From: Empedobacter tilapiae
GTDB lineage: Bacteria; Bacteroidota; Bacteroidia; Flavobacteriales; Weeksellaceae
Length of the DNA stretch: 64,000 nucleotides
Assembly: GCF_004785645.1 (NCBI RefSeq)
Contig: NZ_SRPE01000007.1
Coordinates: forward strand, 124,001 to 188,000
Direction: 5' to 3'
Positions 1-64,000 of this stretch are shown piece by piece. Under the pieces are notes generated by a model. The model did no database searches. It had not been told where the DNA came from and saw nothing but the letters and a program-made list of their open reading frames with translations. A program made the position numbers and the translations under genes. Within the stretch, counting starts at the first letter, position 1. Each line of letters starts with the position of its first letter.

Positions 1-558
1 ATTGATTCTAACACTTTTTAATAAACCATCTACAAAAATACCACATGCATATTTAATATCAGATCCATTACCATTAACATTATTCTGTTGCACAACTGTT
101 TCAAATTGGAAATAAACCTTACTTTCTGAACTATTAACTGTAAATGATTTTGATAATCCTTTTATATCATAAAATCCTTTTGTTCTTAGATAACTCAATG
201 TTTGATTTTCAGCTAAATCAGTAGACAAATTAGAATTAGTAAAAACTTGGCTAGAAGTGATTTGAAGCCCTATATTATCAGAAAAAGAATCATTAAAAAT
301 TAAGTAGAATTTATTAGGCTCATATTCAGGAACTCTCAATGACTTCCATGTAGGAGGAAGTGATTCTCCTTGAGATACTAATACTTGATCTGCTAACCCT
401 TTAGATTCTTTACCGCTATTATCTAAATATAATCGTTTTCTTAATCCAAAATCTCCATTAACATCAAGAGATGATTTAGGTGATAAAGTATTAACACCAA
501 TTTGTGCATTTGTAAAAATAGAAATACTTGCTATGATAATTAATAAAGTTTTTTTCAT
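1..558 (-). CDS. Secreted protein of unknown function (C-terminus outside window)
   Basis: The frame is open from an ATG at 558 to the window edge (186 codons seen), so the gene is partial. Residues 1-19 form a signal peptide (MKKTLLIIIASIS then TNAQ). Right after it comes the motif IGVNTxxPKSSLDVNG, common at the N-terminus of secreted or fibre-like Bacteroidota proteins. The segment LADQVLVSQGE and the following W-K stretch match the upstream neighbour, so the two are tandem paralogues. The start codon overlaps the upstream stop codon (ATGA), which implies one mRNA and translational coupling. No enzyme motif is visible. An exported structural or surface role is inference. Confidence 0.8.
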   Translation of the reverse strand, partial: MKKTLLIIIASISIFTNAQIGVNTLSPKSSLDVNGDFGLRKRLYLDNSGKESKGLADQVLVSQGESLPPTWKSLRVPEYEPNKFYLIFNDSFSDNIGLQITSSQVFTNSNLSTDLAENQTLSYLRTKGFYDIKGLSKSFTVNSSESKVYFQFETVVQQNNVNGNGSDIKYACGIFVDGLLKSVRIN

Positions 559-1346
559 TTTAATCTTGTTTTAAAAGTTACCAACTCAGCTAAATCTATT
601 TTCAAAAATGATTTTAAAGCAAAACTATTCGAGTTTGTAGAGTTGCTTATATTAGTTCCAACTCTAAACTGGTGATTGGCTCCATCTATTCTACGACATG
701 CAACTTCTACTTTATGTATACCCTTCACCGCATTCTCTTCTGTATAGTTTAATGTATAAATATATTGTATAGGAGTTCCTATAGTAAGAGTTTGTATTTT
801 ATCTGGTCTTAAAGCAACTAAAATATTGTTCTTAAATATCCCACAAATAAATTTTACTTCACCTACAGTATTTCCTGTTGGAGTACTAGCTTCTATTCCT
901 GCTTGCAACTGATAAGTAACTTTATTTTCTTCTGCTTTAATTTCTATACTTGTACTTAAACCTGAAATTTTATGCCAAGCAGCAGTATATTGTTCACCTA
1001 AATTACTCAAAGGTTTATTATCAGGAGCGCTAAGATCAGAAATACCTTTATCATCATCAACAACATAAGTATTAATAAGTTTATATTGACCATTCTCCAT
1101 AAATGGAACTTTCACATATTTCCAAAGAGGTGCTTTTCCTTCGCCTTGCGAAACAAGTACTTGATCTTTTTCTCCTGCATTTCCTTTAATAAGATCACTT
1201 CCACCAACTCTAAGAGGACCTCTTATTACAACATCCCCTTCTACATCTAGTTTACTTTTTGGAATATTAGTATTAACACCTACCTGAGCAAATAATGGAC
1301 ACTGCATTAATAGAAGTGATAAGCTCATCTCCTTAATCAATTTCAT
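555..1346 (-). CDS. Secreted protein, paralogue of the next gene
   Basis: This 263-residue protein starts with a signal peptide (about residues 1-20, ending in LFAQ). The same GVNTxxPKSKLDVEG motif and a DQVLVSQGE segment follow, as in the gene it overlaps downstream. Both proteins also share a central or C-terminal CGIFKN/CGIFVD patch, so they derive from a tandem duplication. No transmembrane segment is seen beyond the signal peptide and no known catalytic motif. A 410-bp non-coding stretch precedes it, with a CRP-like palindrome and a possible -7 element about 220 bp upstream. I do not recognise the function. Predicted exported and probably envelope or surface associated. Confidence 0.8.
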   Translation of the reverse strand: MKLIKEMSLSLLLMQCPLFAQVGVNTNIPKSKLDVEGDVVIRGPLRVGGSDLIKGNAGEKDQVLVSQGEGKAPLWKYVKVPFMENGQYKLINTYVVDDDKGISDLSAPDNKPLSNLGEQYTAAWHKISGLSTSIEIKAEENKVTYQLQAGIEASTPTGNTVGEVKFICGIFKNNILVALRPDKIQTLTIGTPIQYIYTLNYTEENAVKGIHKVEVACRRIDGANHQFRVGTNISNSTNSNSFALKSFLKIDLAELVTFKTRLK

Positions 1347-1595
1347 TAATTGTTATATTTAAATTATTAATCTTATAAACGAGGTAGTAAATAAGAGAAT
1401 TTTAAGTAGTATTAGAAGTAATTAATATTTGAAATAAATATTACACAAAACTAGAAGATAAAATTCCTTAAAAAAAACAGATTTTTTAAGAGATAAGTTT
1501 GAATTACTTTTATTTAAAAGAACTATAACATTAAAAATGAATATGATATTATTTTTCTTAAAAAAATGCAAATATAAAAACCACTACACATCATA

Positions 1596-1611
1596 AGTGA
1601 CATAAATCACA
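1596..1611. promoter_or_regulatory. CRP/FNR-like palindrome
   Basis: Read on the minus strand the sequence is TGTGA-N6-TCACT, one base from the classical CRP consensus TGTGA-N6-TCACA. On the minus strand a TATATTTG box (1576 down to 1569) lies next to it. If transcription starts about 6 nt past that box, the palindrome is centred near -40, the class II activator position. It could control the two secreted-protein genes, with a leader of about 215 nt. Whether this organism has a matching Crp-family regulator cannot be seen here. Confidence 0.3.
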
Positions 1612-1698
1612 CATTAAATCATATCATAATAAAGAAAATCTAGTTTTTTGTTAACATTTAAAAAGAAAAAAATGTTAAATATTTTATAATTAGATTAA

Positions 1699-1706
1699 TA
1701 AGTTTG
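1699..1706 (+). promoter_or_regulatory. -7 promoter element for the 43-residue protein gene
   Basis: TAAGTTTG fits the Bacteroidota -7 consensus TAnnTTTG exactly. It lies about 50 nt upstream of the ATG at 1757. No clear TTG lies at the expected -33 distance. Confidence 0.45.
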
Positions 1707-1756
1707 AAATCCAAAACGATAATCATTAATTTAAATAAAATTTAAAACCTAAAATC

Positions 1757-1888
1757 ATGGCTAAAAAGGCAAAAAAAGAAGAAAATCATCTACAAGTACT
1801 AGTGGATAAACTAAAAGATCCAAAGCACAAACAACTAGTTCAAACGAATCGTTTAAAGAAAAAACGTCGGAACAACGCAAAAAATTAA
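1757..1888 (+). CDS. Small basic protein of unknown function
   Basis: This is a 43-codon frame starting MAKKAKKEENHLQVL and ending in an Arg/Lys/Asn-rich tail (RLKKKRRNNAKN). About 40% of residues are Lys or Arg, so it should be strongly basic and could bind nucleic acid or the ribosome. Support for a real gene comes from its own -7 element at 1699-1706 and a strong hairpin terminator starting 5 nt after the stop, so it forms a complete transcription unit. I do not recognise a named family. Small Lys-rich proteins of this kind are common in Flavobacteriia, but that is a memory and not a search result. Confidence 0.65.
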   Translation: MAKKAKKEENHLQVLVDKLKDPKHKQLVQTNRLKKKRRNNAKN

Positions 1889-1892
1889 ACAT

Positions 1893-1923
1893 AAAAAAAC
1901 CACTTCTAATGAAGTGGTTTTTT
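1893..1923. terminator. Bidirectional intrinsic terminator
   Basis: A perfect inverted repeat (AAAAAAACCACTTC, loop TAAT, then its complement) is flanked by A and T runs. It serves the small + strand gene and the convergent rimO gene. Confidence 0.85.
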
Positions 1924-1941
1924 GTTTATATCTAAAATTGA

Positions 1942-3246
1942 TTAATCAATTACTTTTCCAATTAAATCGAATTCGTAAGCTTCGATAATTTCAACATTTA
2001 CAAAATCACCAACTGGTAAATATGTATCAATTGCAGAAATCAAAACTTCGTTATCAACGTCTGGTGAATCATATTCTGTGCGTCCAATAAAGTTATCTCC
2101 TTCTTTACGATCAATCATTACTTTAAATTGTTTTCCAATTTTTTCTTGATTTAAATCATACGAAATCTGAGATTGAATTTCCATAATTTCTTCGACACGT
2201 TGTTGTTTTACATCTTCAGGAACATTATCTTCTAAATTATAAGCATGTGTATTTTCTTCATGAGAATAAGTAAAACATCCTAAACGATCAAATTTTTGCT
2301 CTTGTACCCAAGCTTTCATTTCTTGGAAATCTTCTTCCGTTTCACCTGGATAACCACAAATCAACGTTGTGCGAATCGCCATATCAGGAACTTTTGTACG
2401 CATTGTATCTAACAAGGCATTCGTTTTTTCGTGAGTAGTTCCACGACGCATTGATTTCAATAATTTCGTAGAAATATGTTGTAGAGGAATATCAATATAA
2501 TTACAAACTTTAGGTTCTTCACGAATTACATCTAACACATCTTCTGGGAAACCAGCTGGAAATGCATAATGTAAACGAATCCATTCAATTCCATCAATTT
2601 TAACTAACTCCTTTAATAAAGTTGCTAATTCACGTTTTTTATAGATATCCAAACCGTAATACGTTAAATCTTGGGCAATTAAAATCAACTCTTTTGTTCC
2701 ATTTTTTGCCAATTTCGTAGCTTCTGTAACTAAATCTTCAATAGGACGAGAGACATTTCCTCCACGCATTAAAGGAATAGCACAAAATGAACAAGGACGA
2801 TCACAACCTTCTGCAATTTTTAAGTAAGCATAATGACGAGGAGTTGTTGTTAAACGCTCTCCTACTAATTCATGTTTATAATCAGCTCCTAAAGCTTTTA
2901 ATAAAAGAGGTAATTCACGTGTTCCAAAATATTTATCGACATTAGGAATTTGTTCTATTAAATCTGGTTTATATCTTTCTGATAAGCAACCAGTCACGAA
3001 AACTTTTTCAACTAATCCATCTTCTTTACGTTGAACATAATCTAAAATAGTATCAATACTCTCCTCTTTTGCATTATCAATAAAACCACAAGTATTAATT
3101 ACAACAATATCTCCAGATTGTTCATGAACAACTTCTTTTCCATTCGCTTTCAATTGTCCCATCAGTACCTCTGAATCATAAACATTCTTAGAACATCCCA
3201 ATGTAATTACATTAATTTTCTTTTTCCCAGTCGATTTTGTACGCAT
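1942..3246 (-). CDS. rimO: Ribosomal protein S12 methylthiotransferase RimO
   Basis: RimO adds a methylthio group to the conserved Asp of ribosomal protein S12, using two [4Fe-4S] clusters and S-adenosylmethionine. The 434-residue length is normal. The N-terminal UPF0004 domain carries Cys18, Cys53 and Cys87 (LGCSKN, NTCGF, TGCLSE). The radical SAM motif CxxxCxxC is at Cys148, Cys152 and Cys155 (CDRPCSFC). A C-terminal TRAM-like domain follows (about 365-434). LGCSKN and the SFCAIP context favour RimO over MiaB. A well-formed promoter lies just upstream, giving a leader of about 13 nt. The downstream neighbour is convergent, so rimO is a single-gene unit. Confidence 0.95.
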   Translation of the reverse strand: MRTKSTGKKKINVITLGCSKNVYDSEVLMGQLKANGKEVVHEQSGDIVVINTCGFIDNAKEESIDTILDYVQRKEDGLVEKVFVTGCLSERYKPDLIEQIPNVDKYFGTRELPLLLKALGADYKHELVGERLTTTPRHYAYLKIAEGCDRPCSFCAIPLMRGGNVSRPIEDLVTEATKLAKNGTKELILIAQDLTYYGLDIYKKRELATLLKELVKIDGIEWIRLHYAFPAGFPEDVLDVIREEPKVCNYIDIPLQHISTKLLKSMRRGTTHEKTNALLDTMRTKVPDMAIRTTLICGYPGETEEDFQEMKAWVQEQKFDRLGCFTYSHEENTHAYNLEDNVPEDVKQQRVEEIMEIQSQISYDLNQEKIGKQFKVMIDRKEGDNFIGRTEYDSPDVDNEVLISAIDTYLPVGDFVNVEIIEAYEFDLIGKVID

Positions 3247-3258
3247 TACTCTAATTTA

Positions 3259-3293
3259 AGTTTGCAAAATTACAAAATATTTAAGACAACCAA
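3259..3293 (-). promoter_or_regulatory. rimO promoter
   Basis: On the minus strand TTG (3293-3291), an 18-nt spacer and TAATTTTG (3272-3265) match the Bacteroidota consensus TTG-N17-23-TAnnTTTG. Transcription should start near 3259, about 13 nt before the ATG. Confidence 0.6.
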
Positions 3294-3545
3294 TTATAAA
3301 GATTGAATGAAACAATTATAAAAGTTGTAAATAAAAGTATATTATTGAAATTTATTTGATTAAATATATTTCATGATAAACAATATTCTTATAAAATAAT
3401 TTAATTTATAATAGAAATAATCAAATACAAACACTTGTTTTTCAATAAATAATATAATTTCAAGTACTTTTATAATTAAAATTAGTATTTTTGATACATA
3501 GTATTTTAAGTTAAGAATTTAGAGTAAATTACTTTAAATTAAAAG

Positions 3546-3580
3546 AGGTCAAGAATGTATATTCTTGACCTTTATTTTTT
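3546..3580. terminator. Intrinsic terminator, both directions possible
   Basis: A GTCAAGAAT stem with a GTAT loop and a following T run on the + strand; on the minus strand a weaker T-rich tract follows. It is the natural terminator of the glycosyltransferase operon. The stronger T run is on the + strand. Confidence 0.7.
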
Positions 3581-3584
3581 GTTA

Positions 3585-4622
3585 TTAATCGATATGATAA
3601 TGACTCGGAAAAGCCTTTTTAGGATTTTGTTTGAGAATATTCAACTTGAATTGGCTTTCTAAGAATCCATAACCATAATTGAAAAATTGAATTAAAGTTG
3701 TCTGAATTGATAATAAACCAACTACCGCAGATTTGAAACGAATAGTTGAGAAAATAAAAATCAAAAACATATAAATTAACCACAAAACAAACGGAATTTG
3801 TAGGATAAATTGATGTTTTGGAAGAATAAAACTCAACAATAGAAATAGAAACGCAACTAAAGTTCCGGCAAAAAATAGACTCGGAAACCAAAAAGTTGGT
3901 TTTATATAATTTGGATGACGTTGATTAAGAATTGGGCGCGCAACTCCAAATTCATAGACTTGTTTCGCAAATTTCTTTAACGAAGTTCTACGTTTATGAA
4001 TCACTTTCGAATCTTGAAATAATCGCGTTTCAAAACCATTTTCCCACAAACGCATTGACAAATCAGGATCTTCCCCGACACGCAAATCAGCAAAACCTCC
4101 CGTTTTTTCGTACGCTTTTCGAGAAATTCCCATATTAAAACTACGCGGCTGAAATTTACCAATTTGCTTTTTTCCACCTCTAATTCCTCCTGTTGTCAAA
4201 AAAGAAGTCATCGAAAATGTAATCGCTTTTTGCAAATTTGTAAACGAATCATCTGCATCATCTGGACCACCAAAAGCATCAACAAAATTAATTGTCAATT
4301 CTTTTTTAACTGATTCAATATAAGTTGCAGGAATAATCGTGTCAGAATCTAAGAAAATGAAATAATTTCCATTCGCTTTTTCCATTCCATAATTTCTTGA
4401 TTTTCCTGGACCTGAATTTGTTTTATAATAATAATGAAGATCTAATTGAGTTTCAAATTTAGCACAAACTGTATCCAATTTATTTTGAGAACCATCGTCT
4501 ACAATAATAATTTCGAATAACTTATCCGTTTGTTTCGTTAAACTTGACAATAATTCTGTCAATTCATCTTGACGCTCGTAAACGGCAATAATTATCGAAA
4601 GTTGCAAATCTTCTTTTTCCAA
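3585..4622 (-). CDS. Family 2 glycosyltransferase with C-terminal membrane segments
   Basis: A GT-A fold glycosyltransferase of 345 residues, predicted to transfer a nucleotide-activated sugar at the cytoplasmic face of the inner membrane. The N-terminal part shows the GT2 signature: SIIIAVYERQDEL, then IIIVDDGSQN (about 37-46) and FLDSDT (DxD-like, about 90-95). Three to four hydrophobic segments occupy about 245-325 and probably anchor it. It is the last gene of a three-gene operon, 6 bp after the DUF2750 gene. The acceptor cannot be told from sequence. Its operon partners give no pathway hint. Confidence 0.85.
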   Translation of the reverse strand: MEKEDLQLSIIIAVYERQDELTELLSSLTKQTDKLFEIIIVDDGSQNKLDTVCAKFETQLDLHYYYKTNSGPGKSRNYGMEKANGNYFIFLDSDTIIPATYIESVKKELTINFVDAFGGPDDADDSFTNLQKAITFSMTSFLTTGGIRGGKKQIGKFQPRSFNMGISRKAYEKTGGFADLRVGEDPDLSMRLWENGFETRLFQDSKVIHKRRTSLKKFAKQVYEFGVARPILNQRHPNYIKPTFWFPSLFFAGTLVAFLFLLLSFILPKHQFILQIPFVLWLIYMFLIFIFSTIRFKSAVVGLLSIQTTLIQFFNYGYGFLESQFKLNILKQNPKKAFPSHYHID

Positions 4623-4628
4623 AATATA

Positions 4629-5063
4629 TTATTGATTGAATGATTCTTTCAACTCTAATGTCACTTTCTGAATTTCATCTAAACTCTTAAAATGATTCAA
4701 TTTAAAATTCGATTTTGATTGATTCAATTCGTGAACAATTGCCAAAATTGTATCCAATGGACTTTGCTCCTCTCCTTTTGAAGTTTCGTCAAAATTAATT
4801 CCAACCAAAGAAACTTCTTCAATCATTCCGAACAACCATTCTTCTAAAAAAGTATTCAAATCTATCGAATCAATTGTATGATTTGCCCATTGATTTTGTT
4901 TCGCTTTTTCAGCTAAATCTGTATTCGACCAAAAGCAAATCACCTCTAAATTAGAACCATCTTCGTACTCAAATTCTTCCGAATACGAAATAGCAAAACC
5001 TTCTTCAGAAGTCAAAAGATATACTTTTTGATCTTGACAAATTTCTTTTATAAATTGACTCAC
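4629..5063 (-). CDS. DUF2750-type protein
   Basis: An acidic, soluble 144-residue protein. The stretch VYLLTSEEGFAIS followed by a W-S (FWSNTDLAEKA) and an LEEWLFGM segment resembles the DUF2750 pattern, in which a regulatory-looking small domain ends in a W-L-G motif. It lies between a rRNA methyltransferase gene and a glycosyltransferase gene with 5-6 bp gaps, so it is co-transcribed. No catalytic residues stand out. The family assignment is by eye and moderate. Confidence 0.65.
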   Translation of the reverse strand: MSQFIKEICQDQKVYLLTSEEGFAISYSEEFEYEDGSNLEVICFWSNTDLAEKAKQNQWANHTIDSIDLNTFLEEWLFGMIEEVSLVGINFDETSKGEEQSPLDTILAIVHELNQSKSNFKLNHFKSLDEIQKVTLELKESFNQ

Positions 5064-5068
5064 TTCTC

Positions 5069-6220
5069 TTAATTTTGATTTTTAGCTTTTTTACTTCCTT
5101 CGTACATTTCGTATTGTAAAAAATCGCATTCTAACTTACCGTTGAACACTTTTACCTTTTTCGAAGGACGCAAACCTACATATTTTTTGGCTTGTAAATC
5201 TGATGTGATAAACCACGCCAATGTATTTGGATAACTCGATTTTAACGTGTCTCCAATTTGTTTATAAAATTCTTGGTTATTGTTTTCGATACGCTCGTCA
5301 TAAGGCGGATTGAACACCAATAAAACTGGAAATAATTCCTTTTTAGATGTAAAGAAATCTTGATTTCTAACTTCGATGAAATCTTCTAAATCAGCAGATT
5401 TTATATTCATCTGTGCAATTTTTACCATCATTGGAGAAATTTCGTAACCAACAATTTTATATTCAGATTCTTTGATACGATTTAGACGCGTATTACGAAT
5501 TTGTGTAAACAATGTTTCATCATAATCTGGCCAATTCTGAAAAGCAAAATGCTTACGATGAATTTGCGGTGGAATATTGTTTGCAATCATAGCCGCTTCA
5601 ATCAACATTGTTCCCGAACCACACATCGGATCAAGGTAATTTCCTTTTCCATCATAACCTGCTTGCAACAACAAACCTGCTGCTAAAACTTCGTTAATTG
5701 GAGCTGGACCAGTTTCTTCTCGATAACCACGTTTGTGCAAAGATTCTCCCGAAGAGTCTAAAGACAACGTAATTTTATCATGTGAAATATGTAAGTTAAA
5801 ACGTACATCTGGAAAATCTTTATCAATACTTGGACGACGATCATTTTTTTCTTTGAATCGATCTACAATAGCATCTTTCACTTTTAATGCTGCGTAATGC
5901 GAATGCGTAAAATAATCTGAATGAACAGTTGGATCAATCATAAAAGTTTGATCGACACTCAAATAGTTTTCCCAATGGAATTTTTTGAATTTCTCATACA
6001 ATTGATGATCATTTTTAGCAGAAAACGAAAGAATTGGCTTCTGTATACGAAGTGCAGTACGCAAGCTGTAATTTGCTTTGTACATGAAACCTAAATCGCC
6101 ATTAAATTCAACCATTCGGTTTTGAATTTTAACATCTGCCGCACCCAACGCTTTTAATTCTTGCGCTAATATTTCTTCGAAACCAAAAAAGGTTTTCGCA
6201 ATCATTCTGAAATTTTCCAA
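5069..6220 (-). CDS. THUMP-domain class I RNA methyltransferase (RlmL N-terminal type)
   Basis: Predicted SAM-dependent N2-guanine methyltransferase acting on 23S rRNA, like the N-terminal half of E. coli RlmL. An N-terminal THUMP RNA-binding region (about 1-160) precedes a Rossmann methyltransferase domain with motif I LDPMCGSGTMLIEAA and the catalytic NPPY motif (VFNPPYDERI). The 383-residue length suits the shorter Bacteroidota form without the RlmK half. The start is either TTG at 6220 (giving MENFRMIAKT) or ATG at 6205 (MIAKTFFGFE). As I recall, homologues often carry the short N-terminal extension, so I keep the TTG. It heads the operon with the DUF2750 and GT2 genes. Confidence 0.88.
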   Translation of the reverse strand: MENFRMIAKTFFGFEEILAQELKALGAADVKIQNRMVEFNGDLGFMYKANYSLRTALRIQKPILSFSAKNDHQLYEKFKKFHWENYLSVDQTFMIDPTVHSDYFTHSHYAALKVKDAIVDRFKEKNDRRPSIDKDFPDVRFNLHISHDKITLSLDSSGESLHKRGYREETGPAPINEVLAAGLLLQAGYDGKGNYLDPMCGSGTMLIEAAMIANNIPPQIHRKHFAFQNWPDYDETLFTQIRNTRLNRIKESEYKIVGYEISPMMVKIAQMNIKSADLEDFIEVRNQDFFTSKKELFPVLLVFNPPYDERIENNNQEFYKQIGDTLKSSYPNTLAWFITSDLQAKKYVGLRPSKKVKVFNGKLECDFLQYEMYEGSKKAKNQN

Positions 6221-6236
6221 GGAAATAAAATTTTCA

Positions 6237-6244
6237 CAAAAGTA
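6237..6244 (-). promoter_or_regulatory. -7 element of the THUMP methyltransferase operon
   Basis: TACTTTTG on the minus strand fits TAnnTTTG. It implies a transcript start near 6231 and a leader of about 10 nt to the TTG or 26 nt to the ATG. No clear -33 TTG is seen. Confidence 0.45.
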
Positions 6245-6304
6245 CGGGAAATAAAGGAAATTGAGAAGCTAGATTCTATATTAATAATATATTAACAAAA
6301 AGTA

Positions 6305-6334
6305 TTTGAAATCAATAAAGTAGATTTATATTTG
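6305..6334 (+). promoter_or_regulatory. Promoter of the T9SS cargo gene
   Basis: TTTG (6305-6308), an 18-nt spacer and TATATTTG (6327-6334) give one of the best matches to the Bacteroidota promoter in the window. Transcription should start near 6340, about 24 nt before the ATG. Confidence 0.65.
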
Positions 6335-6363
6335 TCCATATTTTAATCAAATTAAACTTATTT

Positions 6364-7272
6364 ATGAATAAATTTTTATTTTCTGCTCTATTAAGCACTT
6401 TATCATTATCAACTTTTGCCCAAGAAAAAAAAATATCTTTTGAAGTGAATGAGGGATATTACAGCAATGTTTTTGATACAGATAAAGGTTGGTCTTTTTA
6501 TGGAGACAATTCTAATACAAAAATATGGCTTTCAACAGACAAAGCTTCTGACGGAAAAAAATCTGCTTATTTTAGTTATTACTCTACAAATTCGAATGCT
6601 AATGATAAATGGAACGGAGTTATGTACAAATTACCTGATTACAAACATTTTTCAATATCCGTAGATGTTAATGCTGATGCTTTAAACAGATCAAATTATA
6701 ACTTTCTTAAATTAACTAATATACAAGGATTTAGTTATTCTACTGTTGGTACTTTTTCTTTTTATAAAAATGGAAGAATAGGCATTAATGGGACAGCTTT
6801 ACAAGCTTCTTATACTTGGGAGCCTACTAGATGGTATAATTTAAAATGTGAAGTTAATTTAAATACTAGATTAATAAAATATTATGCAAATGATCAACTA
6901 ATTTATTCTGAAACAATTTCTAATAATACTATTACTAAAATTGATGAATTAAGTTTTGAAACTAATAATTCAAGTACTAGTGCTGGAACTGAATTCTATT
7001 TTGACAACATTATCATCAAAAATTTAGAGAATTTATCTACAGATGAATTAAACAAAAAAGAAATAAAGATTTACCCAAATCCTATTCAAGATGTTTTATC
7101 AATCCAAACAAATGATAAAATTAATTCAGTAGAAATTTTTGATTTAACAGGAAAATCTATTTTAAAATCATCTGAGAAAAAAATCAATACACAAAATTTA
7201 GCAAAAGGTGTTTATATTGTAAAAGTAAAAACTACTAATCAAGAAATTTCTCAAAAAATTATTAAAAAATAA
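6364..7272 (+). CDS. Secreted protein with type IX secretion sorting domain
   Basis: A 302-residue exported protein. Residues 1-19 are a signal peptide ending in TFAQ. The last about 75 residues are a Por/T9SS type A sorting domain: IKIYPNPIQDVLSI, then VEIFDLTGK, LAKGVYIVKV and a basic end (IIKK). The domain directs transport through the type IX secretion system and usually attachment to the cell surface. The middle, about 25-220, looks like a beta-sandwich (many Tyr/Ser/Asn strands, Trp-rich), perhaps a jelly-roll carbohydrate-binding or LamG-like fold. No catalytic motif is recognised. It has its own canonical promoter. Confidence 0.88.
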   Translation: MNKFLFSALLSTLSLSTFAQEKKISFEVNEGYYSNVFDTDKGWSFYGDNSNTKIWLSTDKASDGKKSAYFSYYSTNSNANDKWNGVMYKLPDYKHFSISVDVNADALNRSNYNFLKLTNIQGFSYSTVGTFSFYKNGRIGINGTALQASYTWEPTRWYNLKCEVNLNTRLIKYYANDQLIYSETISNNTITKIDELSFETNNSSTSAGTEFYFDNIIIKNLENLSTDELNKKEIKIYPNPIQDVLSIQTNDKINSVEIFDLTGKSILKSSEKKINTQNLAKGVYIVKVKTTNQEISQKIIKK

Positions 7273-7359
7273 TTTTATATAAATATTCAATTATTAATCT
7301 CATTTCTATAATTAGTTATGGGATTTTTTTTTAACTTTATTTATTGTATAATCCAATTT

Positions 7360-8055
7360 ATGTATCAAAAATTATTAACTCCTCTACTCTTTTTATTGAA
7401 TTTTATCTCCTATGCTCAAGAAAAAACTATTGGAGAATATTCATTCCAAAATTTTAATTACAAAGTGGTTGAAAGGATTACTGATGATTCAAAAAAAATG
7501 AATTATGAAATACAAAGAGTGATTAATGACTCTGTAATTTCTAAAATAGAACAGATAAAATATTATAAAACAACACAAGAAGAGTATAATTCTACATACA
7601 AGTTGATTGATGGTATTTTTACATTCATGATCACCCTAAACAAAGATAATCAAACAATGTATGGAGTAAATCGTTTTTTTATCGGAGAATATGGCAAATT
7701 ATTTCCAGGAACTGAAAACGAAATTTTCACAACAATAAAACCTATTGAAAACAATTATAACGCTCAGTTCAAAGGAGGAATTGAAAAGCTACGTCGTTGG
7801 ATACAATATAATTTTGAAGCGGAAAGATTAATTAAATCAATAGGAATTAATGGCTTTAACATTCAAGTCAAATTGGATATAGACAAAGAGGGAACTCCTA
7901 TATTAACTGAAATTGTTGGTAATGATAATCCAAAAATTCGTACAGAAGTAGAAAGAATTATTCGTAGAATGCCCAAATGGATTCCTGCAAAACAAAATAA
8001 TGAAAACGTTGTTTCAAAATTTTCTATACCTATAAATATTATTGGAATAAAATAA
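7360..8055 (+). CDS. Exported protein with TonB C-terminal-like domain
   Basis: The chosen start gives MYQKLLTPLLFLLNF and a signal peptide ending ISYAQ. A longer frame from 7318 would put 14 hydrophobic residues before it, which spoils the signal peptide. Residues about 165-231 (VKLDIDKEGTPIL, then VERIIRRMPKWIPAK) match the TonB C-terminal domain repeat seen in many Bacteroidota proteins, where it is not always linked to energy transduction. There is no N-terminal TonB anchor or Pro-rich linker, so a genuine TonB role is unlikely. A hairpin terminator follows at 8064-8110. Confidence 0.7.
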   Translation: MYQKLLTPLLFLLNFISYAQEKTIGEYSFQNFNYKVVERITDDSKKMNYEIQRVINDSVISKIEQIKYYKTTQEEYNSTYKLIDGIFTFMITLNKDNQTMYGVNRFFIGEYGKLFPGTENEIFTTIKPIENNYNAQFKGGIEKLRRWIQYNFEAERLIKSIGINGFNIQVKLDIDKEGTPILTEIVGNDNPKIRTEVERIIRRMPKWIPAKQNNENVVSKFSIPINIIGIK

Positions 8056-8063
8056 TTACTTAC

Positions 8064-8110
8064 AAAAAAATAAAACACCTTTTTAAATTTAAAAAAGGTT
8101 TTATTTTTCT
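8064..8110 (+). terminator. Intrinsic terminator
   Basis: AAAATAAAAC-CCTTTTT pairs across an AAATTT loop with AAAAAAGG-TTTTATTTTT, ending in a T run, just after the TonB-C-like gene. Confidence 0.7.
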
Positions 8111-8171
8111 TCCCTTCCATTCTTCGTACCTTTCGACTATCAAAATTTAACTTTTTAGAATTCGATATAAA

Positions 8172-9953
8172 ATGGAAAACATCACAGATCGTCTTTCAGC
8201 TTTGAGAGAAGTTATGAAACAAAATGGCATTAGCGCAACAATTATTCCTGGAACAGATCCACACGGAAGCGAATATTTACCAAATCGTTGGAAAGAGCGT
8301 ACTTGGATTTCAGGTTTTAATGGTTCGGCTGGAACTGCAGTTGTAACTTTAGAAAAAGCGGCTGTTTGGACAGATTCAAGATATTTTATTCAAGCAGAAG
8401 ATCAACTGAAAGATACAACTTTTGAGTTGATGAAAATGAAGATGCCAGAAACGCCTTCTATTAACGAATGGATTATTTCTCAATTAAAAGAAGGAGAAGT
8501 TGTAGGACTTAATCCTCAAATGTTTGCGCACAATGCTTTTGCAGAAAATTTTAATGAATTTTCATTCAATCAACTTTCAGTAAAAAATATTGATTTAATT
8601 GATTTAGCTTGGCAAGATCGTCCTGCTTTACCAGAGAATCCGTTCTATATTTATGATGTAAAATTTGCTGGAAAATCTTCTTCAGAAAAAATTTCGGAAG
8701 TGCGCAATGAAATGAAAAAAGTAAATACCAATGTCTACATTATGAATTCGTTGGACGAAATTGCGTGGTTGTTTAACATACGTGGAAATGATGTTAACTA
8801 TAATCCATTGACAATTTCGTATGCTGCTGTAGATACAGAAAATGCGTATTTATTTATAGATGAAGAGAAAGTAACTGCCGAAACAAAAACTGCTTTAGCA
8901 AACGAAGGAATCACGATTCAACCTTATTTAGCAATTTATGATTATTTAAAAAATCAAAACGAAAAATCGCATGTTTTGGTAGATGGAAATCGAATCAATC
9001 AATCGTTATACGAATCAATTTCTTCATCTTCAACAATTAATTTAGCTGCTTCTCCAGTCACAAATCTAAAATCTGTTAAAAACGAAATCGAGCAAGAAGG
9101 TTTCAGAAATGCAATGGTAAAAGATGGTGTTGCATTGACGAAATTCTTCATGTGGCTAGAAGAAAATATCGAAAATAATATTAATGAAGTTACAGTTTCA
9201 GATAAACTAATTGAATTTAGATCTCAGCAAGAAAATTTCAAAGGAGCTTCTTTCGGAACTATTTGTGGTTACGCTGATCATGGTGCAATGAATCATTATT
9301 CTGCAACTCCAGAATCTGCTTATAAATTAGGAAAAGAAGAAATGTTGTTAATCGATTCTGGAGCACAATTTTTAGAAGGAACAACAGACATTACGCGTAC
9401 GTTAATGTTAGGAGAACCAACGGCACAACAAAAAACAGATTATACATTAGTTCTAAAAGGAAATATTGGTTTATCGGAAGCTATTTTTCCTATTAATTCT
9501 CGTGGTTCTTTGTTAGATGTTTTGTCTCGTAAAGCGCTTTGGGAAAACGGCTTCAATTACGGACACGGAACTGGACATGGTGTTGGTCATTTCTTATGTG
9601 TACACGAAGGGCCACAAAGTATTCGTTTAGAAGAAAATTTAACACCGCTAAAAGCCGGAATGGTACTTTCTAACGAGCCTGGTTTGTATCGTGATGGTGA
9701 ATATGGAATTAGAATTGAGAATTTAATGATCGTACAACCTGCGATATCAACTCAATTTGGTGATTTCTTAAAGTTTGAGATTATTACAGTTTTCCCAATT
9801 GAGAAAAATTTGATTGATGTTAATTTAATGACAGACAAAGAAATTACTTGGTTGAATAATTATCACCAATTTGTTTTCGAGAAAATTTCTCCATTCTTTG
9901 ACGAAAAAGAAAATGTTTGGTTGAAAGAAAAATGTGAAGCTATTGCCAAGTAA
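8172..9953 (+). CDS. Xaa-Pro aminopeptidase P, M24B metallopeptidase
   Basis: Removes the N-terminal residue from peptides with proline in second position, using two Mn2+ or Zn2+ ions. The 593-residue length matches the three-domain, eukaryote-like cytosolic aminopeptidase P rather than short PepP. The two N-terminal creatinase-like domains (about 1-300) begin with GTDPHGSEYLPNRW and WTDSRYFIQAE. The C-terminal pita-bread domain has all five metal ligands in order: LLIDSGAQ and TTDITRT (two Asp), GHGTGHGVGH (His), SNEPGLY (Glu) and GIRIEN (Glu). No signal peptide, so cytoplasmic. It stands alone, bracketed by terminators at 8064-8110 and 10003-10058. Confidence 0.93.
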   Translation: MENITDRLSALREVMKQNGISATIIPGTDPHGSEYLPNRWKERTWISGFNGSAGTAVVTLEKAAVWTDSRYFIQAEDQLKDTTFELMKMKMPETPSINEWIISQLKEGEVVGLNPQMFAHNAFAENFNEFSFNQLSVKNIDLIDLAWQDRPALPENPFYIYDVKFAGKSSSEKISEVRNEMKKVNTNVYIMNSLDEIAWLFNIRGNDVNYNPLTISYAAVDTENAYLFIDEEKVTAETKTALANEGITIQPYLAIYDYLKNQNEKSHVLVDGNRINQSLYESISSSSTINLAASPVTNLKSVKNEIEQEGFRNAMVKDGVALTKFFMWLEENIENNINEVTVSDKLIEFRSQQENFKGASFGTICGYADHGAMNHYSATPESAYKLGKEEMLLIDSGAQFLEGTTDITRTLMLGEPTAQQKTDYTLVLKGNIGLSEAIFPINSRGSLLDVLSRKALWENGFNYGHGTGHGVGHFLCVHEGPQSIRLEENLTPLKAGMVLSNEPGLYRDGEYGIRIENLMIVQPAISTQFGDFLKFEIITVFPIEKNLIDVNLMTDKEITWLNNYHQFVFEKISPFFDEKENVWLKEKCEAIAK

Positions 9954-10002
9954 AGTGACTCAACAATAATCTAAAATCATTCTGAATCTTCTTTCAGTAA
10001 TA

Positions 10003-10058
10003 TCTTGAAATAAAAAAAATCCTATTCATAATTGAATAGGATTTTTTTTATTTCAAGA
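10003..10058. terminator. Terminator with perfect 26-bp stem
   Basis: The arms 10003-10028 and 10033-10058 are exact reverse complements around a TAAT loop. The core CCTATTCA stem carries flanking A8 and T8 tracts, so it can terminate in both directions. It separates aminopeptidase P from the metal-regulator operon. Confidence 0.85.
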
Positions 10059-10066
10059 TTTCTTTG

Positions 10067-10087
10067 TACTATTGCAACATATTTGCA
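10067..10087 (+). promoter_or_regulatory. Candidate Fur/Zur-family operator over the -7 region
   Basis: TGCAA-N5-TTGCA (10073-10087) is an inverted repeat ending 8 nt before the regulator ATG. A near-consensus -7 box TACTATTG (10067-10074) overlaps it. Fur-family proteins often repress their own gene by covering the promoter, so this fits autoregulation. The assignment is inference. Confidence 0.4.
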
Positions 10088-10094
10088 TTAAGAA

Positions 10095-10478
10095 ATGAAA
10101 AGACGAAATACTCCAACAAAACAAGCAGTTTTAGATTTGTTCGATTCGTGTTCTACTGCATTAAATCAGGAACAAATCGAAACACAATTACAAGGAAAAA
10201 TGGACAGAGCAACGATTTATCGTATTCTGAATAATTTTTGCGAAGACGGAATGATGCATAAAGTTGTGGGAGATGATGGTGTAAATTATTTTGCGATGTG
10301 CAAAACTTGCTGTAAACATACACAACATCACCACGATCATTTTCATTTCCGTTGTACAACTTGTAATCAGTTAATTTGTTTGAAAGAAGAAATAAATATT
10401 AATTTACCCGAAGGTTTCTCAATGAAAGATTGCAATTGCGTTATCTCAGGAACTTGTCAAAATTGCCAAAAAAAATAA
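10095..10478 (+). CDS. Fur-family metal-dependent regulator, probably Zur-like
   Basis: A 127-residue Fur-superfamily repressor. The winged helix (about 1-65) includes TPTKQAVLDLF and the recognition part DRATIYRILNNF. The C-terminal dimerisation domain carries a His-rich cluster (about 75-84, HTQHHHDHFHF) and two CxxC pairs (Cys87/Cys90, Cys121/Cys124), the structural zinc site. It starts a three-gene operon ending in a ZIP zinc transporter, which makes zinc the likely signal. Iron or another metal is not excluded. A TGCAA/TTGCA palindrome sits just before its start. Confidence 0.85.
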   Translation: MKRRNTPTKQAVLDLFDSCSTALNQEQIETQLQGKMDRATIYRILNNFCEDGMMHKVVGDDGVNYFAMCKTCCKHTQHHHDHFHFRCTTCNQLICLKEEININLPEGFSMKDCNCVISGTCQNCQKK

Positions 10479-10483
10479 CAACA

Positions 10484-11212
10484 ATGGATTTACAATGGTT
10501 TGTAAAATGGTTTAACTCGCCATATTATCATATTTTATACAAAAACAGAAGTTTAACTGAAGCAGAGGATTTTATTAAAAAAATCACAAATTATTTACAA
10601 CTTTCAAAACATGCAAAACTATTAGACTTAGCTTGTGGAAAAGGACGACATGCTATTACATTAAACAAATTAGGATTTGATGTTTTAGGAATAGATTTAT
10701 CCGAAGAAAGTATCAAACATGCTAAGCAATTTGAAAATGAATATTTAAAATTCGAAAAACATGATATGCGCGAAGTTTATCATCCAAATGAATTTGATGC
10801 AGTTTTCAATCTTTTTACAAGTTTTGGTTATTTTGAAGAATACAAAGATAATTTTAAAGTTTTTGAAGCTGTAAAACAACAAATAAAATCGCAAGGAATA
10901 TTTGTTTTAGATTATTTAAATGCAGAAAAAGTAGTTTCAAAAATGATTCCTTATGAAGAAAAATTGATTGATGGAATTTTATTCAAAATTACAAAATCTG
11001 TCGAAAATGGTTTTATAAAAAAGGAAATTGATTTCACAGATAAAGGCGAAATATTTCATTTCGAAGAATTTGTTCGATTAATTTATTTTAATGATTTCAA
11101 AAAAATATACGAAACGGAAGGTTTTGTCTTAGATAAAGTATTTGGAAATTATAATCTTGATGCTTATGACGAACAAACTTCTGATCGATTAATTTTAGTT
11201 TTAAATAAATGA
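10484..11212 (+). CDS. Class I SAM-dependent methyltransferase
   Basis: Starts 5 nt after the regulator gene at ATG 10484 (MDLQWFVKWF), giving 242 residues; an earlier in-frame start would overlap the regulator gene by 49 bp and add a meaningless stretch. Motif I is LLDLACGKGRHA (about 45-56), followed by GIDLSEESI. The substrate is unknown; the architecture is that of the small-molecule Methyltransf_25 type. It lies between a Fur-family regulator and a ZIP transporter and overlaps the latter by 4 bp (ATGA), so it is translationally coupled. A link to metal physiology is suggested only by context. Confidence 0.8.
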   Translation: MDLQWFVKWFNSPYYHILYKNRSLTEAEDFIKKITNYLQLSKHAKLLDLACGKGRHAITLNKLGFDVLGIDLSEESIKHAKQFENEYLKFEKHDMREVYHPNEFDAVFNLFTSFGYFEEYKDNFKVFEAVKQQIKSQGIFVLDYLNAEKVVSKMIPYEEKLIDGILFKITKSVENGFIKKEIDFTDKGEIFHFEEFVRLIYFNDFKKIYETEGFVLDKVFGNYNLDAYDEQTSDRLILVLNK

Positions 11213-11910
11213 TAGAGAGTTTAATCTTAATTTCTAGTGTTTTAATTGGTGTACTTTTCTCTAGAATTTTACTCAAAAATAAACACAATTCAAAACTACT
11301 ACTAACTTTTAGTGGAGCATATTTCTTAGCGATGACAGTTTTAGAAATCTTGCCACAAGTCTATGGACACCCATCTGAAAATCATAGTCATCATTCAATT
11401 GGATTATTCGTATTATTAGGAGTTGTTGTCCAATATATTTTAGAGACTATTAGTAAAGGTGTTGAGCATGGACATATTCATTTGCATAAAAAAGAGCAAT
11501 TTCCTTTTGGCATTTTTGGAGGATTATTTTTACATTCAATCATCGAAGGAATTCCAGTTGCAAATGCCGAATCACACAATTTCATGTGGGCAATTTTTGT
11601 ACATAACATCCCTGTTTCCATGATTTTGTTTAGCGCATTATGTCAGCATACAGAATCTAACGCAAAACGTTTTCTCTTTATGACATTGTTTGCTTTAGCT
11701 GCTCCAATGGGTTATTTTTTAGGAAAACATACAATTATTTCTAATTATTCTTTGGAAATGAGTGCAATTGTTTCAGGAATATTTTTACATATATCAACCG
11801 TTATTTTATTTGAAAGTAATGAAGGACATAAATTTAATTTGAAAAAATTCGGTTCTATTTTAGTTGGATTTATTCTCGCATATCTCACGGTTTCTATGCA
11901 CGTGCATTAA
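11209..11910 (+). CDS. ZIP-family metal transporter
   Basis: A 233-residue inner-membrane protein with about 7-8 hydrophobic helices, predicted to import zinc or another divalent metal. The signature TM4 motif is HSIIEG (109-114) and the TM5 motif HNIPVS (132-137), close to the usual HNxxEG/HNIPEG. Note that the second motif lacks the EG pair. His-rich loops (HSHHS at 59-63, HGHIHLHKK at 88-95) probably bind the metal. It is the last gene of the Fur-like operon, so expression is probably repressed when metal is plentiful. Followed by a perfect bidirectional terminator. Confidence 0.85.
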   Translation: MIESLILISSVLIGVLFSRILLKNKHNSKLLLTFSGAYFLAMTVLEILPQVYGHPSENHSHHSIGLFVLLGVVVQYILETISKGVEHGHIHLHKKEQFPFGIFGGLFLHSIIEGIPVANAESHNFMWAIFVHNIPVSMILFSALCQHTESNAKRFLFMTLFALAAPMGYFLGKHTIISNYSLEMSAIVSGIFLHISTVILFESNEGHKFNLKKFGSILVGFILAYLTVSMHVH

Positions 11911-11912
11911 GT

Positions 11913-11946
11913 AAAAAAAGAAGTTCAAATTTGAACTTCTTTTTTT
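11913..11946. terminator. Bidirectional terminator, perfect 34-bp palindrome
   Basis: A7-GAAGTTCAAA and its exact complement with T7 lie between the convergent ZIP gene and lipoprotein gene and serve both. Confidence 0.85.
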
Positions 11947-11951
11947 ATTTA

Positions 11952-12545
11952 TTATAACATTTTACGATGATCTAAAACTAAAATTTCTCCATTTGAAATA
12001 AATTTCCATTTCTGATCTTTTTTGCATTCGTTTTTAGGTGTTTCAGATTTAATATCAAATTCAACTTCTTTATTTTTCATTAAAATTGAAGTAATATATT
12101 CACAATCTCCAATCTTGATATTTGTTGAGACATTATCTTTCTTCAATAAATCAGTTTCAGGAATAGTTTTTATAGCTTCATTAATAATATTTAAATCTAA
12201 TTCGCTGTAGATTAATTCAAAATTATCAGCTACTAAATTCGTAGATAAACGAAATGAATTTGACTCTACATCTGTACGAATCATAATATTCTTAGTATTT
12301 AAATCCAGTTCTTCTGCTCTTTTTGGACAATCCAAATAATCTGGAATCTTATGAGCTTGCTTACTTTCTAAATCTTTTTGAAATGTCTTAATCTCAGAAA
12401 ACATTTTTTTCTTTTCTTCGGAAGCTTCCTTAAATTCTATTGTTTCTGTTAGTTCTTCAGTAGAAAGTTTTTTAGTTTCAGATTTATTTTCTGTACAATT
12501 AAATAAAAGTAGTAAAGTAAAAAAAGAGTAAAAATAATATTTCAT
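11952..12545 (-). CDS. Putative lipoprotein of unknown function
   Basis: With ATG at 12545 the protein is 197 residues and begins MKYYFYSFFTLLLLFNC, a type II signal peptide with the lipidated Cys17. An upstream TTG would add only two residues. After a charged, Lys/Glu-rich linker (about 20-60) the rest has mixed strands with a Cys pair (Cys62 and Cys138 regions) and a C-terminal segment KWKFISNGEILVLDH. I do not recognise the family. Single-gene unit ending at the shared palindromic terminator. Confidence 0.75.
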   Translation of the reverse strand: MKYYFYSFFTLLLLFNCTENKSETKKLSTEELTETIEFKEASEEKKKMFSEIKTFQKDLESKQAHKIPDYLDCPKRAEELDLNTKNIMIRTDVESNSFRLSTNLVADNFELIYSELDLNIINEAIKTIPETDLLKKDNVSTNIKIGDCEYITSILMKNKEVEFDIKSETPKNECKKDQKWKFISNGEILVLDHRKML

Positions 12546-12662
12546 AAGCAAGGATATTTGGTTTTACTAATTTATGAAACATTATTCTCAATTTCAATTA
12601 TTTAACGTTCTGATTTTTTTAAAATTTAATATAAGCGATAAATTGAGAAATCTTAATTAAGA

Positions 12663-13361
12663 TTATTTATATTTTTTTAAATCTAAACCAAGAATATCTC
12701 CAACTTTTTTAAATTCTTCATTTACTTTTGCATTTAATGTAATTTGTTCATTTGTTATAGGATGATTAAATATCAATTGATGAGCATGAAGCATCATTCC
12801 TTTCAAACCAAAATTCTCTAACCACAATTTATTTTGTTTGTTACAGCCATGCGGACGACTTCCTAAAATTGGATGAAAAATATGACGAAAATGCTTGCGT
12901 AACTGATGCATACGACCAGTTTCTGGAATTGCTTCTACCAAACAATAGCGTGATGTTGGATGATTGTTATATTCTAAATCAATTTCAGCGGTTTGTAAAC
13001 GATGAAAATAGGTAATTGCATTCTGTTTTACGCCGTCATCATTCGTCAAATCATAATCAATCGTCATTTCTTCGGGCGCCCAACCACGTAAAATCGCCAA
13101 GTATTTCTTTTCAACTTCTCGCGTTGCAAAACGATCATTCATAATTTTTAGACATTCCTTATCTAGAGCAAAAAGTAAAACTCCTGACGTTTTTCGATCC
13201 AAACGATGAATGGGATAAACATGCTGCCCACCGATTTGATTACGTAATTCCTGAACTGCAAAAACAGACGCATCACGCGCATAAAAGGATTTGTGAACCA
13301 ATAAACCACTCGGTTTGTTAATGGCAATAATATATTCGTCTTGATAAAGAATTTCTAACAT
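12663..13361 (-). CDS. RluA-family pseudouridine synthase, TruC-like
   Basis: Isomerises uridine to pseudouridine in RNA. The catalytic motif HRLDRKTSG places the essential Asp at residue 55. The 232-residue length and lack of an S4 domain point to TruC, which modifies tRNA position 65, rather than RluC/RluD. The segments INKPSGLLVHKS at the N-terminus and RPHGCNKQNK with LMLHAHQL at the C-terminus suit TruC. Cytoplasmic. Divergent from the NAD-binding protein gene across a 71-bp gap. The exact target is inferred from family resemblance. Confidence 0.85.
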   Translation of the reverse strand: MLEILYQDEYIIAINKPSGLLVHKSFYARDASVFAVQELRNQIGGQHVYPIHRLDRKTSGVLLFALDKECLKIMNDRFATREVEKKYLAILRGWAPEEMTIDYDLTNDDGVKQNAITYFHRLQTAEIDLEYNNHPTSRYCLVEAIPETGRMHQLRKHFRHIFHPILGSRPHGCNKQNKLWLENFGLKGMMLHAHQLIFNHPITNEQITLNAKVNEEFKKVGDILGLDLKKYK

Positions 13362-13432
13362 TTGGCAAAAATAGAAAGTTATTTTCGGTTAGAAAATAGA
13401 ACAGTCTTATATTTATTGAATAATAAAATTGA

Positions 13433-14176
13433 ATGAAAAAAGGATTGATTATTGGAAAAGGTTGGTTAGGATCAAGATTAGAAAAGTATTTAGAAAAGCA
13501 ATTTTTGATTGAAACCACAAAACGAATTTCGAATGCTGAAAATTGTTTCTCTATCGATTTTGATAATTATAAATCTGAGAAAATCTCAACGGATTATGAC
13601 TTTGTTATTGTGACAATTCCATTTGGAAGAAGAAATAATTTGGATGATTTACATAGCCGATTTAATCATTTAATGAAGTTTTTAGGAGATTATAACAATC
13701 AACTTATTTTGTTAAGTTCAACAGCAATTTATCCTGAGAATAATGAAATAATTTCGGAAAAAACAATTAAAACTATTCATTTAAACAACCATTATTATTC
13801 AATTGAAAATCAATTAAAAGAAAAATATAATCAATTAGTTGTTTTACGCTTAGGCGGATTAATGGGAGACGATAGATTTCTTTCTAAATATTTGACTTTA
13901 GAACATCCGAATCTATCTCAAATAGTCAACCATATACATTATAAAGATGTTTGTCAAGTGATCGAAAAAATGATTAATACAAATAAAAATTCATCAACTT
14001 ATAATATCGTTGCACCAGAATATCCTACCAAAGAAGAAGTGTTAGAATATCAGCTGAACAATAAAATTATTTCTTCTATAAATCGTGAAGGAAAAATAAT
14101 TTCAAGTCAAAAAATACAAGATGAATTTAATTATGAATTCATTTATCGAAATCCTGTATACTTTAAAGAAAATTAA
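13433..14176 (+). CDS. NAD(P)-binding Rossmann protein, epimerase-like
   Basis: 247 residues starting with a dinucleotide-binding loop, LIIGKGWLGSRL (GxGxxG at about 8-13). An extended short-chain dehydrogenase fold follows, with STAIYP and a Tyr-containing segment (HYYSIENQLKEKY) where the YxxxK motif would be; the fit is loose. It resembles the YeeZ-type atypical SDRs of unknown substrate. The stop overlaps the stop region of the convergent membrane protein gene (14173) by 4 bp. Function is not assigned. Confidence 0.7.
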   Translation: MKKGLIIGKGWLGSRLEKYLEKQFLIETTKRISNAENCFSIDFDNYKSEKISTDYDFVIVTIPFGRRNNLDDLHSRFNHLMKFLGDYNNQLILLSSTAIYPENNEIISEKTIKTIHLNNHYYSIENQLKEKYNQLVVLRLGGLMGDDRFLSKYLTLEHPNLSQIVNHIHYKDVCQVIEKMINTNKNSSTYNIVAPEYPTKEEVLEYQLNNKIISSINREGKIISSQKIQDEFNYEFIYRNPVYFKEN

Positions 14177-15522
14177 TAATCTTCCTTCACAACTTTAACA
14201 CTTTCTAAATGATAGAATATAGCCATAGATTTATTTATAAAACTATTTGATTCTAACGAAACATCTTTAAACATTAAAGATCTTGGCGGATTATAAATTG
14301 GTTTTATTACACAATCACCTTTACATTTTTTAAGATCATAGTCACGTTGAATAACCTGTTTTTTATATGAAAAAACTTTACCTTGGAATATGTCCTCATA
14401 AACCAATTTCATGTTACTATCTTTTTGAAAATCATTCTTCGGTAAGTACATATAAATAATAGCTACAACTACACCTAATGTATAAACCATTTGAGCATTC
14501 ATATTATACTTATTCATCACTTTTACAGCTATAAAAAACAAGAAAAAGAATGATACAAAAATTAACATATTCTCTACCCTTGGAGGGAAATTTGCTTTAA
14601 CACCGTATATAGATATAACGATACCTACAAACAAAAAACCATTCATTAAAATCAGCAATCCCCATATTGGTATTTTATGAAAAGTGTAATTTTCTATCTT
14701 TACTATTCTTGCTAAAACCAAGAAAAATATAAAAGCCATAATATTATATCTTATATTAATGACTATAAATTTCTTTATACTTAAAACTAGTAAATCTATA
14801 AATGTAAAATCTTGGGGATGTAATTGACTACGCACTTGATTTCCCGGAGAAAATAATACAAAAGCCATTAAGACTATAGTTAAAAAACTTCCCAACAAAA
14901 CAAAATTATTTATCTTTTTTGTATTAATAAATTGTACTATAGCAGTTAAAACAATTGTAATAAAAGAAAACCCTAAGTAAATCTCACTGCACCCTCCTAG
15001 AATTAGTATTGAAAGTATAAAAATTATTTTATCAATTAATCTATTATTCTTATAAATATTTATAATCGATCCTAAAAATATAATGAAGAATATTGATGGA
15101 AAAAAATAGGTAATACTCCCTGCTAACCAATAATAATTTTCGGAAAGAGAACATAGTAATAATGTATAAATAGATAAAAAACTCGTCGATAATAAAAAAC
15201 GTTTCTTAAGATTATCTACTTCAATACTTTTTAAAAAGTATAAAAATCCTACAAAAAAAAGTACAATAAATACTAAACTATATATTCCAAAATAATTTAT
15301 AGAATTAAAAGCTAAAGGAGAGACTGTTAAAACTCCTGTTGCAATATATCTTGAAGTCCAATCTAAATATCTTTGAATTTGAATATCTACAAATGAATTA
15401 TTTTTTAATGCAACACCATATGAAAAATCATCAGCAGAAGGATAATTATAAAAACAAAGAAATATGATTGGAAATAATATTAAGAAATTTAATATTATTA
15501 ATATAAGTACACTTTTTTTCAT
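14173..15522 (-). CDS. Polytopic membrane protein, probable glycosyltransferase partner (DUF6056-like)
   Basis: 449 residues with about 10-11 transmembrane helices. After the first helix comes NYPSADDFSYG; an acidic pair in the first periplasmic loop is typical of GT-C fold glycosyltransferases that use polyprenyl-phosphate sugars. A soluble C-terminal tail of about 80 residues has two Cys in CKGDC. It overlaps the upstream GtrB-like gene by 4 bp (ATGA). The pair resembles GtrB/GtrC modules: one charges a lipid carrier with sugar and the other transfers the sugar to a surface glycan. That pairing is inferred from context, and no GtrA-like flippase is present here. Confidence 0.7.
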   Translation of the reverse strand: MKKSVLILIILNFLILFPIIFLCFYNYPSADDFSYGVALKNNSFVDIQIQRYLDWTSRYIATGVLTVSPLAFNSINYFGIYSLVFIVLFFVGFLYFLKSIEVDNLKKRFLLSTSFLSIYTLLLCSLSENYYWLAGSITYFFPSIFFIIFLGSIINIYKNNRLIDKIIFILSILILGGCSEIYLGFSFITIVLTAIVQFINTKKINNFVLLGSFLTIVLMAFVLFSPGNQVRSQLHPQDFTFIDLLVLSIKKFIVINIRYNIMAFIFFLVLARIVKIENYTFHKIPIWGLLILMNGFLFVGIVISIYGVKANFPPRVENMLIFVSFFFLFFIAVKVMNKYNMNAQMVYTLGVVVAIIYMYLPKNDFQKDSNMKLVYEDIFQGKVFSYKKQVIQRDYDLKKCKGDCVIKPIYNPPRSLMFKDVSLESNSFINKSMAIFYHLESVKVVKEDY

Positions 15523-16457
15523 TTGGTATAATATTTTTTAACAATAAACTTTGGTCTTTGCTTTACTTCAAGAAAAATTCTTCCTATGTATTCACCTAAA
15601 ATTCCAATTCCAATTAATTGTATGCTTCCAATAAATGTAATTGCCGTAATTAAAGATGCATAACCATGTTCGGATATACCGAAGAAGATTTTTTCAATTA
15701 TTATTTTTAAACCAAAAACAATAGAAAAAACTGCTATTATTAAACCAAAATATAAGAATAGTTTTAAAGGGAAATTTGAGAATGAAGTAATACCATCTAA
15801 GGCTAACTTAAATAATTTTAGAAAATTGAATTTTGTACTTCCTGCAATTCTCTCTTCTCTTGTATACTCTACAATTGTTGTTTTGAAGCCAACCCAATTA
15901 AACAAACCTTTCATAAAAAGCTGGTTCTCTTTAAGTTTTAAAATTTCTTCAACAACTTGTTTATCCATTAATCTAAAGTCTCCAACATTTGATTCTAGTT
16001 TTACATCAACTAAACTATTGTACAAATCATAAAAAAGATTCGCAGAAATTCTCTTCAAAAATGAATCACTATTTCTATCTATTCTTTTTGCTAAAACCAC
16101 ATCAAATCCTTCTTCGTATTTAGTCAACATTTCAGAAATTACGATTAATGGATCTTGTAAATCTACATCAATTGGGATTACAATATCTCCTTTCGCATAA
16201 CTTAACCCAGCAAAAAGAGCATTTTCTTTTCCAAAATTTCTAGAAAAATCTACAATATGTATGTTGTTATATTTGGAAAAATTCTCAATTAATAAACTCA
16301 AAGTAGAATCTTTACTTCCATCATTTATAAAAACAATCTCGAGTAAATATTTACTTTTATTAATACTGTTATTGTAAAAAACAAATGTTTCATTTAGAAA
16401 AACTTCTATAGTAGCTTCCTCATTATATACAGGAACTATAAGGCTAATCGTTTTCAA
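15519..16457 (-). CDS. GtrB-like polyprenyl-phosphate glycosyltransferase
   Basis: 312 residues. The GT2 domain (about 1-225) has SLIVPVYNEEATI, IVFINDGSKDST, DVDLQDP and the family motif SRNFGKENA, as in DPM1, GtrB and ArnC. Two C-terminal transmembrane helices (about 229-255 and 265-290) end in GEYIGRIFLEVKQRP, the GtrB-type tail. It should transfer a nucleotide-linked sugar to undecaprenyl phosphate on the cytoplasmic side. It is co-transcribed with the downstream GT-C-like membrane protein. A promoter with TTG and TACTTTTG lies 25-56 nt upstream. Confidence 0.88.
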   Translation of the reverse strand: MKTISLIVPVYNEEATIEVFLNETFVFYNNSINKSKYLLEIVFINDGSKDSTLSLLIENFSKYNNIHIVDFSRNFGKENALFAGLSYAKGDIVIPIDVDLQDPLIVISEMLTKYEEGFDVVLAKRIDRNSDSFLKRISANLFYDLYNSLVDVKLESNVGDFRLMDKQVVEEILKLKENQLFMKGLFNWVGFKTTIVEYTREERIAGSTKFNFLKLFKLALDGITSFSNFPLKLFLYFGLIIAVFSIVFGLKIIIEKIFFGISEHGYASLITAITFIGSIQLIGIGILGEYIGRIFLEVKQRPKFIVKKYYTK

Positions 16458-16481
16458 TGTTGGTTAGTTTAAACTTTATTG

Positions 16482-16513
16482 CAAAAGTAGTTTTATTTTT
16501 GAATAATAATCAA
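16482..16513 (-). promoter_or_regulatory. Promoter of the GtrB-like operon
   Basis: TTG (16513-16511), a 21-nt spacer and TACTTTTG (16489-16482) on the minus strand. Transcription should start near 16476, about 19 nt before the ATG. The -33 element falls inside the end of the upstream TPR gene. Confidence 0.5.
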
Positions 16514-17430
16514 TTACGATACTTATCTTTTTTTGATTTTGCTCTAAAAACTAAAATAAATATCACGATAGATAAAACGGAGATTAAAATGGTATCCCAA
16601 TTTTTCTGAAAGAATTTTTTCAACGAACTTTCTTCATTACTATTAGATGATGAATTAGATTTTATTGATTTTGACTCCTCTATTCTTCTATCAATTAATT
16701 CGTTTGAAAATCCGTATTGTTTGGCTAATTCATAAACTTCTTTTGCTTCCTTCTCTCGTAATAATAAAAGAATATTACCATAATCAAATAACAATTGAGC
16801 CATTATTTCATCTTTTGGCTGAATAAAGGAACGTCTTTCATTCAATTGAAAATAAAGCTGATTTTTTAGACTATTCAAATCTTCTTTACTTAATGTTGAA
16901 ACTGGAAAATCTTCATTTCCAAAATCTCTATTAATCAAACTTTCACTTGATAATTGTAATTGTTTCAACTTAATTTTTAGAATATTTTGATGAATCCATT
17001 CTGATTTATTATGCGAATCTGGATTTAAAACCAAAGCTTTAGAAATCCATTTTAAAGCATTTTCATTATCACCAATCAGTTCGTAAGCAGTTCCAATATT
17101 AGAAGCAGTAGAATATCTGTTTGGATATTTTTTCTCGACTTCTAAATACAAGTCTATCGCTTGTTGATATTTTCCTTGCAAAATCAAAATCAAACCTTTA
17201 TCACTAAGTAAATCAGCATCAGGTTTTACAGCAAACAAACTATCAATTTTCTTTAAATCATTATCTAAATTCTCTGTATAAAACGTGTGTCCATGCGGAA
17301 TATTACCTTCTCTATCTTCATAAATATAAGAACCTATAGAAAGTATTTTACTCTCTCCATTTAAACAAGCTAAAGAAAATATAGAAGCAGTAATAGAAAT
17401 CAGAACAAATAGACTTTTTAAATATTTCAT
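16510..17430 (-). CDS. TPR protein with C-terminal membrane anchor
   Basis: 306 residues: a signal sequence or lipoprotein signal (MKYLKSLFVLISI, with Cys22 in SLACLNG), TPR-like helices from about 60 to 165 (two clear repeats, GKYQQAIDLYLEVEKKYPN and NENALKWISKALVLNPDS), a Ser/Asn-rich linker, and one hydrophobic helix near the end (DTILISVLSIVIFILV) followed by a basic tail. It should sit in the cell envelope with the repeats in the periplasm. Function unknown; TPRs suggest a protein-binding scaffold. It lies downstream of lpdA but behind a terminator, so it is probably transcribed separately. Confidence 0.75.
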   Translation of the reverse strand: MKYLKSLFVLISITASIFSLACLNGESKILSIGSYIYEDREGNIPHGHTFYTENLDNDLKKIDSLFAVKPDADLLSDKGLILILQGKYQQAIDLYLEVEKKYPNRYSTASNIGTAYELIGDNENALKWISKALVLNPDSHNKSEWIHQNILKIKLKQLQLSSESLINRDFGNEDFPVSTLSKEDLNSLKNQLYFQLNERRSFIQPKDEIMAQLLFDYGNILLLLREKEAKEVYELAKQYGFSNELIDRRIEESKSIKSNSSSNSNEESSLKKFFQKNWDTILISVLSIVIFILVFRAKSKKDKYRN

Positions 17431-17457
17431 TTTTTGGAATTAATGCTTAAAAATAAC

Positions 17458-17488
17458 AAAAAAAGCTGCTCTTACGAACAGCTTTTTA
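17458..17488 (-). terminator. lpdA terminator
   Basis: AAAAAGCTG and CAGCTTTTT pair around a 10-nt loop, 23-53 bp past the lpdA stop. On the minus strand the stem is followed by a T run. Confidence 0.75.
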
Positions 17489-17510
17489 GAATTTATCTTA
17501 AATCTATTGA

Positions 17511-18911
17511 TTAAGCGTGAATTGGACGATTGTCTGTAGCAGCTAAAGCAGCTTCTTTAATCGCCTCTGAGAATGTTGGGTGAGCATGAGATATTCTTGT
17601 TAAATCCTCTGCAGATGCACGGAATTCCATAGCTACAACTCCTTCTGCAATTAGATCAGCAGCACGAGCACCAATAATATGCATTCCTAAGATTTCGTCT
17701 GTGTTTTTATCTGCTAAGATTTTAGCAAAACCGTCTGTATCCATAGAAGCACGAGCACGTCCTAAAGCTTTGAAAGGGAAAGAACCTACTTTGTATTCTA
17801 CTCCTTCTTCTTTTAATTGCTCTTCAGTTTTACCAACTCCTGCAACTTCTGGCCAAGTATAAACAACACCAGGAATTAAATTATAGTTGATATGAGGTCT
17901 TTGACCTGCTAATTGCTCAGCAACTAAAACACCTTCTTCTTCTGCTTTGTGCGCTAACATTGCACCAGCAACAACGTCACCAATCGCGTAAATGTTAGAA
18001 ACATTAGTTTGTAAGTGATCGTTTGTTTTAATACGACCTCTTTCGTCTACCTCTACTCCTACGTTTTCTAAACCTAAAGATCCTGTGAAAGCACGACGAC
18101 CAACAGCTACTAAAGCGTAATCTCCGTTAATTTCAATTTCTTCTCCTTTTTTAGAAGTTGCTTTTAATGTTACATCGTTTCCGTTATTTACAACAGAAGT
18201 TACACCAGTTGAAGTATGGAATTTCATTCCTTGTTTTTTCAATACTTTTGTCAATTCTTTAGACAAAGCACCGTCCATTCCTGGAATAACGCGATCTGCA
18301 TATTCTACAACTGTAACTTGAGAACCTAAACGTAAGTAAACAGAACCTAATTCTAATCCGATAACACCACCACCGATAACGATTAAGTGTTTCGGAACTT
18401 CTGTTAAAGCTAAAGCTTCTGTAGAAGTGATGATACGAGTTTTATCTGTTGGCGCAAATGGTAATTCAGATGAAACTGATCCTGTTGCGATAATTGTATT
18501 TTTAGCTTCAATTTCTTGAGTAGAACCGTCTTTAGCCGTTACAACGATATGAGTTGCGTCTTTAAAAGCACCTGTTCCTTCTAAAACATCAATGTTATTT
18601 TTACTCATCAAGTATTTGATACCAGCTACGTTAGTATCTACAACACCTGCTTTTCGAGCAATCATTTGAGTGAAGTTTACTTTTGGAGCATCGATTTCGA
18701 TTCCGTGCTCTTTAAAGTGATTTACAGCATCGTAATAGTGGTGAGAAGAATCTAATAAAGCTTTTGATGGAATACATCCTACATTAAGACATGTACCTCC
18801 TAAACTTTCTTTCTCAATAATTGCTGTTTTAAATCCTAATTGCGCTGCGCGAATAGCTGCAACATATCCTCCAGGTCCAGCACCAATTACGGCTACATCA
18901 TAAGAACTCAT
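17511..18911 (-). CDS. lpdA: Dihydrolipoyl dehydrogenase
   Basis: The E3 flavoprotein of the pyruvate, 2-oxoglutarate or branched-chain 2-oxoacid dehydrogenase complexes; it reoxidises dihydrolipoyl groups with NAD+. 466 residues, standard length. FAD-binding IGAGPGGYVAA (9-19), redox disulfide Cys41/Cys46 in GGTCLNVGCIPSK, NAD-binding IGGGVIGLELGS, and the C-terminal catalytic HAHPTFSE with its His-Glu pair. No other complex subunits are nearby, so the gene stands alone. A TATATTTG box lies 44-51 nt before the start. Confidence 0.95.
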   Translation of the reverse strand: MSSYDVAVIGAGPGGYVAAIRAAQLGFKTAIIEKESLGGTCLNVGCIPSKALLDSSHHYYDAVNHFKEHGIEIDAPKVNFTQMIARKAGVVDTNVAGIKYLMSKNNIDVLEGTGAFKDATHIVVTAKDGSTQEIEAKNTIIATGSVSSELPFAPTDKTRIITSTEALALTEVPKHLIVIGGGVIGLELGSVYLRLGSQVTVVEYADRVIPGMDGALSKELTKVLKKQGMKFHTSTGVTSVVNNGNDVTLKATSKKGEEIEINGDYALVAVGRRAFTGSLGLENVGVEVDERGRIKTNDHLQTNVSNIYAIGDVVAGAMLAHKAEEEGVLVAEQLAGQRPHINYNLIPGVVYTWPEVAGVGKTEEQLKEEGVEYKVGSFPFKALGRARASMDTDGFAKILADKNTDEILGMHIIGARAADLIAEGVVAMEFRASAEDLTRISHAHPTFSEAIKEAALAATDNRPIHA

Positions 18912-18954
18912 ATAGTTTTATTTTGATTTATTATTATAATTAATTTAAACTCTA

Positions 18955-18962
18955 CAAATATA
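18955..18962 (-). promoter_or_regulatory. lpdA -7 element
   Basis: TATATTTG on the minus strand matches TAnnTTTG and implies a leader of about 38 nt. No TTG at the proper -33 distance. Confidence 0.5.
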
Positions 18963-19031
18963 ACCAATATTGAGTAGATTTTCGTTATAAAATTGTAATG
19001 AATTTTGTTAGGAAATTGAAAACTTTTCAAC

Positions 19032-19139
19032 CTATTTCAACTTATCCGATTGAATATATTTTAGGATTTCATCTTCTGTACACAATTCATAATCTGGAGA
19101 AATTCCTTTTAGGTATATACTAATAAGTATCTCGAAGTT
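19032..19139 (-). pseudogene. Remnant of a protein C-terminus
   Basis: A minus-strand frame reading FEILISIYLKGISPDYEL, then CTEDEILKYIQ and a TAG stop at 19032, looks like the end of a real protein. No start codon precedes it, and the DUF4062 gene stop lies immediately upstream at 19168. It may be the tail of a gene destroyed when the DUF4062 gene arrived. I do not recognise the family. Confidence 0.3.
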
Positions 19140-19167
19140 ATAAATTAAAATATATTATTTAAAAAAA

Positions 19168-20313
19168 TCAGTTTGTGAATAAAAAATCTATTTGATTATT
19201 TAAATTATCTTTAAATATTTCTATAGATTTTTCACTTTGAATATAAGGTTTTACTTTTTGATAAAACATATTATTCAAAGTAACTAAATTACAATATTCT
19301 AAAGTAAATGGTATTTCATTATTTTCTAGAAATAAATTAAACATTGATATCTTTTCAAGGTTAAATTTTTTAATAAACAAAGCTCTTTCATTTCTAGATT
19401 TAAAATTTTGGAAATCTATTTCTTCTATTAAAATATTTTCATACATGAAATTTGTAATCAAATTGATTTGACTTTCTGTTAATTCAAAACCAACATCAAT
19501 ATCTGAGTTAACTGTTATTTTTGCAATAAGAAAATCATAGAGTTGTTCACAAAAAAAATCCGAAATTATTGTGAATTGTTCTTCTATAACCTCTTCATAC
19601 TCTTGATTATCTTTACCAAGTATTTTTTCTCCTACACTTGTTAACATTGTATTCATTCGTAATGTAACATTGTTCAGTTCTTCAACACTATTAAGAACTT
19701 TTAATACTTCTTTTTGCTTTTGAAGTCCATCAAGATATAAATAAAATAATCCTGCAAATTGACTTTGTAAATAATTTTCAATTTGTTCAATTTTCTCAAA
19801 TGATTTTATTGGTTTAGTGATTAATAAATCAATAAACTTAAATACATTAACTGAGTCAACATGAGCAAATTTGAATTCGGCTGATTTTTTATCATTTTTA
19901 TTTTCATAATCTTTCATGTTTTCAAAAAAATCTTGATTTTCTTTAAACGTTCTATATTCTGATAAAACATTTTTTTCTATAAAAATGAATAAAGGAATAT
20001 TCTTTTCTAATGCAGTTTCGAATTCCTTTCTAGTTACTGAAATATAATCCTGCTCATACTTTTTAATATCATCTTTTAAACTTCCATTAGTAGCAGAAGA
20101 ACCATATCTTCCTCCTACAATTAAAATCATTACATGACATAATTTTACTTCGTTATAAGCAGAAATGTCTATTGGCTTATCAAATTCATATGTGACTTTA
20201 TCACTCTCAAATAAAACAGACTCAAATCCATAATTATCAATAAAATGTTCTAATCTTTCCCTTACATGTTTTAAATCATAATAAGTAGAGCTAACAAATA
20301 TTCTAGGTTTCAT
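19168..20313 (-). CDS. DUF4062-domain protein, possible conflict or defence function
   Basis: 381 residues from ATG 20313 (MKPRIFVSSTYYDL). A longer reading from 20358 would run into the fabH terminator and is rejected. The N-terminal about 95 residues are a DUF4062 domain: RIFVSSTYYDLKHVRE, then CHVMILIVGGRYGS and VTRKEFETALEKNIPLFIFI. This TIR/TOPRIM-like flavodoxin fold is frequent at the N-terminus of NACHT/STAND and other predicted immunity proteins. Here the rest (about 170-381) is alpha-helical with no NTPase motif, so it is an orphan version. It sits between housekeeping genes lpdA and fabH, beside a gene remnant, which suggests recent insertion. Confidence 0.78.
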   Translation of the reverse strand: MKPRIFVSSTYYDLKHVRERLEHFIDNYGFESVLFESDKVTYEFDKPIDISAYNEVKLCHVMILIVGGRYGSSATNGSLKDDIKKYEQDYISVTRKEFETALEKNIPLFIFIEKNVLSEYRTFKENQDFFENMKDYENKNDKKSAEFKFAHVDSVNVFKFIDLLITKPIKSFEKIEQIENYLQSQFAGLFYLYLDGLQKQKEVLKVLNSVEELNNVTLRMNTMLTSVGEKILGKDNQEYEEVIEEQFTIISDFFCEQLYDFLIAKITVNSDIDVGFELTESQINLITNFMYENILIEEIDFQNFKSRNERALFIKKFNLEKISMFNLFLENNEIPFTLEYCNLVTLNNMFYQKVKPYIQSEKSIEIFKDNLNNQIDFLFTN

Positions 20314-20357
20314 TATTTTTATTTCTTTCAAAATAATACAACATACTAATATAACCA

Positions 20358-20387
20358 AAAACCCTTCACTTTTCAGTGAAGGGTTTT
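20358..20387 (-). terminator. fabH terminator
   Basis: A 13-bp perfect stem (AAAACCCTTCACT, loop TTTC). It ends the leftward fabH transcript and isolates it from the DUF4062 gene. Confidence 0.8.
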
Positions 20388-20426
20388 CTATATTTTAAAT
20401 TCGAAAATCTAATTTCTGACTTATGT

Positions 20427-21440
20427 TTACCAGTTCATCAAAACAGAACCCCATGTAAATCCAGCTCCAAAAGCAGTCATCATTACTAAGTCACCTTTTT
20501 TGATTTTACCTTCTTTTTTTGCTTCACTCAACGCGATCGGAATAGAGGCTGCTGTTGTATTTCCATAACGCATAATGTTGTTGTAGACTTTCTCATCTGG
20601 TAATCCCAATTGTTTTTGTACAAACTGAGAAATACGTAAGTTCGCTTGATGTGGAATGAATAAATCTAAATCTTCTGGCTTTTTATTCGCAGCCGATAAA
20701 GCTTCGATAATTGATTCAGGAAAACGAGTTACCGCATGTTTGAAAACATAGTTCCCATTCATATATGGATAAATTTCTTTTTTAGTTAAAGTGTTTCCTT
20801 CTTTCAATAATTCGTCTGACCAACCTGTTTTTGTTCCTGGGAAAGTAACTGCTAATTCTTCAGCAAATTCTCCTTCAGAATGTAAATTAGTTGATAAAAT
20901 TCCACGTCCTTCTTCTTCCGATGCCGAAACAATTACCGCTCCTGCTCCATCTCCAAAAATTACTGAAACACCACGACCTTCATCCGACATATCTAATCCG
21001 AATGAGTGAACTTCTGCTCCAATCACCAAAATATTTTTGTAAACACCAGCCTTGATAAAAGCATCAGCCGTTGATAATGCATACACAAAACCAGAACATT
21101 GGTTACGAATATCCATTGCGCCAATAGTGCGACAACCTAACTCTTTTTGTACCAACACACCGTTTCCAGGGAAATAATAATCTGGAGATAAAGTAGCAAA
21201 TAAGATAAAATCGATATCTTGAGTCGTGATTCCTGCATCTTCTAACGCATTTTTAGCCGCAATAACACCCAAATCTGTAGACGAAATCTTAGAACCTGGC
21301 TCGATATGTCTTCTTTCGACAATCCCTGTTCGTTCCTGAATCCATTCGTCATTGGTGTCCATCACCTCAGCTAAATCAAAGTTTGTAACAACTCTTTCGG
21401 GAACATAATGCCCAACACCTGTAATAATAGAGTGTATCAT
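20427..21440 (-). CDS. fabH: Beta-ketoacyl-ACP synthase III
   Basis: Starts fatty-acid elongation by condensing an acyl-CoA with malonyl-ACP. 337 residues. The catalytic Cys115 is in RNQCSGFVYAL, His in FIPHQANLRI and Asn in RYGNTTAAS, the complete FabH triad. Related KAS III enzymes start other pathways, but the N-terminus (ITGVGHYVPERVVTN, NDEWIQERTGI) is typical FabH. It stands alone here and not in a plsX-fabH cluster, so it may be one of two copies in the genome, as in many Flavobacteriia. A TATCTTTG box lies 29-36 nt before the ATG. Confidence 0.93.
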   Translation of the reverse strand: MIHSIITGVGHYVPERVVTNFDLAEVMDTNDEWIQERTGIVERRHIEPGSKISSTDLGVIAAKNALEDAGITTQDIDFILFATLSPDYYFPGNGVLVQKELGCRTIGAMDIRNQCSGFVYALSTADAFIKAGVYKNILVIGAEVHSFGLDMSDEGRGVSVIFGDGAGAVIVSASEEEGRGILSTNLHSEGEFAEELAVTFPGTKTGWSDELLKEGNTLTKKEIYPYMNGNYVFKHAVTRFPESIIEALSAANKKPEDLDLFIPHQANLRISQFVQKQLGLPDEKVYNNIMRYGNTTAASIPIALSEAKKEGKIKKGDLVMMTAFGAGFTWGSVLMNW

Positions 21441-21468
21441 GTGATTATGGTTTACTTTTCAATTGAAG

Positions 21469-21476
21469 CAAAGATA
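21469..21476 (-). promoter_or_regulatory. fabH -7 element
   Basis: TATCTTTG on the minus strand. A TTTG lies 24 nt further upstream, slightly beyond the usual spacing. Confidence 0.5.
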
Positions 21477-21524
21477 TTAAATGATAAGCATTCTTTAAAA
21501 CAAATGCGTCTTTTTGACAATAAA

Positions 21525-22400
21525 TTATTTAGAAAATCTTGTTTTTAATATTCCGTTCATAATGATAGAAAGTACCATTACCCCTGTAGCAATGTAAAAT
21601 ATAGGATTCATATGTTCTGAATCTCCAAAAATAAGGCTTGCCAAAATGATGCCATAAACTGGTTCTAAATTTACGTTCAGCATCAACGTAAAAGCACTTA
21701 CATGTTTCAGTAAATCAACTGATTCTATTTGTGCAAATGCTGTAAAAATTACACCAAGCAAAGTCAACCATCCTAAGTTTGACCAACTTATATTTACAAC
21801 TTCGGAAATAGCTTCTGGTTGAAAAAGAATCATCACCACAGAAAGTGTGATCACACCACCAATCATTTCGTATAAAGTAACTTTAGTTGGTTTGATTGAT
21901 TTTGGTAATCTCGAATTAAGAACTGCAAACAATGCGGAAAGAAAACTACATAGAATACCGATGATAATTCCTAATTTATAATCTTCTGGCGATGCATTAA
22001 AAATAACAGCTACACAAGCAGAAACGATTATGGCAAGAATAATTTCGAGTAGATTAATTCTCCGCTTAAAGAAAATAGGTTCTAAAATCGCACTAAAAAG
22101 AGCACCCATCGATAATGTACTCAACGCAATTGAGATATTAGAAAGTTTAATCGACAAATAAAATGTAAACCAATGTATTCCGACTATTCCACCGATAGCA
22201 AGTAATCTCAATAATTCGTTTTTGGTCACTTTGAAATCCATTTTTCTGAATTTCATATAGATAAAAACAGCAATTGCCCCAATAAGAACACGATACCAAA
22301 CCATTGGCAACGCACTCATTGTGACTAATTTTCCGAAAACTCCTGTAAATCCCCAAAGAAGTACGAGAAACTGCAACCGAAGTTGAACTTTTGAAATCAT
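21525..22400 (-). CDS. EamA/DMT-family transporter
   Basis: 291 residues with ten hydrophobic helices in two homologous EamA halves (about 5-135 and 145-285); the drug/metabolite transporter superfamily exports amino acids or other metabolites. The start ATG at 22400 (MISKVQLRLQF) is preferred because a TTG six codons upstream lies inside the TACTTTTG promoter box and would not be transcribed. Divergent from terC. The substrate cannot be told from sequence. Confidence 0.85.
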   Translation of the reverse strand: MISKVQLRLQFLVLLWGFTGVFGKLVTMSALPMVWYRVLIGAIAVFIYMKFRKMDFKVTKNELLRLLAIGGIVGIHWFTFYLSIKLSNISIALSTLSMGALFSAILEPIFFKRRINLLEIILAIIVSACVAVIFNASPEDYKLGIIIGILCSFLSALFAVLNSRLPKSIKPTKVTLYEMIGGVITLSVVMILFQPEAISEVVNISWSNLGWLTLLGVIFTAFAQIESVDLLKHVSAFTLMLNVNLEPVYGIILASLIFGDSEHMNPIFYIATGVMVLSIIMNGILKTRFSK

Positions 22401-22415
22401 TCTAACCCTTTTTCG

Positions 22416-22423
22416 CAAAAGTA
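22416..22423 (-). promoter_or_regulatory. -7 element deciding the EamA start
   Basis: TACTTTTG on the minus strand puts the transcript start near 22410, so the mRNA begins about 10 nt before ATG 22400 and excludes the upstream TTG. Confidence 0.5.
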
Positions 22424-22574
22424 GAGTTTAATTCTAGATTAAAATAAGGTTTCAAACGATTTATTCCTAAAAAATAAAAGTTAGAATAGATCAATATTAA
22501 ATTAATATTAAATAATTATTTCATTAAGTTTAAATATACTACTTCGTTGTATTTTCGAACTTCAAAATTTATCG

Positions 22575-23381
22575 ATGGATTTTAGTATTTTTTTACAAGC
22601 AGATGCATTAATAGCATTATTTACATTAACAATGTTAGAAATCGTTTTAGGGATTGATAATATTGTTTTTATCTCTATTTTATCAGGTAAATTACCTGCA
22701 CATCAACAAAAGAAAGCGCAACAACTTGGTTTATTTTTAGCTATGTTTACACGTGTTCTTTTACTATTCTCTTTAAGTTGGGTAATGAGTTTAACCACTC
22801 CTTTATTCAATATCGGCGATTGGATAGGAATAACATCTACAGATTGGCTTGAAAAGCTAGCTATTTCTGGTAGAGATTTAATTCTATTAATTGGAGGTTT
22901 ATTCTTAATTTATAAATCTACAGTAGAAATTCATCATAAAATTGAAGGTGTTGAAGAAAGCGAAGGGAAAATTAAAGTACATTCTTTTGCTGGAACTATC
23001 ATTCAAATCTTAATTTTAGATATTGTTTTCTCTTTAGACTCTGTTATTACAGCAGTTGGAATGGCAGAACATATTGAAGTAATGATTGCTGCAGTAATTA
23101 TTGCTGTTGCGGTTATGATGCTTTCTGCAAGTGCCGTTTCTAAATTTGTTAATGATCATCCGACAGTTAAAATGTTAGCTTTATCATTCTTATTACTAAT
23201 TGGTGTCTCGTTATTAGCTGAAGGTTTCGACCAACATATCTCTAAAGGTTATATTTATTTTGCTATGGGATTCTCTGTTTTAGTTGAATTTTTAAACTTA
23301 AAAATGAAAAAGAAACATTCAAATCCTGGAGTAATTCGAAATATGGTTGGAGACGCAGAACAACAAAACAAAAATTTATAA
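22575..23381 (+). CDS. TerC-family membrane protein
   Basis: 268 residues with about seven transmembrane helices. The TerC signature LEIVLGIDNIVFISIL appears near residue 22 and a second acidic motif, ILDIVFSLDSVITAVG, near 150; the buried Asp residues are thought to bind metal. Members export Mn2+ during manganese excess (Alx, MeeF/MeeY type) and some load Mn onto secreted proteins. Named for tellurite resistance but no ter genes are present, so Mn2+ handling is the better guess. No yybP-ykoY-like leader is visible in the 110 bp upstream. Confidence 0.88.
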   Translation: MDFSIFLQADALIALFTLTMLEIVLGIDNIVFISILSGKLPAHQQKKAQQLGLFLAMFTRVLLLFSLSWVMSLTTPLFNIGDWIGITSTDWLEKLAISGRDLILLIGGLFLIYKSTVEIHHKIEGVEESEGKIKVHSFAGTIIQILILDIVFSLDSVITAVGMAEHIEVMIAAVIIAVAVMMLSASAVSKFVNDHPTVKMLALSFLLLIGVSLLAEGFDQHISKGYIYFAMGFSVLVEFLNLKMKKKHSNPGVIRNMVGDAEQQNKNL

Positions 23382-23389
23382 CTAATTTT

Positions 23390-23418
23390 AAGGTCTCTAA
23401 TTTGAGACCTTTTTTTAT
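23390..23418 (+). terminator. terC terminator
   Basis: AAGGTCTC and GAGACCTT stem, 6-nt loop, then a T7 run, between terC and the HAD gene. Confidence 0.8.
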
Positions 23419-23430
23419 TCAAAAAAATCC

Positions 23431-24246
23431 ATGCAAAATATAAAATTAATCGTTACAGATATGGACGGAACATTGTTGCGTTCTGACAACTCTTTAAGTC
23501 CTGAATTTAATAAAATCTACAAAAAATTAAAAGAAAACAATATCATATTTGTACCTGCAAGTGGTCGTCAATATTATAGTATTGTTAATTATTTTGAAGA
23601 TATAAAAGATGATTTAGCTGTTATAGCTGAAAATGGTACTTATGTTACCTATAAAGGAAAAGAAGTTTTTGTAGATAACTTAAATTGGTTTATTGTAAAG
23701 GAAATAATCCGAGAAGTTAGAAAAATAGAGGGTGCTAATATAGTTTTAGCAACTAAAAACACAGCCTATGTAGAATCTAGAGACGAAACGTTTTTAGAGT
23801 ATTTTAAAAATTATTATAATAAGAACGTTTGGGTTGAGGATTTAACAAAAATAGAGAATGAGCAATTTATTAAGATTGCTATTAATCATACTAAAGGAAC
23901 AGAAAAAAATGTCTATCCAAAATTAGTTGATTTTGAAAAAAATGGATTAAAAGTTGTTGTTTCTGGAGAAGTCTGGTTGGATGTAATGAATAAAAACACA
24001 AACAAAGGTGTTGCATTACAAGCATTGATAAATAAGTTAAATATTTCACCTGAAGAAATCATTGTTTTTGGGGATTTTATGAATGATTTAGAGATGCTAA
24101 ATTTGGCTAAATATAGTTTTGCAATGAAAAATGCGCACCCAGATATAATAAAAACAGCCAATTTTATAGCTCCATCAAATAACGAAGATGGTGTAATTCA
24201 AATTATTAAACAATATTTACAACAATTAGAGGTTGTAAACACTTAA
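23431..24246 (+). CDS. Cof-type HAD-IIB phosphatase
   Basis: 271-residue cytoplasmic phosphatase. Motif I VTDMDGTLL (Asp nucleophile at about residue 9), motif II VPASGR, motif III Lys in the KNTNKGVALQAL segment, motif IV VFGDFMNDLEML. The large IIB cap domain lies between about 85 and 190. Such Cof/YbiV-like enzymes dephosphorylate sugar phosphates, FMN or PLP; the substrate is unknown. It follows the terC terminator by 12 bp, so its promoter is unclear and read-through from terC may supply expression. Confidence 0.88.
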   Translation: MQNIKLIVTDMDGTLLRSDNSLSPEFNKIYKKLKENNIIFVPASGRQYYSIVNYFEDIKDDLAVIAENGTYVTYKGKEVFVDNLNWFIVKEIIREVRKIEGANIVLATKNTAYVESRDETFLEYFKNYYNKNVWVEDLTKIENEQFIKIAINHTKGTEKNVYPKLVDFEKNGLKVVVSGEVWLDVMNKNTNKGVALQALINKLNISPEEIIVFGDFMNDLEMLNLAKYSFAMKNAHPDIIKTANFIAPSNNEDGVIQIIKQYLQQLEVVNT

Positions 24247-24326
24247 TAATCTTACAAATAAGACAATTAAATTAACAGATAAATAAAATAAAAATTACTA
24301 ATTTCGCAAAAAAACCTAAATACCCA

Positions 24327-25220
24327 ATGTTCATAATCAACAAACACCTAAAAAATATATTTGTTTTTGGTTCTTTATTTTTCGTTTTTTCTTGTAAAAA
24401 TGAAAATAAACCAATTCAAAACCTAAGTAAAATAACAGAACCTAAAGAAATTCTGCAAGATGATATTGATACTATTTATACAGTAAAAATAGACTCTACA
24501 AAATTGGAACAAGAACAAGATACTATTACAAAAGTTGAGAAACAAAATCCTATTGATTCTACAAAACAATATGTATATCTAACTTTTGATGATGGTCCAT
24601 ATAAAGGGAGTAAAAACATCAATAAAATTTTAACGGAAGAAAACGTAAAAGGAACTGTTTTTTTAGTTGGATTTAATGCTTTTACAAAAGATTTGAAACA
24701 AAATGTAGAAGATTATAAATCTAATCCTAACGTAGAAATTGCGAACCATACATTTTCTCATGCTCGCAATAAATACAAAGCATTTTATAGTTTACCAGAA
24801 AATGTCTATGAAGATATTCGCAAGAATGAAGTTGTTTTGGATATACATTCTCGATGGGTTCGCTTACCTGCACGTAATACTTGGCGTTTAAATAAACGTA
24901 AAAAAGATGATCCTGTAAAGAATGCTATTCCTGCAGCAGATTTAATAGCAAAAAATCAATACTATATTTATGGTTGGGATTATGAATGGAATAGAAATAA
25001 AAATGGATTAACAGCACCTGAAAATATCTACGATGGAATTGTTCGTCACTTGGATCAAAATAGAACTTTTGAAAAAAATCATTTGGTAATTTTGATGCAT
25101 GATGATATGTTTAATTCTGATGTAAATGCTGAAAAACTAAGACAGTTGATTATCTTACTGAAAAAGAATCCAAAAATTGTTATAGAAGGTATTTCTAGTT
25201 ATCCAATTAGAATTAGTTAA
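24327..25220 (+). CDS. Polysaccharide deacetylase-family lipoprotein
   Basis: 297 residues. The lipoprotein signal ends at FVFSCKNEN (Cys at about 23), so it should be anchored in the periplasm or outer membrane. A Glu/Asp/Lys-rich linker precedes a NodB homology domain from about 88: YLTFDDGP (catalytic and metal Asp), NHTFSH (metal HxxxH), a RLPARNTWR segment where MT3 RxPY normally lies, and MHDDM near the end. RLPARN differs from the usual RPPYG, so activity and substrate (peptidoglycan, chitooligosaccharide or other acetylated glycan) are uncertain. Confidence 0.82.
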   Translation: MFIINKHLKNIFVFGSLFFVFSCKNENKPIQNLSKITEPKEILQDDIDTIYTVKIDSTKLEQEQDTITKVEKQNPIDSTKQYVYLTFDDGPYKGSKNINKILTEENVKGTVFLVGFNAFTKDLKQNVEDYKSNPNVEIANHTFSHARNKYKAFYSLPENVYEDIRKNEVVLDIHSRWVRLPARNTWRLNKRKKDDPVKNAIPAADLIAKNQYYIYGWDYEWNRNKNGLTAPENIYDGIVRHLDQNRTFEKNHLVILMHDDMFNSDVNAEKLRQLIILLKKNPKIVIEGISSYPIRIS

Positions 25221-25224
25221 ATAT

Positions 25225-25258
25225 AAAAGCCTCTAAAAAAGAGGCTTTTTTTTATTTT
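25225..25258. terminator. Bidirectional terminator
   Basis: AAAAGCCTCT and AGAGGCTTTT stem between the convergent deacetylase and tyrS genes, T-rich on both strands. Confidence 0.85.
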
Positions 25259-25263
25259 TTAAA

Positions 25264-26466
25264 TTAATTCAACTCAAAGAAATCTCGTTTACCAATTTTT
25301 ACTTTGATACCACTATCTAAAATAAAATCACTTAAAGGATCTATATTCTTCTCCCCATTAATCTGTACAGCTCCACTCTCTATTAAACGACGAACTGCAG
25401 TTTTTGATATATCTTTTTTTAATTGATGACAAATATCTAACAATGTAATATTATCATTATCAATGTTTAATGAATCAATCTTAACCGTTTCGAAAACTCT
25501 ATTTTCATCATTTCTTTTCTGAAATTGATTGTTAAAAAATTCTTCCGCATATTCTGCTTCTATTTCAGAATGATATTGAGTAATAATATTTTTAGCAACT
25601 AACTTTTTAATTAACATTGGATTATCCATTTTCAATCGATCATTTAAACTTGACTTTTCTTCTATTGAAAAATCAGTTGCTAAAGCAATATATTCTTCTA
25701 ATAAATCATCTGGAATTGACATTGTTTTTCCAAACATTTCATTAGGTTCATCTGTCAATCCAATAATATTATTCAACGATTTGCTCATCTTCTCTTTTCC
25801 ATCAGTTCCTCTCAAAAGTGGCATACACAGTACAATCTGAGCAGTTTCACCATTGGTTTCTTGCAATTGTCGTCCCATTGTACAATTAAATAATTGATCT
25901 GTTCCTCCCATTTCAATGTCTGCATTTATTTTAACCGAATCGTATGCTTGTAATATTGGGTAAACCAACTCATGCATTGCAATTGGAGTATTTTCTGTAA
26001 AACGCTTATTAAAATCATTTCGATGCATTAATTGTGCAACTGTAACTTTTGACAGTAACTGAATAACCTCCGAAAAAGCCAACTTATCTAACCAATCAGA
26101 ATTAAACACAATTTCCGCTTTTTCTATATCAATAATTTTTGATAATTGATTAATATATGTTTCTGCATTTTTCTGTACTTGATCTGCATTCAGCGGTTGG
26201 CGACTTTTATTTTTTCCTGTAGGATCTCCAATTTGCGCTGTAAAACTACCTACTAAAATAACTATTTGATGCCCCAAATCTTGAAATTCTTTCAATTTCT
26301 TCAACACAACGGCGTGACCAAGATGCAAATCTGGTGCAGTAGGATCAAAACCTAATTTGATTCGTAATGGTCTATTTTCTTTTTTTGTTAATTTTAATTT
26401 TTCTTCCAATCCATTCTCTGGTAAAAAAATAGCTACATTTTCTTTTAAACTTTTTAGATCTTTCAT
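25264..26466 (-). CDS. tyrS: Tyrosyl-tRNA synthetase
   Basis: Class I aminoacyl-tRNA synthetase charging tRNA-Tyr. 400 residues. The HIGH-type motif is HLGH (48-51) in FDPTAPDLHLGH and the KMSKS loop is at 226-230. A C-terminal S4 RNA-binding domain occupies about 335-400. The FDPTAPDLHLGH form is typical of the TyrZ subgroup. Immediately upstream is an intrinsic-terminator hairpin (26479-26509) preceded by a short frame with five Tyr codons, so transcription is probably controlled by attenuation in response to charged tRNA-Tyr. Confidence 0.95.
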   Translation of the reverse strand: MKDLKSLKENVAIFLPENGLEEKLKLTKKENRPLRIKLGFDPTAPDLHLGHAVVLKKLKEFQDLGHQIVILVGSFTAQIGDPTGKNKSRQPLNADQVQKNAETYINQLSKIIDIEKAEIVFNSDWLDKLAFSEVIQLLSKVTVAQLMHRNDFNKRFTENTPIAMHELVYPILQAYDSVKINADIEMGGTDQLFNCTMGRQLQETNGETAQIVLCMPLLRGTDGKEKMSKSLNNIIGLTDEPNEMFGKTMSIPDDLLEEYIALATDFSIEEKSSLNDRLKMDNPMLIKKLVAKNIITQYHSEIEAEYAEEFFNNQFQKRNDENRVFETVKIDSLNIDNDNITLLDICHQLKKDISKTAVRRLIESGAVQINGEKNIDPLSDFILDSGIKVKIGKRDFFELN

Positions 26467-26478
26467 ATTTTTTGAAAA

Positions 26479-26509
26479 TAAAAAAGCCCGAGCAAAACTG
26501 CTCGGGCTT
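26479..26509 (-). terminator. tyrS attenuator hairpin
   Basis: On the minus strand AAGCCCGAGCA and TGCTCGGGCTT form a perfect 11-bp GC-rich stem with a GTTT loop and a T6 run. It ends only about 13 nt before the tyrS ATG, so a terminator here would stop tyrS transcription itself. Its left arm (26509-26499) can pair instead with TGCTCGGG at 26575-26568 inside the leader frame, with TAGA/TCTA extending the helix. Confidence 0.8.
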
Positions 26510-26541
26510 GTAGATTATGATTAAATTTTTGACGTACAAAA

Positions 26542-26637
26542 CTAATACGAAGTATACACATAGTCTACCCGAGCAAATATTGTACGATAATAAGTGCTAA
26601 AAAACGGTAAACGTAATATGTGTTGCAAAAACTTCAT
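26542..26637 (-). CDS. Tyrosine-rich leader peptide for tyrS
   Basis: A 31-codon frame starting at ATG 26637 (MKFLQHIL) and stopping TAG at 26544-26542. Five codons are TAT: residues 16 and 17 (STYYRT) and 26, 28 and 31 (DYVYTSY). 16% Tyr in front of tyrS is the hallmark of a leader peptide whose translation senses tyrosyl-tRNA. The segment encoding Phe-Ala-Arg-Val (21-24) holds the antiterminator strand complementary to the terminator left arm. A possible protective hairpin pairs CACATA (26622-26617) with TATGTG (26562-26557). A TACCTTTG box at 26653-26646 would make the mRNA start almost at the ATG. Confidence 0.75.
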   Translation of the reverse strand: MKFLQHILRLPFFSTYYRTIFARVDYVYTSY

Positions 26638-26645
26638 TTGTAATG

Positions 26646-26653
26646 CAAAGGTA
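26646..26653 (-). promoter_or_regulatory. tyrS leader -7 element
   Basis: TACCTTTG on the minus strand fits TAnnTTTG. The start should fall near 26640, about 3 nt before the leader ATG, giving an almost leaderless leader peptide and a 5' region of about 175 nt for tyrS. Confidence 0.55.
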
Positions 26654-26668
26654 GCATTATTTTTTACT

Positions 26669-27127
26669 TTAAGGATTTTCTTTCCAAATTTTATCTGAAG
26701 TCTCTAAATATAAAGGAAGAGCAGCTGATCCATACCAATTATAAATCTCGAAATCTAATAATTTTGCTTCTACAGCAGGATCAGTTTGTAAAATTTTTTC
26801 CAATTCTTCTTTCGTTTCAATATCTTGGAAAATAAAAATTCCACGATATTTTTTCTCATTTTTTCCCATAGGGCCAGCAACTACTAACTTCTTCTCTTCT
26901 ACTAAACGGTCGATATTTGCCATATGACCTTTGAATTTTTCTGCAATCAAGCTACTATCAGTCGATTGATTTGATCCAGTTTTTAGAATAACAAAAAAAT
27001 ATGATTTCATTCCATATTTATCCGCTTTCAACTCTTTTGCTAAATCTTCATCATAATTTGGATTTGATTTTTGAGCATATGAAATAATAGATATAAATGT
27101 GAAAAATAAGAGAGTATACTTCTTCAT
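26669..27127 (-). CDS. Exported YciI-like protein
   Basis: 152 residues: a signal peptide (MKKYTLLFFTFIS, ending SYAQ) followed by a YciI/YCII-type ferredoxin-like domain. The segments KGHMANIDRLVEEKKLVVAG, RGIFIFQ and TDPAVEAKLLDFEIYNW are typical of the family, although most members are cytoplasmic. YCII domains are of uncertain function; a conserved His (here in KGHMANI) has been suggested as catalytic. The gene lies upstream of tyrS but the tyrS leader promoter separates them. Divergent from ybaK. Confidence 0.75.
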   Translation of the reverse strand: MKKYTLLFFTFISIISYAQKSNPNYDEDLAKELKADKYGMKSYFFVILKTGSNQSTDSSLIAEKFKGHMANIDRLVEEKKLVVAGPMGKNEKKYRGIFIFQDIETKEELEKILQTDPAVEAKLLDFEIYNWYGSAALPLYLETSDKIWKENP

Positions 27128-27170
27128 AAGTAATTTTTTATAAAAATAGTCTAAAAAAAAAATTTCGTTA

Positions 27171-27178
27171 TAACTTTG
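27171..27178 (+). promoter_or_regulatory. ybaK -7 element
   Basis: TAACTTTG fits TAnnTTTG and gives a leader of about 19 nt to the ATG at 27203. No -33 TTG. Confidence 0.45.
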
Positions 27179-27202
27179 AATAAATTTTTATAAACTTATA
27201 AA

Positions 27203-27694
27203 ATGAGCAATAAAACTGCGAAAACAAATGCAGTCCGAATTTTAGATTCGCATAAAATTCCCTACGAATTACGCGAATACGAAGTAGATGAAGAACATAT
27301 TGATGCGCTACATGTTGCAGATTCTTTAGGTGTAAATCCTGAAGGAATTTTTAAAACTTTAGTCTTAAAAGGAAATGTAGAACCGATAATTATCGCTGTA
27401 ATCCCTGCAAACACACATCTTGATATGAAAAAATTTGCAAAAATTTCTGGTAATAAAAACTGCGAAATGCTTCCTTTAAAAGATTTATTGAATGTTACAG
27501 GTTATATTCGTGGTGGCTGTTCACCAATTGGTATGAAAAAACAGTTTCCTACATATATTGAAGAACTTGCTATTTTACAAGATCAAATTTGTATCAGTGC
27601 AGGAAAAAGAGGTTTACAAATTATTTTAAATGCAGAAGATTTAGGAATTTTAATTAATGCTAAATTTGAAGATATCACACAATTTGATTTATAA
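27203..27694 (+). CDS. ybaK: Cys-tRNA(Pro)/Cys-tRNA(Cys) deacylase YbaK
   Basis: Hydrolyses Cys misacylated onto tRNA-Pro. 163 residues, normal length. Family features: N-terminal KTNAVRILDSHKIPYELREYEVDE is one continuous helix-strand unit, the conserved Lys in FKTLVLKG, and a C-terminal YIRGGCSPIGMKK segment that forms the substrate pocket, followed by ISAGKRGLQI. Cytoplasmic. Single-gene unit convergent with the redoxin gene, 1 bp apart. Confidence 0.92.
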   Translation: MSNKTAKTNAVRILDSHKIPYELREYEVDEEHIDALHVADSLGVNPEGIFKTLVLKGNVEPIIIAVIPANTHLDMKKFAKISGNKNCEMLPLKDLLNVTGYIRGGCSPIGMKKQFPTYIEELAILQDQICISAGKRGLQIILNAEDLGILINAKFEDITQFDL

Positions 27695-27695
27695 T

Positions 27696-28820
27696 TTATT
27701 TACTATTCAGAATGATTTTTTCTAAAATAACAGGAAATTTTGCTTCATCTTCAAACGTTAAATCTGGATTTGCATATACAATAATTCCATTTTTATCAAT
27801 CACATAAGTTGCTCTATTGTTGTAACCTAAACGATTGTAAGAATTATACATTAATGAGATAGTATAATTTTCGTCATTTAAATACATAATATTATTTGTT
27901 CTCAGAGCAGATTTCCATACCTCTAATAATGGATTTGTAGAACTTGAAATTGCATAACTTTTTACATCTTTCAATAAAGGATTATGATCTATTAATTGAA
28001 TTTGAGCAGCACAAGTCATTGCAGCTTTTGTATCAATCGAAGTAAAATCTGGTAAAATTTGTCCACTAAAAGCTGCAGGATAAAACGTCAATACTTTGAA
28101 AGTCGATTTATCATCCAAAAACTTCTCTGTTGAATTAGTCTTATAATTTGGTCCATTCAAGATAAAATCTGGTGCTTTATCTCCTACTTTCAGCGTATTA
28201 TTTTTTGTGAAATTTATTTTAATCTCGTCTATTTTCAATACTCTTTTAACTAATTTTTCTAAAGGTTTCAAATGCTCGCCTTGTGCACGATAATCATTGT
28301 CTCTCATTAAAATTTTATTATTCTGATCAACTAAAAAAAGAACCGAACTTTCAACCAAAACATTGTTGCTAAAATTATTAGTTGGAATTATAGTAGAAAC
28401 TGAATTTTGTTTAAAAGGTTTCAAACCAATTGCATTATATATTTTTCCACTTTCATCATAAATAACTTTAGTACCATCTAACTTATTTTGATTGGAAGAT
28501 TCATTAAAAGTAAAGATTTTATTTGGCTCTTTACTCCATTTATCGTCTTCATTTACAATATAAATCACATCAATCTTTGGTAAATTCTGAGATGTAAATG
28601 CCAGATTTTTCACAAAATAATAATTCAGCGATGTTGTCATCATACTTGCATATGTATTCGTTTTGTATAAACTTGGTGTGAATACAATAATTTTCAAATT
28701 TGAAGATTGCTCTAAATTTTCAATTTTATTCATCGGAAATTGAGCTCCAATATTCAGATTCTGAGCATTCAAAAAAGAGAAACTAAAAAAGGAAAAAATA
28801 AATACAAAAAATCTTGACAT
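27696..28820 (-). CDS. Exported protein with two thioredoxin-fold (redoxin) domains
   Basis: 374 residues: signal peptide ending FLNAQ, then two AhpC/TSA-like domains. The first (about 20-185) starts NIGAQFPMNKIENL and has no Cys. The second (about 200-374) starts LKVGDKAPDFILNG and continues TFYPAAFSGQ. The peroxidatic Cys expected shortly after the FYPAAFSG motif is missing; one Cys occurs later in MTCAAQI. A duplicated, largely inactive peroxiredoxin-like protein, or one using the displaced Cys, is the best description. Periplasmic. Function unknown. Confidence 0.72.
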   Translation of the reverse strand: MSRFFVFIFSFFSFSFLNAQNLNIGAQFPMNKIENLEQSSNLKIIVFTPSLYKTNTYASMMTTSLNYYFVKNLAFTSQNLPKIDVIYIVNEDDKWSKEPNKIFTFNESSNQNKLDGTKVIYDESGKIYNAIGLKPFKQNSVSTIIPTNNFSNNVLVESSVLFLVDQNNKILMRDNDYRAQGEHLKPLEKLVKRVLKIDEIKINFTKNNTLKVGDKAPDFILNGPNYKTNSTEKFLDDKSTFKVLTFYPAAFSGQILPDFTSIDTKAAMTCAAQIQLIDHNPLLKDVKSYAISSSTNPLLEVWKSALRTNNIMYLNDENYTISLMYNSYNRLGYNNRATYVIDKNGIIVYANPDLTFEDEAKFPVILEKIILNSK

Positions 28821-28939
28821 ATAATTTTAATTGTTAAAAGATCATGCAATAAACAAGCACAAGTTAACCTTTTTCTTTATTTAGAAAAAATGATAATCAA
28901 TAAGATTTAATTATCAGAGATCATTTTCTCTAAATCAGC

Positions 28940-28947
28940 TATATTTG
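28940..28947 (+). promoter_or_regulatory. -7 element of the TPR-like gene
   Basis: TATATTTG matches TAnnTTTG, giving a leader of about 25 nt. No matching -33 TTG. Confidence 0.45.
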
Positions 28948-28978
28948 TATTTATTTTAACTTTAAGTATTATATCGAA

Positions 28979-29749
28979 ATGGAATTCAATGTTACCAATG
29001 CTTTAAAACAACTAAATACTGATTATTCTGAAGATAAAGCTTCAGAAATTATAGAAAATCTATTATATAATTCAACTGATTTTTCTGATGAAGATCATGA
29101 AATAATTGATGAGTTAAATGATAAATTCTTACGAATTGCTGCACAAATTTTTGTGGAAGATTTGGCATATGATTTCAATACTTTAGTTAATTATTGGGAA
29201 GCTTTTATTGGGCAATTAACAGAAGAACAATCTCAAAATTTATTAAATTTTGCAATTGAACAAACTGATGTTGATTTTGTCGAAGACTTTATTATAGGTT
29301 ATAGAAAATTTTATACGAATCCTAAAGAAAGTATAACTTTTTTTAATAAAATAGATGAACATCAATTTTATGAAATTAAGTTTTTCAAAGCTCGTTGTTA
29401 TGAAGTTTTAAATGAAGAAGAAAAAGCAGTTGAAGCATATGTTAATTATTTGAATTCTGACTATTTTAAATTAGAAGAAAATGCTGAACAAGCTGCTGTG
29501 AATACTTTTTATATTAGTCATAATATTGCTCCACTATTAGTTAAGGTAAAAAAATACAAAGAAGCAAAAGTATATTTCGATAATGTTTTAAAGAATATAA
29601 ATTTTGAAGATTACTTAGCTAATTTTGAAGATTCTAATCAACAAGAAATCAAAAGCTTCTTAGAAAATTATGTTACAACTTTACAAGAAATTGGAGAGGA
29701 TACACCTGCTAATGACTTTTCTAAAAAAATAATGCAATATTTTTCTTAA
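28979..29749 (+). CDS. Acidic helical-repeat (TPR-like) protein
   Basis: 256 residues, very rich in Asp, Glu, Asn and Phe, with no signal peptide and no transmembrane helix. The pattern is alpha-helical throughout; EIKFFKARCYEVLNEEEKAVEAY (about 130-152) and VKKYKEAKVYFDNVL near 200 look like TPR helices. A scaffold or adaptor role in the cytoplasm is possible. I do not recognise a named family. It is the only + strand gene before the first candidate small RNA, 150 bp further on. Confidence 0.65.
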   Translation: MEFNVTNALKQLNTDYSEDKASEIIENLLYNSTDFSDEDHEIIDELNDKFLRIAAQIFVEDLAYDFNTLVNYWEAFIGQLTEEQSQNLLNFAIEQTDVDFVEDFIIGYRKFYTNPKESITFFNKIDEHQFYEIKFFKARCYEVLNEEEKAVEAYVNYLNSDYFKLEENAEQAAVNTFYISHNIAPLLVKVKKYKEAKVYFDNVLKNINFEDYLANFEDSNQQEIKSFLENYVTTLQEIGEDTPANDFSKKIMQYFS

Positions 29750-29898
29750 AAACACAACATACGAAAATACATTATTGAAATTATTCAAAATACTCATAAA
29801 TAGGTAGTTTTAACTTTTTATTATTAATAAAATAAATCTAATCTATTTTAGTATAAAAAAATAAATAATAAAATATTTATCAAATTAAGAAGTTGTTT

Positions 29899-30045
29899 TA
29901 CCTTTGTATTATAAATAATTTATTCATAGTTGTTAAGGATAATGATGTTTGAAGATGAAAAGAACATCCTTAATAAAAATAGAGTTTTTTTATAGTATTT
30001 TTAGGTTGGTTAATGGTTCAATGAAGATTGAACCATTTTTTATTT
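29899..30045 (+). ncRNA. Candidate small RNA A with own promoter and terminator
   Basis: A TACCTTTG box (29899-29906) is followed by a predicted RNA from about 29912. It contains an imperfect hairpin (TTAAGG near 29933-29938 with its complement ending at 29972), a U-rich linker TTTTTTATAGTATTTTTAGG and TTGGTTAA (about 29985-30012), and an 11-bp terminator stem (30012-30037) with a T run. The linker and layout recur in candidate B 600 bp away. A 17-codon frame (ATG near 29942 to TAG in the linker) also exists but has no counterpart in B. The RNA would overlap the 3' end of the antisense gene at 30040. Confidence 0.5.
30012..30041 (+). terminator. Terminator of candidate small RNA A
   Basis: AATGGTTCAAT, loop GAAG, then the complement and six T on the + strand. 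The minus strand has no T run, so it acts for a + strand transcript. Confidence 0.75.
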
Positions 30046-30378
30046 CTTAAAACCATAAGCGCAATGTCTACAACCATTTTGACAGCATTTCCCTTTCTGA
30101 TAATGAAAGAATTCTGTAAAAACCCAATATCCATTTTCTATATAATAATGAATATGAGGAATGAACTCTGAAGGCATTGTTGGATGCGGATATTCGTTAT
30201 CTAATTCAACAAAATAATTTAACTTTTCTATACAAGAATTACACAAACATTTGTAATGTGTTTTCTTCAAAAATTCTTTTATTTTGTCTTTAATAATAAT
30301 AGTAGAACAAGCACAATTTTCTATATCATCTACTTTACACTCCATTGTTTCGTTACAACGCGAACAATTTTCAATCAT
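30040..30378 (-). CDS. Cysteine-rich CWC / DUF5522 protein
   Basis: 112 residues with 14 Cys. The N-terminal part (CSRCNETMECKVDDIENCAC, then CLCNSC) is a Cysteine-rich CWC-type zinc-binding region. The C-terminal part (WVFTEFFHYQKGKCCQNGC, then HCAYGFKK) matches DUF5522, which also has conserved Cys and a Tyr-Gly end. The two domains often occur together or adjacent in Bacteroidota; here they are fused. Probably a small cytoplasmic zinc protein of unknown function. It lies antisense between the two candidate small RNAs. Confidence 0.8.
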   Translation of the reverse strand: MIENCSRCNETMECKVDDIENCACSTIIIKDKIKEFLKKTHYKCLCNSCIEKLNYFVELDNEYPHPTMPSEFIPHIHYYIENGYWVFTEFFHYQKGKCCQNGCRHCAYGFKK

Positions 30379-30544
30379 TTTATTAGATATTTTTTGATTT
30401 TTTAAAATACGAAAAATCTTAAACTTTTATTAAAACTTAAAATTATTTTTCTTACAACCATCATAAATAAATATATATAAATTAATTTTATTAAGACATA
30501 AAATAAACCTTTTAAAAATAATATATTTATTTTCAAAACTTTAC

Positions 30545-30656
30545 GAAATTTGTAAAAGAATAAAGAATAGACATTATAATTATTCTTTTAGTGTTTTTTA
30601 TAGTAGTTTTGATTGGTTAAAATCCTCTGAAAAAATTTTCAGAGGATTTTTTATTT
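30545..30656 (+). ncRNA. Candidate small RNA B, relative of A
   Basis: A near-consensus -7 box (GAAATTTG, 30545-30552) precedes a predicted RNA from about 30558. An 8-bp hairpin (AAAAGAAT with ATTCTTTT, about 30554-30589) leads into TTTTTTATAGTAGTTTTG and TTGGTTAA (about 30594-30620), then a strong terminator stem with TTTTTTATTTT. No + strand gene lies upstream within 800 bp, so the terminator belongs to an orphan transcript. No coding frame fits both copies, so RNA is more likely than a peptide. Confidence 0.5.
30619..30655. terminator. Terminator of candidate RNA B, also behind brnQ
   Basis: AAAATCCTCTGAA pairs with TTCAGAGGATTTT. The + strand T run is stronger; brnQ ends next to it on the minus strand and may use it too. 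Confidence 0.8.
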
Positions 30657-31940
30657 TCTTAATCTATCAATCAATAATCCGATTACAAAACCTATAATTG
30701 ATGGAGCAATCCAACCTAAATCATACTCAAAAAATGGAATTTTATTTAAGTTTTCAATTGTTAGTTGATCTAACTTTCCTAATAATTTTAATAAGCCTAA
30801 GATTGCTATAATTGTTGAAGCAATCAACGCAAAAATATACGGAGTTTTACTCTTTACAACTTTACCAAATAACACAATATAAATAACTAATGTAATTGTA
30901 ATTGGATATACAAATGCTAAAGGCGGATAAGCAAAATTGATAATTTCATCTACTCCTTTTATTGATAATCCGAACGAAATAGCAGTACATAAAATAACTA
31001 ATATTGTATAACTTAATTTTTCATTTGTTAAGCGACTAAAAAATGTTCCTACAGCAGAAGTTAAGGCGATTGAAGTTGTAAGACACGCAAATGCCATACA
31101 TAAAGCAATTGCTATTAATCCATAATGACCTAATGTATTACGAGAAATCTCTATTAATAATTCTGCACGAGAAATGTCAGGATTTGTAATTCCAGAAGTT
31201 GCTCCTAAATAAATTAATCCACCATAAACAAATAAAAGACAAGTTGTAGAAAGTAGTCCTGCAATAGTAACAATTTGAGATTTACTTTTTGGATCAGTAT
31301 AACCTTTGCTTTGTGCAGCTGTTATAATAATTCCAGCAAATATGACAGAAGCTAATACATCTAATGTTTGGTAACCTTCTACAAAACCTTTAGAAAAAGA
31401 TTCAATCATTGTTAACTTTGAAGGTATAAAATCAGCAGTAGGATTAATTATTCCCACAGTAATTAATAATGTTAATAAAATTAATAAAACAGGAGTTAAA
31501 TAATTTCCAATAACATCGACTACTTTTGATGGACGAATTGCTAAAATAAGTGTTATAGCAAAAAACAATAAAGATCCCCAAAAAGGATTCATTTCAGGAA
31601 AAAATGGTTTAAGTCCTACTTCAAAAGTTGTTGCGGCAGTTCTTGGAATTGCAATTAAAGGTCCAATACAAATCATAATAATTGTTCCTAAAATTGCTGC
31701 TAAATATTTATTTACACGATTTCCTAAATCATTAAAATTATCTCCAGAAAATACAACAGATAGAATTCCTGTAAATGGTAATAAAATTCCAGTTAAACCA
31801 AATGCTAACATTGCTACAAAATAATTAGAACCAACTTCTACTCCAATTAATGGAGGTAAAAGAAGGTTTCCTGCTCCAAAAAACATCGCAAATAACGCGA
31901 ATCCAAGTGTTAGTATATTGGTTAACTTTTTACTTTTCAT
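30651..31940 (-). CDS. brnQ: Branched-chain amino acid transporter BrnQ
   Basis: 429-residue inner-membrane protein with about 12 helices, importing Leu, Ile and Val with Na+ or H+. The N-terminal LTLGFALFAMFFGAGNLLLPP is one of the most conserved BrnQ/LIV-II segments (here cut to family-typical FFGAGNL). FKVGLKPFFP-like and GYQTLDVLASVIFAGII segments also fit the family. Stands alone. I looked for a leader peptide rich in Leu/Ile/Val codons upstream and found none. Confidence 0.92.
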   Translation of the reverse strand: MKSKKLTNILTLGFALFAMFFGAGNLLLPPLIGVEVGSNYFVAMLAFGLTGILLPFTGILSVVFSGDNFNDLGNRVNKYLAAILGTIIMICIGPLIAIPRTAATTFEVGLKPFFPEMNPFWGSLLFFAITLILAIRPSKVVDVIGNYLTPVLLILLTLLITVGIINPTADFIPSKLTMIESFSKGFVEGYQTLDVLASVIFAGIIITAAQSKGYTDPKSKSQIVTIAGLLSTTCLLFVYGGLIYLGATSGITNPDISRAELLIEISRNTLGHYGLIAIALCMAFACLTTSIALTSAVGTFFSRLTNEKLSYTILVILCTAISFGLSIKGVDEIINFAYPPLAFVYPITITLVIYIVLFGKVVKSKTPYIFALIASTIIAILGLLKLLGKLDQLTIENLNKIPFFEYDLGWIAPSIIGFVIGLLIDRLRK

Positions 31941-32106
31941 ATATTTAATAATTCTTTTTACTCAAAAAAACGATTCGCAAATTACTATAATTGCGTTTTG
32001 AAGCCTTAAACTTAGTAGAATTATTCGATAATTACATTGCTATTTTATAAATTCGACAGATTTTAATAATTATTTTTATATTTATTAAAATTTAAACTTT
32101 AATATA

Positions 32107-32278
32107 TTATGAATTATCTATATCATCAAATCTTAATTCATTTGAATTTTTATCAATTGAAATATTACAATTCGTTGGTGCATAACCTTTACCAATTGGT
32201 TGAAAATATTGTCTATTATAAAAATGCTTATCCTCATAATTCCGAAGCAAACATTCATAATATAAATTATTAATCTTT
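32107..32278 (-). pseudogene. Gene remnant downstream of the creD operon
   Basis: The minus-strand frame from about 32278 to a TAA at 32107 reads protein-like (YYECLLRNYEDKHFYN, FQPIGKGYAPTNC and LRFDDIDNS) but has no start codon and is +1 to the gene ending at 32270. It looks like the C-terminal end of a decayed gene. The rest of the 329-bp gap up to brnQ (31941-32106) shows nothing recognisable. Confidence 0.35.
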
Positions 32279-32869
32279 TGATTTTAAAATTTTTGCTATA
32301 ATATTTATGAGATAAATATTAAACATAGTAAAGCAAATTGATATTGTAGGATATCCAAAAACAGCGAAAAGTATTATAATAAAACTAAAAAATAGTATTA
32401 AAACAACCGCTAAAAAAATTGAAAAATAATTAAGATAACTAAAAGCTATTGCTTCTTCATTATCAAAATTAGTATAGAATATCGCAGCTAAAAAATTGAC
32501 AACAATTAAAAGAAACAATAAATAACCTAAAAACGGCATATAAAAACTTAAATCATGAAATCCACGAATGATTGTTTTATCCAAAACAAAAGCTACTGAA
32601 ATACAAAGCCATGTCACATTGGTCCAAACAAATACTTGTCCAGAATTAGAGAAAACTTTTCCTAAAAACAACTCCGAAATCTTATCAATTTTCAAGTAAA
32701 ATGACATTCCAAATAGGCAAATCACAAACTCTATAATAAAAATAGAAAAGCTGAAAATTGTATCATTATTTTTAACCACAATATCTGTAAAGGAAATTGC
32801 CATCAGTACAAGACCGATGACAAAAATCCCCAAAAATAAGTGTGCAAATGTTATTTTGTTTTGTTCCAT
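32270..32869 (-). CDS. Polytopic membrane protein of unknown function
   Basis: 199 residues with about six hydrophobic helices and short loops; Phe and Ile are abundant. The start (MEQNKITFAH) overlaps the creD 3' end by 19 bp, so it is the last gene of the creD operon. I do not recognise a family; it may support CreD in the inner membrane. That suggestion rests only on coupling. Confidence 0.7.
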   Translation of the reverse strand: MEQNKITFAHLFLGIFVIGLVLMAISFTDIVVKNNDTIFSFSIFIIEFVICLFGMSFYLKIDKISELFLGKVFSNSGQVFVWTNVTWLCISVAFVLDKTIIRGFHDLSFYMPFLGYLLFLLIVVNFLAAIFYTNFDNEEAIAFSYLNYFSIFLAVVLILFFSFIIILFAVFGYPTISICFTMFNIYLINIIAKILKSKD

Positions 32870-34254
32870 TCGATATTTTTTGAATAGTACATTAAGATTG
32901 CAACAATAATAAATAATCCTATACTTCCCACTAACAACGCGTGTTCTTTGAGTTGTAAAACACTGTAGATAAACGCATATAATAAGATTAACATTAATGT
33001 AATTTTGAATGTTAAGCCAAACGATTTTAGAAAAGAATTGACGAAAAATGTAATCAATAAGATGGTTGCACCTGATGATAAAAAGTAAGCGATGTCAAAT
33101 CCTAAATATTCTGATAACGATAACAATAATACAAAATTAACACAGATTGCAAATCCAACTAACGCATATTGCACCAAATGAATATTGAAATTATTTCGAC
33201 TTTCGATAAAGAAAAACGCCACAAATGTTAATCCAATAAACAAAATCGCATATTTTGTCGAACGATATGTTTTGTCATAATGATCGTTCATTTGCAAGAA
33301 ATTAATGCCAAAACTATAATCTGAAAAGTTAGAAGCGTCTTGCCAAATCTGTCCTTGCAAAGGGTTTTGTTGATAAATAGACCATTTTACATTGGTTTTT
33401 CCTTTCTTGGTTTCGGGATCAGAATTAGGTAAAAAATTTCCATCATATTTCAAATCTTTCCAATTTGTAGTCAAATCAACTTTTGTATTAATCGCCGATG
33501 GAATGATATTCAACATTTGCGAACCTTTCATCACCAAATTAATCGAAACTTGATTAAAATCGAATGTAGAAGGATCAATTTTTTGAGACATCATTTGCAC
33601 AGGCATCACTTTTTTAGTGGCACTCACTTGTTCCGAATATTCTTCATTTTCTGTTCTAACTTCTGGTTGAATATCAATTGTAGAAGTCGAATTATCTAAA
33701 TTCAACGGATAATTTTTATTGTTAGATTGTACAATCACTTTGTTCTCATATCCTTTTGAATCTGAGATTCCGAAAACAATTTTAGTAGAAACTACATTTT
33801 CTGCACTTACTTCCATTTCTGCAAGCATATCCGAATAATTTTTAAATTTCGAATTGATATTTAGCTTCGAATTATAAACTACAGCTTCATAAATACTACG
33901 ACTTTTTAGCTGCGTATCAATCGTTCCATTGATATATAAATCATTTGCCGAAATATATTTTTTCACTTGTTGTTTCATAACTTTTCCTTGCCCATCATTT
34001 ACATTTTCCATGTAAGTAACTTCGATAAAAGGACCATAAATTGTCTGTTTTCCACTCCATTTATCTGAAATTTCTGTAATTACTTTATCCTTATTTCCTT
34101 GTCGTTCTTCAATTAAATTTAATATGAACGGAATCGGAATTAATAGTCCTAAAACTAAAAGGCATACCAAAAATCCTTTTATCATTGTTTTGTTTTGTGA
34201 ATAAACTGATTGATTTTCAGTTTGATATTCATTCTCTAAATCATTGTTTTCCAT
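32851..34254 (-). CDS. creD: Inner-membrane protein CreD
   Basis: 467 residues. One N-terminal helix (about 25-48), a large periplasmic domain (about 50-330) and five to six C-terminal helices (about 335-460) with YALVGFAICVNFVLLLSLSEY match CreD/CET, linked in enterobacteria to envelope stress and beta-lactam response. In Bacteroidota creD is usually next to a small winged-helix regulator, as here. A 24-bp operator-like repeat lies at 34281-34304, 27-50 bp upstream, and a second copy precedes the first gene of the cluster, so the regulator probably controls both. Confidence 0.9.
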   Translation of the reverse strand: MENNDLENEYQTENQSVYSQNKTMIKGFLVCLLVLGLLIPIPFILNLIEERQGNKDKVITEISDKWSGKQTIYGPFIEVTYMENVNDGQGKVMKQQVKKYISANDLYINGTIDTQLKSRSIYEAVVYNSKLNINSKFKNYSDMLAEMEVSAENVVSTKIVFGISDSKGYENKVIVQSNNKNYPLNLDNSTSTIDIQPEVRTENEEYSEQVSATKKVMPVQMMSQKIDPSTFDFNQVSINLVMKGSQMLNIIPSAINTKVDLTTNWKDLKYDGNFLPNSDPETKKGKTNVKWSIYQQNPLQGQIWQDASNFSDYSFGINFLQMNDHYDKTYRSTKYAILFIGLTFVAFFFIESRNNFNIHLVQYALVGFAICVNFVLLLSLSEYLGFDIAYFLSSGATILLITFFVNSFLKSFGLTFKITLMLILLYAFIYSVLQLKEHALLVGSIGLFIIVAILMYYSKNIEWNKTK

Positions 34255-34280
34255 AATTTTGAATTTTATTATTTATTATT

Positions 34281-34304
34281 AAAAGTACTTTGTTTTTCAA
34301 AGTT
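34281..34304. promoter_or_regulatory. Operator-like repeat, copy 1 (before creD)
   Basis: On the minus strand ACTTTG-N5-CAAAGT with a following ACTTTT. 22 of 24 bases match copy 2 at 35265-35288. Each copy precedes a gene of the same cluster, which also encodes a winged-helix regulator. Confidence 0.6.
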
Positions 34305-34319
34305 TAAATACAAAAAAAA

Positions 34320-34619
34320 TTATTTTATATTCTTTATTAATTTTTCGAGATAGTTCAAATGCTCCTGAAAAGCTTGTTTTCCAAGTGCTGTTATCGAATA
34401 AGTTGTATTCGTTTTTCGACCTATAAATCCTTTGTGCACAGTAATATAATCGTTTTCTTCTAGGTTTTTTAAGTGAGAAGCTAAGTTACCATCAGTTAAA
34501 TCTAAAAAGTCTTTCAAATCCTTAAAAGAAATTTCTTCATTCATCACCAAAGCACTCATAATTCCTACACGAATACGATTATCAAAAACTTTGTTTAATT
34601 TATTAAGATTAAAATCCAT
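34320..34619 (-). CDS. Winged-helix transcriptional regulator
   Basis: 99 residues comprising a single winged helix-turn-helix domain: NRIRVGIMSALVMNEEIS, the recognition part LTDGNLASHLKNLEEN and the wing KGFIGRKTNTTYSIT, like HTH_34/ArsR-type regulators. No ligand or metal site is visible. It lies between a membrane protein gene (9 bp away) and creD (65 bp away), an arrangement common in Bacteroidota. It is the likely ligand of the two 24-bp repeats flanking the cluster, which would make the operon autoregulated. Confidence 0.85.
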   Translation of the reverse strand: MDFNLNKLNKVFDNRIRVGIMSALVMNEEISFKDLKDFLDLTDGNLASHLKNLEENDYITVHKGFIGRKTNTTYSITALGKQAFQEHLNYLEKLIKNIK

Positions 34620-34628
34620 GTTGCAAAT

Positions 34629-35261
34629 TTAAGCTTTGTAATCATATTTTCGCACCATCCAAATCCCAAAAATTAGATGTAAAAGTCCGAAACCGATAAA
34701 CCAAAACAATAAACCGTTGAAAATAAAATAGAAAGCCAATAACCCTAAAAAGATTTCGCACATTGCCAAATATTTTATCTCTACAATTGTATCACGCTCC
34801 ACTGTATATAAAGCCAAACCGTAAAACAACAACGTTGCTGGAGCCACATAAGCAAAACTAAAGTTATTGATGAAGATCAAACTTACTAATCCTCCAACAA
34901 TTAAAACAAAAAGAAATTTACGTAAAATTCGTTTGGTTACTGGATTTATAAATTTAACACCGTCTTTTGTCGATTTTCTTGTCATAAAAAAGAAACCTCC
35001 AATACAAGCAACTACTAAAGTTATAACTCCTAAAATGAATAATTTAATTTCTAAATTTTTCATTAAAATAGGCGTTAATGTTCCTCTATAATTTACTTGA
35101 AGTGCATCTTGTAAAATTAAAACATAAGCTATAAAAGCAGAAATCATTCCCACTACTCCAACCCAAACACCGCTCCATCCACTAATACTCGTGAATTTTG
35201 ATGTGCGTTGCATTATCGATTTGATTTCGTTTAAACTTTCTATAGGGTTATTTGTGTTCAT
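34629..35261 (-). CDS. Multi-spanning membrane protein in creD operon
   Basis: 210 residues with a short cytoplasmic N-terminus (about 1-25) and six hydrophobic helices in three pairs. No enzymatic motif. It is the first gene of the regulator-creD operon. The operator-like repeat (35265-35288) reaches within 4 bp of the ATG at 35261 and contains TACTTTTG and TAACTTTG boxes, so repression by the downstream regulator is likely. The annotated start might instead be Met17 if the transcript begins at the inner box. Confidence 0.7.
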   Translation of the reverse strand: MNTNNPIESLNEIKSIMQRTSKFTSISGWSGVWVGVVGMISAFIAYVLILQDALQVNYRGTLTPILMKNLEIKLFILGVITLVVACIGGFFFMTRKSTKDGVKFINPVTKRILRKFLFVLIVGGLVSLIFINNFSFAYVAPATLLFYGLALYTVERDTIVEIKYLAMCEIFLGLLAFYFIFNGLLFWFIGFGLLHLIFGIWMVRKYDYKA

Positions 35262-35264
35262 ATC

Positions 35265-35288
35265 AAAAGTACTTTGTAATTCAAAGTT
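35265..35288. promoter_or_regulatory. Operator-like repeat, copy 2 (before operon head)
   Basis: On the minus strand ACTTTG-AATTA-CAAAGT followed by ACTTTT. It overlaps two possible -7 boxes (TAACTTTG at 35289-35282 and TACTTTTG at 35271-35264), a typical repressor position. Confidence 0.6.
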
Positions 35289-35404
35289 AATATAAAAAAT
35301 AATTTCTCCAAATATTTTTACAAAAAAAATCCAATTTTATTCATTAAATTTTTATATACTTATGTAATAAGTATCTTAAACTAAAAATCATTACAAATTA
35401 AATT

Positions 35405-36104
35405 ATGAAAAAAATACTTCTACTTTCTATTTTATTTGCAAATCAAATATTTGCTCAAAAAAATTATATTGACCAACCTTTCATTGAGACAAATACTAAA
35501 ATTGATTCTTTAGTAATTCCGGATAAAATTTATCTTTCCATTAATTTGAATGAAGCTGATTCAAAAAATAAAAAATCTGTTGAAGAGCAAGAAAAACTAT
35601 TAGAATCAACTCTGAAAAAATTAAACATTGATACAGAAAAAGATTTAGCTCTTTTAGATTTCTCAAGTAATTTCAAACAGTATTTTTTAAAAAATCAAAA
35701 TGTATTAAAATCAAAAATGTATTCAGTTTTAGTAACTAACGCAATTACAGCAGGAAAAGTATTATTAGAACTTGAAAAAGTTGGAATTTCAAATGTAAAT
35801 ATTGAAAAAACAGAATATTCAAAAGCAGAAGAATTATTGTTAAGCTTAAAATCAAAAGCAGTTTTAAAGTCAAAATTAACAGCTGAAAAACTAAGCTAAA
35901 CCTTTAAATCAAAAAGTTGGTAAAGCAATTTATATTTCTGATAATACAAATACTATATCAAATACATTACAAGCTCAAGATCAGGGACTTAAAATTAGAG
36001 GTATGTCAAATATTTCTTTAAATAAAGCAGAAGAACTAATTCATACAGAATTTCAAAAAATTAGGTTTGAAGTTCAAGTTGATGTAAAATATATCTTAGA
36101 ATAA
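35405..36104 (+). pseudogene. Frameshifted SIMPL-domain (DUF541) protein gene
   Basis: The first frame (35405-35899) encodes a signal peptide ending IFAQ and the first part of a SIMPL domain, and stops right after KLTAEKLS. The next frame continues without a gap: AKPLNQKVGKAIYISDN through IRFEVQVDVKYILE to a TAA at 36104. The usual family text would be AEKLAKPLN, so one extra base lies near 35890-35896. Together the parts give about 232 residues, the normal length for this periplasmic or outer-membrane family. Either a true inactivating mutation or a sequencing error; no slippery sequence is seen. Confidence 0.8.
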
Positions 36105-36126
36105 TAAATTATCAAAATCTATTATA

Positions 36127-36162
36127 TAAAAAAGACTGAATATTTACTTTCAGTCTTTTTTT
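36127..36162. terminator. Terminator between SIMPL pseudogene and SDR gene
   Basis: AAAAAGACTGAA with TTCAGTCTTTTT, T runs on both sides, serving the two convergent genes. Confidence 0.8.
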
Positions 36163-36181
36163 ATTACTTTACATTTTCTTC

Positions 36182-36901
36182 TTAAGGATTTGTAGACCAT
36201 AAAGAAGCTGAAGCCAACATTGCTCGTTTATCTAATTTTAATAAATCGACAATTAATTGAGCAAAATCTTCTGGCTGAAGCACTTTTTCTGGATTCCCAT
36301 CTGTTATTTTCAACACATCTTTTGACATTTCAGATGCAATTGTACTTGGAGTTAAGGTCGTAACTCGAATGTTTTTCTTTCTCAATTCGAACATCAACGA
36401 TTCTGATAAACCTATCAATCCCGCTTTTGATGCTGAATATGCGGAAGTAACTGCATTTCCTTTTAATCCTGCTGTTGACGAAACATTAATAATATCTCCA
36501 CTCCCTAAGTCTACCATCGAAGGAATTACTGCTTTAGAAACGTAATATGGTCCAAATAAATTGGTACGCACAATCTCTTCCCAATCGTTTTCTGGCATTT
36601 CCAAAAAGCTTCCGAAAGCCGCAATACCAGCATTATTAATCAAAATATCAAACGCTCCAAAACTTTCAATTAATCGTTCTAATTGCATTTTCACTTCAAC
36701 TTTTTCAGCTACATTAAAAATAGAATAATCAGCTTTTACCCCAAAACTTTTTATTTCTTCAACAGTTTCTTCTAGTGCTTTTTTATTTCTACCTGTTATA
36801 GCAACATTCACTCCTTCTTTCGCTAAAGCTAAAGCAGTAGCTTTTCCTAGACCTCTACTTCCTCCTGTTACTAAGGCATTTTTCCCTTTTAAATCTTGCA
36901 T
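36182..36901 (-). CDS. Short-chain dehydrogenase/reductase
   Basis: 239-residue classical SDR. Cofactor-binding TGGSRGLG (13-20), NNAG (about 88-91), catalytic Ser in VSSTAG and YSASK with Tyr and Lys. Basic residue Arg38 after the second strand (TGRNKK) favours NADPH. The sequence resembles FabG-type 3-ketoacyl-ACP reductases, but many SDRs look alike and the substrate is not assigned. A CAAAGATA box (36964-36971, read as TATCTTTG on the minus strand) may be its promoter with a leader of about 55 nt. Confidence 0.88.
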   Translation of the reverse strand: MQDLKGKNALVTGGSRGLGKATALALAKEGVNVAITGRNKKALEETVEEIKSFGVKADYSIFNVAEKVEVKMQLERLIESFGAFDILINNAGIAAFGSFLEMPENDWEEIVRTNLFGPYYVSKAVIPSMVDLGSGDIINVSSTAGLKGNAVTSAYSASKAGLIGLSESLMFELRKKNIRVTTLTPSTIASEMSKDVLKITDGNPEKVLQPEDFAQLIVDLLKLDKRAMLASASLWSTNP

Positions 36902-37051
36902 AATTATTTTATAATCAAAGTTTTACAATTTATTTTTTGAAGATTTTTTGTGATTATTTTCTACAAAGATAATCAACATAGATTTCTAGTAAAAATATTT
37001 TTTATCTACTTATTTATAGGTATTTTTACTCCTTAATATACACTATACAGA

Positions 37052-37321
37052 ATGAATACATCTTTATTTTTTACTCTACTCTTTATCAATATCTTCTCAT
37101 TTATTCTATTTAAAATAGATAAAAAAAATTCTATTCTTGGAAAAAGACGTATTTCTGAATTTGCACTTTGTTTTGTTACTTTAATTGGAGGTACAGTTGG
37201 TTCTCTTATGTCTATGCAAATTTATCGACACAAAACAAAAAAGACATCATTTATTTTCAAAATATTAATAATTGTGGCACTTCAATGTAGTGCTTTATTT
37301 ATTTTGGCTGATAGAATTTAA
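37052..37321 (+). CDS. DUF1294-family membrane protein
   Basis: 89 residues with three hydrophobic helices. The motifs LGKRRISEFALCFVTLIGG (about 33-51), GSLMSMQIYRHKTKK and SFIF are the DUF1294 core, a small inner-membrane protein family of unknown function. Convergent with arfB, 5 bp apart. Confidence 0.85.
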   Translation: MNTSLFFTLLFINIFSFILFKIDKKNSILGKRRISEFALCFVTLIGGTVGSLMSMQIYRHKTKKTSFIFKILIIVALQCSALFILADRI

Positions 37322-37326
37322 TATCA

Positions 37327-37719
37327 TCAAAGTCTAAACCTGCGATTATCTTTTTTTTCAGCTTGTTGTTTCTTTTGATTCAATCTTTTTTGTTGAGAGG
37401 CTTTCGTAGGTTTTGTTTTTTTTCTAAATTTTGGAATAATCAAAGATTTTTTAACCAACTCTAACATTTTCTTTATTGCAGATTCTTTATTCTCTAATTG
37501 AGAACGAGATTCCTGGGAACTGATTTGCAAATATCCTTCAGAATTAATCTTATTTTTCAATTTTTCTATAATTAATGCTTTTTCTTCCTCGGAAAAAAAA
37601 TGAGATGCTTCAACGTTCCATTTCGCTAAAACCATTGTTTCAACTTTATTCACATTTTGTCCTCCAGCTCCACTACTTCGTGCTGTTTTATAAGTTATTT
37701 CTGAAGAAAAATCTATCAT
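37327..37719 (-). CDS. arfB: Alternative ribosome-rescue factor ArfB
   Basis: Peptidyl-tRNA hydrolase that frees ribosomes stalled on mRNAs lacking a stop codon. 130 residues: GGQ catalytic motif at 19-21 (SSGAGGQNVNKVET) and a Lys/Arg-rich C-terminal tail (about 105-130) that enters the empty mRNA channel. The tail suffices to separate it from RF1/RF2. It is the last gene of the aldo/keto reductase-MFS operon; its ATG overlaps the MFS stop by 1 bp. Confidence 0.92.
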   Translation of the reverse strand: MIDFSSEITYKTARSSGAGGQNVNKVETMVLAKWNVEASHFFSEEEKALIIEKLKNKINSEGYLQISSQESRSQLENKESAIKKMLELVKKSLIIPKFRKKTKPTKASQQKRLNQKKQQAEKKDNRRFRL

Positions 37720-38900
37720 TACTTATTATTTTTATTAAATAAAATATGAGAAATCAAACAGATTAAAGTAAAAAATACACCAACAGCAACCACTCCATTC
37801 CACTGAAACTTATCCCAAGCATTTGCTGCAATAAAAGTTCCTAAAGATCCACCAATAAAATAGCTTGTCATGTAAACTGTATTTACCCGATTTCCTGCTT
37901 TTGCATCTAATCTAAAAATAATAGTTTGATTTGAAACGTGCATTGCTTGTAAACCTAAATCTATCAAAATTACACCTACAATTAACCCCCAATACGTATA
38001 ACCAAACTCATAGAAAAATCCCCAAGAAATTAACATAATGATGATTGAATAAAAGATAATTTTTGAGGTAGACAAAACTTTTGACACCTTTCCTACCAAA
38101 GCAGCAGCTAATGCTCCTACTGCACCAATTAATCCAAATGCACCAGCTACATCACTACCAACAAAGAAAGGAGCTTCTTCTAAATGGAAGACCAACGTTG
38201 TCCAAAAAGCACTAAATGCTGCAAAACCTGCCGCTCCACGAAGCGATGCTAGTCTTAATTGGGGTTGAGATTTCACTAAATCTACAATAGATATCATCAG
38301 ACTATTATAAGTTCCTTTGAAATTTGGTTGAATTTCTGGCAAAAAAATGTAGATAAAAATCCATAACACAAACATTAAAATTGCACCTATTAAATAAACC
38401 TCGCGCCATCCTAAATATTCTCCAATAAAACCGCTAAAAACACGAGAAAGTAAAATACCTACAAGTAAACCACTCATAACCATTCCTACAGCTTGCGCCT
38501 TGTTTTTAGGTTCTGCTAATTCTGATGCCATTGGTACAAAAACTTGTGGAATAACTGAAGTAAAACCTATTAGAAAGCTTAATGGAAAAAGCCAACTTAC
38601 AGATGGAGCAAAATACATTCCCAAAAGAGCTGCAATTATAAAAACAAAATCGATTAGAATCATTCGTTTTCGTTTCAACAAATCTCCTAAAGGAATAATA
38701 AATAACAATCCACATGCATAACCTATTTGTGTTAGCATCGCAATATTAGACACTTTACTTTCAGAAACATTAAAATCCTTTGCAATTAATGACAATAATG
38801 GCTGATTGTAATAATTATTAGCAACCACCAAACCACTCCCTATAATCATTATCCATAGAATGATAGGAGTTAATTTTGGTTTCATTTGTAAATTTTCCAT
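37719..38900 (-). CDS. MFS transporter
   Basis: 393 residues with 12 transmembrane helices. The loop 2-3 motif is present as GDLLKRKRMILIDF (about 77-90). The N-terminal VANNYYNQPLLSLIAKDF is typical of the YbcL/Bcr-like drug:H+ antiporter branch. Exports an unknown compound. Middle gene of an operon with the aldo/keto reductase (1 bp upstream) and arfB (overlapping). Confidence 0.85.
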   Translation of the reverse strand: MENLQMKPKLTPIILWIMIIGSGLVVANNYYNQPLLSLIAKDFNVSESKVSNIAMLTQIGYACGLLFIIPLGDLLKRKRMILIDFVFIIAALLGMYFAPSVSWLFPLSFLIGFTSVIPQVFVPMASELAEPKNKAQAVGMVMSGLLVGILLSRVFSGFIGEYLGWREVYLIGAILMFVLWIFIYIFLPEIQPNFKGTYNSLMISIVDLVKSQPQLRLASLRGAAGFAAFSAFWTTLVFHLEEAPFFVGSDVAGAFGLIGAVGALAAALVGKVSKVLSTSKIIFYSIIIMLISWGFFYEFGYTYWGLIVGVILIDLGLQAMHVSNQTIIFRLDAKAGNRVNTVYMTSYFIGGSLGTFIAANAWDKFQWNGVVAVGVFFTLICLISHILFNKNNK

Positions 38901-38901
38901 T

Positions 38902-39855
38902 TTAATATTCGCTTGCTTCTGTCAAAAGTTTAACATCATCATGAGAAAGCTGAACATTTACTGCTTCTACAAAAGCATCAAGATGTTGTTCTTTAGTCGC
39001 ACTTGCAATTGGTGCTACAACGGTTTTTTGTTCTAATAACCAAGCTAAAGAAACTGCAGAATATGAAATATTGTATTGACTAGAGATTGTTTCTAGAGCA
39101 TTTAGAATTCGAAAACCTCTTTCGTTCAAATATTTTTTTATTCCGTCACCACGCAAACTTTTTCCTAAATCTTCTTCTGTTTTGTATTTACCTGATAAGA
39201 ACCCACTTGCCAAACTGTAATAAGGAATAACAGCTAAATCATATTTTTCAGCAACCGGTTGCAAAAATTCCTCGAAATGCTGACGATCATATAGATTATA
39301 TTCAGGCTGCAATGTTTTGTATTGAGGCAAATTATAAAGTTCCGATTTATCCAACGACTCTATTAATCGTTCAGAAGAAAAATTTGAAGCCCCTATAAAT
39401 CGAACCTTCCCCTCTTTTATTAGCTGATTGTAAGCTGATAACGTTTCTTCTACAGGTGTATTAACATCATCATAATGAGTCTGATATAAATCGATATAAT
39501 CAGTTTGTAAACGAATAAGAGATTCTTCTACCTCTTTTAAGATATGAGCCTTTGTAGTATTGGGCTTATCTTGAATCATATTTCGTCCACCAACTTTTGT
39601 TGCCAACACAATTTGATCTCTTACTCCTCTTGATTTTAACCAATTTCCAATAATTCTTTCCGATTCAGTTCCCACATTACCAGAAACCCAGTAAGAATAA
39701 TTATTTGCAGTGTCTATCGCATTAAATCCTCTATCTAAAAAAGCGTCTAAAATTTGAAAAGACTCTTCTTCATTCAATGTCCAACCAAAAACATTTCCTC
39801 CGAAAAAAATTGGTTTTATCTGTAAATCTGTATTTCCTAATTGTACATTTTTCAT
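38902..39855 (-). CDS. Aldo/keto reductase
   Basis: NADPH-dependent reductase with a TIM barrel. The start at ATG 39855 (MKNVQLGNTDLQI) gives 317 residues; a TTG three codons upstream lies inside the TATCTTTG promoter box. Catalytic tetrad: Asp in IDTANNYSY (Asp and Tyr), Lys in ATKVGG and His in YQTHYDD. The first gene of the AKR-MFS-arfB operon. The mRNA should begin almost at the ATG if driven by this box, and a structured RNA region of 140 nt lies just before it. Confidence 0.88.
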   Translation of the reverse strand: MKNVQLGNTDLQIKPIFFGGNVFGWTLNEEESFQILDAFLDRGFNAIDTANNYSYWVSGNVGTESERIIGNWLKSRGVRDQIVLATKVGGRNMIQDKPNTTKAHILKEVEESLIRLQTDYIDLYQTHYDDVNTPVEETLSAYNQLIKEGKVRFIGASNFSSERLIESLDKSELYNLPQYKTLQPEYNLYDRQHFEEFLQPVAEKYDLAVIPYYSLASGFLSGKYKTEEDLGKSLRGDGIKKYLNERGFRILNALETISSQYNISYSAVSLAWLLEQKTVVAPIASATKEQHLDAFVEAVNVQLSHDDVKLLTEASEY

Positions 39856-39861
39856 AAGTAT

Positions 39862-39869
39862 CAAAGATA
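39862..39869 (-). promoter_or_regulatory. -7 element next to the AKR start
   Basis: TATCTTTG on the minus strand, only 6 nt before ATG 39855. If used, it makes a leaderless mRNA. It lies directly after the T run of the 39869-39894 hairpin. Confidence 0.45.
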
Positions 39870-39894
39870 AAAAAAAGCTACTTTGCAGTAGCTT
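39869..39894 (-). terminator. Terminator hairpin before the AKR operon
   Basis: On the minus strand AAGCTACT, loop GCAA, AGTAGCTT, then T7. It lies 14 bp upstream of the AKR start and more than 220 bp after the sensor kinase stop. Confidence 0.75.
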
Positions 39895-40009
39895 CTTGTT
39901 GTAAAATTTTTTGACTCACACGTCGAAAAATGTAACTTTTAAGATACTTACAGTGTTTTCATAGGTTTAGAAAACGAAGTATCTAAGTTTAATACTTAGT
40001 TTGAAATCG
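39869..40009 (-). ncRNA. Candidate structured leader or small RNA before AKR operon
   Basis: A TATATTTG box (40022-40015) could start an RNA near 40009 that ends at the terminator 39869-39894. It holds GATACTT ... AAGTATC as an outer stem with GTTTTC ... GAAAAC inside, and an alternative CTAAG ... CTTAG/AAGTAT ... ATACTT pairing. The sequence TAAGTATC can also pair with GATACTTA that spans the AKR start codon. Either an independent small RNA or a switch acting on AKR expression. Confidence 0.4.
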
Positions 40010-40117
40010 ATATACAAATATAAATAACACATCATTCCTATCATAAAAATAGGTTTTCAACTTAGTGAAATACCTTTTCAACGAGGTAAAACTTGAATAT
40101 ATTCAGGTAAATTAATA

Positions 40118-43100
40118 TTATTGAATGTTTAAATTCATTTTAACAACAGTTCCTTTATCATGAAAATCAATAAATATATTTTTTTCATAATTTTGGTTCA
40201 AAAGCTGTAATCTTTCTTCTATAATTTTTAAAGCTTTAGATTCATATATTTTACTAGTTGTTCCATTGTTATTACTTCCTTTCCCATTATCTTCAATAAT
40301 CAACTGTAAGTAACTCTCTTTCAGATATAAACTCAACTTTATTTTTGGTTCTAATTTGTTTTTATCAAAAGCATGAACAAATGCATTTTCAATTATTGGT
40401 TGAATTAGCATTGGCGGTATTTTAATTTTATAAATATCCAATTGAGAATCTATATCAATTTCAAATGAGATTTTGTTTTGCCATCTAAAATTTTCAACTT
40501 CCACATAAAGTTTTAAAAAATCAATTTCATCATTTAAACTAATTTCATCTTTGGTTGATAGATTCAACATTTGACGAATTAAATGGGAAAATCGTCCAAG
40601 AGAATTCAAAGCATTATCAATATCATTATCCAAAATATAAAATTGAATAGAATTCAAAACATTGAAAATAAAATGTGGATTCATTTGGGATTGCAACGCA
40701 GTAAGCTTTGTTTCTGTCAATTGACGTTCCAATTGCAATCGCTTATTTTCTTGTTGATTTATTTCATTTAATTGATTTATTTTTAATTGATTAAATTTAT
40801 TTAAAGTACTTATTTTATTTGAATTATACTTATAAATAATCAATCCAAAGGTTAAAAAAGACAACAAAACAAAATAAATATTCAAATAAAAAGGTTCTGC
40901 TATATACAAAGATAAAAGATCTACAATCTGCTTTTCTCCATTATTAGTATCAGTTATTTCTAATTGAATTTTATATTCTCCGTATCGCAAATTTCTTAAA
41001 AAAATTGTTTCGTCATTAAAATAATCATTCCAACTTTCTTCTGGATTAATACGATATCTGTATTTATAATTTTCAGGAAAATTCGCATCTACAATAGAAA
41101 AGTTTATAGCCAAATTATTTTCATTATTCTTTAGTTTCAAATTTTTATTTATTAAATCGAACCAAGAAAATTTTTCATCACCAAACGCAATGTCATTTAT
41201 TTTAAGATCTGTGATTAATACTTTCTTTGTGAGGTTTGGTTGATGCAATAAATTATTTAAATCTAGTTTATAATATCCATTTTCAACTCCAAGAAAAACA
41301 GTTTTCCCATCAAAAATAGATGAATGAATATCTTTATTTACAAAACCTTGCTCATTACTAATCATATAAGTTTTGTCTTTATTAAAAACAAGCAGGTTTC
41401 TATTTGTTCCAATCAAAATACTTTCTCCAAAAATATCGATAGAACTTATATTTTCTCCTCCTATATCACGAATATTAATTATTTTTTTTATGATCAGTTC
41501 ATCTTCTTTTATTTGTAAAATGTAAACTTTCGCAAACTCTGTAGCAACCATTAATTGATCATTTCCTATACATTTTATCATTTTTAACTTCGATTCGTTA
41601 AATTGATTATTCTGTAAATAAGAGATAAATTTCCCGTTTTCATATTTAAATAATCCATCTAAAGATGAACCGAAAAAAACAGCATTTTTATTCTGACAAA
41701 TTGAAACAACATCTTTCGGTACATTTCCTTGAGCAGCAGAATAAGAAGTGTATTTTATATTTTTTAAATCATCAAAAATTAAAATTCCTCCAAAGGGGTT
41801 TGTTTGAATAAATTGATTATCAAAATATGTAAATTGATTTGTTTTATTTGGAAGATAATGCTTAAAATTTCCTTCAAAATCTAATTCAAAAAGCCCTAAA
41901 TTTGTTGCTATTAAGAAAGATTCTTCATGAATTATAATCTTATAAAAGCGAAGATTTTTTGCTTTTAAAGTATAATCTATTTCATAGAAATCTTTATTTG
42001 ATTGATTAAGAAAATTTTTATATTTTTCTTTATTTTGGAGCATGTAATTATAGAAATTATCTCTTTTAACTAACTTCTTGAATTCATTATTTTGCTTAAG
42101 ATAAAGTCCTTCTGGAGTTAAAAAATAATCAACATTTTTTATTTTAAGTATTTCTATTACTCTCTTATTGTCAATTGTTGAAAAATCTAAAAAATGATTA
42201 AAATGAACTTCAAAAAGTCCTTTATCTAAACTTCCTACATAAATTAAATCATCTGTTTTACTATTAAAAATTCTATAAGGATAATCAGAAGTTATCTTGA
42301 ATTTTTCTGTTTGATCATTTATCTCATTTTCTGTAATTTCCGATACTATTCCATTTCCTGCACCTACGTCATTACCAACAATAAGTAAAGAATTTCTTTT
42401 TTTAGAAAGATTATGACTTCTAATAATTGGTAAATCATAAGTTACATAAGTTGATTTATTATTAAAAAAATCATTTATTGGGATTTTTTTGAGACCTTTT
42501 GATGAAGAAAAATACAGGTTATTATGGTAAACGAAACTATAATTTATTTTATCAAAAGGGCTGATTAGTTTTAGTTTTGAACGTGTAACTTCATAAATAC
42601 CATGATCTATAGTTGTGACATATATTTTATTTTGATATTCAAAAAAAGAGACTGCTTCAAAAACAATATTATTACTTTTCTCAAATGAAGGATTATATAT
42701 TTTTTTAAATTTTGTATCAATAATAGAAACTCCTCCTTGTGTTGCAACATAAACCAAATCATTTATATAAAACAAGTTACGAACTCTATCTGAAACTAAT
42801 CCTTTAAATGTATTTATTTGTTCAAAATCTTGGCCTGAAAACTTTAAAATTCCTTGTCCATAACTTCCAAACCAAATATTATGTTCCTTATCTTCTACTA
42901 TTGTCCAAATATTATTATACTGAACTTTCTCAAAACGTTTTAGTATTTTGAAGTTATTCATATCTTTTACAAAAACTCCATAACGAGTTCCTACCCAAAC
43001 AAAATTTCTTGAATCTTTATAAATACTCAAAATTTCATTAGCAGGTAAGCCATTTTCGTACGTATACTGTTTTGTTAAAACAAACTGAGCAAAAAGTTGA

Positions 43101-43150
43101 TTTGAGCAAAAAATAAAAAGGATTAATAATAGAATTTTACGAAACAACAT
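40118..43150 (-). CDS. Membrane sensor histidine kinase with beta-propeller sensor
   Basis: 1010 residues. A signal peptide (ending LFAQ) leads into a two-component regulator propeller (about 25-640) with repeats such as NFVWVGTRYGVFV and NIWFGSYGQGILKF, then a Y_Y_Y domain (about 650-730), one transmembrane helix (about 735-757), a coiled coil (about 775-812) and a LytS-type His_kinase domain with NPHFIFNVLNSIQ (His826) and an HATPase (IIEDNGKG). It should sense a periplasmic signal, often a glycan in Bacteroidota. It overlaps the upstream LytTR regulator by 14 bp, so the two form one system. Targets unknown. Confidence 0.93.
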   Translation of the reverse strand: MLFRKILLLILFIFCSNQLFAQFVLTKQYTYENGLPANEILSIYKDSRNFVWVGTRYGVFVKDMNNFKILKRFEKVQYNNIWTIVEDKEHNIWFGSYGQGILKFSGQDFEQINTFKGLVSDRVRNLFYINDLVYVATQGGVSIIDTKFKKIYNPSFEKSNNIVFEAVSFFEYQNKIYVTTIDHGIYEVTRSKLKLISPFDKINYSFVYHNNLYFSSSKGLKKIPINDFFNNKSTYVTYDLPIIRSHNLSKKRNSLLIVGNDVGAGNGIVSEITENEINDQTEKFKITSDYPYRIFNSKTDDLIYVGSLDKGLFEVHFNHFLDFSTIDNKRVIEILKIKNVDYFLTPEGLYLKQNNEFKKLVKRDNFYNYMLQNKEKYKNFLNQSNKDFYEIDYTLKAKNLRFYKIIIHEESFLIATNLGLFELDFEGNFKHYLPNKTNQFTYFDNQFIQTNPFGGILIFDDLKNIKYTSYSAAQGNVPKDVVSICQNKNAVFFGSSLDGLFKYENGKFISYLQNNQFNESKLKMIKCIGNDQLMVATEFAKVYILQIKEDELIIKKIINIRDIGGENISSIDIFGESILIGTNRNLLVFNKDKTYMISNEQGFVNKDIHSSIFDGKTVFLGVENGYYKLDLNNLLHQPNLTKKVLITDLKINDIAFGDEKFSWFDLINKNLKLKNNENNLAINFSIVDANFPENYKYRYRINPEESWNDYFNDETIFLRNLRYGEYKIQLEITDTNNGEKQIVDLLSLYIAEPFYLNIYFVLLSFLTFGLIIYKYNSNKISTLNKFNQLKINQLNEINQQENKRLQLERQLTETKLTALQSQMNPHFIFNVLNSIQFYILDNDIDNALNSLGRFSHLIRQMLNLSTKDEISLNDEIDFLKLYVEVENFRWQNKISFEIDIDSQLDIYKIKIPPMLIQPIIENAFVHAFDKNKLEPKIKLSLYLKESYLQLIIEDNGKGSNNNGTTSKIYESKALKIIEERLQLLNQNYEKNIFIDFHDKGTVVKMNLNIQ

Positions 43151-43931
43151 TCGAAAGAATTTTATAACCTAAAGATGTAACAGGAAGATTTATTTCTCCT
43201 CCTTTAGGAGAACAATTTAAGATTAATTGATTATTTCTCTTATCAATTTTTTTTGCAAAATTTATATTCACCAAATAAGAACGATTAACTCTAAAGAAAT
43301 TTGTTTGATTAATTAAATTTTCAACTTCTTTCAACGTTTTAGTAATCATAAAGACATCATCTTTTGTATAAATAGTACAATAGCTGTCATCTGCTTTGCA
43401 ATAGATAATTTCATTTATTTTTAAAACTAAAACTTCTGTTATCGAAGGAATAAAAATTATTCCATGTTCGTTTTTAAAAATTTCCTTAAGGTTTTCTGTA
43501 TCTACTTCTTCTTCTGAATCTTCTTTTATTATTTCTATTTTATTACTTCTATTTATATCATTTTGTCGTTCTTCAAAACGTTGCAATAAAATTTTAAGAT
43601 CAGAAATAGAAATTGGCTTCATTAAATACCCCAAACATCCCCATTGATTAACAGCTTGCAAAATATAATCAGAATGTGCAGTTGTAAAAATTACATCAAA
43701 AGAAATGTCATTAAAATAATCGAATAATTTAAACCCAAATTCTTCTGGCATTTGAATATCTAAAAAAACAATATCTGGTTTATTTTCTTTTATTTTTTCC
43801 ACTCCTTCTTTTACAGAGCTTGCTGTATCTATGGAAACAAAAAAATCAGGTAAAGCATGTTGAATAACTTTTTTTAATCCTTGTTGAGCAAAGTGTTCAT
43901 CATCAATAATAAGAGCCTTGTAATTGTTCAT
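43137..43931 (-). CDS. LytTR-family response regulator
   Basis: 264 residues: receiver domain (about 1-125) with the acidic pocket LIIDDEHFA and phosphoacceptor Asp58 in VFLDIQMP, a linker rich in Glu, and a LytTR DNA-binding domain (about 155-260) containing FFRVNRSYLVNINFAKKI. It partners with the kinase encoded immediately downstream. A TATATTTG box (43955-43948 on the minus strand) gives a leader of about 10 nt. Confidence 0.93.
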   Translation of the reverse strand: MNNYKALIIDDEHFAQQGLKKVIQHALPDFFVSIDTASSVKEGVEKIKENKPDIVFLDIQMPEEFGFKLFDYFNDISFDVIFTTAHSDYILQAVNQWGCLGYLMKPISISDLKILLQRFEERQNDINRSNKIEIIKEDSEEEVDTENLKEIFKNEHGIIFIPSITEVLVLKINEIIYCKADDSYCTIYTKDDVFMITKTLKEVENLINQTNFFRVNRSYLVNINFAKKIDKRNNQLILNCSPKGGEINLPVTSLGYKILSNVVS

Positions 43932-43947
43932 CCTAGCGTATTTAATA

Positions 43948-43955
43948 CAAATATA
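43948..43955 (-). promoter_or_regulatory. -7 element of the two-component operon
   Basis: TATATTTG on the minus strand, adjacent to the T run of the terminator of the preceding MFS gene. Confidence 0.45.
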
Positions 43956-43959
43956 AAAT

Positions 43960-43990
43960 AAAAAAGGATGCTCTATACGAACATCCTTTG
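43960..43990 (-). terminator. MFS operon terminator
   Basis: AAAGGATG and CATCCTTT stem with a T6 run on the minus strand, 22 bp after the MFS gene. Confidence 0.75.
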
Positions 43991-44011
43991 ATTATAATTG
44001 AAGTAATATTT

Positions 44012-45166
44012 TTATACTCTTTTCGTTTTTAATTGTAAAAAAATGGCTGCTATTATCGATCCAACAGACGCCATAATAAAACCAACCCACAATTGCGAAT
44101 TAAAACCTAATCCCATTGCGATTGGAATCCCTCCTAAAAATGCTCCTAAAGCATTTCCAATATTAAAACTTGCTTGACCAGCTGCAGCTGCTAAAGTCTC
44201 AGATCCTTTTCCGTTATTAATTAACATCATTTGGATTGGCGAACCAATTGTAAATGCAATTAATCCTGTTACAAAAGACATAATATAGGCCATTACTTGA
44301 ATATGAGAAGTAAAATAAACGATAACTAAACAAACTGCCATTGAAGCAAATGAGATAATTGCCGCTTTATTAGGAGACATGGTATCAGCTAATTTTCCAC
44401 CGATAAAATTTCCAACAAACATTCCTAAACCAATTAAAGTCATAATAATTGGAACTTTTGTTTTTGGTAAATCAGCCACATTTGTCATCAATGGAGAAAT
44501 ATAACTTATCCAAGCAAATAAACCTGATGTTCCGATAGAGATCATCACAATTAATACCCAAGCTTCCCATTTTTTGAAGAAACTTAGCTGTTCTACTAAA
44601 CTTCCTTTGTTTGTATTTTTAAGATTCGGAACCCATAGCGAAATAGCTAACATTGTGATTAACCCTAAACTTGCAATAATTCCAAACGTTAGTCTCCAAG
44701 AAAATACTTGTCCCAATTTTGTTCCTAATGGAACTCCAACCAAATTAGCAAAAGTTAATCCTGCAAACATAATCGAAATAGCTTGCGCTTCTTTTCCTTT
44801 TGTTGCTAATTGTGCAGCAACAACAGATCCTACTCCAAAAAATGCTCCGTGAGGTAAACCAGACATAAAACGAGCTATTAATAAAGTATTATAACTTGGT
44901 GCGATAACAAAAAGTGAATTAAAAATGGTAAATAATAACATAAAAAAGATCAATACTTTTTTAGGTGAATATTTACTTGTAGCCATAATCAATGTTGGAG
45001 CCCCAACCATTACACCCATTGCATACATTGATATAAAATTCCCTGCTGTTGGAATTGAAATATTCAAATCTTTTGCAAAATCCTCTAAAACTCCCATCAT
45101 CGAAAATTCCGTCATTCCGATGGCTAAACCTCCCATTGCTAAGGCAAGTAAACTCTTTTTTACCAT
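44012..45166 (-). CDS. MFS transporter, AraJ-like
   Basis: 384 residues, 12 helices. The N-terminal GLAIGMTEFSMMGVL is typical of the AraJ/YdhP (DHA1) branch, which exports sugars or drugs. It is the last gene of an operon beginning with an Old Yellow Enzyme and a VOC protein, 8 bp after the latter. The three together could detoxify an electrophile and export it, but this is inference. Confidence 0.85.
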   Translation of the reverse strand: MVKKSLLALAMGGLAIGMTEFSMMGVLEDFAKDLNISIPTAGNFISMYAMGVMVGAPTLIMATSKYSPKKVLIFFMLLFTIFNSLFVIAPSYNTLLIARFMSGLPHGAFFGVGSVVAAQLATKGKEAQAISIMFAGLTFANLVGVPLGTKLGQVFSWRLTFGIIASLGLITMLAISLWVPNLKNTNKGSLVEQLSFFKKWEAWVLIVMISIGTSGLFAWISYISPLMTNVADLPKTKVPIIMTLIGLGMFVGNFIGGKLADTMSPNKAAIISFASMAVCLVIVYFTSHIQVMAYIMSFVTGLIAFTIGSPIQMMLINNGKGSETLAAAAGQASFNIGNALGAFLGGIPIAMGLGFNSQLWVGFIMASVGSIIAAIFLQLKTKRV

Positions 45167-45174
45167 TTATTCTT

Positions 45175-45564
45175 CTATTCTTCGTATAATTCTATTGGCA
45201 AACCATCTGGATCTTCAAAAAAAGTAAACTTCTTCTGCGTATATTCATCCACTCTAATTGGCTCTACCATCACATTCCACTGCGCTAGTTTTTCTACTTC
45301 ATTTTCTATATTTTCCACAGCAAAAGCAATATGTCTCAAACCAGAAGCTTCTGGTCGAGAAACACGTTTTGGGGGATTAGGAAAAGAAAATAATTCGATG
45401 CAGTAATAATTTTGCAAAGCTAAATCTAATTTATAAGAATCACGTTCTTTTCTATAAACTTCTTGTAAAATTTCGAAGCCTAAAATTTCTGTATAGAAAG
45501 ATTTCGATTTTTGATAATCCGAGCAAATAATTGCTATATGATGTATCTTTTTTAATGCTAACAT
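45175..45564 (-). CDS. VOC-family (glyoxalase-like) protein
   Basis: 129-residue metalloenzyme of the vicinal oxygen chelate fold. Two beta-alpha-beta-beta-beta repeats with metal ligand candidates: His in KKIHHIAIIC, Glu in YCIELFSF, His in LRHIAFAVE and Glu in LPIELYE. The F-S-F-P-N-P-P-K-R segment resembles YaeR/GloA2-type proteins. Substrate unknown. Middle gene of the OYE-VOC-MFS operon. Confidence 0.85.
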   Translation of the reverse strand: MLALKKIHHIAIICSDYQKSKSFYTEILGFEILQEVYRKERDSYKLDLALQNYYCIELFSFPNPPKRVSRPEASGLRHIAFAVENIENEVEKLAQWNVMVEPIRVDEYTQKKFTFFEDPDGLPIELYEE

Positions 45565-45567
45565 AAC

Positions 45568-46647
45568 TTAAGCGTAATGATTATTTTTTGCTCTTTCATA
45601 TTGTGGCAACCACTTTACATCTGCGTTTAACTCTTTTGCAGCACGCAATACAAAATATGGATCGCGTAATAATTCTCTTCCTAAAAAGATCAAATCTGCT
45701 TCGCTATTATTTAGAATTTTTTCGGCTTGTTTTGGCTCAAAAATTAATCCAACAGCACCTGTAATTATTTTAACTTGATTTTTAATTTCATTCGCGAATG
45801 GAACTTGGTAATTTTTTTTAACATCAATTTTTTGATGACTCACTCCTCCTCCAGACGAAACATCAATCACTTCTACTCCATTTTGTTTTAAAATTTTACA
45901 TAATTCAATTGTTTCTTCTAAATTCCAACCATTTTCAGCCCAATCCGAAGCAGATAAACGAATCCAAAGTGATTGAGTTGTAATGTATTTTTTCATTTCT
46001 TCTACAATTTCCAAAACAAAACGAATTCTATTCTCAAAACTACCTCCATATTCATCTGTTCGATTATTGATTAAAGGTGACAAAAACTGGTGAACCAAAT
46101 AGCCATGTGCACCATGAATTTCTAAAATCTCAAAACCAGCTTTTATAGCACGTTCTGTTGCTTTTCCCCATTCTTTTACAATATTATCAATTTCTGAAAC
46201 TGATAATTCAAGTGGAACTTCATCCGATTCATTAAAAGGTAAATTAGAACTCGAAACCGTTTTCCAACCATTTTTTTCGTCAGATTTTATTTGATTGTGT
46301 CCCAACCAAGGTTTTTCTGTACTTGCTTTTCGTCCTGCATGTGCTAACTGAATTCCAGGAACACAATTGTATTTTTTGATTTCGGAAGTTAATTTCTGAT
46401 AAGCTTCAATATGTTCATCATTCCAAATTCCTAAATCGCCGTACGAGATTCTACCTTCTGCAACAACAGCTGTTGCTTCTTGTATAATCGCCGAAACATT
46501 ACCTACAGCACGCGAAATATAATGCTGAAAATGCCAATCATTTGGAAAACCATCTTCCGAAGAATATTGACACATTGGCGACATAATAATTCTATTTTTT
46601 AATGAAATTGATTCATTTATATTAATTGATTCAAATAATTTGCTCAT
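45568..46647 (-). CDS. Old Yellow Enzyme family oxidoreductase (YqjM-like)
   Basis: 359-residue FMN enzyme reducing activated C=C bonds with NADPH. Segments LKNRIIMSPMCQYSSEDG (the MCQYS form is typical of the YqjM subgroup), IQLAHAGRKAS and EIHGAHGYLVHQFLSP with the catalytic His pair, and IFLGRELLRDPYF near the end. Cytoplasmic. First gene of the OYE-VOC-MFS operon, probably for xenobiotic or oxidative stress. No clear promoter found in the 297 bp upstream. Confidence 0.92.
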   Translation of the reverse strand: MSKLFESININESISLKNRIIMSPMCQYSSEDGFPNDWHFQHYISRAVGNVSAIIQEATAVVAEGRISYGDLGIWNDEHIEAYQKLTSEIKKYNCVPGIQLAHAGRKASTEKPWLGHNQIKSDEKNGWKTVSSSNLPFNESDEVPLELSVSEIDNIVKEWGKATERAIKAGFEILEIHGAHGYLVHQFLSPLINNRTDEYGGSFENRIRFVLEIVEEMKKYITTQSLWIRLSASDWAENGWNLEETIELCKILKQNGVEVIDVSSGGGVSHQKIDVKKNYQVPFANEIKNQVKIITGAVGLIFEPKQAEKILNNSEADLIFLGRELLRDPYFVLRAAKELNADVKWLPQYERAKNNHYA

Positions 46648-46944
46648 TACTTGTTTTTTTTGATTTGATTAATTTGGAATAAAAGTCGTGAATTTGATTG
46701 ATTTCTTAAAATGATTATGCTTAAATAATTTTAAACAAATTACATTTTCATTGATTATAAAAATTACAAAAAATCTAAATTCATTAATAATTATCTTCTT
46801 TTATTTAAAACTGACAAAAAACATAAATTTAAAAAAATCTAATAATCAATCCGATATAGTAGTAAATATTTAAGGTTCAGAATAATTTTTAATAAATCTT
46901 TCATTGTTTCTTAGTTTGTTCGTAATTTTACAAAAAAGTGAATT
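46648..46944. other. Non-coding region between divergent genes
   Basis: About 300 bp of AT-rich DNA between the OYE and NADH dehydrogenase genes. I see no coding frame, no clear TAnnTTTG box, and no repeat or hairpin of note. Confidence 0.5.
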
Positions 46945-48279
46945 TTGGAAAAGAAAAAGATTGTCATTTTAGGTGCTGGATTTGCCGGACTTAAATTAGC
47001 CCGTAAATTAAATAATAACCCACACTTTTCTGTTACACTTATTGACCGTTATAACTATCATCAATTTCAACCTCTATTTTATCAGGTTGCAACAGCTGGG
47101 ATAAACGCAAGTGATATTTCATTCCCAATTCGTAAAGTTTTTCAAAATAGTAAAAATGTTAGCGTACGATTAGCTGAAGTAACATCAATTAAAAAAGAGC
47201 TTAATATTGTTGAAACTACAATCGGAGATTTTTCTTACGATTATTTGGTTGTTGCCATGGGATGTACCACAAATTTCTTTGGTAATAAACAAATTGAGGA
47301 ATTATCATTCCCAATGAAATCCACAAACGAAGCTTTAACGCTAAAAAACAGATTGTTAACAAATTTCGAAAGTGCTTATTCTGCTGAATCAGAAGAAGAA
47401 TTGGAAGAAATTTTGAACATTGTTGTTGTTGGTGGTGGACCAACTGGAGTAGAGCTTTCTGGTGCAATTGCACACATGAAAAAACACATTCTACCAAAAG
47501 ATTATCCAGATTTAGATTTCTCTAAATTAAACATTTATCTTATTGAAGGAAGTCCTAATTTATTAGGCCCAATGTCTGACTTAGCTCATAAAAAGTCTTA
47601 CGAATATTTGACAAATATGGGAGTACATGTTTGGACAGAAGGACGAGTTACAGATTATGATGGAAAAACTATTTCATTAGCTGATGGGCGTACAATCAAA
47701 ACAAGAAACTTGATTTGGTCTGCTGGAGTTACAGGAAATATTCCTGAAGGAGCCGTTTCTCAAGAAGAGCTACAAAGAGGTAATCGTTTCAAGGTAGATC
47801 GTACAAGTAAAGTTATTGGTACGAAAAACATTTATGCTATTGGAGATATTGCTTCAATGGAAACTCCTAAATATCCATATGGACATCCTCAATTAGCACG
47901 TGTTGCTGGAGATCAAGCTGTTCTGTTAGCCAAAAATTTCAATAAAATTGGTCAAGGCTTATCAGATGATAAATTAACTTTATTTGAATATGATGATCCT
48001 GGTTCTATGGCTACAATAGGTAAGCATAAAGCAGTTGTAGATTTACCTAAATTTTCTTTTTCTGGAAGATTAGCATGGTTTACTTGGATGTTTCTTCACT
48101 TAATGCTTATTTTAACTGTACGAAATAAATTAGCTATTTTCTTTAATTGGGCTCAGAATTATTTCACTAATGACTCTTCATTACGTATTATTGTTCGTCC
48201 TACTAAGAAAGATTTTAGATTTAATTTAAAAGGATATAGACGTTTCCCTAAAAATAGAGACAAAGAAATAGAAGCTTAA
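46945..48279 (+). CDS. ndh: Type II NADH dehydrogenase
   Basis: Single-subunit, non-proton-pumping NADH:quinone oxidoreductase on the inner membrane. 444 residues: FAD-binding ILGAGFAGLKLA (8-19), NAD-binding VVGGGPTGVELSG, and IYAIGDIASM. A C-terminal hydrophobic stretch (LAWFTWMFLHLMLIL, about 375-390) mediates membrane contact, as in other NDH-2. The start is TTG at 46945: an in-frame stop lies two codons upstream and no ATG occurs until far into the FAD fold, so a rare start codon is forced. Ends at a strong bidirectional terminator. Confidence 0.93.
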   Translation: MEKKKIVILGAGFAGLKLARKLNNNPHFSVTLIDRYNYHQFQPLFYQVATAGINASDISFPIRKVFQNSKNVSVRLAEVTSIKKELNIVETTIGDFSYDYLVVAMGCTTNFFGNKQIEELSFPMKSTNEALTLKNRLLTNFESAYSAESEEELEEILNIVVVGGGPTGVELSGAIAHMKKHILPKDYPDLDFSKLNIYLIEGSPNLLGPMSDLAHKKSYEYLTNMGVHVWTEGRVTDYDGKTISLADGRTIKTRNLIWSAGVTGNIPEGAVSQEELQRGNRFKVDRTSKVIGTKNIYAIGDIASMETPKYPYGHPQLARVAGDQAVLLAKNFNKIGQGLSDDKLTLFEYDDPGSMATIGKHKAVVDLPKFSFSGRLAWFTWMFLHLMLILTVRNKLAIFFNWAQNYFTNDSSLRIIVRPTKKDFRFNLKGYRRFPKNRDKEIEA

Positions 48280-48282
48280 AAT

Positions 48283-48316
48283 AAAAAAGTCCACTCAAAT
48301 TGAGTGGACTTTTTTA
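48283..48316. terminator. Bidirectional terminator
   Basis: AAAAAAGTCCACTCAA with its complement, serving ndh and the convergent lipoprotein gene. Confidence 0.85.
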
Positions 48317-48330
48317 TTTATTATTTTATA

Positions 48331-48984
48331 TTATTGATGTCTTACAGAAGATCTTCTTACTCCTGTTTTTATTCTTTCAACTGAAGACGGTCTCTCACTA
48401 ACGATTCCTTTCGCTGATTTATTGTATAATTGAATAAAGTCAAATAAGCCATCAAAATCTCCTGATAATGTTTTTCCATTTACTACTCTTAGTGCAAAGT
48501 TAGCGTTAAGTAAACTTCTATTATATGGATCAAAGTAATTTCTTAAATTAATAGACCCAGATGTAAAATCATCATTTAATAAAACAAAGCTCCCTGAATT
48601 TAAAATAGGAATATAATCTTTCATCATTGGATTTTCATAATATTCTACATAATCTATTCCTCTATCATTAGAACCTTTAATATAATTTCCATTAAAATTT
48701 AAATCTCCACGTTGGAAAATTTCTAAATATAGATATGAGCCATTTAACTTTCCATTTTTTGGAACTGGATTTGTAGATAATTCAACACTATAATAATACC
48801 CCCCATCTGCCTGCTCTATATCTGCTACAACTGCATTTCTAATAGGAAAAGAAACTCCATCATAATTTACTTGACCTACATTTACAATATCTGGAATGTA
48901 ATCATAATAATCATCATTACTGACACATGAAGTTAAAGTAACTGAGGAAACAGCTAACATTGCTAAAAATATAATTTTTTTCAT
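48331..48984 (-). CDS. Lipoprotein of unknown function
   Basis: 217 residues: lipoprotein signal (MKKIIFLAMLAVSS then LTSC, Cys20), an acidic Asp/Tyr-rich segment (SNDDYYDYIPD) directly after the Cys, consistent with Bacteroidota lipoprotein export to the cell surface, then a beta-rich domain. Repeated Asn/Gly/Asp turns such as RGDLNFNGNY and YFDPYNRSLLNAN suggest a sandwich. The C-terminal tail is basic (RIKTGVRRSSVRHQ). No known family recognised. It has a good promoter at 48999-49030. Confidence 0.75.
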   Translation of the reverse strand: MKKIIFLAMLAVSSVTLTSCVSNDDYYDYIPDIVNVGQVNYDGVSFPIRNAVVADIEQADGGYYYSVELSTNPVPKNGKLNGSYLYLEIFQRGDLNFNGNYIKGSNDRGIDYVEYYENPMMKDYIPILNSGSFVLLNDDFTSGSINLRNYFDPYNRSLLNANFALRVVNGKTLSGDFDGLFDFIQLYNKSAKGIVSERPSSVERIKTGVRRSSVRHQ

Positions 48985-48998
48985 AATTTCTAATTTTT

Positions 48999-49030
48999 CA
49001 AAACTAATCTTCTAGTTTCAACAATACAAA
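48999..49030 (-). promoter_or_regulatory. Lipoprotein gene promoter
   Basis: TTTG (49030-49027), a 20-nt spacer and TAGTTTTG (49006-48999) on the minus strand; transcript start near 48993, leader about 9 nt. Confidence 0.55.
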
Positions 49031-49128
49031 TAGTATGCTAAAATAAAAACACACTAATAAATAGTACAAAAAAAGTGTTACAAAAACTGTAACACTTTGA
49101 ATTTAAATAAAATATTTTTTATGAAATT

Positions 49129-49914
49129 TTATCCTTTGATAACAATTTCCATTTTTTCTTGTTCTTCTAAAGCTAATTCTAAATCTACAAGAATACGACC
49201 TGAATGCTCATCAGCAATAATTTTCTTACGCTGAGCAATATCCATTTGTCTTTGTGGTGGAATTGTAAAGAAAGACCCAGCAGAAGCACCACGTTGAACT
49301 GGAACTACAGCTAAACCATTTTTTACAGAACCTCTGATACGGTTGTAAGCGTCTAATAATCTTTGTTCAATTTTAGCAGAATACTCAGAAGATAACTTAA
49401 TTAAAGTATTTTCTTCTTTCTCTGTATCTTTTACAATTGTATCTAATTCAGCTTTTTTATGCTCTAAATGTTCTTTCATCGAAGCTAATTTTGTATTAAA
49501 ATCTTCGATTTGAGTATTTTTTTGTTGAATTTTAATTGTAAACTCACGAATACGTTTTTCAGACAATTCAATTTCTAAACCTTGGTACTCTACTTCTTTT
49601 GCTAAAGCATCAAACTCTCTGTTGTTACGTACGTTATCTTGTTGCTTCGTATATTTCTTAATTAAAGCTTCTGCATTTTTAATTGCCTCTTTCTTCAATT
49701 TAATTTCTTCATCCAAACCTTTCGTTTCGTCAACTACTTTTTGGATTCTCGTTTCTAATTGTGCAACATCGTCGCTCAAATCTTCCACTTCTAAAGGCAA
49801 TTCACCTCTTGTGTTTCTGATTTCATCTAAACGTGAATCAATTAATTGCAAGTCGTATAATGCGCGAAGTTTTTCTTCTACGCTTAGTTCTTTGATATTT
49901 TTTGTTTCAGACAT
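49129..49914 (-). CDS. Coiled-coil protein of zinc-ribbon (COG1579) family, ribbon Cys lost
   Basis: 261 residues from ATG 49914 (MSETKNIKEL). Residues about 15-180 are a long, charged coiled coil. The C-terminus normally folds into a zinc ribbon with two CxxC pairs. Here the matching places read ASAGSFFTIPPQRQMD and IADEHSGRILVD: the surrounding pattern is kept but the Cys positions are Ser, Ala or Asp. No Cys occurs in this protein, so the metal site is gone. Homologues bind RNA-related targets or the NIF3 partner in context; here the NIF3 gene is directly upstream (2 bp), supporting a shared task. Confidence 0.85.
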   Translation of the reverse strand: MSETKNIKELSVEEKLRALYDLQLIDSRLDEIRNTRGELPLEVEDLSDDVAQLETRIQKVVDETKGLDEEIKLKKEAIKNAEALIKKYTKQQDNVRNNREFDALAKEVEYQGLEIELSEKRIREFTIKIQQKNTQIEDFNTKLASMKEHLEHKKAELDTIVKDTEKEENTLIKLSSEYSAKIEQRLLDAYNRIRGSVKNGLAVVPVQRGASAGSFFTIPPQRQMDIAQRKKIIADEHSGRILVDLELALEEQEKMEIVIKG

Positions 49915-49916
49915 AG

Positions 49917-51014
49917 TTAACAATAATTAACAGGATTGGTATTAATTCCAGAATTAAAGACCACAAAATTAGTAAATTTTTCTTTAAGATACGAAGTTAT
50001 TAAGTATTTTGTAAATTGTTCTGACTCGAAATGTCCAATATCAGCCAAAACAAGCTTATTTTCAGCAGTAAAAAAATCATGATATTTTAAATCAGCGGTA
50101 ATATAAATGTCTGCTCCAGCCGAAATTGCATTTTTTATACCAAATGCGCCAGATCCTCCAAGTACAGCAACTTTCTTTATTTTTTTGTTTAATAATTTCG
50201 AGTGACGAATAAATGGCGTATTCATTTGAGTTTTTAAATAATTGAAAAAATCAATTTCACTCATCTCATTTTCCAAGTCTCCAATCATTCCGATCCCAAC
50301 ATAATTGTTCTGATTATTCAACGAAACAACAGAATAAGCAACCTCTTCGTACGGATGATTCTTAAATAAAGCTTTGATTATATCATCTTCCAAATGTTGA
50401 GGAATAACAACTTCTATTCTCGTTTCATTTACAGCTTCCAATTTGCCTATTTTTCCTATAAAAGGCTTTGCTCCTTCAATTGGTCTAAAATTCCCTCTAC
50501 CTTCTTGTGAAAATCCACACGAATCATAATTACCTATTCTTCCTGCTCCAGCTTCATATAAAGCATTCTTTAAAGAATCTGCATTTTCAGTCGGAACATA
50601 GGTAATCAATTGTTTTAAGGTTTGAGTTTTTGGAATTAAAATTTTTGTATCTATCAATTTTAATTGTTCTGAAATCTTAAAATTAACACCAACTTTAGAA
50701 TTGTCCAATGCTGTATGCGTTGCATAAATGTTAATTCCATGTTTTATAGCTGTCATCACAGCTTTTTCAACATAACTCTTGCCATTTAATTTCTTTAATC
50801 CAGAAAAAATTATTGGATGAAAACTTACAATTAAATTACAATTTTTCTCAATAGCTTCTTCTACAACTTCTGGTGTTGTATCAAGTGTTACTAAAACTCC
50901 TGTAACCTCATCATTATAATCTCCAACTAGTAATCCTACATTATCAAAATCCTCGGCATACGTCAATGGCGCAATTTCTTCCATCGCAAAAGCGATGTCT
51001 TTTACTTTTATCAT
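49917..51014 (-). CDS. NIF3-like dinuclear metal protein
   Basis: 365 residues, the long form with a central PII/CutA-like insertion (about 130-235). Metal-binding motifs: SFHPIIFSG (His pair region), YATHTALDN, and LADIGHFESEQ near the C-terminus. The family (NIF3, YbgI, YqfO) is sometimes annotated as GTP cyclohydrolase I type 2, but its in vivo role is debated. Followed within 2 bp by the coiled-coil protein gene and preceded by the GNAT gene (1 bp overlap), so all are in one transcript. Confidence 0.9.
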   Translation of the reverse strand: MIKVKDIAFAMEEIAPLTYAEDFDNVGLLVGDYNDEVTGVLVTLDTTPEVVEEAIEKNCNLIVSFHPIIFSGLKKLNGKSYVEKAVMTAIKHGINIYATHTALDNSKVGVNFKISEQLKLIDTKILIPKTQTLKQLITYVPTENADSLKNALYEAGAGRIGNYDSCGFSQEGRGNFRPIEGAKPFIGKIGKLEAVNETRIEVVIPQHLEDDIIKALFKNHPYEEVAYSVVSLNNQNNYVGIGMIGDLENEMSEIDFFNYLKTQMNTPFIRHSKLLNKKIKKVAVLGGSGAFGIKNAISAGADIYITADLKYHDFFTAENKLVLADIGHFESEQFTKYLITSYLKEKFTNFVVFNSGINTNPVNYC

Positions 51015-51502
51015 TATATTTTTTTCAAAACTAATTTTTCTGTTGGCAAATCATTTTCAATTCCCTTCCAATAAGATTCAAAATTAAATTTTTCTAACAG
51101 TTTTCGTGAAGCTATATTATCAGGATCAATAACAGCCATCACTTCAAGGTTTGGAAATTTGTTTTTAGATTCTGAAAGCAAGTGCTCACAAATAGTAGAA
51201 CCAAAACCTTTTCTCCAAAATTCTTTTTTTAATAAATATCCTATTTCTAATGAATTTTCGAGATGTTTATTGTAGACTAATTTACAATCCCCTAAAAGAT
51301 TATCATTTTCATCATAAACTTTAAAAAATCCTAAATTTTCGTCTACCGAACTTTTTTCTAAAATTGAAGTGAATTTATGATTTGCTTGTTCTTCGTTCAG
51401 ACCTTTACCTGAAATATATTTCATTTGATCATCATCTTGAACAAGTTTATAAAATTCATTAAAATCTGATGGTTTATATTTTTCGAATCGAAGTTTCTTC
51501 AT
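51014..51502 (-). CDS. GNAT-family N-acetyltransferase
   Basis: 162 residues with the acetyl-CoA fold: NSLEIGYLLKKEFWRKGFGS (motif A, with RKGFGS as the Q/RxxGxG/A loop) and ASRKLLEKFNFES. It resembles RimJ/RimL-type transferases. The substrate may be a protein N-terminus, an amine or an antibiotic. It overlaps the 3' end of the kinase gene by 29 bp, so it is translated from the same mRNA. Confidence 0.85.
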   Translation of the reverse strand: MKKLRFEKYKPSDFNEFYKLVQDDDQMKYISGKGLNEEQANHKFTSILEKSSVDENLGFFKVYDENDNLLGDCKLVYNKHLENSLEIGYLLKKEFWRKGFGSTICEHLLSESKNKFPNLEVMAVIDPDNIASRKLLEKFNFESYWKGIENDLPTEKLVLKKI

Positions 51503-52505
51503 GAAATTTAGTTAATGCTTTTAATAAATTGATTTGGTTTATCGTACGATTAAGATTTTGCTTTGGATAAGAAATTGAATAATAGATATCATTATTTAAA
51601 TAATCACTTAAAAACCTAACCGCTTGAATATAGATTACAATATACGCAACAAAATCCATATTTTCAATCTCTATTGGTCGTAAATCATATTTTAAATGTT
51701 CTAAAAACCCATTTTTAACCGCTTTATAATAATCAGGTTCAAATAATTTTTCGGGATTAGGATCATCTTCTTCTTTTAAATTAGAATAAGTTCTTATCAT
51801 ATCTCCAAAATCGCACAAAATATTTCCTGGCATTATGGTATCCCAATCAATTAAAGCAATTGCCTGCGAATAATTCTTTTTATCGAATAGAAAATTACCC
51901 AATTTAGCATCTGCATGAACGACACGTTTTGGAAAATCTATCGCTAAATATTCTCTAACCTTTGATAAGTTATCTAGAATATAATTTATTTCATTTTTTG
52001 TCTCACTTAAGCGCTCTTCTGAAGCATTTCTCAAAGCTTTATTAAAATCGTCTATACGTTTTTTATAATCTAAAAATCCTTCAATTGATGGAGAAATTTG
52101 ATTGATGTCAAAATCTAATAAATAAGAATGAAATTCACTTACTGTTTTAGCTGCTTCAAAAGCTTGTTCTGAGGATTCTACTTTATCAAAACAAATAGAA
52201 TTTGAAATAAAAGAAGTTAATCTCCATATCTCATCATTTTCACGAGCCAAAAGATTTCCCTGTAAATCTGGGATAATTTCGATGATTTGCTTTGGATACT
52301 TTTTTGATTTTAAGTGAGATGATATAAGCTGTATATTAGTTGAAATTATACCTGGATTTGGAAAAACTTTTGTATTTATTTTTTGTAAAATATATTTTTT
52401 CCCTTGATTAACTATTTCATAAGTAGAATTAATCCAACCAGTATTGATTGGATTAATTGCTATTTGATTAATATTTTGAAAATAGTGTTTTAATACTTTA
52501 TCCAT
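51474..52505 (-). CDS. NahK-like sugar kinase (aminoglycoside phosphotransferase fold)
   Basis: 343 residues with a protein kinase-like fold. Catalytic loop VHADAKLGNFLFD (HxDxKxxN) at about 198-208 and the metal Asp in LIDWDTIMPG, which matches the LDTVMPG form of NahK, N-acetylhexosamine 1-kinase, more than antibiotic phosphotransferases. It would phosphorylate GalNAc or GlcNAc at C1. The next upstream gene is a nucleotidyltransferase and before that a GH109 alpha-N-acetylgalactosaminidase, which together suggest salvage of GalNAc. Substrate is inferred from context. Confidence 0.82.
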   Translation of the reverse strand: MDKVLKHYFQNINQIAINPINTGWINSTYEIVNQGKKYILQKINTKVFPNPGIISTNIQLISSHLKSKKYPKQIIEIIPDLQGNLLARENDEIWRLTSFISNSICFDKVESSEQAFEAAKTVSEFHSYLLDFDINQISPSIEGFLDYKKRIDDFNKALRNASEERLSETKNEINYILDNLSKVREYLAIDFPKRVVHADAKLGNFLFDKKNYSQAIALIDWDTIMPGNILCDFGDMIRTYSNLKEEDDPNPEKLFEPDYYKAVKNGFLEHLKYDLRPIEIENMDFVAYIVIYIQAVRFLSDYLNNDIYYSISYPKQNLNRTINQINLLKALTKFHEETSIRKI

Positions 52506-52511
52506 TTTGTT

Positions 52512-54795
<2,284 letters not shown>

Positions 54796-54873
54796 TTAAT
54801 TTTCGATTTATTCTAAGTATTAGATTGCAAAATATTAAAAAAATCAATATTAATCAGGATTTAGTTAAAGAAA

Positions 54874-55758
54874 TTAATACGTTTTTGGTGAATCCTTAGG
54901 AAATACAATAATAAATTCTGTAGTAGTTATTTTTTCGTTTTTAGACTTAATTAAAGATAATTTTTCGCTCATATCATCAGTTTCTAGAATTTCTATTACA
55001 GCTATTTTTAAATCTGGTCGAAAATATTTCAAATACCAATAAATTCCACCATAATCTTTCGAATGATAATCACCATTATAATGAACAACTAAATTATTTT
55101 TCTTAAAATTATTCAAAATAGATTCAGCCATCGTTGCATCTTTTGTAGCCTGCGCTGCAACAAACTGCTTTGCCTTCACTCCAGCGTGATCTCCCATCAT
55201 TTTTATCATCTCAGGATAACCAGGTGCATTATAATCTATCGTAATAGGAAGTTTTGCAACAAATTCTTTCTCATTACTTGAAATTGTATCTAGCGCTTCC
55301 AATCCATTTTTTGATACATATGAAGCATATTTACGTGTAACATTTGTCGCTATAAAATTCAAATTCTTTTCTTTTGCAAAATCAACAAGAGGCTTATAAT
55401 CTGTTTTATAATTACTCCAGAGCTTTGTATTCTTTTGAAAATCTTCATCTGTTATTTTTCCTTCTAGATAATTAGTTAAATCCGTTTGCTGATGACGTTC
55501 AAACATTTCAGCGCCAAGTTTCAATTGATCACCTTTCAACTCATATAAAGCCTTTGTTGTTTGTAACTGTAACCAATGATTAACTGCATTATTATGATGT
55601 TCCCCAAATAAAACCACATCATATTTTGCCAATTCTTTTATCATTTTATCAAAATCAACTTTCTTTTCTTGTTGATTAAAAATTTGATAAACTTTTCCGT
55701 TCTGTGCATTTACCTGAATTGCAGCTACAATTAATAAGGAATAAAATATCTTTTTCAT
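54874..55758 (-). CDS. ChaN-family haem-binding protein
   Basis: 294 residues from ATG 55758 (MKKIFYSLLIVAAIQ, signal peptide ending NAQ). A longer frame would place 23 residues before this signal. The Cofac_haem_bdg (ChaN) domain begins VVLFGEHHNNAVNHW, with GAEMFERHQQ and VHYNGDYHSKDYGG following; the domain belongs to the Tiki/erythromycin-esterase-like superfamily. ChaN proteins of Campylobacter and Pseudomonas are thought to bind haem for iron acquisition. No lipobox is seen here. Divergent from the ABC transporter genes. Confidence 0.88.
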   Translation of the reverse strand: MKKIFYSLLIVAAIQVNAQNGKVYQIFNQQEKKVDFDKMIKELAKYDVVLFGEHHNNAVNHWLQLQTTKALYELKGDQLKLGAEMFERHQQTDLTNYLEGKITDEDFQKNTKLWSNYKTDYKPLVDFAKEKNLNFIATNVTRKYASYVSKNGLEALDTISSNEKEFVAKLPITIDYNAPGYPEMIKMMGDHAGVKAKQFVAAQATKDATMAESILNNFKKNNLVVHYNGDYHSKDYGGIYWYLKYFRPDLKIAVIEILETDDMSEKLSLIKSKNEKITTTEFIIVFPKDSPKTY

Positions 55759-55832
55759 GTTATTTAAATTAATTCTAAATTGTAACAAATTAACAAAAAA
55801 CTCTACATATAAAGAAAACAAATTCAACTACT

Positions 55833-56729
55833 ATGAACAAAGTTCTTGAAATTAATCAACTAACAAAACAATTTGGCAGCTTTACAGCGGTCAACAACGT
55901 CAGTTTTTCGGTAGAAAAAGGAAACGTTTATGGATTACTTGGTCCTAACGGAAGTGGGAAATCGACAACCTTAGGAATGATTCTTAATGTAATTAATCCA
56001 ACTGCGGGTTCGTGGAAATGGTTCGATAAAGAACCTGATAACGATTCGTTGAAAAAAATTGGAGCCATTATCGAAAGTCCAAAATTCTATCCATATTTAT
56101 CAGCAGAAAAAAATCTTGAAATTGTCGCTGATATTAAAGAAGTTAATTATGCAAAAATTGACGAAAAACTTGAATTAGTTGGATTACTTTCTCGTAAAAA
56201 AGATAAATTTCAACAATATTCGTTGGGGATGAAACAACGTTTGGCTATTGCGGCTGCGTTATTAAATGATCCTGAAGTATTAATTTTAGACGAACCTACA
56301 AATGGCTTAGATCCGCAAGGAATTATTCAGATTCGTGAATTAATCATCAAAATTGCGCAACAAGGAACTACAATTATTCTAGCAAGTCATTTATTAGACG
56401 AAGTCGAAAAAGTGTGTTCGCATGTAGTGGTTTTAAATCAAGGAAAAATGCTTTATGCAGGTTCTGTAGATCAAATGAATTCAAGTTTTGGAAGTATAGA
56501 AGTTGCTGCGCAAAATATGGAAAGTTTGGAATATACTCTAAAAACGTTTTCATTCGTTTCGAAAGTTACCAAAGAGAATAACAAACTTTTTGCTGTTTTA
56601 TCAGAAGAAAAAGATCCTGCAGAAATCAACAAAATGCTTTATGAACAAGGAATTGTTGTAAATCATTTGGTAAAACGTAAAGAATCTTTAGAGCAACAAT
56701 TTTTCCAATTAATCCAAAAACAGAACTAA
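55833..56729 (+). CDS. ABC transporter ATP-binding protein
   Basis: 298-residue ATPase. Walker A GPNGSGKST (about 38-46), signature YSLGMKQRLAIA, Walker B VLILDEPTNGLDP and the switch His in ILASHLLDE. The C-terminal extension (about 215-298) is typical of ABC-2 exporters of the bacitracin or lantibiotic resistance type. Its permease is encoded 1 bp downstream. Exported compound unknown. Confidence 0.92.
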   Translation: MNKVLEINQLTKQFGSFTAVNNVSFSVEKGNVYGLLGPNGSGKSTTLGMILNVINPTAGSWKWFDKEPDNDSLKKIGAIIESPKFYPYLSAEKNLEIVADIKEVNYAKIDEKLELVGLLSRKKDKFQQYSLGMKQRLAIAAALLNDPEVLILDEPTNGLDPQGIIQIRELIIKIAQQGTTIILASHLLDEVEKVCSHVVVLNQGKMLYAGSVDQMNSSFGSIEVAAQNMESLEYTLKTFSFVSKVTKENNKLFAVLSEEKDPAEINKMLYEQGIVVNHLVKRKESLEQQFFQLIQKQN

Positions 56730-56730
56730 C

Positions 56731-57561
56731 ATGAAAAGATTATTTAGCATAGAATGGAATAAATTATTCTACAACAAAGGAACGCGAATTTTTATCATTT
56801 TATATTTCGTAATGATTCTATTAATGGGAATTACGTTACCGAATTTCAAACCAAACATGAATGGAATTGAAGTTGATTTAATCAAATTGGGTGCGTTAGA
56901 ATTCCCTGTTATTTGGCATAATATCACATGGTTAATTGGCTTTGGAAAATTCTTTTTAGCAATTATTGTTATTAATAATATTACAAACGAATATTCTTTC
57001 GGAACATTCAAACAAAATACAATTGACGGTTTATCTAAAACAGAATTTTTAAATTCGAAAGTATTGATGAATGTAGTGATTACACTTATTTCAACATTTT
57101 TAGTTGGCGTTTTAGTTTTTGCACTAGGTTCTATTTTCAGCGAAAAATTTGATTTTGTAAACGGAATTGAATTCTTAGGAGGATATTTTATAGAAATCTT
57201 CGCTTACATTGTATTTGCAATGTTTTTATCATTTCTATTAAAGAAAAGTGCTTTTGCTATTTTGTCTTTAATTGTCCTAAATATTGCAGAATCTGTTTTT
57301 AAAGTAATCGAATTTTTAGTTCGTTTTGGTAAAAATCCTCCAAAAGATCCAGAAGAAATTAAAATATATTCTAACTTTTTACCTTTAAACTCAAATGGAA
57401 AAATAATCGATTACCCTTCTGTAGATATACAAAAAGCAATATTAGAAGGAAAGCTATTTATTCCAGATCATATTCAATGGGAATATTTTGCAATCAATGT
57501 TTTCTATATCATTCTGTTTTTAGGCTTATCATTATTGATTATCAAAAAAAGAGATTTATAG
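56731..57561 (+). CDS. ABC-2 type permease
   Basis: 276 residues with six transmembrane helices, the two-helix pairs and a large loop before the last helix (about 215-245). The gene follows the ATPase directly and belongs to the same transporter. The final segment IILFLGLSLLIIKKRDL is typical of ABC-2 permeases. No substrate can be inferred. Confidence 0.85.
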   Translation: MKRLFSIEWNKLFYNKGTRIFIILYFVMILLMGITLPNFKPNMNGIEVDLIKLGALEFPVIWHNITWLIGFGKFFLAIIVINNITNEYSFGTFKQNTIDGLSKTEFLNSKVLMNVVITLISTFLVGVLVFALGSIFSEKFDFVNGIEFLGGYFIEIFAYIVFAMFLSFLLKKSAFAILSLIVLNIAESVFKVIEFLVRFGKNPPKDPEEIKIYSNFLPLNSNGKIIDYPSVDIQKAILEGKLFIPDHIQWEYFAINVFYIILFLGLSLLIIKKRDL

Positions 57562-57574
57562 ATTTTATTCAAAA

Positions 57575-57615
57575 TAAAAAAAAGGTTTTTTAAGGAATTA
57601 AGAAACCTTTTTTTT
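57575..57615 (+). terminator. Terminator after the ABC operon
   Basis: AAAAGGTTT-TTTAA pairs, with one mismatch, with TTAAGAAACCTTTT followed by T8; it lies directly before the esterase-family gene. Confidence 0.7.
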
Positions 57616-57630
57616 GTTTATTTTAGAGAT

Positions 57631-58884
57631 ATGAAACAGTATTTACATTTACTTATTTTTCTTCCTAATTTATTATTCGCTCAAACAGAATTTTTGAATA
57701 ATGAAGAACTAAACTATCTAAAAAAGTTTATTTATCCCATTTCTACAACTAATCCTAAGGTTGAAGATGAAAAAGATTTACTGTTCTTAAATGAATTAAT
57801 TGGAAACTCAAATGTTGTCGCATTAGGCGAAGTTACGCATAGTTCTAAAGAAATTTTTCAATTAAAACATCGTATCATTAATTACTTGATCAAAAATAAA
57901 GAATTCGATATTGTAACAATGGAGTCTCCTACAGTAGAAACCAATCAAATAAACGAGTTTATTATTGATAATAAAACCAATGCCAGAAATGTCTTAAATC
58001 AATTAAACTTTCCTATATGGGAAAATTATGATGTCTTAAATATGATTAACTCTTTACATGATTATAACTTGAATCATGATAAAAAAGTACATATAAAAGG
58101 AATTGATATGCAAAGTTATATTCCTTCTATCTCTATACTAGAAGCATTTTATGCCAATAACTCTATCGATTCTAGTACTTTAATTCAATTCAAGAATTTA
58201 CTAGTAGAATTGCAAAAGAATCAAACACGAATTACCAATTATACGACAAACCAAAAATCACAATTTGAAAAATACATCAACCAAATAAATTTTGAAATAA
58301 GCAACACAAAAGACTCTAAAAAAAATAGAGATTGGGCTCTTCATAATATAACCATTATTACACAATATTTCGATAAAATGTATCGCTCTAATCGAGATTT
58401 ATTTATGGCAGATAATTTCTTTTGGACTCAAAACCAATATCCAAACTCTAAATTTATTATTTGGGCTCATAATCAACATATCATGCAAAAGAAGCCTGCT
58501 AGTGGATTTTATTTAGACAAGAAATTAAAAGAAAATTATACATCTATTGGTTTTACTTTCTTCAGTGGACAGAATCGTGTGTTTTTAAATACTATGAAAA
58601 AGATTCCCATTACGAAAGTTGTTGAAGCTCAAATAGAAAATAGCACATCCATAGAAGCTTACTTAAACTCTCTTAGTATTCCTATTTTTCTATTGGACTT
58701 AAAAAAAATAAAAGAAGAAAATAATAATTTAGCTAAATGGATTTTAAATAAAAAACCATATCGATGGACAGGAATGGTAGAAGCTAAAAACGAATTTGTC
58801 AATTCATCTATTACAGATGATTTCGATTATCTCATTTTCATTAATCAAAGTTCAATTTCAACTTTACTTCATGAAATCGAATAA
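57631..58884 (+). CDS. Exported erythromycin-esterase-family protein
   Basis: 417 residues: signal peptide (MKQYLHLLIFLPNL, ending LFAQ) and an Ere/succinoglycan biosynthesis-like domain. Active-site Glu and His: ALGEVTHSSKE (about 63-73), VTMESPTVE, and IIWAHNQHIM around 275. Typical cytoplasmic EreA/B hydrolyse macrolides; here a signal peptide puts it outside the cytoplasm, so macrolide resistance should not be assumed. Related esterases are common in Bacteroidota and of unknown substrate. Directly follows the ABC terminator by about 16 bp. Confidence 0.85.
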   Translation: MKQYLHLLIFLPNLLFAQTEFLNNEELNYLKKFIYPISTTNPKVEDEKDLLFLNELIGNSNVVALGEVTHSSKEIFQLKHRIINYLIKNKEFDIVTMESPTVETNQINEFIIDNKTNARNVLNQLNFPIWENYDVLNMINSLHDYNLNHDKKVHIKGIDMQSYIPSISILEAFYANNSIDSSTLIQFKNLLVELQKNQTRITNYTTNQKSQFEKYINQINFEISNTKDSKKNRDWALHNITIITQYFDKMYRSNRDLFMADNFFWTQNQYPNSKFIIWAHNQHIMQKKPASGFYLDKKLKENYTSIGFTFFSGQNRVFLNTMKKIPITKVVEAQIENSTSIEAYLNSLSIPIFLLDLKKIKEENNNLAKWILNKKPYRWTGMVEAKNEFVNSSITDDFDYLIFINQSSISTLLHEIE

Positions 58885-58962
58885 TTATCAATTGTAATGC
58901 TAAAAAATCTATTTCTTACGTTTTTATTTATCTCGACTATTCTACTATTTCACTTGTTTGTT

Positions 58963-58970
58963 TATCTTTG
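58963..58970 (+). promoter_or_regulatory. -7 element giving a near-leaderless nrnA mRNA
   Basis: TATCTTTG, 6 nt before ATG 58976, matches TAnnTTTG. The transcript would start at or next to the start codon. Confidence 0.5.
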
Positions 58971-58975
58971 CAACT

Positions 58976-60001
58976 ATGCAAATGACAAATTTCGAAGAGC
59001 TAAAAGCTCTTTTAAAATCAACACCAAAGAAAATTGCAATTCTACCGCACAAAAATCCTGATGGAGATGCGATAGGTTCTACATTGGCGATGTATCATTA
59101 TTTGAACAAATTGGGACATACATGTAATATTGTATCTCCTAATGATTTTCCGAAGTTCCTAAAATGGATGCCTTCAGCAAAAGATATTGTAATTGCAGAT
59201 TACCGACCAAAAGTTGCCGAAGCAATTATACATCAAGCTGAGTTGATTTTTATCTTAGATTTTAATACTGTAAAACGAATTGACGACTTAGGAAACTGGG
59301 TTGAACGTTCGAAAGCTCCAAAAATATTAATCGATCATCACCGCGAACCAGATACATTTGATTTTATGTATTCGGATATCGAAATGCCAGCGACTTGTCA
59401 AATGGTTTATAATTTTATCGAAGCGATGAATGATTTAGATAAAATTGATAAAGGCATTGCTGAATGTATTTATACTGGAATAATGACGGATACAGGCGGA
59501 TTCCGTTTTCGTAATACATCGGCAGATACGCACAGAATTGTAGCAGAGTTAATTGATAAAGGTGTAGAAGTAGACAAAGTAACTTCATACGTTAATGATT
59601 CACAAACTCAAGGACGTTTAAAGTTATTATCATTAACCCTTAATAATCTAACTTTTTTACCAGAACATCGCACAGCTTTCATGTTCTTAAAACGTGAAGA
59701 TTTACTAGCAAATGGTTTTCAAAAAGGAGATACAGAAGGCTTTGTAAATTATGGTTTGAGTGTAGAAAATTTTATCTTTTCTGTAATTTTTATTGAAGAC
59801 ACACATCATAATTTTATTAAAATTTCGTTACGCTCCAAAGGTGATTTTGATGTCAATGAATTCTCTCGAAAACATTTTAATGGCGGTGGTCATATGAATG
59901 CAGCTGGAGGTCGTTCGGATATGAATATGGAAGAAACAATTGCTTATTTCCAGTCACTTTTACCAGAATATCAAGAAAAGTTAGCCAACATCGTGATCTA
60001 A
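58976..60001 (+). CDS. nrnA: DHH-family oligoribonuclease / pAp phosphatase NrnA
   Basis: Degrades short RNA oligomers and 3'-phosphoadenosine 5'-phosphate. From ATG 58976 (MQMTNFEELK) the protein has 341 residues; an upstream TTG at 58958 is before the -7 box and rejected. Motifs: ILPHKNPDGDAIGS (DHH motif I), IDHHREPD, DTGGFRF, and GGGHMNAAGG of the DHHA1 domain near 310. Its stop overlaps the gldI start (TAATG), so nrnA, gldI and the PPIase gene form one operon. Confidence 0.9.
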   Translation: MQMTNFEELKALLKSTPKKIAILPHKNPDGDAIGSTLAMYHYLNKLGHTCNIVSPNDFPKFLKWMPSAKDIVIADYRPKVAEAIIHQAELIFILDFNTVKRIDDLGNWVERSKAPKILIDHHREPDTFDFMYSDIEMPATCQMVYNFIEAMNDLDKIDKGIAECIYTGIMTDTGGFRFRNTSADTHRIVAELIDKGVEVDKVTSYVNDSQTQGRLKLLSLTLNNLTFLPEHRTAFMFLKREDLLANGFQKGDTEGFVNYGLSVENFIFSVIFIEDTHHNFIKISLRSKGDFDVNEFSRKHFNGGGHMNAAGGRSDMNMEETIAYFQSLLPEYQEKLANIVI

Positions 60002-60528
60002 TGAAAAAAGTTATTTTATTCTCTTTTGCCATCTTTGCATTGGCAAGCTGTGATCAAAAAGTGATACAATATCCTATTTCGTATTCCAATGACGATTTTA
60101 TGAAACGTTCGCAAGAACGTGGAAAATTATTGCATCAAGAAGAATTACAATGGTTTGATGATTATATGAAAACATCTGACTTAAAATTTGTCAAAACAAA
60201 TTCAGGCTTTTGGATTTCTAATAGCGGTCAACGAACAGCTCAAACAGCAAATAATGGAGATTATATCGAATTTGAATATCAAGTAACTGATCTCGAAAAC
60301 AATATTTTATATTCATACAACGAAAATAAAATTCAGAAAATAGTTCTAGGAAAAGCTGATATTGTAAGAGGTTTACAAGCTGGTTTACAACTTATACCAG
60401 AAGGTGAAACTACGAAGTTATTATTACCTTCATTTTTAGCCTACGGAGGTTATGGAGATACGCAAAAAATTGCACCAGACACCCCGATTATTATGGATGT
60501 AAAAGTTTTAAAAATACAAAAACACTAA
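60001..60528 (+). CDS. gldI: Gliding-motility lipoprotein GldI (FKBP-type PPIase)
   Basis: 175 residues: lipoprotein signal (MKKVILFSFAIFALASC, Cys17) and a FKBP-type peptidyl-prolyl isomerase domain (about 72-175) with GDYIEFEYQV, VLGKADIVRGLQAGLQ and PSFLAYGGYGD. GldI is required for gliding in Flavobacterium; here it probably folds envelope or T9SS proteins. Located in the nrnA-gldI-PPIase operon, the order usual for Flavobacteriia. Confidence 0.92.
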   Translation: MKKVILFSFAIFALASCDQKVIQYPISYSNDDFMKRSQERGKLLHQEELQWFDDYMKTSDLKFVKTNSGFWISNSGQRTAQTANNGDYIEFEYQVTDLENNILYSYNENKIQKIVLGKADIVRGLQAGLQLIPEGETTKLLLPSFLAYGGYGDTQKIAPDTPIIMDVKVLKIQKH

Positions 60529-60549
60529 TTATAAAGATTGTAAAATAAA

Positions 60550-61629
60550 ATGAGAAAAATATTATTAATCTTAACAGTCATTACTACCTTAGTTAGTTGT
60601 GGCGTTAAAATTCCAAAGTCGATGAGTAAAGAAGAATTTAAAAGTTTAGAAGACGGATTGTATGCAAAAATGACAACAAATCATGGTGCAATGACAATCA
60701 AATTATACGAAGAAGAAGCACCTATGACAGTTGCTAACTTTGTAGGTTTAGCAGAAGGTACAAAAGAAAATAAAGCGAAAGCAAAAGGAGTTCCTTTTTA
60801 TGACGGAATTATCTTTCACCGTGTAATCAAGGATTTCATGATTCAAGGAGGAGATCCAGACGGAAGAGGTACAGGTGGTCCTGGTTATGATTTCGAAGAC
60901 GAATTTGATCCAGCTCTAAAACACGACAAAAAAGGAGTTTTATCTATGGCAAATTCAGGGCCTGCAACTAATGGTTCTCAATTTTTCATTACAGAGGTTC
61001 CTACACCATGGTTAGACGGTAAACATACTATTTTTGGACAAGTAGTAGAAGGATTGGAAGTGGTTGATTCTATTGCAAATGTAGAGAAAACACCAAGCGA
61101 CAAACCAGTTGTACCAGTTGTTATTGAGAAAGTAGAAATCGCTCGCAAAGGGGATAAATATACGAAATATAACGGAGCTGAAGCTTTTGAAGCTGCAAAA
61201 GCGAACCACGCAAAAAAACAAGCAGAAGCAGAAGCAAAAGCAAAAGCAGAAAAAGATGCTGAAATTGCTCGCCAAAAAGAATTAGAAGCAAAAGCTCAGT
61301 CTACTCCTTCTGGATTAAAATATGTTATTTTAGAAGAAGGAAATGGAGCAAAACCAGTACAAGGAGACCCAATCCAAGTTCATTACACTTTACGTTTAAA
61401 TGATGGTGAAAAATTAGATTCATCTTTCGACCGTAATCAACCATTAGACGCAACTGTTGGTGTAACAGGATTAATTCAAGGTTGGATGGAAGCTTTAACA
61501 ATGTTCAACAGAGGTACAAAAGTATTTTTAATCATTCCTTCAGAATTAGGATATGGTACAAGAGGAGCTGGAGGTGTTATTCCACCAAATGCAACTCTAT
61601 ACTTTGATATGGAAGTTTTAGATAAATAA
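60550..61629 (+). CDS. Lipoprotein with cyclophilin and FKBP domains
   Basis: 359 residues. Lipoprotein signal (ending LVSC, Cys18), a cyclophilin domain (about 35-200: FHRVIKDFMIQGGDPDGRGTG, NGSQFFITE), an Ala/Lys/Glu helical linker (about 210-245) and a FKBP domain (about 260-359: IQVHYTLRLNDGE, IIPSELGYGTRGAGGVIPPN). Two unrelated proline isomerase folds sit in one chain, a fusion common in Flavobacteriia. It should speed protein folding in the periplasm. Third gene of the nrnA-gldI operon. Confidence 0.92.
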   Translation: MRKILLILTVITTLVSCGVKIPKSMSKEEFKSLEDGLYAKMTTNHGAMTIKLYEEEAPMTVANFVGLAEGTKENKAKAKGVPFYDGIIFHRVIKDFMIQGGDPDGRGTGGPGYDFEDEFDPALKHDKKGVLSMANSGPATNGSQFFITEVPTPWLDGKHTIFGQVVEGLEVVDSIANVEKTPSDKPVVPVVIEKVEIARKGDKYTKYNGAEAFEAAKANHAKKQAEAEAKAKAEKDAEIARQKELEAKAQSTPSGLKYVILEEGNGAKPVQGDPIQVHYTLRLNDGEKLDSSFDRNQPLDATVGVTGLIQGWMEALTMFNRGTKVFLIIPSELGYGTRGAGGVIPPNATLYFDMEVLDK

Positions 61630-61646
61630 AAACTTATATATACAAT

Positions 61647-61680
61647 AAAAAAATCCGCTCAAAATGAGCGGATTTTTTTA
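61647..61680. terminator. Bidirectional terminator
   Basis: AAAAAAATCCGCTCA and its complement around a short loop, between the PPIase gene and the convergent small protein gene. Confidence 0.85.
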
Positions 61681-61905
61681 TTGTTCCAAAGTAGCTTCTT
61701 CATTTTCTGCTTCTACTTTCTTTTCATATTTTTTTCGAATATAATCAGCTGCTAAGGTTACAGCAATTCCTCCAATTATTCCATAAATAGATCGTTTACC
61801 AAAAAATTTAGCAACAGTCACACCTGTAGTAGCTGCTGTCGTTAACAATCCTATTTTAGTTCCTTTTTCTTTTTGACTTTTTGTTAATGCTTCTATAATT
61901 TTCAT
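61678..61905 (-). CDS. Small membrane protein of unknown function
   Basis: 75 residues. A basic N-terminus is followed by two short hydrophobic, Gly/Ala-rich segments (about 18-33 and 41-55) and a charged tail (YIRKKYEKKVEAE). It could be a membrane-associated helical hairpin. No family recognised. Confidence 0.65.
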   Translation of the reverse strand: MKIIEALTKSQKEKGTKIGLLTTAATTGVTVAKFFGKRSIYGIIGGIAVTLAADYIRKKYEKKVEAENEEATLEQ

Positions 61906-61954
61906 AGTTTAGATGTTTCAATTTTAGAATAATAAACAATTATCAAACCAAACT

Positions 61955-62299
61955 TTACTTTATAAAATCTTCTACTATTTCTTTTGGACGTCCCACTACT
62001 CCATTTTTTTCATCTGTTACAATAGGTCGTTGAATCAATTTCGGAAAATCAACCAAAGCATTCAAAACCTCTTCATCTGACATCTCTTTCCCTTTAAAAT
62101 TAGTTTTCCATTCCTCTTCATTTATCCTTACAATATCCATCGGTTTCAAATTTAGCTTTGCCAAAATTTCTTTCAATTCTACTTTAGACAAAGGCTCTTT
62201 CAAATATTCTCTTACTTCAAAATCTTTTCCCGATTCTTCTAAAACCTTAATAGCTTCTCTACTTTTCCCGCAGCGAGAATTATGCAAAATTGTATACAT
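61955..62299 (-). CDS. arsC: ArsC-family arsenate reductase (glutaredoxin-dependent type)
   Basis: 114 residues from ATG 62299 (MYTILHNSRCGKSREA); a longer frame adds nine poorly matching residues. Catalytic Cys10 lies in NSRCGKSR and the arginine residues of the oxyanion site in LIQRPIVTDE and VVGRPKEIV. This is the ArsC/YffB branch, distinct from Spx. It would reduce arsenate with glutathione and glutaredoxin or an equivalent thiol. No ars operon is nearby, so a different oxidoreductase role is possible. Confidence 0.85.
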   Translation of the reverse strand: MYTILHNSRCGKSREAIKVLEESGKDFEVREYLKEPLSKVELKEILAKLNLKPMDIVRINEEEWKTNFKGKEMSDEEVLNALVDFPKLIQRPIVTDEKNGVVGRPKEIVEDFIK

Positions 62300-62471
62300 A
62301 TCTTTATTTTTAGTAAATTTAATCAAATTAAAATGATGAAAAAATTAATCCTATTAACAACATTTTTCTTTATTATTTAATTATACACCGTAATCACTCT
62401 TTCAAGAATCAGCTCTAAGTAGAAATAATTTTTCTTTAAAATAATAAGAAACTTATACAGATTTATATAAC

Positions 62472-62500
62472 AAAAAACTACCCAAAAATCGGGTAGCCTT
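62472..62500 (-). terminator. Terminator of the accessory gene cluster
   Basis: GGCTACCC and GGGTAG form a short stem with a T6 run on the minus strand, next to the 62507 gene stop. Confidence 0.7.
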
Positions 62501-62506
62501 TAAGGA

Positions 62507-62638
62507 TTAAAATAAATCTTCATTTTTAAATTTTTGTAACAACAACGAGAGACAAAAACTACTCAAAACTCCTACAAGTGAAAGTAGAACTGTTGAGAAA
62601 ATATCTTGCCATTGTATACTTGCATACATACCGCACAT
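62507..62638 (-). CDS. Small membrane protein of an accessory element
   Basis: 43 residues from ATG 62638 (MCGMYASIQWQ). One hydrophobic helix (FSTVLLSLVGVLSSFCL) and a basic end (QKFKNEDLF). A longer frame reaching back to 62710 would overlap the upstream gene with a Met-rich low-quality stretch, so it is rejected. It lies 16 bp downstream of another small membrane protein. Holin-like size and topology, but function is not established. Confidence 0.5.
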   Translation of the reverse strand: MCGMYASIQWQDIFSTVLLSLVGVLSSFCLSLLLQKFKNEDLF

Positions 62639-62654
62639 TGTACCACAAATCACA

Positions 62655-62903
62655 CTATATTTTGTGTGATCTGGTGGTGGTATCGGATTCATCAACAGCA
62701 TCATCATCAACAGTTAATTGACTTACAGCCGTTAAAACACCACCCGTAACAACTAAATATCCTCCCAACTGTACCAATAATGTTGGTAGTACAACAGGAG
62801 CGGCAATCAATACACCACCTATACTAGCAGCGACTAAACCTATTGTTCGGATATGTTGAAATAACTTGGGGGTTGGCAATTGCAAACGTTCAATTATATT
62901 CAT
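62655..62903 (-). CDS. Small two-helix membrane protein, holin-like
   Basis: 82 residues with two hydrophobic helices (about 20-40 and 42-62, Gly/Ala/Val/Leu-rich) and an acidic C-terminus (VDDDAVDESDTTTRSHKI). Its start overlaps the DUF5675 stop by 4 bp (ATGA), so they are coupled. Bacteroidota prophages and conjugative elements often carry such pairs next to DUF5675; lysis-type function is inference. Confidence 0.6.
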   Translation of the reverse strand: MNIIERLQLPTPKLFQHIRTIGLVAASIGGVLIAAPVVLPTLLVQLGGYLVVTGGVLTAVSQLTVDDDAVDESDTTTRSHKI

Positions 62904-63304
62904 AGCGTTTGTTTTTGAATGTGTAAAAAAACCTCTTCACCTCTCTGTAAATAGTCATAAACAATACTTTTCAATCGTTCAAATGCTTTACGAGAGTCTA
63001 TTCCTTTTCCTTCTCCGCTTAGAGAACTAACAGGAGCTATACATCCATTTAGCTCCTTTTGCGCATAATTTGCTGGATGAAACAAAATCAGCGACCGATT
63101 CGGTACCAAATCAATCAAGATATGCCATCCAAAACGTTCACTAAACCGTCGTTTTAGTGAATACCTACCTTCAGGAATACAAGATTTGCGTATCATATTA
63201 TCATTCCATGGTAATTCAATAGTCATACAAATCAGTTGTTGCTGTAACCAAATTTTTCCGTTGGTTCCTTCAGGTAAATACATTCTTTTTAAAATTAATT
63301 CCAT
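62900..63304 (-). CDS. DUF5675-family protein
   Basis: 134 residues from ATG 63304 (MELILKRMYLPEGTNG). The sequences CMTIELPWNDN, CIPEGRYSLKRR and LILFHPANYAQKELNGCIAP are characteristic of DUF5675, mostly found in phages and mobile elements of Bacteroidota. The HPANY segment with an isolated His and the conserved Cys suggest a catalytic fold, but I know of no shown activity. First gene of a three-gene cluster with the two small membrane proteins. Confidence 0.82.
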   Translation of the reverse strand: MELILKRMYLPEGTNGKIWLQQQLICMTIELPWNDNMIRKSCIPEGRYSLKRRFSERFGWHILIDLVPNRSLILFHPANYAQKELNGCIAPVSSLSGEGKGIDSRKAFERLKSIVYDYLQRGEEVFLHIQKQTL

Positions 63305-63563
63305 TTTACATTTTATTTTTTTGTTAATCATATAGCTTCTAATGTCATGTAAAACTCTAACCTATTTTCTAATAAAACAAACAACAATAGTTCATATGTC
63401 ATTTTTAATCAATTAAATACATTTTTATACCCAATAATCTGATCAAACTATCTTTTCTAAAAAAAATACACTTTTTTTAAAAAAACAATACGAATAAAAC
63501 AGAAAGTAAATCAAAGCCATTCACTTCTACCTAATTTCATAACACAACTTAAAAAAAGAAAAT

Positions 63564-63758
63564 ATGAAAAGAAGAAAACGAATTATCATCTATGCAAAAG
63601 ATGTACAAAATGCGACTGGAAGAAGTTATAGACAAAGTCTTCGTTTATTACAAAAAGCCAAAAATAAACTTGGAAAATCAAAAGAAGATATGCTAAGTCT
63701 AAGAGAATTTTGCGAGGTATACAACATTAATCCCCTCGATTTTGAAGAATCTATATGA
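63564..63758 (+). CDS. Small DNA-binding-like protein of an accessory element
   Basis: 64 residues, highly basic. The segment RIIIYAKDVQNATGRSYRQS looks like the recognition part of a helix-turn-helix, and SLREFCEVYNINPLDFEE follows as a second helical unit. Small proteins of this kind often precede integrase or excisionase genes in Bacteroidota. It is divergent from the DUF5675 cluster across 259 bp and is followed 17 bp later by the helix-turn-helix gene. Confidence 0.65.
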   Translation: MKRRKRIIIYAKDVQNATGRSYRQSLRLLQKAKNKLGKSKEDMLSLREFCEVYNINPLDFEESI

Positions 63759-63775
63759 AGTAAAAAAAATAAATT

Positions 63776-64000
63776 ATGAGTGAAAAAGCAATATTTTCTG
63801 TTCAATGGTTCAATTCCGTTATTCAGAAAATCAATCTATTAGAAGAAAACTGGATGAATAACATTGTGGTATTTAATCAATCTATCCTAATGAATGAACA
63901 AGAAGTTCTCCAATTATTACAAATTTCATCTACAACTTTAAGACGTTATTGCAACAAAAAATATTTTAAAGTTTACAAAATAGGGAAACGTAATCATTAT
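63776..64000 (+). CDS. Helix-turn-helix protein, excisionase/MerR-like (runs off window)
   Basis: 75 codons are visible, open at the right edge. The later half MNEQEVLQLLQISSTTLRRY with KIGKRNHY is a winged HTH_17-type excisionase or MerR-like domain, in which the Tyr/Arg pair in the wing contacts DNA. It lies just after the small HTH-like gene, as in excision modules of integrative elements. The rest of the element, including any integrase, is outside the window. Confidence 0.68.
   Translation, partial: MSEKAIFSVQWFNSVIQKINLLEENWMNNIVVFNQSILMNEQEVLQLLQISSTTLRRYCNKKYFKVYKIGKRNHY

Follow-up and report, generated by a model that had tools for sequence, protein, structure and literature searches.

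The whole stretch of DNA analysed here (64,000 nucleotides of the Empedobacter tilapiae genome, the "window") contains a gene for a tyrosyl-tRNA synthetase (TyrRS), preceded by a short tyrosine-containing reading frame, several segments with alternative pairing partners, and an intrinsic terminator whose last T (26480) is separated by 13 nt from the tyrS ATG (26466). The coordinates of these features are summarized in Table 1. A sequence-only reading of the region had named the leader ORF, the terminator, the arms and the TACCTTTG box, and each of them was found in its proposed place. The 201-nt region of the window folded at -49.8 kcal/mol, against a mean of -31.1 for shuffled sequences (z -5.0), and none of 200 shuffles equalled this value. 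A codirectional ORF (window 26669-27127, minus strand), whose presence was variable among relatives, stops 31 nt upstream of the leader ATG, so its transcripts could run on into the leader in the window.

The downstream gene had been read as tyrS. It does encode a TyrRS (TIGR00234), but an auxiliary one, the housekeeping copy being located elsewhere in the genome: this second TyrRS (at C21) also matched TIGR00234, was 27% identical to the window TyrRS and had KFGKS, not KMSKS.

Table 1. Features of the leader region in the window, and leader loci found in genus g74.
Feature	Position	Strand	Remarks
Promoter box (predicted -7), TACCTTTG	26646..26653	-	predicted +1 at ~26641, 5' UTR of ~4 nt
Leader ORF, 31 codons plus stop, peptide MKFLQHILRLPFFSTYYRTIFARVDYVYTSY	26542..26637	-	Tyr at 16, 17, 26, 28 and 31
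Predicted stall codons Tyr16-Tyr17	26592-26587	-	within the leader ORF
Arm 1, CACATA...CGTTTACC, codons 6-11, partner arm 2	26606..26622	-	fold; recoding control
CACATA and TATGTG	26622-26617 and 26562-26557	-	read directly in the sequence
Arm 2, TGCTCGGGTAGACTATGTG, antiterminator 5' arm, alternative partner arm 1	26557..26575	-	covariation, folding
TGCTCGGG	26575-26568	-	inside the leader ORF
Arm 3, CATAATCTAC-AAGCCCGAGCA, antiterminator 3' arm and terminator left arm	26499..26519	-	covariation, folding
Intrinsic terminator (3:4), 11-bp stem, 4-nt loop, U-run	26480..26509	-	hairpin 26509-26484, T4 to 26480
Auxiliary tyrosyl-tRNA synthetase, 400 aa, KMSKS type	25264..26466	-	TIGR00234, 348 bits
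Tyr leader, genus g74	L086:1501-1735	+	covariance-model match
Tyr leader, genus g74	L091:1641-1411	-	covariance-model match
Tyr leader, genus g74	L111:1501-1738	+	covariance-model match

Distribution of the leader and of the auxiliary TyrRS

The window was compared with 80 named Bacteroidota loci (the best 80 of 185 by TyrRS protein search), and a leader ORF, an antiterminator and a terminator were present upstream of the orthologous gene in all 81 sequences. Eighty of these leaders were recognised by script; the leader of L043, which starts with GTG, was recognised by reading, and for this reason L043 is absent from the script-based counts and from the helix, pN/pS, folding and promoter analyses. 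An intrinsic terminator was located upstream of the gene in 80/80 scanned leaders (the weakest, in L071, with a mismatch) and, by eye, in L043. Counts across leaders take related sequences as independent; dereplication at 86% identity left 29 of the 80 leaders, which were used for the covariation, pN/pS, recoding and promoter-shuffle tests and for the training of a covariance model. This model gave one match per source in 81/81 (102-163 bits), 52 of the 81 sources being outside the training set, and also matched 24/24 loci (the window's own included) and 7/7 loci from further family and order genomes, partly of the same species. Conservation among relatives, on which the sequence-only reading depended, was confirmed: the frame, Tyr16-17 and the helices were kept in Flavobacteriia, Sphingobacterium and Rufibacter.

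No full leader was detected in the 600 nt upstream of 17 loci encoding KMSKS TyrRS of ~45% identity, nor upstream of the second TyrRS of the own genome, the ORF finder having started inside the gene in at least three of the KMSKS loci (L157-L159) and picked another ORF in L171. The best score among 41 control sources around other TyrRS genes was 27.5 bits and came from the 3' part of the model. The first housekeeping flanks (~90-155 nt) were too short for a whole leader, and longer stretches (515-529 nt upstream of the second TyrRS, 23 genomes) were therefore used; here the model did not exceed 21.7 bits and no leader was found. The next best match in the own genome, after the leader, was weak (35 bits). 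A run of the model over 296 phylum genomes, which is no census as scoring was limited to 9 candidates per genome, gave matches mostly confined to the 3' part of the model among those listed (30-39 bits). In a leader-profile search of 395 phylum genomes, the three strong matches came from the same three genomes (3/395) that harbour a relative of the window TyrRS at 70% identity or more; six further matches were weak (E 0.001-0.007).

Both TyrRS types were present in 24/24 leader-bearing genomes: the own genome plus each of 23 further genomes selected among the 80 loci. KMSKS was found in 81/81 leader-bearing proteins, and the 24 housekeeping proteins had KFGKS (23) or KFGKT (1). Identity of the KFGKS TyrRS to that of the window genome went from 96-97% in Empedobacter down to 56-57% in Sphingobacterium and Rufibacter, and identity of the leader-bearing TyrRS fell only to 72% (Sphingobacterium) and 69% (Rufibacter). 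Judged by its sequence, the housekeeping KFGKS TyrRS follows taxonomy. The leader-bearing type was found in 24 of 148 family genomes and 15 of 296 order genomes, and the leader accompanied every auxiliary copy examined (81/81, 24/24 and 7/7 loci).

Trees of 24 genes each were built for the auxiliary TyrRS (24 of its 81 genes) and the housekeeping TyrRS. Vaginella and Sphingobacterium were sisters in the auxiliary tree (99/94) and far apart in the housekeeping tree. In the auxiliary tree, Chryseobacterium as a single clade was rejected (p-AU 0.0098), as was a ten-row Weeksellaceae-like group (p-AU 0.0014), these clades being named from taxonomy or from the other tree but chosen after a quick tree had been inspected; support was weak for many of the remaining branches of the auxiliary tree (4/21 starred). 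Neighbouring ORFs at 33 of the 81 loci (~3 kb each side) formed no genus-spanning cluster among the 12 largest, and no plasmid carriage of the leader-bearing type was seen (16 records matched, all below 60% identity). The conflict between the trees indicates horizontal transfer, and the auxiliary TyrRS, sporadic in its spread, has probably moved between lineages.

Across the phylum, TyrRS were split by lineage, with KFGKS in the window's class and KMSKS-like forms in most of the other genomes drawn; genomes with both KFGKS and KMSKS-like TyrRS were rare in this draw.

Leader peptide, alternative helices and ribosome position

The Bacteroidota phylum lacks Shine-Dalgarno sequences. A TA..TTT[AG] box ending 5-9 nt upstream of the leader ATG was found in 29/29 dereplicated loci versus 1.5% of shuffled upstreams, and in 73 of the 80 loci of the fuller set (six had no recognised box, and one had it at 15 nt). 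In Flavobacterium psychrophilum the promoter box lies at -12 to -5 and 5.5% of mRNAs are leaderless (PMC9723704); with this spacing, 5' UTRs of 1-5 nt are predicted across loci. The transcript start had been proposed to lie almost at the leader ATG of the window, and the box at 26653-26646 agrees with this, with the correction that a 5' UTR of 4 nt is predicted. A TTTAAATATTGG element is shared by L007, L010, L013, L015, L050 and other Chryseobacterium loci; it sits ~35 nt 5' of the leader ATG, further upstream than the promoter box, and may represent a -33 element or an operator.

Two consecutive tyrosine codons occupied positions 16-17 in 80/80 leaders upstream of the TyrRS gene. Five Tyr codons had been highlighted in the window: Tyr16 and Tyr17 are conserved but the later ones are unshared, and 10 of the 80 leaders had only two Tyr codons. 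The first 17 codons were aligned free of gaps in the 29 dereplicated leaders; M1, L8, P11, Y16 and Y17 were invariant, and R9 was present in 28/29. Diversity at the three codon positions was 0.15/0.12/0.39 in codons 2-17 versus 0.54/0.56/0.51 in codons 18-27. In these 29 leaders pN/pS was 0.23 for codons 2-15 (bootstrap 0.11-0.39) and 0.10 for codons 7-14 (bootstrap 0.05-0.20); past the Tyr codons it was 1.87 (0.84-15) in the RSG-frame group (12 leaders, pS only 0.089) and 0.79 (0.53-1.60) in the AR-frame group (13 leaders). The contrast in diversity and pN/pS indicates that constraint at the peptide level gives way to constraint at the RNA level just after the Tyr codons. Among the 80 leaders, arm 2 (G[CT]TCGG) was read in frame 0 in 31 and in frame 1 in the other 49.

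The pN/pS over codons 2-15 suggests that the leader is translated. By the same measure these codons, beyond the Tyr codons, are kept as protein, for which the classical attenuation model has no need; amino-acid conservation of the nascent chain ahead of the predicted stall site, the feature looked for in arrest-peptide leaders, was present. As the classical model leaves the conserved leader peptide unexplained, this suggests that the nascent chain takes part in the control. A nascent-peptide arrest comparable to TnaC/ErmCL, in which the chain ILRLPFFS in the tunnel, beyond an empty A site, would cause or sharpen the stall at Tyr16-17, is possible, if rather unlikely. The strength of the protein constraint, in codons 7-14 above all, would be unexpected if the Tyr codons alone mattered, L8, P11 and R9 fall within the chain, and with Tyr16 in the A site ILRLPFFS would occupy residues ~1-8 from the peptidyl-transferase centre; the partial overlap with arm 1, however, adds constraint at the RNA level, and the third-position diversity of codon 7 was only 0.19.

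The terminator helix (3:4) comprised ten pairs, four of them changed on both sides among the 29 leaders. The core of the antiterminator helix (2:3) was paired in 94.1% of cells versus at most 51.2% in slid controls; its pair 69-155 was UA in 15 and CG in 14 of the 29 leaders, the same arm-3 column forming AU (15), GC (12) or GU (2) with arm 4, and the outermost pair, 74-150, was unpaired in 12/29. The proposal that terminator and antiterminator are mutually exclusive is borne out by arm 3, which is common to both and shows covariation on both sides. A protective 1:2 helix, also proposed, was retained for most leaders: the mean of expected pairs was 10.8 versus 5.7 in synonymous recodings (29 leaders, Wilcoxon 2e-7), fewer than 10% of recodings were as high in 20/29 leaders, and the window had 17.3 expected pairs against a recoded mean of 6.2 (0/60 recodings as high). 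The exceptions were L007, L068 and L070, at or below the control, and L010 and L042, not clearly above it.

Arm 2 started at nt 64-68 in 80/80 leaders. The footprint geometry had been left unsettled by the sequence-only reading; with a ribosome mask from P-site -15 to +15, a span assumed from general knowledge of ribosome footprints, a ribosome with Tyr16 or Tyr17 in its A site would have its leading edge (P-site +15) just before arm 2, which is left free. In RNA truncated after arm 3, the probability of 2:3 had a median of 1.00 (10-90%: 0.96-1.00) with the stalled ribosome masked, 0.07 (10-90%: 0.00-0.93) without ribosome, and 0.05 (0.00-0.94) with the ribosome at the stop codon (n=80 in all cases). 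The window departed from these medians, with values of 0.79 without ribosome and 1.00 with the ribosome at the stop codon, and several relatives likewise preferred 2:3; for termination to occur in these leaders, either 1:2 must form beforehand or 3:4 must close rapidly. In the full-length leader, the probability of the terminator was 0.96 in the window (median of the 80 leaders 0.97), and masking at Tyr17 did not lower it (median 0.97 both ways). Because the terminator wins with or without a masked ribosome, the switch would need to operate kinetically, like that of classical attenuators.

The locus thus combines the elements of a classical attenuator, namely an ORF with cognate codons, a terminator, an exclusive antiterminator and a 1:2 protector helix, and the auxiliary TyrRS gene is very probably under ribosome-mediated transcription attenuation. 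Transcription would start, as the box indicates, 1-5 nt before a leader ORF of 24-37 codons. With charged Tyr-tRNA, or with an untranslated leader, arm 2 would be held by arm 1 or passed by the ribosome, and arms 3 and 4 would form the intrinsic terminator just upstream of tyrS. Under scarcity of charged Tyr-tRNA, the ribosome would wait at codons 16-17, over part of arm 1 and ending before arm 2; arm 2 would then be free to pair with arm 3, and RNA polymerase would continue into tyrS. Induction would be expected under tyrosine starvation or in the presence of a TyrRS inhibitor.

A terminator that is constitutively active, behind a translated short ORF that would only damp tyrS and not sense tyrosine, would agree with the terminator being favoured in full-length RNA irrespective of the masked ribosome, but it is quite improbable, as it does not account for Tyr16-17 being invariant, for arms 2, 3 and 4 covarying or for arm 2 being read in two frames. 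Control by a T-box, or by some other riboswitch that binds a tRNA or a metabolite, is scarcely credible, given that the conserved part is a reading frame that is probably translated; the T-box control reported for Bacillus subtilis tyrZ (title of Williams-Wagner 2015) might speak for it. No match at gathering score was found in the window with Rfam. The region gave 20 sub-threshold matches, with Leu_leader (E 0.002) and Trp_leader (E 0.37) among them, each far under its gathering score, but no T-box, and this possibility was rejected.

A similar leader before a tRNA gene, and known systems

Full-length matches of the covariance model (33-46 bits) were also found in genus g74 of family f23 (Table 1); among 60 tRNA-Tyr loci from this family and from the window's relatives, only these three loci were matched. 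The leader peptides (MKQFRINTTPDYGNKYYPILKGRSLSGL, MRQFSKHITLDYGSRYYAKLMGNRLSDW and MKQFGLHINPDFGGTNYYEVSWERSTSGL) had YY at 16-17, 16-17 and 17-18 respectively, and were followed by the same kind of terminator and, a few nt further on, by a tRNA-Tyr gene (anticodon GTA). This arrangement was present in 3/3 g74 genomes examined, each of which had another tRNA-Tyr match elsewhere, the gene preceded by the leader being the second, divergent one. By eye, each g74 leader contained a partial copy of the right arm of the terminator, which makes an antiterminator possible, and the tRNA gene would be controlled by leader-peptide attenuation.

Classical attenuators of the trp/his/phe type in Proteobacteria combine cognate codons, 1:2, 2:3 and 3:4 helices and a terminator before the gene. 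The window leader resembles them in all these respects, and differs in its predicted 5' UTR of 1-5 nt, in being conserved as protein and in having arm 2 inside the ORF. The auxiliary, antibiotic-resistant TrpRS1 of Streptomyces coelicolor is reportedly subject to ribosome-mediated transcription attenuation, to judge from the title of Vecchione and Sello (2010), and is, with B. subtilis tyrZ, the closest system known: like the window gene, it duplicates a synthetase function already present, and its control is of the kind predicted here. Unlike TrpRS1, the present case concerns tyrosine and Bacteroidota, has a short predicted 5' UTR and a conserved leader peptide, and the leader goes with every copy across the transferred lineages. 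For the tyrZ gene of B. subtilis, the title of Williams-Wagner 2015 names a MarR protein and a T box as regulators, whereas the window gene lies behind a leader peptide. Both genes encode a second TyrRS beside the housekeeping one (PMC9437257 for tyrZ). Candidate attenuators upstream of trpS2 and leuS in Streptomyces are described in PMC1262725, where pheST is named among attenuator-controlled genes.

In the same bacterial class as the window, 5' cis-regulatory RNAs have been described for F. psychrophilum: leader-peptide attenuation was inferred for amino-acid operons, and structured 5' UTRs were reported for aminoacyl-tRNA synthetases, with pheA, hisG and alaS elements named (PMC9723704). 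The earlier statement that no equivalent is known in Flavobacteriia was therefore too strong; tyrS has no occurrence in the main text of PMC9723704. In mycobacteria, leaderless polycysteine ORFs are reported to affect the translation of downstream genes (Canestrari 2020, as described in PMC9031893). They are short ORFs in which cognate codons sense an amino acid, as those of the window leader (predicted to be nearly leaderless) would, but they sense cysteine and their described effect is on translation. Within the open-access literature searched, outside of which most subscription papers fall, neither tyrS leader-peptide attenuation in Bacteroidetes nor a TyrRS leader peptide with tyrosine codons was found.

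A joint reading of the TyrRS and tRNA leaders, put forward tentatively and rather unlikely to hold, would be that Bacteroidota carry a portable sensor of Tyr-tRNA charging that switches on spare tyrosine-decoding parts. The (nearly) leaderless ORF, its nascent chain aiding the arrest at Tyr16-17, would move with a second TyrRS that replaces a housekeeping TyrRS inhibited, for example, by a natural product; the similar leader and terminator before a second, divergent tRNA-Tyr elsewhere would mean that even a tRNA gene is attenuated.

To our knowledge, amino-acid-sensing control has barely been described in Bacteroidota. If true, attenuation of the auxiliary TyrRS gene would provide this phylum with a clearly delimited sensor of an amino acid, placed before an accessory synthetase. 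It poses two questions that can be tested, namely whether a (nearly) leaderless ORF can do the work of a classical attenuator and whether starvation stalling is aided by the nascent peptide. An inducible, transferable second TyrRS also hints at the existence of unknown natural inhibitors of the housekeeping TyrRS.
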